NCBI GenBank assembly: GCA_030618705.1
Contig: JAUXCW010000004.1
Span: 1-37,995 of the forward strand
DNA: 37,995 nucleotides
Source of the DNA: Gammaproteobacteria bacterium
GTDB taxonomy: Bacteria > Pseudomonadota > Gammaproteobacteria > Pseudomonadales > JAHEGP01
Reading direction: 5' to 3'
The position numbers were made by a program, and so were the translations under genes. Numbering within the stretch: the first letter of the stretch is position 1; every line of letters starts with the position of its first letter. The notes beneath the pieces are model-generated. The model had not been told where the DNA came from. It did not search any database and was given only the letters and a program-made list of their open reading frames with translations. This document shows, one piece after another, positions 1-37,995 of the stretch.

Positions 1-85
1 TCTGCGCCACATAGGCCCAGACACACAGCACATCGGTGAAACACGCTATCTCTACCGGCTTTTCCACACTTTTCTCCCCTGGATT

Positions 86-181
86 AAAAGGGGACGCAAC
101 CCTTTTATTCGAAGGTCTACTCCCTTAAAGGGTTGCGTCCCCTTTTAATTTACTCTTAAAGGGTTGCGTCCCCTTTTATTC
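86..181. repeat. REP-like cluster: one inverted and two direct copies of AAAGGGTTGCGTCCCCTTTTA
   Basis: AAAAGGGGACGCAACCCTTTTATTC at 86-110; TTAAAGGGTTGCGTCCCCTTTTAATT at 125-150; TTAAAGGGTTGCGTCCCCTTTTATTC at 156-181. Copies 1 and 2 can pair as a long hairpin. Confidence 0.9.
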
Positions 182-428
182 GGGTTTGTATCAATTCCAG
201 CTTCTGTTTGCGGCTCAGGGCCTTGATGCTCATTTCCCGCCGGGTCGCCGTGCTGCGGTCCGCGGCCGGCTCCACATAGGCCAACCGACGGGGGGCACGA
301 CCGCGAAAAAAGCGGGCGCCCCTGGGGCCGGCGGAGTGCTCACGCCAGCGCCGTTCGACATCCGTGGTGATCCCGGTATAGAGACTACCGTCGGTCGCCT
401 CGATGATGTAGATAAACCAATTTTGCAA
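156..428 (-). CDS. GIY-YIG nuclease family protein
   Basis: N-terminus WFIYIIEATDGSLYTGITTDVERRWREH matches the GIY-YIG motif pattern of UPF0213/YhbQ-like proteins; the C-terminus lies inside a repeat copy. Confidence 0.85.
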   Translation of the reverse strand: MQNWFIYIIEATDGSLYTGITTDVERRWREHSAGPRGARFFRGRAPRRLAYVEPAADRSTATRREMSIKALSRKQKLELIQTRIKGDATL

Positions 429-615
429 ACACTCCCCCGCTACAAGCTAAAACGTGTATAATATGCGCCCCAAAATCACTGCTACCGCCCGTCATCGCCC
501 GGCCCTATTTCCGACCCTATTTCCGGCCCTATTGATACTCGTTATCAACCAATGCCGACATAGGAACACAAGTCCGGTCGACGCACCAGTCCGTAGCGCC
601 CATGAGATAATCATC

Positions 616-2403
616 ATGCCCACCGACAGCACCGGCCCCTTCGCCGAACTGGGAATCGCCGACCCCCTGACCAGAGCCCTGGCCAAACTCGGTTATGAAA
701 CCCCCTCGCCAATCCAGGCGCAGAGTATCCCGCTGCTGCTGCAGGGGCGGGACCTGATCGGCCAGGCGCAAACCGGCACCGGCAAGACGGCGGCCTTCGC
801 CCTGCCCATTCTCAGCCGGATAAAAGCGGGATCAAAAGCGCCCCAGGCACTGGTGATCTGCCCGACCCGGGAACTGGCGATCCAGGTCGCCGAGGCGTTC
901 CAGTCCTACGCCCGCAATATCAAGAACTTCCACGTACTACCGGTCTACGGCGGCCAGGAAATGGGCACCCAGCTGCGCCAGCTCAAGCGCGGCGTGGATG
1001 TGGTGGTCGGCACACCGGGCCGCTTGCTGGACCACCTCAAGCGCCGCACCCTGGACCTGTCCACCGTGCAGACCGTGGTACTGGATGAAGCCGACGAAAT
1101 GCTGCGCATGGGTTTTATCGACGACGTCGAGAGCATTCTCTCCCACACCAACGGAAAGCAACAGACCGTATTGTTTTCCGCCACCCTGCCCGCACCGATT
1201 CGCCGCGTGGCGGAGCGGTTTTTGAGTGACCCCGTCCACGTCCAGATCGAGGCCAAGACCGTCACCGTCGACACCACGGACCAGAGCTACTGGATGCTGA
1301 ACAACAACCAGAAGCTCGATGCCCTCACCCGACTGCTGGAGGTGGAGCCCTTCGACGGCGTCATCATCTTCACCCGCACCCGCAGCGCCACCATGGAACT
1401 GGCGGAGAAAATCAGCGCCCGTGGCTATGCCTGCGGCGCGATCAACGGCGACATGAGCCAGTCGGCGCGGGAGCTGACCATCCGCCGCCTGAAGAAGGGT
1501 AAAATCGATATCCTGGTAGCCACGGACGTCGCGGCCCGCGGCCTGGATGTCGACCGCATCACCCTGGTGGTCAACTACGATATCCCCCACGATACCGAAT
1601 CCTACATCCACCGTATCGGACGCACCGGACGCGCCGGTCGCCAGGGCCGTGCGGTATTGTTTGTCACCCACCGCGAGCAGCGCCTGTTGCGCGCCATCGA
1701 GAAGGCAACGCGGCGAAAACTGCCGCCCATCCAGCTGCCCAGCGACGAGGAGGTGCTGGCCCAGCGCCGGGAGCGATTCAAGACCTCCATCACCGAGTCC
1801 CTGACCGCCCGACCGGCACCCATTTTTGCCCAGCTGGTCAAAGAGATTTGCGACGAGACCGGCGAGACGCCCAGCGCCGTCGCCGCCGCCATGGCGGAAT
1901 TGTTGCAAAAAGACAAGCCGCTGGATGTAAAGCCAACCTCCGCCAAACCACCGCCTCGCAAGCCGGCGAGGGAATCACAGGAAAGGGAGCGCAAGCCGGC
2001 GCGGGAATCACAGGAAAGGGAGCGCAAGCCGAAGCGCCAGCGCAACGACGAAAGTGCCGAAAATGTCGAGAATGTCGATATGCAGACCTATCGCCTGGAA
2101 GTGGGTCGCCAGCACGAGGTGACCCCGGGCAATATCGTCGGCGCGATCGCCAATGAAATCGATATCGACAGCCAGTATATCGGCCATATCAGCATCTCGG
2201 ACGAGTACTGCACCGTGGAATTGCCGGCCGGCATGCCGCCGGAAATTTTCCAGCACCTGAAGAAAGTACGGGTCAAAGGTCGCCCGCTGAACCTGAGCCT
2301 GGTGAAAAAGCCCGGCGCCAAAACCGACAGGACCGACAAACCGCGAGGCAAAAAGAGCGGTAGCGGCGAGCGAAAAAAGCCGAGCAAGCACAGCAAGTCC
2401 TGA
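616..2403 (+). CDS. deaD: DEAD-box ATP-dependent RNA helicase, DeaD/CsdA type
   Basis: Q motif, [23 protein letters not shown] and [10 protein letters not shown] motifs; basic C-terminus with DbpA-like domain. Start taken at [13 protein letters not shown] rather than the longer ORF from 454. Confidence 0.93.
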
Positions 2404-2405
2404 GT

Positions 2406-2858
2406 ATGCATATCTGGGTGGATGCCGATGCCTGCCCGCGGTCGATCAAGGAGATTCTCTACCGCGCCGCGGGACGGGTGAAACTGCCGCTGACCCTGGT
2501 CGCCAACCACAGCCTGCAGGTGCCTCCATCACCGCTTATCAGCGCGGTGCAGGTCAGTAGCGGCTTCGATGTGGCGGACAACTATATCGTGCAGCACTGC
2601 GCGCCCGGCGACCTGGTGATCACCCAGGATATTCCGCTGGCCGCCGAGGTGATCGACGCGGGCGCCATCGCGATCAATCCACGGGGCGCCACCTATAGCC
2701 GGGAGAATATTCGCCAAAGGCTGGCGATGCGGGATTTTATGGAGGAGATGCGCAGCACCGGGCAGGCGAGCGGTGGCCCGCCGCCGCTGGACAACACCGA
2801 CAAAACGGCCTTCGCCAACGCACTGGACCGGATACTGGCGCAAAGAACTAGTCGCTAG
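2406..2858 (+). CDS. YaiI/YqxD family protein (DUF188)
   Basis: [24 protein letters not shown] and [23 protein letters not shown] are typical of DUF188. Confidence 0.92.
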
Positions 2859-4752
2859 CCTCCGATTGCCGCATCGCCTCGAGCTGTTCATGCAGTTCCA
2901 GCCACCCGCTTTCACTCTGCTCCAAGCCGGTTTGCAGGGCGCCGCGCTGCTGTAGCAGAACCTGCAACTCCTCCTTTCGCTCCTCCAGGTAAATATCGCC
3001 GTCGGCGAGTCGCTGCTCGACAGCCGCGAGTTCGGTGGCCAGGCGCTCCATCTGTCGCTCCAGCTCCAGCACTTTTTTCTGCAAGGGTGCGCGCTTTTGC
3101 CGCTGCAGTGCGGCACGCTGCCTGAGCCCCTTCTTGTCCTGTTTGTCCACAACCCCCGCCTCTTCTGCCGGGGGTTCATCGCGGGATTCGGCTTTCAGCC
3201 AGTCCTGGTAGTCGGCGAGGGTGCCGGCAAACGGCGCCACCCGCCCACGGGCCACCAGGTAGAACTCATCCACGGTATTGCGCAGCAGGTGGCGATCGTG
3301 GGAGATAACCACCAGCGCACCCCCGTAAGCCTGCAGCGCCACTTCCAGTGCGTGGCGCATCTCCAGGTCGAGGTGGTTGGTCGGTTCGTCCAGCAACAAC
3401 AGGTTGGGTTTTTGCCAGACGATCAGGGCCAGCGCCAGGCGGGCCTTTTCGCCACCGGAAAACGGCGTGATCGGGGCGAGGGCCTTGTCGCCGTGAAAAT
3501 TGAAGCCACCGAGAAAATTGCGAATCTCCTGCTCGGTGGCGCTGGGGGAAAGACGCTGTATATGCAGGGCCGCGCTGGCCTCGAGGTCCAGGGCCTCCAG
3601 TTGGTGCTGGGCGAAATAACCGATGGCCAGGTGCTCGCCGCAGACCCTGTCCCCACGCAGCAGGGGTAAATCGCCGACCAGGCTTTTCACCAGGGTCGAC
3701 TTACCCGCGCCGTTGGGACCCAATAAGCCGATGCGGGATCCCGGCTGGAGGCTCATTTCGACCCCGCCCAGCACCGACTCGTCACCGTAGCCCAGTGAGG
3801 CTCGACTCAGGTTGATCAGGGGCGTGGAGTTCTTTTCCGCCTGCCAGAAAACGAACTTGAACGGCGAGTCGATATGGGCCGGGGCGATCAACTCCATACG
3901 CTCCAGCTCTTTCAAGCGACTTTGCGCTTGCTTCGCCTTGGTGGCCTTGGCGCGAAAACGGCTGACAAACTGGTGGATCTCGGCCACTCGCCGCTGTTGC
4001 TTCTCGTAGTTGGCCTGCTGCTGGGCCAGGCGCTGGGCCTTTTGTGTTTCATAGGCGCTGTAGTTGCCGCGATAGCTGATCAATTGCTGCTGTTCGAGAC
4101 TGAGGATCTCGTCGGCAATGGTATCGAGGAAATCACGGTCATGGGAAATCAGCAATAGCGTACCACTGTAGCGCTTCAACCATTGCTCCAGCCAGAGCGT
4201 GGCGTCGAGATCCAGGTGGTTGGTCGGCTCATCCAGCAGTAACAGCTCCGAGGGACACATCAGTGCACGGGCCAGGCTCAGGCGAATTCGCCAGCCGCCG
4301 GAAAAACTGTTGACGGGATTGTCCGTCTGCCCGCTACTGAAACCCAGGCCGTGCAGCAGTTGCTCTGCACGGTTATTGGCCTGGTAACCGTCCAGGGCTT
4401 CCAGCTCCGCATACAGCCGCGCCAGTTGATCGTGTTGGTCACTGTCCGCCAGTTTCTCGATACCCGCCTCGACCTGGCGCAGGCGCACATCGCCATCGAC
4501 CACATATTGCAATGCCGTGCGCTCGCTGGCCGCCACCTCCTGTGCCATGTGCGCCATGCGCCAGCCGGCGGGAATAAACAGCTCGCCACCATCGAGGGGC
4601 AACTGTCCCAGCAGCAGCGCAAACAAACTGGATTTGCCGCTGCCGTTGGCGCCGATGACGCCGATGCGCCGACCAGGGTGGATCCTGAAATTGGCGCCAT
4701 CCAGCAGGAGCAGGCTACCGCGCTGGAGAACGACGTCTTGTAGGGTAATCAT
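2848..4752 (-). CDS. ABC-F family ATP-binding protein (YheS-like)
   Basis: Two ABC cassettes (GANGSGKSS / GPNGAGKST), [12 protein letters not shown] twice, and a C-terminal coiled coil. Confidence 0.92.
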
Positions 4753-4810
4753 GGCCGCGCATTATAAGGCTTTGCAGAGGTCTTGCGAGCTTGAAAAGCG
4801 ACCCGCGGCA

Positions 4811-5131
4811 TCAGGCTGTTGCCGGATCGGTTTCCTGCACCAATACCCAGGGCCGGATCACCACCGACCAGACCAGCGCATCGGCCTCCAGCCACTGCCG
4901 CGCCTGGTCGTCCGAGACCTTTGCCAACTGGCCCTCGGCCATCCAGCGGGCGATACAGGCCGCATTGTCCAGTGACATCTGCACCGCCACCTCCAGCAAA
5001 CCCAACTCCGGGTCCACCGCAATCGTGGCGCCGCCGGCGAAAAAACGTTGCAGCTCTCGCCAGGGTATTTTTGCGGTTTCGCGGTTGAGCCTGGCTCGCG
5101 TCTGTTCTTCGGTATCGTCGTTGGCGGTCAT
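4811..5131 (-). CDS. DUF2288 domain-containing protein
   Basis: Size and sequence pattern (AKIPWRELQRFFAGGATIAVDPELGLLEVAVQMSLDN) recalled as DUF2288; ORF extends to 5143. Confidence 0.7.
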   Translation of the reverse strand: MTANDDTEEQTRARLNRETAKIPWRELQRFFAGGATIAVDPELGLLEVAVQMSLDNAACIARWMAEGQLAKVSDDQARQWLEADALVWSVVIRPWVLVQETDPATA

Positions 5132-5279
5132 CGGTCCTGCCATTGTTTAACCCGGTCGCGGTTCGACCAGATCAATAAGTTGCGGAATAAACCAGTGTAA
5201 GAGAGTCCCACGCCGGGAAACAAGGGGCGAATACAGTATAGTGAACCCTGCATCGATCGAAGGTGCGCCATTGGCAACC

Positions 5280-7013
5280 ATGGGCCATTCTATGCCGAGT
5301 ACGCAGCGACAGGATCTCTCCATTGCCATCACCGGCTCCGGCGGAGCCGGGGTGGTTTCCGCCGGTACGCTGTTACTCGATATGGCGGCGGAATTGGGCC
5401 ACTACGGCTTGATGCGCAAGGCCTATGGCCCGCAAATACGAGGCGGCGAGTCCGCCGCCCTGTTGCGTCTCAGCACCCGCCCCGTCCACTGTATGGACGA
5501 CGGCTTCGACCTGCTGCTGGCGTTGGACTGGCAGAATACCGATCGCTTCGCCGCGGAAATCCCCCTGAGCGCCGACAGCCTGATTATCGCCGACCCCGCC
5601 GCAGGCGAAATTCCGGCCGCCATCAGCCAGAGCGGCGCACAGATAGAACCGCTACCCTTGAAAGCGCTGGCCGGGGAAACCGAGGGTGGCCGCGCCAATA
5701 TGGTGGCATTGGGCCTGCTCGCGCGCTGGCTGGGTTTCGACCACAGCGCGGCCCAGGCCCTGATCGGAGCCGCCTATGCCGGCAAGGGCGAGACCATCGT
5801 CAGTAACTCACTGGCCAGCTTCGAGCGCGGCTTCGACACCGTACTCAAGCATCCCCCGGCCCAGGTCTTGAGTACCGGCGGCAGTGCCGCACCGCGCTGG
5901 CAGTTGAGCGGCAACGAGGGCTGTGGCCTGGGCGCCCTGCGTGGCGGCGTCCGCTTTGCCGCCGCCTACCCTATTACCCCGGCCAGCGAGATGCTGGAGT
6001 GGTTGGCGCCGCGCCTGGAACAACTGGGCGGCAGCCTGCTGCAAGCGGAAGACGAACTGGCCTCGATCAATATGGTGATCGGTGCCTCCTATGGCGGGGT
6101 GCCGGCCATGACCGCCACCTCCGGCCCGGGACTGGCGCTGATGCTCGAGGGCTTCGGCCTGGCGATAGCCTCCGAAACCCCGGTGGTGGTGGTCAATGTC
6201 ATGCGTGGCGGCCCCTCTACCGGCATACCCACCAAGTCCGAGCAGACCGACCTCAATATCGCCCTCTACGGCATGCACGGCGATGCCCCTCACCTGGTAC
6301 TGGCGGCACTGGATACCGCCGACTGCGTGTTCTGCACCGAGTGGGCGGTACGCCTGAGCGAGGCATTACAGGCCGCTGCCATTGTGCTTTCGGACCAGGG
6401 CCTGGCACAGTCCCGCGCCCTGATCGATCAACCGGAAAGGCGGGCATTGCAGATTCCGCCGCGGAGTCTGGCCACCGACGACGGACCCTACTTGCGCTAC
6501 GCCCTCACCGAAGACGGCGTATCGCCCATGGCTATCCCCGGGCTGGAGAACGGCATGTATACCGCCGACGGGCTGGAGCATGCACAGAGCGGAAAACCCT
6601 CCAGCGCGGCGGCGGATCACAGCGCCCAGCTCGACAAGCGGCAGCGCAAGCTGGAAAATCACGATTACGGCGCCGATTGGGCCGAGACCAGCGGCGGGGG
6701 AGATACCGCCATCATCACCTGGGGCTCGAGCACCGGCGCGGCGCGGGAGGCCCGGCAGCGCCTCGCAGAGGCCGGCCACGAGGTGCGCCTGATCTCCATG
6801 CGCCTGCTGCTCCCGGCCAGTGTCGAAGCCATGAACAAGGCACTCGAGGGCGTCGGACGCATCGTGGTTGTCGAGCAAAGTCATTCACAGCAGTTTTACC
6901 ACTACTTGCGCGCCTACTACGACCTCGACGTCGCCATCGAGGTGCTGGCAAGACCCGGCCCCCTGCCGATAACACCGGGTGAAATCGTCAATCGCATTCT
7001 GCAGCAGGGTTAA
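5280..7013 (+). CDS. 2-oxoacid:acceptor oxidoreductase subunit alpha (gamma-alpha fusion, KorA-like)
   Basis: N-terminal gamma domain (GSGGAGVVSAGTLLLDMA...YGPQIRGGESAALLRLS) fused to a pyruvate:ferredoxin oxidoreductase alpha domain (AYPITPASEMLEWLA, GPGLALMLEG, RGGPSTGIPTKSEQTDLN). Exact start uncertain (5241-5292). Confidence 0.9.
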   Translation: MGHSMPSTQRQDLSIAITGSGGAGVVSAGTLLLDMAAELGHYGLMRKAYGPQIRGGESAALLRLSTRPVHCMDDGFDLLLALDWQNTDRFAAEIPLSADSLIIADPAAGEIPAAISQSGAQIEPLPLKALAGETEGGRANMVALGLLARWLGFDHSAAQALIGAAYAGKGETIVSNSLASFERGFDTVLKHPPAQVLSTGGSAAPRWQLSGNEGCGLGALRGGVRFAAAYPITPASEMLEWLAPRLEQLGGSLLQAEDELASINMVIGASYGGVPAMTATSGPGLALMLEGFGLAIASETPVVVVNVMRGGPSTGIPTKSEQTDLNIALYGMHGDAPHLVLAALDTADCVFCTEWAVRLSEALQAAAIVLSDQGLAQSRALIDQPERRALQIPPRSLATDDGPYLRYALTEDGVSPMAIPGLENGMYTADGLEHAQSGKPSSAAADHSAQLDKRQRKLENHDYGADWAETSGGGDTAIITWGSSTGAAREARQRLAEAGHEVRLISMRLLLPASVEAMNKALEGVGRIVVVEQSHSQQFYHYLRAYYDLDVAIEVLARPGPLPITPGEIVNRILQQG

Positions 7014-7017
7014 CGCC

Positions 7018-7857
7018 ATGGAGCACACAGTGAAGGTCGCAAACCCTATCAAGCCGAAGCAGTATAAATCCGCTATCAAACCGGTGTGGTGCCCCGGCTG
7101 CGGCCACTACGCCGTGCTCAATGCCATCACCAAGGCCCTGGCGCAACTGGCACTGGCCAACGAGCAGGTCGCCCTGCTGTCCGGTATCGGCTGCTCGTCC
7201 CGTGTTCCCGCCTATACCAGCGTTTACGGCTTTCACGGCATCCACGGTCGGGCGCTGGCACTGGCCTCCGGGCTCAAGGCGGCCCGGCCCGAACTCACGG
7301 TACTGGTTGCCGGGGGCGACGGCGACGGGCTCTCCATCGGCGGCAACCATTTTATCCACGCCTGCCGCCGCAATATGGACATGACCTATATCATCATGGA
7401 CAACGAGGTCTACGGCATGACCAAGGGCCAGGCCTCGCCCACCACCGCACCGGACTGGACCAAAAGCAAGCTGACACCCCACGGCACCGGGCTCCGGCCG
7501 TTTCAGCCGGCCGCGCTGGCGCTGGCCGCGGGTGCTTCGTTTATCGCCCGCGGCTTTAGCGGCGACCCCAACGGCCTTGCCAGAATGCTGGTGGCGGCGA
7601 TTGAACACAAGGGCTTCTCCGTGGTGCAGGCACTGAGCCCCTGCCCGACCTTCCGCCCCGAACATATGGACTGGAAACACCAGATCCGCGCCTTTGAGCA
7701 CGACAGCACAGGGGACGCCATTCTCGCCGCGCAGCGCATCCAGGCCGACGACGGCCAGAGCACCGGTATAATCTACCAGCGCGAGCTGCCGGTATGGCAA
7801 CCCATAACCCGGAACAGCGGCAGTATCGACCAATTCGAACAGGAGTTTTGTGTATGA
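7018..7857 (+). CDS. 2-oxoacid:acceptor oxidoreductase subunit beta (KorB-like, TPP-binding)
   Basis: WCPGCGHYAVLNAI, GIGCSSRVPAY, GDGDGLSIGGNHFIHACRRN and YGMTKGQASPT motifs. Confidence 0.92.
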   Translation: MEHTVKVANPIKPKQYKSAIKPVWCPGCGHYAVLNAITKALAQLALANEQVALLSGIGCSSRVPAYTSVYGFHGIHGRALALASGLKAARPELTVLVAGGDGDGLSIGGNHFIHACRRNMDMTYIIMDNEVYGMTKGQASPTTAPDWTKSKLTPHGTGLRPFQPAALALAAGASFIARGFSGDPNGLARMLVAAIEHKGFSVVQALSPCPTFRPEHMDWKHQIRAFEHDSTGDAILAAQRIQADDGQSTGIIYQRELPVWQPITRNSGSIDQFEQEFCV

Positions 7858-8375
7858 ACCTGCAGAACCCGATAGAGGATATGGAGACCTTCCTCGCCTA
7901 TGCCATCACCCTGGAGGAGGAGGCCGCCGACCGTTACGACGAGTTGGCCGACACCCTGGAGACCCACAACAACCCCGATGTGGCGAAGGCCTTTCGGACC
8001 CTGGCGAGCTTTGGCCGCAAGCACTGCGATGAAATTATCGCCCTGGCCGCCGACCGCAGCCTACCCAATATCGCACCCTGGGATTTTGGCTGGGAGGACC
8101 TGGAGGCTCCCGAAACCGCCGGCCTGGACGCGGTACACTACCTGATGAACACGGCCCATGCGCTGGATATCGCCATGAGCAACGAAATGCGCGCCCATGA
8201 CTTTTACCAGCGCATCAGCCAGCAGACCTCCAACCCGGAGGTCAGGGCGCTGGCGGCTGAATGCGCCCTGGAGGAAAAGGAACACCTGGAGCAGTTAAAA
8301 ACCTGGGCCGAGCGCTGCCCCGACTCTGCCGAGGACTGGCGTTTCGACCCGGACCCGGCCCATATGCCCGAATAA
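7854..8375 (+). CDS. Ferritin-like/rubrerythrin family protein
   Basis: Start overlaps the korB stop (ATGA). Helical protein with ExxxxxxY and ExxH-type motifs (LEEEAADRYDELAD, SFGRKHCDEI, NEMRAHDFY, LEEKEHLEQL). Confidence 0.8.
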   Translation: MNLQNPIEDMETFLAYAITLEEEAADRYDELADTLETHNNPDVAKAFRTLASFGRKHCDEIIALAADRSLPNIAPWDFGWEDLEAPETAGLDAVHYLMNTAHALDIAMSNEMRAHDFYQRISQQTSNPEVRALAAECALEEKEHLEQLKTWAERCPDSAEDWRFDPDPAHMPE

Positions 8376-8390
8376 GCACCGACACGACAT

Positions 8391-8654
8391 TCAAGCCACA
8401 CATTCGCCGGCCAGGGTATAGACATCGGCACCCTCCACACGCCGCCGCTCCACGCGCCGCTCCCGCTCGACCAGGTAGAGGATAGCCATCAACAACCAGG
8501 CCTGGTGAGCACTGTTGAGTTGCAGGCTCTTGCAGGCGAGCAGCTCGCTGACCTCTTCACCCAGCTCGCTCTCAAGCAGGTTGAGCGGACCGCCAACTTT
8601 GGTCCTGATTTTGCTACCACCAAGCCCGACTTTTCCCAATTCGCTATAGCGCAT
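8391..8654 (-). CDS. Small hypothetical protein, divergent from the WYL regulator
   Basis: 88-aa ORF with AGGGGG Shine-Dalgarno-like sequence upstream of the ATG; convergent with the ferritin-like gene. No family recognised. Confidence 0.5.
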   Translation of the reverse strand: MRYSELGKVGLGGSKIRTKVGGPLNLLESELGEEVSELLACKSLQLNSAHQAWLLMAILYLVERERRVERRRVEGADVYTLAGECVA

Positions 8655-8720
8655 AATCACTATCCCCCTGTCATCGTCATATGTTTTTGTTCAGCAGCTG
8701 TTTGCCTGCAACCAATAATA

Positions 8721-8763
8721 GTCCTATCATAGGACATGTATAGTGTTGCTACATATACATGTC
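8721..8763. promoter_or_regulatory. Compound palindromic operator candidate upstream of the WYL regulator
   Basis: GTCCTAT-C-ATAGGAC (8721-8735) overlapping GACATGTATA-11nt-TATACATGTC (8733-8742/8754-8763), perfect arms by eye. Confidence 0.65.
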
Positions 8764-8805
8764 GCTTTTTCAAGCGCATATGTCAAACACCGCGGGAGTA
8801 GCGAA

Positions 8806-9666
8806 ATGAACGCAGACTGGACCCAGCGCTGGGATTTACTGCAGCGTTATCGCCTGATAGAAATCATTGCCCTGTGGGAGGGCCGGCTCACCACGCGACA
8901 CCTGTGCCATGCCTTCGGTATCGGCCGCCAGCAGGCCTCCCGGGATATCAATGAGTACAACCGGCAGATCGCCCCCGGCAACCTGGAATACGACAAACAG
9001 CTGAAGGGCTACAAACCCGCGCCGACATTCAAGCCCGCGGTGACCGCAGGGCTCGCCGACGAATACCTGCACCTGCTCAACCGTCGTCGCGACCTGGAAC
9101 TGCGCTTTGAAAGCCTGGGCCTGCAGGCTACCGACACCACGGTGCTTTATGCGCCTCCGCGCAAGCTGCGCCCCGAAATCCTGCGCCCTATCGTCACCGC
9201 CGCCCGGAAGCACAAACGGCTCGAGGTAGAGTACGTGTCCCTGAAGAACCCGGCCCAGGAAATTCGCGTCATCGCCCCCCATACCCTGGTCTACACCGGC
9301 CTGCGCTGGCATGTGCGCGCCTACTGCGAGAAGAACCGCGACTACCGCGACTTCGTGCTGAGCCGATTCCGTGGCGAACCGGACATGATGGACGAGTCCC
9401 CCAACCCGATCGAGCAGGACGAGGACTGGCAGAGCCGCGTAACGGTGCGCATCAAACCCGACCCGAGGCTCGACAGGGCGCAAAAGAAGATTATCGCCGA
9501 GGACTACGGCATGAACAGGGGCGTACTGGCTATTCGCACCCGTGGACCACTGGTGCAATACATGATGCAGCTGCTACAGATCGACACCAAAGTCCTGCAG
9601 GGCAAGCCCAGCGCCCAGCAGATTATCGTCGACAACCTGGAGGACATCCAGGACTGGCTGTTCTGA
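8806..9666 (+). CDS. WYL domain-containing transcriptional regulator (wHTH-WYL, BrxR/CapW-like)
   Basis: N-terminal wHTH RYRLIEIIALWEGRLTTRHLCHAFGIGRQQASRDINEYN...LEYDKQLKGY, then a WYL-like domain (LEVEYVSLKNP, IAPHTLVYTGLRWHVRAYCEKN). Start at ATG 8806 after GGGAG. Confidence 0.85.
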   Translation: MNADWTQRWDLLQRYRLIEIIALWEGRLTTRHLCHAFGIGRQQASRDINEYNRQIAPGNLEYDKQLKGYKPAPTFKPAVTAGLADEYLHLLNRRRDLELRFESLGLQATDTTVLYAPPRKLRPEILRPIVTAARKHKRLEVEYVSLKNPAQEIRVIAPHTLVYTGLRWHVRAYCEKNRDYRDFVLSRFRGEPDMMDESPNPIEQDEDWQSRVTVRIKPDPRLDRAQKKIIAEDYGMNRGVLAIRTRGPLVQYMMQLLQIDTKVLQGKPSAQQIIVDNLEDIQDWLF

Positions 9667-9711
9667 TCCGGAGATACTCAAAGAAATTGATCAATATTTA
9701 ATCCCTCCGTC

Positions 9712-9890
9712 CCGAATGGCACTGACTTAAGCCCAAACCCGATTAGGCAGGGCATTTACTACTGCAGTTGGGCAAGGAACCGCGGCTCCCAGCTCAGGAC
9801 ACGCCGTGAATACATCCATGTAGGCTCGGGCGCCGGGTCCAACCGGCGCACGGTCCTGCTCTGGAAGCCCCGGTCCCTCAGCAAATATCG
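9712..9890 (+). repeat. Dispersed repeat, copy 1 (MITE-like candidate)
   Basis: End motif CCGAATGGCACTGACTTAAGC (9712-9732), then core 9776-9890, which aligns to the reverse complement of 37881-37995 with about nine mismatches. Core holds the hairpin GCGCCGG-GTCCAA-CCGGCGC. Confidence 0.85.
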
Positions 9891-9942
9891 CCTATGTAAA
9901 CTCCATTTCCTTTAAACCATCGTTTTGTTCATGGGAGAAAGC

Positions 9943-11139
9943 TCAATCGATGCCCTGCCCGCCTATGGGCGCAACGCTTCCCCATTTTTTACAGGAGGGA
10001 CATTGCCAGTGCAGTTGCTGCCCGGAAAAGCCGCAATCGTCACAGCGATACGCCGGCTTGTTCTCACCGAGTCTTTCAATCAATGTGTGTAAACTCGAAA
10101 GAGGATCATCCACATTTTCCCCTGTGGAGTCGAGATTGAGCTCGATCAAACGGCTCATGCCCCGCAGCGTCGGCTGCCGCGCCATCTCGGTCGCCAGCAG
10201 ACTGGAGGCTTCTCCCTCTGCCCCCTGAAGACACAGATCCTCGGCAATTCGCAGGGCCACAGCCGTGGATTCATGCTGCTCGAGAAAACCACGCAAATAT
10301 CGATGCAGCCCCGGCACGTCGCCCTCCGCTTCATAACAACGGCCCAGCAGAGGGAGGACGACCACCATAAAACGCGGGTTCTGGCCGACCAGGCGTTCCA
10401 GGACTTTTATCCCTTGCCTGGCTTTACCCAGCCCCAACAGATGCTCCGCCTCCAGCATCCCGGCCCGGATACATTGACGATCAAAGGCGGAGGCACGTTC
10501 GAGTTGCCGCACAGTTTCGCGGTGATCGCCGGAATCCAGCGCGGCCTGGGCCAACTCACAGGAGTAATAAGCGAGTCGTCGCGCCATCGCGTTCTGCTCG
10601 TAACTTCGCTGGACGATACGCCGTTTCGGCAGCAACTGCCTGCCGGTATCGATGGCCTGCTGCCATTCCTTTTCCTCATCGTAGATATCGGTGAGTAACA
10701 CCAGCGACTTTTGCCGCAATTCGGCAGCATTCACCACCAACTCCTGCAGCAAGCGCTCGGCACGATCCAGCAAGCCCGCTTTCTGGTAATCACGGGCCAA
10801 CTCAAAATGCGCACTGTGCTGCTGCTCGGCAGAAAGGCTGGAACGCCCGAGAAGATTCTGGTGTATGCGAATAGCCCGGTCGACCTCGCCTTTTCGCCGC
10901 ATCAGCTTGCCGAGGGCAATATGGGTCTCCAGGGTTACGCCGTTGACCTCTAGGCTGCTGACAAAGGTTTCAATGCCCTGGTCCGTGCGCTGGCCAATCA
11001 GATAATTCAGTCCCCGGTAATAGGATGCTGGAAAGGTATCCTTTTTCTCTACCGCCGACGATCTACGGGAAAAGCGCCCCAGGCCCCAACCAATGCCGAT
11101 GGCCGCGACAACGAGTATAAATACTCCCGGATCCGGCAC
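9943..11139 (-). CDS. lapB: Lipopolysaccharide assembly protein LapB (YciM), TPR protein
   Basis: N-terminal membrane anchor, TPR repeats, C-terminal rubredoxin-like CDDCGFSGQQLHWQCPSCKKWGS; next to lapA and ihfB. Confidence 0.93.
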   Translation of the reverse strand: MPDPGVFILVVAAIGIGWGLGRFSRRSSAVEKKDTFPASYYRGLNYLIGQRTDQGIETFVSSLEVNGVTLETHIALGKLMRRKGEVDRAIRIHQNLLGRSSLSAEQQHSAHFELARDYQKAGLLDRAERLLQELVVNAAELRQKSLVLLTDIYDEEKEWQQAIDTGRQLLPKRRIVQRSYEQNAMARRLAYYSCELAQAALDSGDHRETVRQLERASAFDRQCIRAGMLEAEHLLGLGKARQGIKVLERLVGQNPRFMVVVLPLLGRCYEAEGDVPGLHRYLRGFLEQHESTAVALRIAEDLCLQGAEGEASSLLATEMARQPTLRGMSRLIELNLDSTGENVDDPLSSLHTLIERLGENKPAYRCDDCGFSGQQLHWQCPSCKKWGSVAPIGGQGID

Positions 11140-11153
11140 TACTACCTATTCCC

Positions 11154-11441
11154 TCAGGTCTCGGCCTGATATTTGCTGATTTCCTGCTCGAAGCGTTTAA
11201 TCTTGCGTGCGGTTCGGACCTGGGTTGTCTTCAAGCGCAATAAGACACCCATACCCGCCAGCAAACCAAACAGGCCACCGAGCACAAACGCACCGATTAT
11301 CCAGCTTGCGGCACTTGCCGTAAGTTGGAAGGCCAGGAAATCCACCTTCACCGAGGCCGGGTTCGACAGGGCAAACAGTACCGTGCCAGCAACAATAGCA
11401 AGTAGCAAAACAACTGTAAGCAGGCGTTTAACAAGTTTCAT
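11154..11441 (-). CDS. lapA: LapA family protein
   Basis: Two TM segments with NPASVKVDFLAFQ pattern; directly upstream of lapB. Confidence 0.85.
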   Translation of the reverse strand: MKLVKRLLTVVLLLAIVAGTVLFALSNPASVKVDFLAFQLTASAASWIIGAFVLGGLFGLLAGMGVLLRLKTTQVRTARKIKRFEQEISKYQAET

Positions 11442-11582
11442 GGTATCCCCAAATTCGCGTTGTACAAGCATCGCCAGGGCCGCGACAATAAACAAGACCC
11501 GAAGCGATACGCCGGGCATGAAAAAAGCGGCATGACCTTGCGACCATACCGCTTTAAATAACGATGTTCAATGCTCAAAAGA

Positions 11583-11888
11583 TCAACTGAGACGATTACC
11601 CCTCTGGGCGCTTTCATTTACCCGCTCACGCATTTCTTTACCGGGTTTGAAGTGAGGCACGTACTTGCCCTCGAGTTGCACGGTTTCTCCGGTTTTCGGG
11701 TTTCTGCCCTTACGCGGTGCGCGGTAGTGAAGTGAAAAACTACCGAAGCCGCGAATTTCTACGCGTTCCCCGGAGGCCAGCGCATGGGACATATAATCGA
11801 GGATTCTCTTTACCGCCGATTCTACATCCTTGACCGGCAACTGGGTTTGCTTGGCAGCAATTCGCTCGATCAGTTCTGATTTCGTCAT
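11583..11888 (-). CDS. ihfB: Integration host factor subunit beta
   Basis: [68 protein letters not shown]. Confidence 0.97.
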
Positions 11889-11978
11889 AGTCAATCCCTT
11901 ACCTTGCAGGCCAGCGAGCTCGCGGACAGGCGACGCTAAAACAAGCCGCCCTTTCGCAAAACCCGCTCACTCACAACG

Positions 11979-13667
11979 CTATTGGCTTTCCTGCTCCTTG
12001 TTTTCCATCTCTGCTTTGATCAGGTCTCCAAGGGTGGTCGGCGCCAGCTTATCTTCCCGGTTTCGCAATGATTGCACAGCCTCTTTCTCATCGGCCATGT
12101 CCTTCGCCTTGATAGAAAGATTCATTGAGCGATTCTTGCGGTCAATATTGATAATTTTGACCTCTACTTCCTCGCCTGCCTTCAATACATTGCGTGCGTC
12201 TTCCACTTTATCGCGACTGATTTCAGATGCGCGGAGCACACCCTCCACCTCTTCGCTTAAGGTAATAATAGCAGCTTTTGCGTCAACTTCCTTGACCGTA
12301 CCCTTGACAATACTACCCTTGTCATTCTGCAGAACGTAGTCTGAGAAGGGATCGCTATCCAGCTGCTTGACACCCAGCGAGATGCGCTCTCGCTCCGGGT
12401 CGATTGCAAGGATAACCGTTTCGATCTCGTCGCCCTTCTTGTAATTGCGGACCGCCTCTTCGCCGGTTTCCTGCCAGGAGATATCCGACAGGTGAACCAG
12501 GCCGTCGATATTGCCGTCCAGGCCGATAAAGATGCCGAAATCGGTGATCGACTTGATCACACCATTGACCTTGTCGCCCTTGGAGTTGGTCTTGCCGAAT
12601 GTATCCCAGGGGTTGTCCATACACTGCTTGATACCCAGCGATATGCGGCGGCGCTCTTCGTCGATATCGAGCACCATCACTTCCACTTCTTCGCCGACCT
12701 GGATTACCTTGGACGGATGGATGTTCTTGTTGGTCCAATCCATTTCGGAGACGTGTACCAGGCCTTCGACCCCTTCCTCGATCTCGGCAAAACAGCCGTA
12801 GTCGGTGAGGTTGGTGACAACGGCCTTGAGGCGACTGCCCTCGGGATAACGATTCTTGATTTCAACCCAGGGGTCTTCACCGAGTTGCTTGAGGCCGAGT
12901 GAAACCCGGTTGCGCTCCCGGTCGAACTTGAGTACGCGGACCTCGATCTCATCGCCGACATTGACGATTTCGCTCGGGTGCTTGATCCGCTTCCAGGCCA
13001 TATCGGTGATATGCAGCAGGCCGTCGACACCGCCCAGGTCTACGAATGCACCGTAGTCGGTCAGGTTCTTGACGATACCCTTGACCACCGAGCCCTCTGC
13101 CAGGTTGGCGAGCAATTCTTCACGCTCTGCACTATTGGCCTCTTCGAGTACGGCACGACGACTAACGACGACGTTATTGCGCTTACGGTCGAGCTTGATA
13201 ACCTTGAATTCAAGCTCTTTGCCCTCGAGGTGGGCGGTTTCCCTTACCGGCCGCACATCGACCAGCGAGCCGGGCAGGAAGGCGCGTATGGTATTGACAT
13301 CGACCGTGAATCCACCTTTGACCTTGCCACTGATCTGGCCTTTGACGACATCTTCAGCCTCGTAGGCTTTTTCCAACTCGATCCAGGACTCGGCGCGTTT
13401 CGCCTTTTCGCGGGACAGCCGGGTTTCGCCGAAACCGTCTTCCACAGCCTCGAGCGCGACCTGGACCTCGTCGCCAATACTGATCGAGTACTCGCCGCTG
13501 TCACTGATAAACTCAATCTTGGGTATAACGCCTTCCGATTTGAGACCCGCGTGTACGGTGACCCAATCGTCATCTATATCCACCACGATGCCGGTCACGA
13601 TTGAACCGGGCTTCATATCGATGGTCTTCAGGCTCTCTTCAAATAACTCCGCAAAGCTTTCGCTCAT
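11979..13667 (-). CDS. rpsA: 30S ribosomal protein S1
   Basis: [32 protein letters not shown], repeated S1 domains; start at CAT 13665-13667. Confidence 0.97.
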
Positions 13668-13791
13668 AAGTCCTACTACCTTTAAGTTTGTACAAGAGCA
13701 ATCGCTCTCGTGCCACACAACCAGCCTGTGTGGGTTAGGGGTAAATCGAAGCCATCCCGCCCTTGCTGGCACGATACGGGAAACTCCGCTG

Positions 13792-13824
13792 CTTGTTGCT
13801 AGTCAGTATCTTGTTGCTAGTCAG
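13792..13824. repeat. Tandem direct repeat in the cmk-rpsA intergenic region
   Basis: CTTGTTGCTAGTCAG at 13792-13806 and 13810-13824 (18-nt period). Confidence 0.9.
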
Positions 13825-13853
13825 GGTAATGGATTAAAAAAACAACCAGAAAA

Positions 13854-14540
13854 TCACAGCAAACCTCGCACCCTCGCTTCCTCAAGGATGCGTTGCTGTA
13901 CTTCATCAATGGTCATTTCAGTACTATCCAGTACCAGGGCGTCCTCCGCCGGCTTCAGCGGCGACACCGCTCGCTGGCTGTCCCGCTCGTCACGAGCCAG
14001 GATGTCAGCCAAAAGCGGCGCGAGACTAACACTTTCTCCCTTATCTTTCAACTGCTTATAGCGCCTTGCCGCCCTTTCCTCGGCGCTCGCGGTAAGGAAG
14101 ATCTTGAGCCCGGCAGCCGGGAACACCGCGGTCCCCATATCCCGCCCGTCTGCAACCAGCCCGGGAGCCCCGGCAAAGGCGCGCTGCCTGTCCAGCAGGG
14201 CTTCGCGCACCTCGGGCACCACCGCCACCCGGGAGGCTAAAACCCCGATGGCCTCGTCCCGAATCGCCCGGCTCACATTCTCCCCGGACAGAACGACCAC
14301 CGCTTCCAGTTCCTTCGACGGCTCGAAAACAACGTCGAGATTGGACGCCAGCCTGGCCAGTTCAGCCGTTTGCGTCACATCGACGCCCGCGCGTGAGGCC
14401 GCCAGAGCGACCAGGCGATAGAGCGCGCCACTATCGAGAAAGTGCCAGCCGGCCGTGCGCGCCACCAACTGGCTTATCGTCCCCTTGCCCGAACCACTGG
14501 GCCCGTCAATGGCAATCACCGCCACTCGCTCATCCCTCAT
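13854..14540 (-). CDS. cmk: Cytidylate kinase
   Basis: [70 protein letters not shown]. Confidence 0.96.
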
Positions 14541-14544
14541 TATT

Positions 14545-15852
14545 TCACTCCTGTTCCAGCGACACCCGAAGACCGCAATCCCCGGCAATTTGCAGAAAAC
14601 CCGGGAAGGAGGTGGCCACGTTGGCGCAGTCCTCGATCACGATATCCTCACTCGCCCGCAGGCCGGCCACGCTGAATGCCATGGCGATACGATGGTCGCC
14701 ATGGCTGACCACCCTGCCCCCGGCAAGAGTGCCGCCGTGTATTTCGATACCATCGGGGCGGCTCACCGCCTCGATACCCAGCGCCGATAAACCATCGGCC
14801 ATCACCTGTATCCGGTCGCTCTCCTTGACGCGCAACTCCTCGGCCCCGGACAATACTGTGCGTCCCCGGGCACAGGCGGCGGCGACAAACAAAACGGGAA
14901 ATTCGTCGATGGCCAGCGGCACCAAATGTTGTGGAATATCAATGCCACTCAGGGGGGCGTGGCGCACCCGAATATCCGCCACCGGCTCGCCACCGACCTC
15001 CCGCGGATTGTCCAGGGAGATATTGGCACCCATCAGGCGCAGGATATCGATGACACCGGTGCGCGTAGGGTTGATACCGACGTGGGGAAGGGTGATATCA
15101 GAACCCGGGGCAATACTGGCCGCCACCATAAAAAAGGCGGCCGATGAAATATCCGCCGGGACATCGATGTCGCAGGCCACCAGCTTGCCGCCACCTTCGA
15201 GTTCGACCGTCGCCCCCCGCCGGGTCACCGTATAGCCGAAGCCGGCCAGCATGCGCTCGGTATGATCCCGTGTCGGCGCCGGTTCGGTAACCGTGGTGAC
15301 TCCGCGGGCGTACAAACCCGCAAGCAGCACACAGGACTTCACCTGGGCGCTGGCCATCGGCATGTCATAGCGAATGCCTTTTAACACCTGACCACCGGCT
15401 ATTGCCAGCGGCGGCAAACCACCGGGGCGTGCCTCGATCCGCGCGCCCATCTGCCGCAGCGGACCGGCCACTCGCTCCATGGGTCGTCGCGACAGGGACT
15501 CGTCCCCGGTCAATTGCGTATCAAAGGCCTGCCCTGCCAGCAGGCCCGCCAACAGGCGCATGGAGGTACCGGAATTACCCAGGTAAATGGATTCCCGGGG
15601 CGCCCGCAAACCGTGCATACCGACACCGCTCACAATGACCTGGCCGTTCTCGGGCCCGCTGATTTCTACCCCCATTGCACGAAAGGCATTCAAGGTCGCC
15701 AGAGCATCCTCGCCTTCGAGGAAGCCGCGGATATGACTCGTCCCCTCCGCCAGTGAGCCCAGCATGATGGAGCGGTGGGAGATGGACTTATCGCCCGGAA
15801 CGGCGCAGTTGCCGCTGAGTCGCCCACCGGGTATAACTCGAAAGGTCACCAT
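14545..15852 (-). CDS. aroA: 3-phosphoshikimate 1-carboxyvinyltransferase (EPSP synthase)
   Basis: [47 protein letters not shown] and LRVKESDRI motifs. Confidence 0.96.
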
Positions 15853-15858
15853 TGGCCC

Positions 15859-16770
15859 CTAATCCTGTTCTTTGGCATCGTCGGATCGATCCTTCAGCAT
15901 TTCGCCAAAACGGTCTCGCGCCGCCTTGGCGCTACTGTACAAATCCAGAATCTGCTCGCTGTCGCGGGCCTCGATAGCCGCGCGCAAGCCTACCAGGCGC
16001 TCGCTGAATTCGTCTATCAGCCGCACCAGAGCGCTACCGTTAGCGAGACTGATGTCGTGCCACATCTTCGGATCACTGGAGGCGATACGGGTAAAGTCGC
16101 GGAAACCGCCGGCGGCAAAACGAAATATATCCTGCTTGGCATCCTGCTCCGCCAGTAAATTAACCAGGCTATAGGCCAGCACATGGGGCAAGTGACTGGT
16201 TGCAGCAAGCACCCTGTCGTGTCGCTCAACATCCATTTGCTCGACGTCCGCGCCCACTGCACGCCACATGTCGGCGACAACCGAAACCGCCGCCGGGTCG
16301 GTCGCTTCCGTCGGCGTAATTATCACCCGGTGTCCTTCGAACAGGTCGGCTCGCGCCGCTTCTACGCCGCTCTCCTCGGAACCGGCTATCGGGTGGGCCA
16401 GCACCAGATTGGCGGGCTCGGTACCCCATACTTGCCGCGCCCGGCGCAACAGGTTGCCTTTCACGCTGGCCACATCAGTAAGGACCATATCCGGTGTCAG
16501 CAGCCCCTGCAACTGGCCGAGAACGTCCTCGGCAATCATCGTCGGGGTGGCGATGACGACCATATCCGCCGCCGATACCGCATCGGCGAGATCCAGCGTG
16601 TAGCCGTCGAGAAAGCCGAGCTCCATGCCTCGCTTCAAGGATGATTCTCGACGTCCCCAGGCGACGACCTCCTCAACCTCGCCACGCTGACGCAGACCCG
16701 CGGCAAGCGATCCCCCCATCAACCCCAGACCGAGAATGACCAGCTTGTGAAAACTATAAGGCTTTGACAT
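15859..16770 (-). CDS. tyrA: Prephenate dehydrogenase (TyrA)
   Basis: Rossmann GLGLMGGSLAAGLR; HPIAGSEESGVEAARADLFEGHRVIITP. Confidence 0.92.
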   Translation of the reverse strand: MSKPYSFHKLVILGLGLMGGSLAAGLRQRGEVEEVVAWGRRESSLKRGMELGFLDGYTLDLADAVSAADMVVIATPTMIAEDVLGQLQGLLTPDMVLTDVASVKGNLLRRARQVWGTEPANLVLAHPIAGSEESGVEAARADLFEGHRVIITPTEATDPAAVSVVADMWRAVGADVEQMDVERHDRVLAATSHLPHVLAYSLVNLLAEQDAKQDIFRFAAGGFRDFTRIASSDPKMWHDISLANGSALVRLIDEFSERLVGLRAAIEARDSEQILDLYSSAKAARDRFGEMLKDRSDDAKEQD

Positions 16771-16818
16771 ATAACGACCCGATGGGTATTCAAGCCTGCG
16801 TTCCGACTATGACAAGAC

Positions 16819-17940
16819 TTAAATAACGGCTTTGGGATAGGATCCCAGTACTTTCAGCAATACCGACTGCTCTTCCAGGGCCTTGATGATGCGTTGGATA
16901 TGTGGATCCTGCAGGTGCCCCTCGAACTCCATAAAAAACACATACGCCCAGGTCTCGGTCCGCGATGGCCGGGTATCGATCCGCGTAAGACCGACTCCTT
17001 CCTTCTCGAACGGCTCTAACAAATGAAATAGCGCGCCCGGCTGGTTGCGCGTGGAAACGATAAGCGAGGTCTTGTCCCTGCCGCTGGGAGGCACATCCTC
17101 GCGCCCCACGATCAGAAAGCGGGTGGTGTTATCGGCGTAGTCTTCTATATTGGTCGCCAATCGTTTTAAACCGTAAAGCTCCGCGGCCATATCCCCGGCC
17201 ACCGCCGCCAGCGAGGGGTCCCCGGCCGCCATTCGCGCCGCCTCACCGTTACTGCTGACGGCAACGCGGTCGACGCCGGGCCAGTTTCGGTCCAGCCAAT
17301 GGCGACATTGGGCCAGCGCCTGCTGATGGGCACAAATACTGCGAATACCCTCGACCCCCGCCTCCGGCGCGGCCAGCAGGTGCAGCTGGATACGCAGCTC
17401 CACTTCACCGCATATCTTGAGGGGAGCGGCGATAAAGTGATCGAGGGTGTGACTGACCATACCCTCGGTGGAATTCTCCACCGGCACCACGCCGTAGCTG
17501 CACTCGCCGGATTCGACCTGGTTAAACACGTTGGCGATTGTCTGCTGGGGCCGGTTGATAACGGCGTGACCAAAATGCTTGAGCGCGGCCCCCTGGGTAA
17601 AGGTACCCTCCGGTCCGAGATAGGCCACCTGCAGCGGCTGCTCCAGCGCCAGGCAGGCGGACATGATTTCGCGAAAAATATGCGCCATGGACTGTTCGTC
17701 CAGGGGGCCGGTATTGCGCTCCATCACCTTTCGCAAGACCTGGGCTTCCCGCTCGGGCCGGTAAAAAACCACGGCACCAGTATCGCCACTGGCAGGGCCT
17801 CCCGCCTGGACGGACTCGCTCTGCTTGACCCTGGAGACCTGCTCGGCACATCGTGCGCGATCATTAATCAAATGCTGAATCCGCTGATCCAGGCTGTCAA
17901 TCTCCTCGCGGAGCGTATCCAGGTCGGTCGATTCACCCAT
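16819..17940 (-). CDS. pheA: Bifunctional chorismate mutase/prephenate dehydratase
   Basis: Chorismate mutase (LREEIDSLDQRIQHLINDRARCAEQV), prephenate dehydratase (YLGPEGTFTQGAALKHFG, VPVENSTEGMVSHTLD) and C-terminal ACT domain. Confidence 0.95.
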   Translation of the reverse strand: MGESTDLDTLREEIDSLDQRIQHLINDRARCAEQVSRVKQSESVQAGGPASGDTGAVVFYRPEREAQVLRKVMERNTGPLDEQSMAHIFREIMSACLALEQPLQVAYLGPEGTFTQGAALKHFGHAVINRPQQTIANVFNQVESGECSYGVVPVENSTEGMVSHTLDHFIAAPLKICGEVELRIQLHLLAAPEAGVEGIRSICAHQQALAQCRHWLDRNWPGVDRVAVSSNGEAARMAAGDPSLAAVAGDMAAELYGLKRLATNIEDYADNTTRFLIVGREDVPPSGRDKTSLIVSTRNQPGALFHLLEPFEKEGVGLTRIDTRPSRTETWAYVFFMEFEGHLQDPHIQRIIKALEEQSVLLKVLGSYPKAVI

Positions 17941-17943
17941 GGC

Positions 17944-19023
17944 TCAGCCGTGCCGCTGTTCGAAATCGGCCATAAATTCGACCAGGCGATCCACCGCTTG
18001 CTCCGGCACGGCATTGTATATACTGGCGCGCATTCCACCCACCGAGCGATGCCCCTTCAGGTTGAGCAGGCCGGCCTCTTCCGCCTGCTGTAAAAAGGCC
18101 TTGTCGAGATCGCTGTCCGCGAGAGTAAAGGGAACGTTCATCAGGGAACGATCGCCCAGCTCGACCGGGTTACTATAAAAATCACTGGCATCGATCGCGC
18201 CGTATAACTTGCCTGCCTTGCGGCGGTTGACCTGCTCCATCGCGGCGAGCCCGCCGCCGCGCTTCAACCAGTCGAATACCAGCCCGGCCAGATACCAGGC
18301 ATAGCTGGGCGGCGTGTTGTACATCGACCCTGCCTCCGCGGCAACCTTGTAATCGAGCATGGTGGGGGTGATACCCCGGGCACGACCGATCAGCTCCCTG
18401 CGAACGATGACGACGGTGAGTCCGGCGGGGCCGATATTCTTCTGCGCGCCGGCATAGATTAGCCCGAACTTATCGACCTCGAGTGAGCGCGATAACAGGG
18501 TCGAGGACATGTCGGCGACCAGCGGTGCATCCACTTGCGGAATCCAGGAAAATTCGACGCCACCGATGGTTTCATTGGGGGTGTAGTGAAAATACGAGGC
18601 GTTTACGCTGCACTTCCAGCTGGAAAACGGCGGAATGGCAGTGAAATTCCCCTCTTCACCGCTGGCGACCACGTTGACGTCACAGTAACGCCGGGCCTCC
18701 GCAATGGCCTTTTTCGACCACTGCCCGGTGTTGAGGTAATCGACCACCGCATCCTCGGTCGACAGGTTTAAGGGGGCCGCGGCAAACTGCAGGCTGGCGC
18801 CGCCCTGCAAAAATAACACGGCGTAGTCATCGCCGATGTCCAGCAGTTCGCGCAGATCCGCCTCCGCCTGCTCGGCGATGGCGACGAACTCGGCGCTGCG
18901 GTGACTCATTTCCATCACCGAAAGACCCCGGCCCTGCCAGTCGACCAATTCGCCCTGCGCTCGCTCCAGCACGGCCTCGGGCAGTGCCGCCGGCCCGGCA
19001 CAAAAATTGTATTTGCGTGTCAT
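17944..19023 (-). CDS. serC: 3-phosphoserine/phosphohydroxythreonine transaminase
   Basis: YNFCAGPAALPEAVLERAQGEL, MSHRSAEF, LFLQGGASLQFAA and YAGAQKNIGPAGL. Confidence 0.96.
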   Translation of the reverse strand: MTRKYNFCAGPAALPEAVLERAQGELVDWQGRGLSVMEMSHRSAEFVAIAEQAEADLRELLDIGDDYAVLFLQGGASLQFAAAPLNLSTEDAVVDYLNTGQWSKKAIAEARRYCDVNVVASGEEGNFTAIPPFSSWKCSVNASYFHYTPNETIGGVEFSWIPQVDAPLVADMSSTLLSRSLEVDKFGLIYAGAQKNIGPAGLTVVIVRRELIGRARGITPTMLDYKVAAEAGSMYNTPPSYAWYLAGLVFDWLKRGGGLAAMEQVNRRKAGKLYGAIDASDFYSNPVELGDRSLMNVPFTLADSDLDKAFLQQAEEAGLLNLKGHRSVGGMRASIYNAVPEQAVDRLVEFMADFEQRHG

Positions 19024-19059
19024 TCTCTACCCCCTGGATCAAAAGATTTAACAAGCGGC

Positions 19060-21651
19060 TTATTCGGCTTCGGTAGTATTTCCACCCTCGTCGATATCAT
19101 CGTCGGGATCCGACTCTTCGACCCGTTCGATACCGACCAGGTGCTCGCCCTCTTTCAAGCGAATCAAGGTGACGCCCTGGGTATTGCGGCCGCTACGGGA
19201 AACCTCGTCGACCCTGGTCCTGACCAGCTTGCCCTGGTCGCTGATCAGCATCATTTCCTCACCGTTGCCGACCTGTATCGCACCGACCAACTGACCGTTG
19301 CGCTCGCTGCACTGCTGCGCAATGACGCCCTGGCCACCGCGCCCTTTAAGCGGGAAGTCGGCGACATCGCTGCGCTTGCCGAAGCCGTTGTAACTGGCGG
19401 TGAGAATATTCATATCGGGCCGGGGAATGATCAGGGAGATCAAGCGCTGGTCGGGGGCGAGGCGAATGCCTCTCACGCCCCGCGCCGTACGCCCCATGGC
19501 GCGCACCTCGGACTCCTTGAAGCGCATGCACTTGCCGTTGGAGCTGAAAAGCATGATATCGCAGCTGCCGTCAGTGATCGCGGTACCCACCAGGTGATCG
19601 TCATCCTCCAGCTCGAGGGCTATGAGGCCGGCGCTGCGCTGGCGGGAAAACGCCACCAGAGGCGTCTTTTTTACCGTGCCCCGGGCCGTGGCCATAAACA
19701 CGAATTGGTCCTCGGCGTACTCGTGCACCGGTAGAATCGAGGTGATACGCTCGCCCTCTCCCAGTGGCAACAGGTTAACCAGCGGGCGGCCGCGGGATGA
19801 GCGACTGGCCACCGGTATCTGGAATACCTTGAGCCAATACACCTTGCCGGCATTGCTGAAGCAAAGGATGACGTCGTGGGTATTGGCGATAAGCAGGTGC
19901 TCGACGAAGTCCTCTTCCTTGACCGCGGTGGCGGACTTACCCATACCCCCCCGGCGCTGGGCCTGATAGTCGGTCAACGGCTGGGTCTTGGCATAACCGC
20001 CCCGGGAGATGGTGACGACCCGGTCCTCCTCGGTGATGAGATCCTCGACTGTGAGGTCGTGACGCGAGCTGATGATCTCGGAGCGGCGTTGGTCGCCATA
20101 CTCTTCCTTCACCGCGTGTAATTCCTCGGTGATCACCTCCATCAGCCGGGCCGGATTGCCGAGAATTTCCAGATATTCGGCAATTTCCAGCAGTCTTTCC
20201 GAGTATTCCGCGAGCAGTTTTTCGTGCTCCATGCCGGTGAGCCGGTGCAGACGCAAATCGAGTATTGCCTGGGCCTGGACCGGGGAGAGGCGGTAAACGC
20301 CTTCGCGCAAACCGAACTCTTCCGGTAAATCCTCGGGCCGGCAGGCATCTTCGCCACTGCGCTCGAGCATCCGGATGACGTCGCCGGGGGGCCAATCCTT
20401 TGCCAACAAGCGCAGCCTGGCCTCGGCCGGGCTGGGTGAGGTTTTAATCAGCTCGATAACCGGGTCTATATTGACCAGGGCTATCGCCAGGCCCTCGAGG
20501 ATATGGCCCCGCTCCCGGGCCTTGCGCAACAGGTAGACGGTGCGGCGCGTAACCACCTCGCGGCGGTGACGCAAAAAGGCCACCAGCAATTCCTTGAGGT
20601 TGAGGGTTTTCGGCTGGCCGTCGACCAGGGCGACGACATTGATGCCGAAGACATTTTCCAACTGGGTCTGGGCGTAGAGGTTATTCAGTATTACCTCGCC
20701 CACTTCGCCGCGGCGCAACTCGATCACCACCCGCAACCCGTCCTTGTCGCTTTCGTCGCGCAGCTCGGTGATGCCCTCGATCTTCTTTTCCTTGACCAGC
20801 TCGGCGATTTTTTCGATCAGCCGAGCCTTGTTCACCTGGTAGGGCAATTCGGTAATGATGATAGTTTCGCGCTTGCCGGATGCATCCTGCACCACCTCGG
20901 CCCGCGAGCGAATGTAGATGCGTCCGCGCCCGGTGCGATAGGCCTGCACGATACCGGCCTTGCCGTTGATAATGGCCGCCGTGGGGAAATCCGGGCCGGG
21001 AATGATCTCCATCAGCTGGTCGATGGTGATATCGGGGTTTTCTACCAGTGCCAGGCAGCCCTCCACGATCTCACCCAGGTTGTGGGGCGGGATATTTGTT
21101 GCCATGCCGACAGCGATGCCCGAGGAGCCATTGACCAGCAGATTGGGCACCCGGGTGGGAAGGACATCGGGAATCTGTTCGGTGCCGTCGTAGTTCGGTA
21201 CGAAATCGACGGTTTCCTTGTCGAGGTCGGCGAGCAACTCATGGGCAATTTTAGACATGCGAATCTCGGTGTAACGCATGGCCGCGGCGGAATCCCCGTC
21301 GATAGAGCCAAAGTTGCCCTGGCCGTCAACCAGCATATAGCGCAGCGAAAAGCGCTGCGCCATGCGCACGATGGTGTCGTATACAGCGGAATCGCCGTGG
21401 GGATGATATTTACCGATCACGTCCCCGACCACCCTGGCCGATTTTTTGTAGGGTTTGTTCCAGTCGTTTTTCAGTTCGCTCATGGCGAACAGCACTCGAC
21501 GGTGGACAGGTTTTAATCCATCGCGAACATCGGGCAGGGCGCGGCCGACGATCACGCTCATGGCATAATCGAGATAAGACTGTTTCAGTTCATCTTCGAT
21601 GCTTACCGGCAGGACTTCTTTGGCGATTTCACCCATATTAGGCTCTGACAC
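19060..21651 (-). CDS. gyrA: DNA gyrase subunit A
   Basis: [50 protein letters not shown] and a GyrA-box-like QRRGGMGKS. Confidence 0.97.
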
Positions 21652-21907
21652 CCCTTGACTTTATCTTGACATTACAGTGCGGCTACCGCACCAGAACGGC
21701 ACCGACCGCAACAGCTCATCGGCACCCTCGATAAAGCGCGATATCATAGCAAATTTACCTGCCAATTCCGATAGTTAGTGCAATCTAATCAGCAGAAAAA
21801 GCCGCCGGGGAGCACGCCCTGCCCGGCGCCGGTTTTTCTGTCGTGGCCCGCACAATAAACGGTATACTCCGAATTTTTGCCGTCGCCTTGCATATTGGGG
21901 ATTCACC

Positions 21908-23254
21908 ATGCTCGATCCAGCCCGCCAGACAGTCGACCTGCTGTTGTTCCCTCGCTGGCTGGTGCCGATCGTGCCGGCCGATACCATTCTCGAGCACGCC
22001 GCCATCGCCATCGAGGGCGATCGCATCGTCGCCATCTGCTCGCAGCAAGAGGCCCGGCAACGCTTCCAGTCCGGGCGCACCGTCGAATTGCCGGAGCATG
22101 TCCTGCTGCCGGGCCTGATCAACGCCCACGGCCATGCGCCGATGAGTCTGTTCAAGGGCCTGGCCAACGACAAGCCACTGAGTGAGTGGCTGCAAGAGGA
22201 TATCTGGCCCGCGGAGGAGCGCTGGGTGAACCGGGACTTCGTCGCCGATGGCGCCGAGCTGGCCATCGCAGAAATGCTGCTGTCGGGCACCACCTTTTTT
22301 AGCGATATGTATTTTTTCCCGGAAATCGTCGCCGACTCCGTGCGCCACTCCGGCATCCGGGCCCAGCTGGCGTTCCCGATCCTCGACTTTCCGACCGTCT
22401 GGGGCAGTGGCCCGGATCACTACATCAGCATGGGTACCGCCCTGTTCGACGAATACAAAAATCACTCGCTGGTAAACATCGCCTTTGGGCCACACGCGAC
22501 CTATACCATATCGAGCAAACAGCTTGAGCGGGTTGCCATGCTCTCCGAGGAGCTGCAGGCCGCCGTGCAGATGCACATACATGAAACGCAGCTGGAAGTA
22601 GACCAGGCGCTGCAGGCAAGCGGAGTCCGCCCCCTGCGAAATCTGCGCGATATAGGCTTGTTGAACCCCCGCATGCAATGCGTACACGCCTGCGCCCTCA
22701 ATGATGAGGATATCGAGGATCTGGCGCTGACCTCCAGCCACGTCATTCACTGCCCGGAATCCAACCTCAAACTGGCCAGCGGCTTTTGCCCGGTGGCGCA
22801 GCTGCTGGAGCAGGGCGTAAACGTCGCGCTGGGCACAGACGGCGCCGCCAGCAATAACGACCTCGACCTGTTCGGCGAAATCCACACCGCCGCCCTGCTC
22901 GGCAAGGGCGTGGCGGGGGATGCCTCCGCACTACCCGCCTTCCAGGCCCTGGAGCTCGCCACCATCAACGGCGCCCGGGCGCTCGGAATGGAGCGGCAAC
23001 TCGGTTCGCTGGAAGTGGGCAAGCTGGCCGACATCATCGCCGTAAAGATAGGCGATATACGGCTGCAGCCGGTCTATAATCCTGTCTCTCAACTGGTCTA
23101 CAATCAGGTCTCGGACCTGGTAAGCCACGTCTGGGTCGGCGGCAAGGCGCTGCTGGAAGAGCGCCAATTGCTCACCCTGGACAGCGATTCGATCAAGCGG
23201 CGAGCGCAGCAATGGTCGCAAAAAATCACCGGAGCAAACCATGAAAGCAACTAG
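21908..23254 (+). CDS. mtaD: TRZ/ATZ family amidohydrolase (5-methylthioadenosine/S-adenosylhomocysteine deaminase-like)
   Basis: LLPGLINAHGHAPMSLFKGLANDKPLSEWLQEDIWPAE, GTDGAASNNDLDLFGEI; position downstream of divergent gyrA. Confidence 0.9.
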   Translation: MLDPARQTVDLLLFPRWLVPIVPADTILEHAAIAIEGDRIVAICSQQEARQRFQSGRTVELPEHVLLPGLINAHGHAPMSLFKGLANDKPLSEWLQEDIWPAEERWVNRDFVADGAELAIAEMLLSGTTFFSDMYFFPEIVADSVRHSGIRAQLAFPILDFPTVWGSGPDHYISMGTALFDEYKNHSLVNIAFGPHATYTISSKQLERVAMLSEELQAAVQMHIHETQLEVDQALQASGVRPLRNLRDIGLLNPRMQCVHACALNDEDIEDLALTSSHVIHCPESNLKLASGFCPVAQLLEQGVNVALGTDGAASNNDLDLFGEIHTAALLGKGVAGDASALPAFQALELATINGARALGMERQLGSLEVGKLADIIAVKIGDIRLQPVYNPVSQLVYNQVSDLVSHVWVGGKALLEERQLLTLDSDSIKRRAQQWSQKITGANHESN

Positions 23255-23303
23255 CGTCAATACCGATGTCAACTATCTCGCCCACTTGTCCCGGCCCGCT
23301 TGA
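23241..23303 (+). pseudogene. Probable internally deleted remnant of ubiG (20-codon ORF)
   Basis: GGAG RBS, ATG at 23241 and TGA at 23301 encode MKATSVNTDVNYLAHLSRPA. DVNY followed by a short tail resembles recalled UbiG C-termini (E. coli ...GPGVDVNYMLHTQNK), and the location is the canonical mtaD-ubiG-gph slot. Confidence 0.7.
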
Positions 23304-23304
23304 T

Positions 23305-23985
23305 ATGACCCCGTCACTCAAAGCCGTGCTGTTCGACCTCGACGGAACACTGCTCGATACGGCACCGGACTTCGCCAATGTACTCAACGATATGCTGTTC
23401 AGCCGCGATAAACCGCCTGTGGCTTTTACCGACGTTCGCCAGACCGTTTCACACGGCGCCAGGGCGCTGGTGGAGCTCGGCTTTGGCGTGAGTGAAGGCG
23501 ACGAGGCATTCCCGTCGCTACTCGAAGAACTGCTGACACAATACCAGGCGAGACTCAGCGAGCAGACCGCCCTCTTCGAGAATATGGCGGAGTTACTCGC
23601 CTTTCTCGAACAACGAGGTATCGCCTGGGGTATCGTCACCAACAAACCCGCTGTTTACACCCGCGCTATACTGGAGGACCTTGGCCTGGCGCAACGTTGT
23701 GCAAGCGCCGTCTGCCCGGACCAGGTCCAGCACCGCAAGCCCCACCCGGAGTCGATTCTACTGGCGTGCTCCGAGATCGGCTGCGACGTCATGGACGCAA
23801 TCTATGTCGGCGATCACCGCCGGGACATCGAGGCGGGGATCAACGCCGGCATGCAGACCATCGCCGCCGCCTATGGCTATGTCGGCAGCGATGACTGCGC
23901 CACCGATTGGGGCGCCGACCGCGTCGCCGACAGCGTACTCGAAGTACACTTTTATATTCGCGAACGATTGGGGATGTTGCTATGA
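23305..23985 (+). CDS. HAD family phosphatase (phosphoglycolate phosphatase / MupP-like)
   Basis: LFDLDGTLLDTAPDF, IVTNKPAVYTRAIL, KPHPESILLACSEIG and YVGDHRRDIEAGINAGM; synteny with mupP. Confidence 0.9.
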   Translation: MTPSLKAVLFDLDGTLLDTAPDFANVLNDMLFSRDKPPVAFTDVRQTVSHGARALVELGFGVSEGDEAFPSLLEELLTQYQARLSEQTALFENMAELLAFLEQRGIAWGIVTNKPAVYTRAILEDLGLAQRCASAVCPDQVQHRKPHPESILLACSEIGCDVMDAIYVGDHRRDIEAGINAGMQTIAAAYGYVGSDDCATDWGADRVADSVLEVHFYIRERLGMLL

Positions 23986-24731
23986 GCCTGCTCGACTACC
24001 ACGCACCGGAGCAACTGCTCGACGGGCGCATCATTCTGGTTACCGGTGCCGGCGACGGTATCGGCAAGGCCGCCGCACTCAGTTTCGCCGGGCACGGCGC
24101 CACGGTAATTCTCGTCGGTAAAACCAGCGCCAAGCTGGAGGCCGTCTACGACCAGATCATGGCTGCCGGCGGTCCGCAACCCGCCATCTACCCGATTCAT
24201 TTTGGCGGCGCGGTGGCCCGCGACTACCAGAATATGGCGCAGAAACTGGATGAGGAATTCGGCCGCCTCGACGGCCTGCTGCACAATGCCGGCATCCTCG
24301 GCCCCCACAGCCCCGTTGAGTCCACCGACCCCGACAAGTGGCAGGAAGTGATGCAGATCAACCTCAATGCGCCCTTTCTGCTGAGCAAATACCTGTTGCC
24401 GTTATTATCGGCATCCAGCGATGCCTCGGTTATTTTCACCAGCTCGGCGGTCGGCCGCCACGGGCGGGCCTACTGGGGCGCCTATGCCGTTTCCAAATTT
24501 GGTATCGAAGGATTGATGCAAGTGCTCGCCGACGAGGTCGAGGCCACGACCAATATCCGGGTAAACAGCCTCAACCCCGGTGCTACCGATACCGCCATGC
24601 GACGCCAGGCCTACCCCGCTGAAGACCCCTCCGGCAATCCGCAAGCGGCACAGCTAATGCCCGCCTACCTCTATCTCATGGGGCCGGACAGTCGCGGCGT
24701 TCACGCCCAGGCGCTTGATGCGCAGACCTGA
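23982..24731 (+). CDS. yciK: YciK family SDR oxidoreductase
   Basis: ILVTGAGDGIGKAAALSFAGHGATVILVGKT, LHNAGILGP, YAVSKFGIEGLMQVLADEVE; ATGA overlap with the previous gene. Confidence 0.9.
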   Translation: MSLLDYHAPEQLLDGRIILVTGAGDGIGKAAALSFAGHGATVILVGKTSAKLEAVYDQIMAAGGPQPAIYPIHFGGAVARDYQNMAQKLDEEFGRLDGLLHNAGILGPHSPVESTDPDKWQEVMQINLNAPFLLSKYLLPLLSASSDASVIFTSSAVGRHGRAYWGAYAVSKFGIEGLMQVLADEVEATTNIRVNSLNPGATDTAMRRQAYPAEDPSGNPQAAQLMPAYLYLMGPDSRGVHAQALDAQT

Positions 24732-24795
24732 AAATGCCAGCTGGCTGCACAGCTGTTTCGGGGCAAAGTTGCGGGGCTAAAGAAAAACAACGGGG

Positions 24796-25632
24796 CTAAC
24801 GTGTACGCCTGCGTGCGGGGCCACGCTGCTTGAGCTTTTCCAGTTGGCGACGGTACGCCTGGCGTTCCTGTTGGGTCAGCGGCTGCTCCCGTCGCGGCTT
24901 GATATCGACCTGCCGACACAGCTCATCGACATCGGCCTTGACCATTTCCAGCCAATCGCCGGGCTTGAGTATGCTTGGAATGGCCATCGTGCCGAAGCGC
25001 ACCCGCTTCAATCGACTGACCGTCACCTCCTGTGACTCCCACAAACGCCGAACTTCCCGGTTGCGGCCCTCGCGAATCGTGGCGCTATACCAACGATTGG
25101 CCCCGCGCCCACCCAGGGCGCGCACACTGGTAAAACGCGCGTTGCCGTCCTCCAGCAAGACACCCTCGCGCAGGCGCTGCAACATATCTTCATCCACCGT
25201 ACCGAGAATGCGGCAGGCATACTCGCGCTCGACTTCGGTTGAGGGGTGCATCAGGCGATTGGCCAGGTCGCCATCATTGGTGAACAGCAACAAACCGCTG
25301 GTATTGATATCGAGTCGCCCGACGACAATCCAGCGCTCACCCTTCAGGCGAGGCAGGCGGTCGAATACCGTGGGCCTTCCCCCGGGGTCACTGCGGGTCG
25401 AGATTTCACCTTCGGGCTTGTTGTAGGCCAGCACCCGACGCCGACGCTGGCTGGATTGGGTCGCCACCAGGGGTTTACCATCGACCTGGATTTTATCTTT
25501 ATAGGTGACGCGGTCGCCAATGCCGGCTCGCCGGCCGTTGACCGAAACTCGACCGGCCTCGATCCAGCGCTCCATTTCGCGGCGCGAACCCAGGCCCTGT
25601 GCGGCCAGTACTTTTTGCAGTTTTTCGTCCAT
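24796..25632 (-). CDS. rluB: 23S rRNA pseudouridine synthase RluB family
   Basis: S4 domain EKLQKVLAAQGLGSRREMERWIEAGRVSVNG; GRLDINTSGLLLFTNDGDLANRLMHPS. Confidence 0.93.
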   Translation of the reverse strand: MDEKLQKVLAAQGLGSRREMERWIEAGRVSVNGRRAGIGDRVTYKDKIQVDGKPLVATQSSQRRRRVLAYNKPEGEISTRSDPGGRPTVFDRLPRLKGERWIVVGRLDINTSGLLLFTNDGDLANRLMHPSTEVEREYACRILGTVDEDMLQRLREGVLLEDGNARFTSVRALGGRGANRWYSATIREGRNREVRRLWESQEVTVSRLKRVRFGTMAIPSILKPGDWLEMVKADVDELCRQVDIKPRREQPLTQQERQAYRRQLEKLKQRGPARRRTR

Positions 25633-25645
25633 TAGCGGCGCCGGA

Positions 25646-26515
25646 TCAGGAGGTGGGCAATTCTATGACGTTGGACGGCAGTTCGTCGACATCCTGTTCA
25701 CTCCCGGTGGGCTCATCGAGTTGCTCGATCACCACTTCACCGGACTGGGGGTCATCATCCAGCTCTTGCGCCGGCCCGGGGCCCTGTTCGGGTTCGGACG
25801 CCTGTTCCGGAACGCCTGCTTGCTCCACTTCGGATGCTTGTTCAGGTTCGGACGCCTGTTGCGCCCCGGATGGCTGATCGGCCCCGGCCGCTTGTTCCTG
25901 CCCGGTCTGGTCCGATACCACTTCGAGTACGGGTGTGGAAGCCACCGGCATATCAAAATCCAGCTCGGCGGAGATATTTTCCAGGTCCCGGATTTCGGCG
26001 AGGCTGGGCAGTTGATCCAGGCTCTTGAGGTTGAAATAGTCAAGGAAAATCCGGGTTGTCGCGTACATTGCCGGCTTGCCGGGCACCTCGCGATGACCGA
26101 CTACCCGCACCCAGTCGCGATCGAGCAGCGTACGCATGATATTGGTGCTGACGGCGACGCCACGAATATCCTCGATTTCACCACGGGTAATGGGCTGGCG
26201 ATAGGCAACCAGGGACAGGGTCTCCAGCAGGGCGCGGGAGTAACGCTGGGGTTTCTCCTCCCACAGCCGGCTCACCCAGGGCGCCAGATCCTGTTTGACC
26301 TGCAAACGATAGCCGCTGGCCACGTTGACCAGCTCAAAACTGCGAGGGCCGGATTCAGCGTCGATGTCTTCCAGTGCGGCGAGGATCTCCTCCTTGCCGG
26401 GCCGGGGCTCGGACTCCTCAAAAAGCTCCTCCAGGCGCCGCAAGGGCAGTGGCTTGCCCGCCGCCAGCAGGGCACCCTCGATAATTTGCTTGAGTTTATC
26501 CGGATCGAAAGTCAT
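25646..26515 (-). CDS. scpB: Segregation and condensation protein B
   Basis: IIEGALLAAGKPLPLRRLEELFE, ALLETLSLVAYRQPITRGEIEDIRGVAVS; long acidic low-complexity C-terminal tail. Confidence 0.93.
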   Translation of the reverse strand: MTFDPDKLKQIIEGALLAAGKPLPLRRLEELFEESEPRPGKEEILAALEDIDAESGPRSFELVNVASGYRLQVKQDLAPWVSRLWEEKPQRYSRALLETLSLVAYRQPITRGEIEDIRGVAVSTNIMRTLLDRDWVRVVGHREVPGKPAMYATTRIFLDYFNLKSLDQLPSLAEIRDLENISAELDFDMPVASTPVLEVVSDQTGQEQAAGADQPSGAQQASEPEQASEVEQAGVPEQASEPEQGPGPAQELDDDPQSGEVVIEQLDEPTGSEQDVDELPSNVIELPTS

Positions 26516-27384
26516 GACACCCTTGCTTTGATGTGGATGGGCCCAAAGGCTTCGGTCTGCACGACCTCTACCAGGGATTCCTTGATGAGCTCCATAATCG
26601 CCAGGAAAGTCACCACCACTCCCAGCTTACCCTCCTCGGCGCGGAACAGGGATACAAAGGGCACAAACTGCTTGTCTTTGAGCACGCCGAGCACCATGGA
26701 CATACGCTCCCGGGTGGATAGCGGCTCGCGCTCGATGTGGTGACTGGTGAAATTATCGGCGCGCCGCATGACCTCGCCCAGGGCCAGCAGGATTTCCTTG
26801 AGCTCGACATCGGGCTCCGCCGCGACGGCCTCGGTCAACGGCGGCTCCGAGCTCGCCGGGAATAGTTCCCGATCCATGCGGGGCAGGCTGTCGATATCCT
26901 CGGCGGCAATCTTGAAGCGCTCGTATTCCTGCAGGCGCCGAATCAGTTGCGCGCGGGGGTCCTCCTCATCCTCGCTATCCTCCTCGCTTGTGCGGGGCAG
27001 TAGCATGCGCGATTTGATCTCGGCCAGCATGGCGGCCATCACCAGGTACTCGGCCACCAGTTCAAACTTCATGGAATCCATAAGTTCGATATAGGAGACA
27101 TACTGCTCGGTGATATCGGCGACATTGATTTCCAGGATGTCGATATTCTGGCGCTTGATCAGGTAGAGAAGTAAATCCAGTGGCCCTTCAAAGGTGGCGA
27201 TAAACACTTCCAGCGCCGCCGGCGGGATATACAGGTCCTTGGGCAGCTCGGTGATCGCCTCACCCTTGACGATGGCAAAAGGCAGTTCCTGCTGCTGGGA
27301 GCCCATGGCCTGCCGGAGGCCGGTCTGCGGCTCCGGGTCGGCGAGGGTATCACCCTGGGGATTATTGTCGGCTGGAATTGTCAT
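26512..27384 (-). CDS. scpA: Segregation and condensation protein A
   Basis: FEGPLDLLLYLIKRQNIDILEINVADITEQYVSYIE, YLVMAAMLAEIKSRMLLP; overlaps scpB by 4 nt. Confidence 0.94.
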   Translation of the reverse strand: MTIPADNNPQGDTLADPEPQTGLRQAMGSQQQELPFAIVKGEAITELPKDLYIPPAALEVFIATFEGPLDLLLYLIKRQNIDILEINVADITEQYVSYIELMDSMKFELVAEYLVMAAMLAEIKSRMLLPRTSEEDSEDEEDPRAQLIRRLQEYERFKIAAEDIDSLPRMDRELFPASSEPPLTEAVAAEPDVELKEILLALGEVMRRADNFTSHHIEREPLSTRERMSMVLGVLKDKQFVPFVSLFRAEEGKLGVVVTFLAIMELIKESLVEVVQTEAFGPIHIKARVS

Positions 27385-27459
27385 GATCGCGTTATCGCCC
27401 CGTTGCTCGGGTTTTATAGTCCTGCATTATAACCTCATCCCGCTGCCAAATGGACAGCA

Positions 27460-28077
27460 TCAAAGGAAATCTTCGACACTTCCCTTGCCCTCTCGCAGCA
27501 CCGCCGGCGCCCCCTCGAGCAAATCCACCACCGTCGTCGCCTCCATGCCGCAATAACCGCCGTCAATCACCAGGTCGACCTGGGCTTGCAGCAGGTCGCG
27601 AATTTCCCAGGGGTCGATCAGTGGGTATTCGTCTCCGGGCATCCTCAGCGTCACGCTCATCAGGGGGTGCTGAAGCTCCTGCAACAGGGCCAGCGCGACG
27701 GCGTTGTCCGGCACCCGGATACCGACGGCGCGGCGCTTGCTGAGTATTCTCCGCGGCACCTCGTTGCTGGCCGGCAGGATAAAGGTATAGGGACCCGGCG
27801 TGTGCGCCTTGAGCGAGCGATAGGCCTGGTTGGACACCTTGGCGTAGGTCGAAATTTCCGACAAATCCTTGCACATCAAGGTGAAATTGTGTTTTTCATC
27901 CAGTTTTCGAATGCGCCGGATGCGCTCCAGCGCGGTCTTGTCTGCCAGTTGACAGCCTAGGGCGTAGGCAGAATCCGTTGGATAGGCGATGACGCCCCCG
28001 CCGGCGACAATATCCGCGGCCTGGTGAATCAGGCGATGCTGGGGATTGTCGGGGTGAACCTGGAAAAACTGGCTCAT
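27460..28077 (-). CDS. Sua5/YciO/YrdC family protein (YciO-like)
   Basis: ADIVAGGGVIAYPTDSAYALGCQL, PGPYTFILPAS and KRRAVGIRVPDNAVALALLQELQHPLMSVTL. Confidence 0.92.
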   Translation of the reverse strand: MSQFFQVHPDNPQHRLIHQAADIVAGGGVIAYPTDSAYALGCQLADKTALERIRRIRKLDEKHNFTLMCKDLSEISTYAKVSNQAYRSLKAHTPGPYTFILPASNEVPRRILSKRRAVGIRVPDNAVALALLQELQHPLMSVTLRMPGDEYPLIDPWEIRDLLQAQVDLVIDGGYCGMEATTVVDLLEGAPAVLREGKGSVEDFL

Positions 28078-28132
28078 GGTCGCTCATCGGCGTTAACACC
28101 GATACCCATGAAGCAAAGCGGACTGACTGTTT

Positions 28133-28963
28133 TCATTGAAAAAGCTCCCACACAGGAGCCAGCTCCGCCGGCATCGGCCGGGTCTTGCCCAGGCGTCGCC
28201 AGCGCTGGCTGGCGCCATGGTAGTCACTGCCCACCGAGGCGTGCAGCTCGAACTCCCGACACAGCGCTTCGATTGTCTGCGCGGTGGCATCGGTTTTGCC
28301 CACCCCGGCAAGCTCCATGGCGCCCCCTCCCGCGGCGACGAAATCCCGCAGCAGCGCTCGCAGCTTGCTACGGGTCAAACGGTAATCCTCGGGGTGCGCC
28401 AGTACCGCCACCCCGCCGGCGCCGACTATCCAACTGACGGCCTGCTCCAGACCCGGCCAGTTATTATTGATACCAGACAGTTTGCCGCTGTCGAGATAGC
28501 GGGAAAATGCCTGTTTCCCGTCTTCACACAGGCCCTGCTCCACCAGCCAGCGGGCAAAATGCGGGCGACAGGGTACGGCGTTTTCCGCCAGCCGCAAGGC
28601 ACCCTCATAGGCGCCATCGATACCCCGCTGCGCCAGCTTCCGGCCAATCCGGCGAGCCCGGTCGAAGCGCACTTCGCGCTGACCGGCCAGGGCCTCGCGC
28701 ATCAGCGGCGAGTCGAGATCGAAGTTCAGGCCCACCACGTGCACACTGCGCTTATACCAGACAGTGGAAATCTCGACCCCGCTGACCAACCGGCACGGCG
28801 GCCCGGGGTGCTCGGTTTCCATCAGCGCCGACACGCCGTCAACGGTATCGTGGTCGGTCAGGGCCAACAGCTCGACCCCGGACTCCCTCGCCATGGCGTA
28901 CAGCTCAGGCGGTGTCAACTCACCGTCGGAAGCCGTACTGTGACAATGGAGATCTGCGATCAT
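28133..28963 (-). CDS. PHP domain phosphoesterase (RNase AM/YciV-like)
   Basis: MIADLHCHSTASDGELTPPELY, LALTDHDTVDG, LAHPEDYRLTRSKL and SDYHG; preferred start CAT 28961-28963. Confidence 0.92.
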   Translation of the reverse strand: MIADLHCHSTASDGELTPPELYAMARESGVELLALTDHDTVDGVSALMETEHPGPPCRLVSGVEISTVWYKRSVHVVGLNFDLDSPLMREALAGQREVRFDRARRIGRKLAQRGIDGAYEGALRLAENAVPCRPHFARWLVEQGLCEDGKQAFSRYLDSGKLSGINNNWPGLEQAVSWIVGAGGVAVLAHPEDYRLTRSKLRALLRDFVAAGGGAMELAGVGKTDATAQTIEALCREFELHASVGSDYHGASQRWRRLGKTRPMPAELAPVWELFQ

Positions 28964-29148
28964 GGCGCGTGGTCTCTGTCGCTGTGAGGGTTGTCGGGAG
29001 GCTGGATTATCCGCGTATAGCACTGCCGAGCGCAAGCACTGCCGGGGCGGTCGGCTTTGCGCCACCGCTCTCTCAATCCCCTCCTCCGGTCATTTACAGT
29101 ATACTTACCGGTTTACGACGTTTCTGCCCGCACCCCAAGAGATACACA

Positions 29149-29736
29149 ATGAAACAACTCGCTGAACTGGTCCCCATCCTGCTGTTTTTTATCGTCTATA
29201 AAATGGACGGCTACCAGCTTGATCTCGGCCCCATTCACTACCAGTTTGATGGAATTTACACCGCTACCGCCGTTTTGATGCTGGCGACAGCGGTGCAGGT
29301 CATCTACGCACGGATCAGCACGGGGAAGCTGGAAAAGCGCCAACTGTGGCTACTGATAGCGGTATTAGTGTTCGGCGGAGCCACCATCGTCCTGCGCAAT
29401 CAGCTGTTTATCCAGTGGAAACCCACCATCTTTAACTGGGCTCTCGGCCTGGCTTTCCTGGGCAGCCAGTTTATCGGACGCCAGAACCTCATCGCGCGTA
29501 CCCTGGGCAGCCAATTGGTGGCTCCCTACGAGGTATGGACCCGGCTCAACTACGTCTGGTCGGTGTACTTCCTTATCGTGGGCAGCCTCAACCTCTATGT
29601 CGCCTACCACTTCAGTGAAGAATTCTGGGTGAGTTACAAGCTCTACAGCGCCATCGGCTTCACCGTCGCACTGTCTATTGCCACCGTCGCCATCCTGGCG
29701 CCCCACCTCAAAGAAGAAGACTCCGGCAACAACTGA
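29149..29736 (+). CDS. yciB: Inner membrane-spanning protein YciB (septation protein A)
   Basis: MKQLAELVPILLFFIVYKMDG..., FIQWKPTIFNWALGLAFLGSQF. Confidence 0.94.
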   Translation: MKQLAELVPILLFFIVYKMDGYQLDLGPIHYQFDGIYTATAVLMLATAVQVIYARISTGKLEKRQLWLLIAVLVFGGATIVLRNQLFIQWKPTIFNWALGLAFLGSQFIGRQNLIARTLGSQLVAPYEVWTRLNYVWSVYFLIVGSLNLYVAYHFSEEFWVSYKLYSAIGFTVALSIATVAILAPHLKEEDSGNN

Positions 29737-29766
29737 ACACAGGACCTATCGATGCAGTCATCATCC

Positions 29767-30066
29767 ATGTACTACGCCATCATCAGCGAGGATATCGCCA
29801 ATAGCCTCGGCAAACGCCGCGAGGCTCGCCCCCGGCACCTGGAAAGGCTTCGGCAATTGACTGCCGAGGGGCGCCTGCTGCTGGCCGGCCCCCACCCCGC
29901 CATCGACTGTGAGGACCCGGGAGAAGCGGGTTTTAGCGGTAGCCTGGTGGTCGCCGAGTTCGAAAGCCTGCAGGCGGCAGAGCAATGGGCCGATGCCGAC
30001 CCCTATGTCGAGGCGGGAGTTTACCGCTCGGTACAGGTAAAGCCCTTCAAGAAGGTGCTGCCATAG
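29767..30066 (+). CDS. yciI: YciI family protein
   Basis: [70 protein letters not shown] may begin at 29752. Confidence 0.93.
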
Positions 30067-30194
30067 GCAAATGCAGGCCGCGCCGGGTATTTTTTTAGCT
30101 TTCTCATTAATTCTTTTCGATAAGCAATTGATTCTTCTTGATATATACAATACTTTTTACTATATAAGTGAAGTGTGATGATCGGGGTACCACT

Positions 30195-30869
30195 GTGAGA
30201 AATTTTACGCGTTGCGGGGTCTGGCTGCTGTTATGCATGCTCAGCTGGCCCGCTACAGCCCAGCAAACTCGCTGGATAACAGATGAACTGCCGCTGGATC
30301 TACGCTCCGGCAACAGCAATCGCTACCGCGTCATCAAGATGCTGCCTCCGGGCACCCGCGTCACCGTGCTGAAAGATGACAGAAAAGCCGGCTTTATCCA
30401 GATCAAGACCCCGAGCGGCACCCGGGGATGGGTCAACAACAGCTACCTGATGGACGAGCCCTCGGCCCGCCAGCAGCTGGCAGAGGCCAAGGTGCTGATC
30501 GCCAACCTCACCAACGAGAGCCAGCCCATACGCCAGCAGCTGGCCCAACTACAGCAAAAAAACGCCGTGCTGAGCCGGCAACTCGAAGAGGCGACCGGCA
30601 GTCGCAACCAGTTTGAAAAGGAGCTCGTCAGCGTGACAGAGATCTCCTCCAATGCCATCAACCTCGATCGCAATAACAAGACCCTGATGGAATCCAACCA
30701 ACTGCTGCAGCACGAGATCGATGTCCTGAAGGGTGAAAATGATCGCCTGGAGGACGGCTCGGACCGAGAGTGGTTTCTGAACGGCGTGCTGGCGGTGGGC
30801 TTCGGCGTGCTGCTGGCAATGGTCATCCCCCGGGTAGCACCCAGACGCAAACACACTGAATGGCGATAA
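30195..30869 (+). CDS. SH3 domain-containing protein (TIGR04211-type), signal peptide plus C-terminal TM
   Basis: Signal peptide, WITDELPLDLRSGNSNRYRVIKMLPPGTRVTVL SH3 repeat, coiled coil, C-terminal TM followed by PRRKHTEWR-like basic tail. GTG start proposed; ORF opens at 30168. Confidence 0.85.
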   Translation: MRNFTRCGVWLLLCMLSWPATAQQTRWITDELPLDLRSGNSNRYRVIKMLPPGTRVTVLKDDRKAGFIQIKTPSGTRGWVNNSYLMDEPSARQQLAEAKVLIANLTNESQPIRQQLAQLQQKNAVLSRQLEEATGSRNQFEKELVSVTEISSNAINLDRNNKTLMESNQLLQHEIDVLKGENDRLEDGSDREWFLNGVLAVGFGVLLAMVIPRVAPRRKHTEWR

Positions 30870-30873
30870 ACCT

Positions 30874-31446
30874 ATGAACTTTAAAAAACTCTGCCTGGCC
30901 CTGCTGGCCACGATCACCCTCTCGTTCAATCACGGCGCACTGGCGCAGAACCCGGTCGTGGTACTGGAGACCACCCTGGGCGATGTCACCCTGGAGCTAT
31001 TCCCGGAACAGGCGCCCATCACCGTGAAGAACTTTCTCGCCTACGTCGACAGCGGCTTTTACGTGGGCACGATCTTCCACCGGGCCATTCCCCGCTTTAT
31101 GGTGCAGGGCGGTGGTTTCAATGACAAGATGCAAGCCAAGGCCACCCTGGACCCGATAGTCAACGAGGCGAAAAACCGCTTGCACAACGAGCGCGGCACC
31201 ATTGCCATGGCCCGCACCAGCAACCCGGATAGCGCCTCTTCGCAATTCTTTATCAATCTTAAAATGAACATGTCCCTGGACTGGTCACCGCGCAATCCCG
31301 GCTACACCGTATTCGGCAAGGTCATCGACGGCATGGATGTGGTCGACGCCATGGTGCTGGAACCCACGGGCCGGGTAGATATGCACGATGACGTACCCCT
31401 CGAGCCAATCGTTATTCTCAAGGCCGCCCGGCAGACCGGAAAGTAA
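30874..31446 (+). CDS. Peptidylprolyl isomerase, cyclophilin type, exported
   Basis: Signal peptide; VVLETTLGDVTLELFPEQAPITVKNFLAYVDSGFY, FHRAIPRFMVQGGGF, SASSQFFINL. Confidence 0.94.
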   Translation: MNFKKLCLALLATITLSFNHGALAQNPVVVLETTLGDVTLELFPEQAPITVKNFLAYVDSGFYVGTIFHRAIPRFMVQGGGFNDKMQAKATLDPIVNEAKNRLHNERGTIAMARTSNPDSASSQFFINLKMNMSLDWSPRNPGYTVFGKVIDGMDVVDAMVLEPTGRVDMHDDVPLEPIVILKAARQTGK

Positions 31447-32213
31447 TGACCGACCTGAGCATCAACCTGAATAAAATTGCGCTGATTCGCAATTCGAGAG
31501 ATACCGAATACCCCTCTGTCACCGATCACGCAAAAAAATGCATCGATGCCGGCGCTGACGGCATCACCGTCCACCCCCGCCCGGACCAACGTCATATCCG
31601 CGTGCAGGACTGTTTCGACCTGGCCGGGATGCTGACGGTGGAATTCAATATCGAGGGCAATCCCTTCGCTCCGGCAACGCCCACCAATCGCTCCGGCGTC
31701 TGCGACTACCCGGGTTTTATGGATATCGTGAAGGATATCAGGCCGGCCCAGTGCACCCTGGTGCCGGATGCGAATGCGCAGCTTACCTCGGACCATGGTT
31801 TCGACCTGCGCAAGGACGGCGAGCGCCTGGCGCCGCTTATCGAGCAATTAAAATCCAGGAGCATCCGGGTCAGCCTGTTTATGGATCCCGACGAGGAGCA
31901 AATTCGCCTGGCCCGGCAAGTGGGCGCCGACCGTATCGAGCTGTACACCGGCCCCTATGCCGATGCCTTTCTCGCAAGGAAAAACGCACACGAGGTATTG
32001 GATCATTTCCGCCGGGCCGCCCTGGTAGCCGCTGACGTCGGCCTCGGGGTCAACGCCGGCCACGATCTCAACCTGCACAACCTGCCGCTATTTACGGAGG
32101 CCGTTCCCGGCCTGCTCGAAGTGAGTATCGGCCACGCGTTTACCGTCGATTGTATCGAGCGAGGCCTGCGAGAAACCGTCAAAGCCTATCAACGTTGCCT
32201 CGGCAAGCACTGA
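31446..32213 (+). CDS. pdxJ: Pyridoxine 5'-phosphate synthase
   Basis: LSINLNKIALIRNSRDTEYPSV, ADGITVHPRPDQRHIR, GLGVNAGHDLNLHNLPLF. Confidence 0.95.
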   Translation: MTDLSINLNKIALIRNSRDTEYPSVTDHAKKCIDAGADGITVHPRPDQRHIRVQDCFDLAGMLTVEFNIEGNPFAPATPTNRSGVCDYPGFMDIVKDIRPAQCTLVPDANAQLTSDHGFDLRKDGERLAPLIEQLKSRSIRVSLFMDPDEEQIRLARQVGADRIELYTGPYADAFLARKNAHEVLDHFRRAALVAADVGLGVNAGHDLNLHNLPLFTEAVPGLLEVSIGHAFTVDCIERGLRETVKAYQRCLGKH

Positions 32214-32229
32214 CGTCTCTTTTGCTTCA

Positions 32230-32249
32230 CGGTCGAACTCATTCGACCG
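32230..32249. terminator. Stem-loop between convergent pdxJ and ppdK
   Basis: CGGTCGAA-CTCA-TTCGACCG, perfect 8-bp stem and tetraloop; no strong U-tract, so terminator function is tentative. Confidence 0.55.
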
Positions 32250-32273
32250 GCGTCCCGGACCGGCCATATCCAT

Positions 32274-35078
32274 TCAGCCCCGCAACGACCTTTCAGCATC
32301 AAAATCGTGCTCCAGCAATTTGGCCTGGGCCACCGCCAACCGGGCGATGGGCACCCGGGGACCGGAGCAGGATACGTAATTCAAACCGATGTGATGGCAG
32401 AAGCGGATCGAGGCGGGGTGTCCGCCCTGCTCGCCGCAAATGCCGACCTTGAGGCCGGGTTTGCTCGCGCGCCCCCAGCTCACGGCGATCTTCATCAACT
32501 CGCCGACGCCCTCCACATCGAGCACCTCAAAGGGGTTGTCACGTAGAATTCCAGTCTCGTTATAGAACGGCAGAAACTTGCTTTCAGCATCCTCTCGGGA
32601 AAAAGAGAAGGTCGCCTGGGTCAGGTCATTGGTGCCGAAGGAAAAGAAGTCGGCCACCTCAGCCAATTGCCGGGCGCGCACGCAGGCGCGAACCACCTCG
32701 ATCATGGTGCCGAATTTAAAATCCAGTTTCACACCATGGGCCTTTTCTACCTCCTCCCGCACATTGGCCGCAGAAGCTTTCACCCGCTCGAGTTCTCGCT
32801 CGGTACAGACCTGGGGCACCATGATCTCCGGGTGCATTTCCAGGCCCTCTTTCTGGCATTCGGCCACGGCCTCGAGAATGGCCCGCATCTGCATGGCATA
32901 GATCTCGGCATAAGTGAGCCCCAGGCGCACGCCCCGATGACCCAGCATGGGGTTGACCTCGAACAACTCGCGCACCTTGAGCAGCATCAAACCCTTCTTG
33001 GCTATCGCCTGCTCGATCAACTCGGCGCCCTCGGCATTGAAAGGCAACGCAAGACTCTGGCCTGGCGCCTCCCCCGGTCGCAGCATATGCATGGCGGCCA
33101 TCAAGTCACCCACCCCTTGCACACTCCTGCGCAACTGTTTCAGGTGGTCCAGCTCTTCTTCGAGCTGCCGCTCGGAGGGCAGAAATTCGTGGATCGGGGG
33201 ATCCAGCAGGCGAATGGTTACCGGATGCGGCGTCATCGCCTGGAACAAGCCCTTGAAATCACTGCGTTGGATCGGCAGCAGCTTTTCCAACGCGGCTTTG
33301 CGTTCATCTTCAGTGCTGGCGAGAATCATATCCACCACCAGGGGCAGGCGATCCGGCGCATTGAACATACGCTCGGTGCGACAAAGCCCGATCCCCATGG
33401 CACCGTAGCCTGCGGCCCGAATTGCGGCATCGGGGGTATCGGCATTGGTCAGGACCTTTAAATCGGCGATTTCGTCCGCCCACGCCAGCAACTTCTGCAG
33501 CTCGTTGGAAAAATCCGGCGGCACCATGGGAATCTCACCAAGATAGACATTGCCGCTGCCGCCATCGATGGTAATGGTATCCCCTTCATGCAACACCAGT
33601 CCGCCGATGCGCGCCTGGCGAATCTGGGTATCGACCCGCAGCTCATCGGCCCCCGCCACACAGGGCTTGCCCATGCCCCGCGCCACCACGGCGGCATGGG
33701 ATGTTTTACCGCCCCGGCTGGTGAGAATACCCTGGGAGGCAAAGAAACCGTGAATATCCTCAGGTTTGGTCTCCTCCCGCACCAGGATAATCTTTTCCCC
33801 GGAGCGGCCCTGTAGTTCGGCACGATCGGCATCGAACACGATCTTACCTGACGCAGCCCCGGGAGAAGCCGACAGGCCCTGGACGATGGATTTGGCGTAG
33901 TGGGAAGTGTCCAGCCTCGGGTGCAGCAATTGATTGAGATGTTCGGGGTCGATCCGCAACAGGGCTCGCTCACGATCGATCAAACCCTCGCCTACCATCT
34001 CAACCGAGGTGCGCACCATGGCTACCGCATTCATCTTACCGTTGCGGGTCTGCAGGCAGTAGAGCACACCTTTTTCGATAGTATATTCGTAATCCTGCAC
34101 CTCACAGTAGTGGGATTCCAGCTTATCCCTCAACTCCTGTAATTGCGCATACATCTGCGGCATTTCCTCTGCCATTGCCTGCACCGGTTTGGGTGTCCGT
34201 ATTCCCGCCACCACGTCCTCGCCCTGGGCGTTGACCAGGTACTCGCCGAACATGTGGTTTTCCCCGGTGCCGGGATCGCGGGTAAAACCCACGCCGGTGG
34301 CACAGTCGTCACCCATATTGCCGAACACCATGGTCTCCACATTGACCGCTGTGCCGTTAGCCATGTCCGGGGTGATATTGAACTCGCGGCGATAGTCCAC
34401 CGCGCGCTTACCCATCCATGAGTCGAAAATAACCTTGACCGCGAGTTCCAGTTGCTCGAACACATCCTCGGGGAAGGGTCGGCCGGTTTCGTCCTGAACC
34501 ACCTGCAGATACTGCCGGATTATCTCTTCGAGGTGCGTCGTGGACAAACCCACATCCGCGACGATTCCCTCACGGCGTTTCAGGGCCTCAAAGGGGGCTT
34601 CAAATTTTTCTTCGGACACACCGAGCGCCACCTTACCGAACAGCTGGATAAAACGCCGATAGGCATCGAAGGCAAAACGGGGGTTATCAGTTTGTTTAAT
34701 CAGGCCCTGCAGCGTCGAAGCATTGAGGCCCAGGTTGAGGATGGTATCCATCATGCCGGGCATGGACATCGCCGAGCCCGAACGCACGGAAACCAGCAGG
34801 GGATTTTCCGGCACGCCAAAACCCTTTCCGGTGGACTGCTCCAGCTCGCTGATCTGCTGTCGCACCTGCTCCATCAAGCCCGCCGGCAAACTGCGATCAG
34901 GAGATTCCAGGTAGGCGAGGCACGCCTCGATAGTGATGACAAAGCCCGGGGGAACATTGAGGCCGATCTGTGTCATTTCACAAAGATTGGCCCCCTTGCC
35001 ACCGAGCAGCTTTTTGTTTTTACCGTCACCCTCCCGAAAGGAGAAAACGTATTGACTTGTTGCGCTGCCGTCGACCAT
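32274..35078 (-). CDS. ppdK: Pyruvate, phosphate dikinase
   Basis: GGKGANLCEMTQIGLNVPPGFVITIEAC, GMMDTILNLGLN, TSRGGKTSHAAVVARGMGKPCVAG and a C-terminal CGEQGGHPASI motif. Confidence 0.96.
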   Translation of the reverse strand: MVDGSATSQYVFSFREGDGKNKKLLGGKGANLCEMTQIGLNVPPGFVITIEACLAYLESPDRSLPAGLMEQVRQQISELEQSTGKGFGVPENPLLVSVRSGSAMSMPGMMDTILNLGLNASTLQGLIKQTDNPRFAFDAYRRFIQLFGKVALGVSEEKFEAPFEALKRREGIVADVGLSTTHLEEIIRQYLQVVQDETGRPFPEDVFEQLELAVKVIFDSWMGKRAVDYRREFNITPDMANGTAVNVETMVFGNMGDDCATGVGFTRDPGTGENHMFGEYLVNAQGEDVVAGIRTPKPVQAMAEEMPQMYAQLQELRDKLESHYCEVQDYEYTIEKGVLYCLQTRNGKMNAVAMVRTSVEMVGEGLIDRERALLRIDPEHLNQLLHPRLDTSHYAKSIVQGLSASPGAASGKIVFDADRAELQGRSGEKIILVREETKPEDIHGFFASQGILTSRGGKTSHAAVVARGMGKPCVAGADELRVDTQIRQARIGGLVLHEGDTITIDGGSGNVYLGEIPMVPPDFSNELQKLLAWADEIADLKVLTNADTPDAAIRAAGYGAMGIGLCRTERMFNAPDRLPLVVDMILASTEDERKAALEKLLPIQRSDFKGLFQAMTPHPVTIRLLDPPIHEFLPSERQLEEELDHLKQLRRSVQGVGDLMAAMHMLRPGEAPGQSLALPFNAEGAELIEQAIAKKGLMLLKVRELFEVNPMLGHRGVRLGLTYAEIYAMQMRAILEAVAECQKEGLEMHPEIMVPQVCTERELERVKASAANVREEVEKAHGVKLDFKFGTMIEVVRACVRARQLAEVADFFSFGTNDLTQATFSFSREDAESKFLPFYNETGILRDNPFEVLDVEGVGELMKIAVSWGRASKPGLKVGICGEQGGHPASIRFCHHIGLNYVSCSGPRVPIARLAVAQAKLLEHDFDAERSLRG

Positions 35079-35125
35079 GGATGCTCTCCGTATCTGTTAT
35101 ACGTTGTCCTGTATTACTCCCGGGT

Positions 35126-35476
35126 TCAGTGAGCCGGTGCCGCTTCTGCCTCGGTTTCCAATGTGGCCCGCACCTCTTCGTAGCCACCCATATTCTCTAC
35201 ATTGCTATAGCCCAATTCCCGCAAGGTCTCCCGGGCAATCCCGGAGCGACGCCCGGACCTGCAGTAGAGACGTATCGGGGTGTTTTTATCAGTGGTCAGC
35301 TCGCTGATTCGCAGCGCAATATCCTCGTGGGGAATATTGGGGTGGCCCTCGATATGACCGGCGTCGTATTCCTCCACCGACCGCACATCGATCCAGATGA
35401 CATCGTCATCGGCGGCGGCGTTTACCGGCAGGGACAGCAGGATGAAAGCCATGGAGATCAAACGAATAAATAGCAT
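35126..35476 (-). CDS. Exported rhodanese-like domain protein
   Basis: Signal peptide, VIWIDVRSVEEYDAGHIEGHPNIPHEDI and active-site loop YCRSGRRSG. Confidence 0.92.
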   Translation of the reverse strand: MLFIRLISMAFILLSLPVNAAADDDVIWIDVRSVEEYDAGHIEGHPNIPHEDIALRISELTTDKNTPIRLYCRSGRRSGIARETLRELGYSNVENMGGYEEVRATLETEAEAAPAH

Positions 35477-35529
35477 GGTATGCCCTCTTGTGATTCAAGC
35501 GTATCAATCGACCTGTTTCAGCCGAGCCA

Positions 35530-35682
35530 TTACCGCTGGGGCAGTTTAGCCGGCAAGTCCTCCACCATTGCCACGATGGCAATCGCCTCGAGCATGTCAT
35601 CGAAGACTAACACAGGCATATCGTCCCAGCGACCGGCCTGGGACAAGCTTACCAGTTCGCGGCCGATATCACCCCAGTGGTT
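35530..35682 (-). pseudogene. C-terminal remnant of an LLM-class flavin-dependent oxidoreductase
   Basis: Minus-strand frame ending TAA at 35530-35532: NHWGDIGRELVSLSQAGRWDDMPVLVFDDMLEAIAIVAMVEDLPAKLPQR*. In-frame stop at 35686-35688; no start or FMN-binding barrel upstream. Confidence 0.7.
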
Positions 35683-35747
35683 TACTTATGGCACCTGCCA
35701 CACATTCTTGATAGGCTTTAGCGGGTCTTCGGGAATGGAATAGAACC

Positions 35748-36272
35748 ATGCAGCAAATCGTATTCACCTTTGTCGGCGATGACAAACCAGGGCTGGTCGA
35801 GCGCCTGTCCGAGCTGGTATCGGACAGCGGCGGCAACTGGCTCGAGAGCCGCTTGTCCCAGATGGCGGGCAAGTTCGCCGGCATCGTCAGTGTGGAGGTC
35901 GCGGAAAAAAACGCCGGCGCCCTCCTCGAGGCACTTGCAAGCCTGGCCGATCATGGCCTCTCTGTGGTGGCGGAGCGGAGCGCCCGGGATCAAACCGCAA
36001 TGGTAGCCCGCGGTGAGCTCACGGTACTGGGCAATGACCGGCCGGGAATCGTTCACGAAATATCCGCCGCGCTGGCCGGCATGCAAATCAATATTCAGGA
36101 ACTATCCAGCGAGGTACAGAGCGCGCCCATGGCCGGCATCCCGCTGTTTTCAGCGACGATAAACATCGATCTACCGCCAGACGCGGACTTGTCCGGGCTG
36201 CAGGACAAGCTCGACGAAGCCGCCAATCACCTGGATATCGATATCAGCCTGCAACTCAATCCCGGGGTTTAA
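35748..36272 (+). CDS. ACT domain protein, GcvR-like
   Basis: VFTFVGDDKPGLVERLSELVSDSGGNWLESRLSQMAGKFAGIV and a second ACT domain (LTVLGNDRPGIVHEISAALAGMQINIQELSSEVQSAPMAG). Confidence 0.9.
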   Translation: MQQIVFTFVGDDKPGLVERLSELVSDSGGNWLESRLSQMAGKFAGIVSVEVAEKNAGALLEALASLADHGLSVVAERSARDQTAMVARGELTVLGNDRPGIVHEISAALAGMQINIQELSSEVQSAPMAGIPLFSATINIDLPPDADLSGLQDKLDEAANHLDIDISLQLNPGV

Positions 36273-36459
36273 ACAAGGCGCGGATAAACAGGGCCAGCAC
36301 CGCCGCCAGCATTGCCAGCCCGACAAGGGACACGCTCATCAGCAGAATTTCCAGCAGGACCGCCGGCTCCACATCAAATTGATAGACCGCCGACCAGGCA
36401 AAGGTCGCGCAGGCCACCAGTGCCAGGAAGATTGTTCGCCAGTGTCGCCGTCGAGCCAT
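36256..36459 (-). CDS. Small two-TM hypothetical membrane protein
   Basis: MARRRHWRTIFLALVACATFAWSAVYQFDVEPAVLLEILLMSVSLVGLAMLAAVLALFIRALFKPRD; two hydrophobic helices; convergent overlap with the ACT gene. Confidence 0.65.
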   Translation of the reverse strand: MARRRHWRTIFLALVACATFAWSAVYQFDVEPAVLLEILLMSVSLVGLAMLAAVLALFIRALFKPRD

Positions 36460-36691
36460 AGACTGATTTCGAAGAGAATTCGGATGCGCTATTCTAATCC
36501 CTGCGCCGGTTCGGAGTAAAATAGCAATCTGGATGTAGCTCGTGTCCGGCTGCTGAACTTGTCTCGCCAAAAGTGAATTCACGATAGTTCGGACTTTTCG
36601 TCAGCAAACTCGTGCCACCGGCCCTCCCCTGAACCAGCCATCGCCCTGCTGTCTGAATGGCGTCAATTAACCCAAGCCGTATATGACTTGA

Positions 36692-36736
36692 ATTATACGG
36701 AGTTTATATATAGGCTCCGTATAATAGGCTGCGGAG
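36692..36736. promoter_or_regulatory. Palindromic promoter/operator upstream of the nucleotidyltransferase
   Basis: ATTATACGGAG (36692-36702) - 12 nt - CTCCGTATAAT (36715-36725), perfect 11-bp arms; the right arm contains TATAAT and a third half-site CGGAG (36732-36736) overlaps the putative Shine-Dalgarno. Confidence 0.65.
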
Positions 36737-36745
36737 TTTCAGGTT

Positions 36746-37783
36746 TTGAAAAGACACCCACAAACCACGCAATTGTTATACGCTGAATTGCTACAACAGG
36801 GCGCTGTCGCCCTGCCAAATCAGCGCGGTATTTCCTTTGTAACCAAGACTGTCGGTGGTCACCGCTACTGGTATATGGAGCTGGTTGTTGGAAGCACCAA
36901 ACGGCAGTTCTCACTGGGGCGCGACACCGAGGCGTTACGCACACAAATCGTTCGACAAAAAGCTCTGTTTACGGAGGCCACTCCGGACTTGAAGCAGAGA
37001 GAAAAACTAGTCGCCATGCTGGTAAGTGGTGGCGCTTTCGCTCCGGATGTATCCTCCGGCCGAGTGCTCGAGGTGCTGGCCCAGTCCGGCGCTTTTCTAT
37101 CCGGCGGTGTGCTGGTGGGCTCCCATGCATTCAACACCTACGGCAACATGTTAGGTGTAAACTGGAGTTCTGCCGCGATGCAAACCCAGGACATGGACCT
37201 TGCCAGCCATCGCCAGATTGACGTTGCGATGCGCCCGGACGCTCCTGATGTGAAATCCGTCTTGCTGGATTCCGGGATGGGTTTTTTCGAGGTTCCCGCT
37301 CTCGACCGTAAATCTCCATCGACCAGCTTCAAAATCCGTGCGCGGGCGTTTCAAGTCGACCTCCTCACTCCGTCACACGGAGCGAGGAGGGACACACCGG
37401 TGTATCTGCCACACTTCAACAGCTATGCGCACCCGATGCGTTTCCTGGAGTACTTGCTGGAGGATTGCCAGTTCGCGGCAATACCCTTCCGTAGCGGCAT
37501 ATTCGTTAATGTCCCTAGTCCGGCACGCTTTGCCCTGCACAAGCTGGTTGTTTCCCAACGCCGCCCGGTGGCCCAGCAAACCAAAGCCAGAAAAGATATT
37601 CAGCAAGCGGCGGAATTGTTGAACGTTCTTCTGGAAGACCGCCCCGGCGACATCTGGATTGCGCTGGAAGCAGCAACCGCCATGCAGAAAGGATTCCAAT
37701 CTCAACTCGCGAAAGGGATCAAGCACTTACCGGTTGATATCAAGAATGTTGTGCGTTCACATTTTATTTCTCCGGGCAACTGA
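36746..37783 (+). CDS. Nucleotidyltransferase-fold protein, GSU2403 family (NTP_transf_8-like)
   Basis: LSGGVLVGSHAFNTYGNMLGV...TQDMDLA (NTase GSxAF...DxD pattern), FQVDLLTP, then a helical C-terminal domain (FALHKLVVSQRR). TTG start after GCGGAG. Confidence 0.75.
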   Translation: MKRHPQTTQLLYAELLQQGAVALPNQRGISFVTKTVGGHRYWYMELVVGSTKRQFSLGRDTEALRTQIVRQKALFTEATPDLKQREKLVAMLVSGGAFAPDVSSGRVLEVLAQSGAFLSGGVLVGSHAFNTYGNMLGVNWSSAAMQTQDMDLASHRQIDVAMRPDAPDVKSVLLDSGMGFFEVPALDRKSPSTSFKIRARAFQVDLLTPSHGARRDTPVYLPHFNSYAHPMRFLEYLLEDCQFAAIPFRSGIFVNVPSPARFALHKLVVSQRRPVAQQTKARKDIQQAAELLNVLLEDRPGDIWIALEAATAMQKGFQSQLAKGIKHLPVDIKNVVRSHFISPGN

Positions 37784-37860
37784 AATCCTTTTTTTCGGCT
37801 CGATCTGATAGGCGGTAGAGATACCCTCAACATAGCTGGCGCCAGCCATATAACACTGCA

Positions 37861-37995
37861 CCGAATAGCACTGACTTAAGCGATATTGACGGAGGGGCCG
37901 GGGCTTCCAGGGCAGGACCGTGCGCCGGTTGGACCCGGCGCCCGAGCCTACATGGACGTATTCACGGCGAGTCCTGGGCTGGGAGCCCCGGTTCC
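37861..37995 (-). repeat. Dispersed repeat, copy 2 (truncated by the window end)
   Basis: End motif CCGAATAGCACTGACTTAAGC (37861-37881) abuts a core whose reverse complement matches 9776-9890. Confidence 0.85.

Follow-up and report, generated by a model that had tools for sequence, protein, structure and literature searches.

A probable deletion scar of ubiG and loss of the ubiquinone pathway in a gammaproteobacterium that keeps a quinone-using respiratory chain

Ubiquinone is the core electron carrier of the Pseudomonadota, and the assumption is that each cell using it also synthesises it. Seventy species of the phylum without any quinone pathway have been described, mostly ecto- or endosymbionts with reduced genomes (PMC11707229). 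In Rickettsia the holes in ubiquinone synthesis are filled by host metabolites (PMC5615194), and in yeast the UbiB-family proteins Cqd1 and Cqd2 control coenzyme Q distribution (PMC8346625). The genome considered here resembles the first group in that neither a ubiquinone nor a menaquinone pathway was detectable, although the phylum normally has one. It differs from those species in its size (3.4 Mb) and its readable deletion scars; moreover, a relative in the same genus has the complete pathway, and a quinone-using chain, IspB and UbiB are retained (PMC11707229). As in Rickettsia, the supply of ubiquinone would rely on outside compounds, and UbiB is kept. Rickettsia, however, lacks UbiC and isoprene synthesis and keeps most of the later ubi genes, whereas this genome has lost the later steps and retains IspB (PMC5615194).

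The window, i.e. the whole stretch of DNA analysed (37,995 nucleotides), is the entire contig C105 of a draft genome of 3.40 Mb in 388 contigs, estimated to be 97.3% complete. The main comparison is with G001, a genome of the same genus. The features at the locus are as follows.

21908 to 23254, forward strand: mtaD-type TRZ/ATZ family hydrolase, the 5' neighbour (NCBIfam NF006549, 657.6 bits, over the cut-off; 71% to G001)
23231 to 23234, forward strand: GGAG ribosome-binding site, apparently kept from ubiG (same ACCGGAG context 5' of G001 ubiG)
23241 to 23303, forward strand: putative ubiG deletion scar, an ORF of 20 codons, MKATSVNTDVNYLAHLSRPA (from tail alignment, position and start context against G001)
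23259 to 23267, forward strand: putative join AATACCGAT (N-T-D), which can be aligned with two places in G001 ubiG, AATGTCGAC close to its start and AACGTCGAT close to its end (suggestive only)
23305 to 23985, forward strand: gph, best NCBIfam match MupP (64-65% to G001)
23982 to 24731, forward strand: yciK-type short-chain dehydrogenase, the next gene of the operon (78% to G001)

The ATG of the short ORF (23241-23243) follows the GGAG after a 6-nt spacer and its TGA occupies 23301-23303. The mtaD stop codon, TAG at 23252-23254, falls inside the ORF, and the gph ATG (23305-23307) lies one base past the TGA. These coordinates confirm the layout reported in a first-pass annotation, in which the mtaD stop overlaps a GGAG-preceded ATG and gph starts 1 nt past the TGA. 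No Shine-Dalgarno sequence of its own is apparent for gph, whose best match, the MupP model NF009696, scores 222.6 bits, under the model cut-off of 359. The 20-codon ORF has no Pfam match and lacks the UbiG methyltransferase domain.

In the equivalent slot, on its contig C331, G001 carries mtaD, a full ubiG and gph, and ubiG lies directly 5' of gph in all 24 relatives whose locus was read. The UbiG of G001 starts MK...NVD (first residues MKSPGNINVDPHEVAKF) and ends NVDVNYLAHASRAD (last residues LGGNVDVNYLAHASRAD). The tail of the short ORF is identical to that end at 10 of 12 positions (NTDVNYLAHLSR and NVDVNYLAHASR, respectively), a score reached by none of 3000 shuffles, and sits exactly where the UbiG C-terminus precedes gph in G001 and other relatives. 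At the other end, ACCGGAG...CCATGAA is common to the ORF and G001 ubiG and the first codons are alike; the stretch of N-terminal coding sequence is a short one (MK..VNTD; in G001, MK..INVD). Compared with UbiG, the bifunctional ubiquinone O-methyltransferase modelled by TIGR01983, the ORF thus carries the start context and the last 12-14 codons of the gene and is without everything between, including the S-adenosylmethionine-binding domain. Judged from sequence, with no read mapping, it is a remnant of ubiG, about 217 codons of which were deleted in frame. An in-frame scar joining both UbiG termini had been proposed from the window alone. The intact gene in the same slot of a same-genus genome supports that proposal, as do the shuffling result for the C-terminus and, for the start, the ribosome-binding-site context common to G001.

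The first-pass annotation had advised looking for short direct repeats at the deletion endpoints. At the G001 locus, AATGTCGAC and AACGTCGAT are alike at 7 of 9 positions and correspond to the join AATACCGAT; microhomology in this N-x-D stretch could have caused the deletion and kept the frame, but the evidence is suggestive only. Among the relatives, end-to-end repeats are no longer than random: in-frame repeats have a mean of 5.5 nt against 5.7 nt for random segment pairs. A direct repeat built into ubiG as a general cause of deletion was therefore rejected, which leaves only the locus-specific microhomology.

The first-pass annotation had allowed for a ubiG elsewhere in the host. No canonical ubiG was found in the assembly, nor were the last 73 residues of UbiG. 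The model TIGR01983 exceeded its cut-off at one place only, at a contig end (C66:3314-3787, 144 bits). The protein concerned is 38% identical to G001 UbiG. Its gene, cut by the contig end, lies downstream of MetE-like, enolase-like and D-hydroxyacid dehydrogenase genes, the whole locus being G000 C66:1-3793. A relative of the protein (51%) occurs in another genome, G022, which also has canonical UbiG. The possibility that this is a moved copy of UbiG was rejected on the low identity, the different cluster and the coexistence of a related gene with canonical UbiG. It looks like a paralogue; its activity on ubiquinone precursors is untested. Since it passes the standard cut-off for UbiG, it would mask the loss from annotation pipelines.

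What the first-pass annotation could not see from one contig is that, on the evidence of the assembled sequence, the whole ubiquinone pathway has been lost. The genes ubiA, ubiC, ubiD, ubiX, ubiE, ubiJ, ubiH and ubiI are missing from another five loci, each on a separate contig and with intact flanks. The sites other than that on C188 were located via the flanking genes of G001, each junction lies within a single contig (C188, C158, C277, C160 and C363) and remnants are visible at most of the deleted loci. On C188 a single ORF of 56 codons stands between the DUF971 gene and ubiB, with ubiE and ubiJ missing. Its middle part is similar to the end of UbiJ (57 points, equalled in one of 3000 shuffles), and its start, MADENPTH, resembles that of G001 UbiE, MANDKTTH (244 of 3000). 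On C158 pepP is followed by KRDHDIVIA, like the UbiH start MKSNYDIVIA (123 of 3000), and then by gcvH; ubiH and ubiI are gone. On C277 mpl is followed by a UbiX remnant (99 of 3000), MSVAKAIALKNRRPL..., which fits the UbiX start together with an internal ALKERRQL, and then by an MMPL transporter gene. The UbiE-start, UbiH and UbiX remnants are not significant by shuffling alone and rest on position. The UbiC remnant on C160 is decaying: a start, RVFYDQC...LARWR, is interrupted by a stop codon with homology running past it, and the next gene is the one that follows ubiA in G001, so that ubiC and ubiA are both gone. On C363 only about 100 bases separate rho from the convergent hem genes, and ubiD is gone. 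Over the six compared segments nine of the ten ubi genes are lost (ubiG, E, J, H, I, A, C, X and D) and ubiB is kept, against the loss of one of about 42 other genes (our own count; hypergeometric probability about 3e-8). That one is a 244-codon ORF beside ubiD in G001 (L138:5923-6657).

Genome-wide searches gave a similar picture. A joined query of E. coli UbiC, UbiA, UbiE, UbiJ, UbiD and UbiX recovered all six from G001 but none from this genome. UbiH, UbiI and Coq7 were found in G001 and not in this genome by a second query, UbiK was found in G001 and not in this genome, and nothing in this genome exceeded the cut-off of the UbiH/I/F model. The matches of the Coq7 and cytochrome b queries in G001, at 58% and 49%, show that both work. 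UbiT, UbiU and UbiV, of oxygen-independent hydroxylation, are absent from this genome. In all, UbiA, UbiC, UbiD, UbiX, UbiE, UbiG, UbiH and UbiI are each absent from an assembly that is about 97% complete, and G001 is positive for every one. Three candidates were set aside. The UbiU-like protein on C338 is of the RlhA kind with no UbiV beside it; the UbiE-like protein on C345 adjoins an acyl-ligase gene and in our reading probably belongs to an aryl-polyene cluster; the UbiA-like protein on C211 lies on the COX1 contig, has counterparts in relatives and was taken as CtaB.

No menaquinone route was found, within the limits of a search for MenD; the futalosine enzymes MqnA, MqnC, MqnD and MqnE were not searched for directly. 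MenD was not found in this genome, but G001 is also without it, so this search has no positive control. No UbiE/MenG-type enzyme was found in this genome, nor were the UbiA, UbiD, UbiX and UbiE homologues that the futalosine route also uses, and that pathway has not been found in Pseudomonadota (PMC11707229).

The machinery that consumes quinone is retained. SdhB, at 71% to E. coli, is present, as are cytochrome b of the bc1 complex (54%) and COX1 (49%); with their G001 counterparts the succinate dehydrogenase, cytochrome b and COX1 proteins share 84-93% identity. UbiB is intact on C188 and IspB, the product of which normally serves quinone side chains, is present adjoining rplU. Relative to E. 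coli, UbiB has 27 unique changes here and 32 in G001; for IspB the counts are 10 against 7 or 26 against 22, according to which of two G001 copies is compared. Both proteins have thus changed no faster than their G001 counterparts and give no hint of relaxed constraint, but the same would be seen if the loss were very recent.

Taking these observations together, we consider it highly probable that the ORF is a scar of ubiG and that the ubiquinone pathway has been lost, with the reservation that no reads were mapped and that the genus was represented by a single further genome. By sequence, separate deletions removed ubiA, C, D, X, E, J, G, H and I and spared the quinone-using chain, IspB and UbiB. 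Genes are commonly preceded by small overlapping ORFs, but an unrelated small gene or a chance ORF is scarcely credible when no shuffle reaches the observed score and when the ORF matches G001 ubiG in its distance to gph as well as in position, frame and ribosome-binding site. An artefact of assembly or of strain mixture, with the deletion not present in the organism, is hardly more plausible. The draft is metagenome-like and came without reads, but six loci on six contigs are affected in one pathway only, and there are decayed remnants, for example the UbiC start and its internal stop. An isolated assembly deletion, which the first-pass annotation had entertained, does not explain the five other deleted ubi loci. 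It is improbable, but not excluded with about 97% of the genome assembled and no read mapping, that a relocated or acquired ubi cluster replaced the ancestral genes and lies in the roughly 3% that is missing. Some ordinary genes are missing from the 388-contig draft (purH, purD and NuoH of G001 were also not found), but nine or more genes would all need to fall in a gap, though the old loci are scattered, and no fragment of a ubi cluster is seen at contig ends except for the C66 paralogue.

If the pathway has indeed been lost, the cell would have to be supplied with quinone in some other way, since the chain needs it and no menaquinone route was found. The source may be uptake, a route that went unrecognised or genes that the assembly lacks. 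Our leading guess, inferred rather than demonstrated and held at somewhat less than even confidence, is that ready-made ubiquinone is taken up from neighbours or a host; the retained UbiB would perhaps handle the imported ubiquinone. More tentative still is the fuller picture of a bacterium with an ordinary-sized genome respiring with ubiquinone taken from other cells, in which UbiB, freed from biosynthesis, imports or places the lipid. Such a role is conceivable because Cqd1 and Cqd2, UbiB-family ATPases, influence coenzyme Q distribution in yeast, acting on the finished molecule and not on its synthesis (PMC8346625). They are yeast mitochondrial proteins, however, and a similar role for a retained bacterial UbiB is only a guess. 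A limited literature search found no paper on ubiquinone auxotrophy or salvage in bacteria.

The retention of IspB fits poorly with pure uptake, as no further use for its product is known here. IspB is intact and not accelerated, and together with a UbiA-family protein kept on contig C21, with best matches of MenA type that are all below cut-off, it could point to another quinone. Own synthesis by an unrecognised or partial route, with IspB providing the side chain and the C21 enzyme prenylating an imported or unusual ring, nevertheless seems unlikely to us. The C21 protein is also present in G001, where the ubiquinone pathway is complete, so it is no specific replacement; furthermore, enzymes of UbiE/MenG, UbiD and UbiX type and MenD were not found. 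This MenA-like prenyltransferase (L202:4799-5883 and L203:3740-4798) has 76% identity between the two genomes of the genus and its gene adjoins one for a YidE/AspT-like permease.

A pair of genomes from one genus, with the pathway present in one and apparently erased gene by gene in the other, amounts to a natural experiment on how a very hydrophobic cofactor is acquired. It also bears on what UbiB and IspB do once their pathway is gone.

The scars themselves may have a function. The stop codon of the ORF in the window abuts the start of gph, that of the scar on C188 overlaps the start of ubiB, and gph and ubiB have no apparent ribosome-binding sites of their own. Because the scar stops touch these starts, we slightly favour the idea that both scars persist as translational-coupling leaders; this is inferred from anatomy and coupling is untested. 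The start site of the scar would feed ribosomes into the abutting gph start, and the ubiE-ubiJ scar would do likewise for ubiB.

Some minor points concern the completeness of the comparison. The absence of purH, purD and NuoH reflects either further losses or assembly gaps and, because these are missing too, coq7 may also lie in a gap. An E. coli-type PyrD was found in neither G000 (this genome) nor G001. On C352 the synteny with G001 is lost immediately past the OsmC gene. Similar intergenic stretches, which look like a dispersed repeat, occur on C352 (L177, about 3200-3500) and on C348 (L205, about 5700-6090), and the one on C352 sits at the synteny break.
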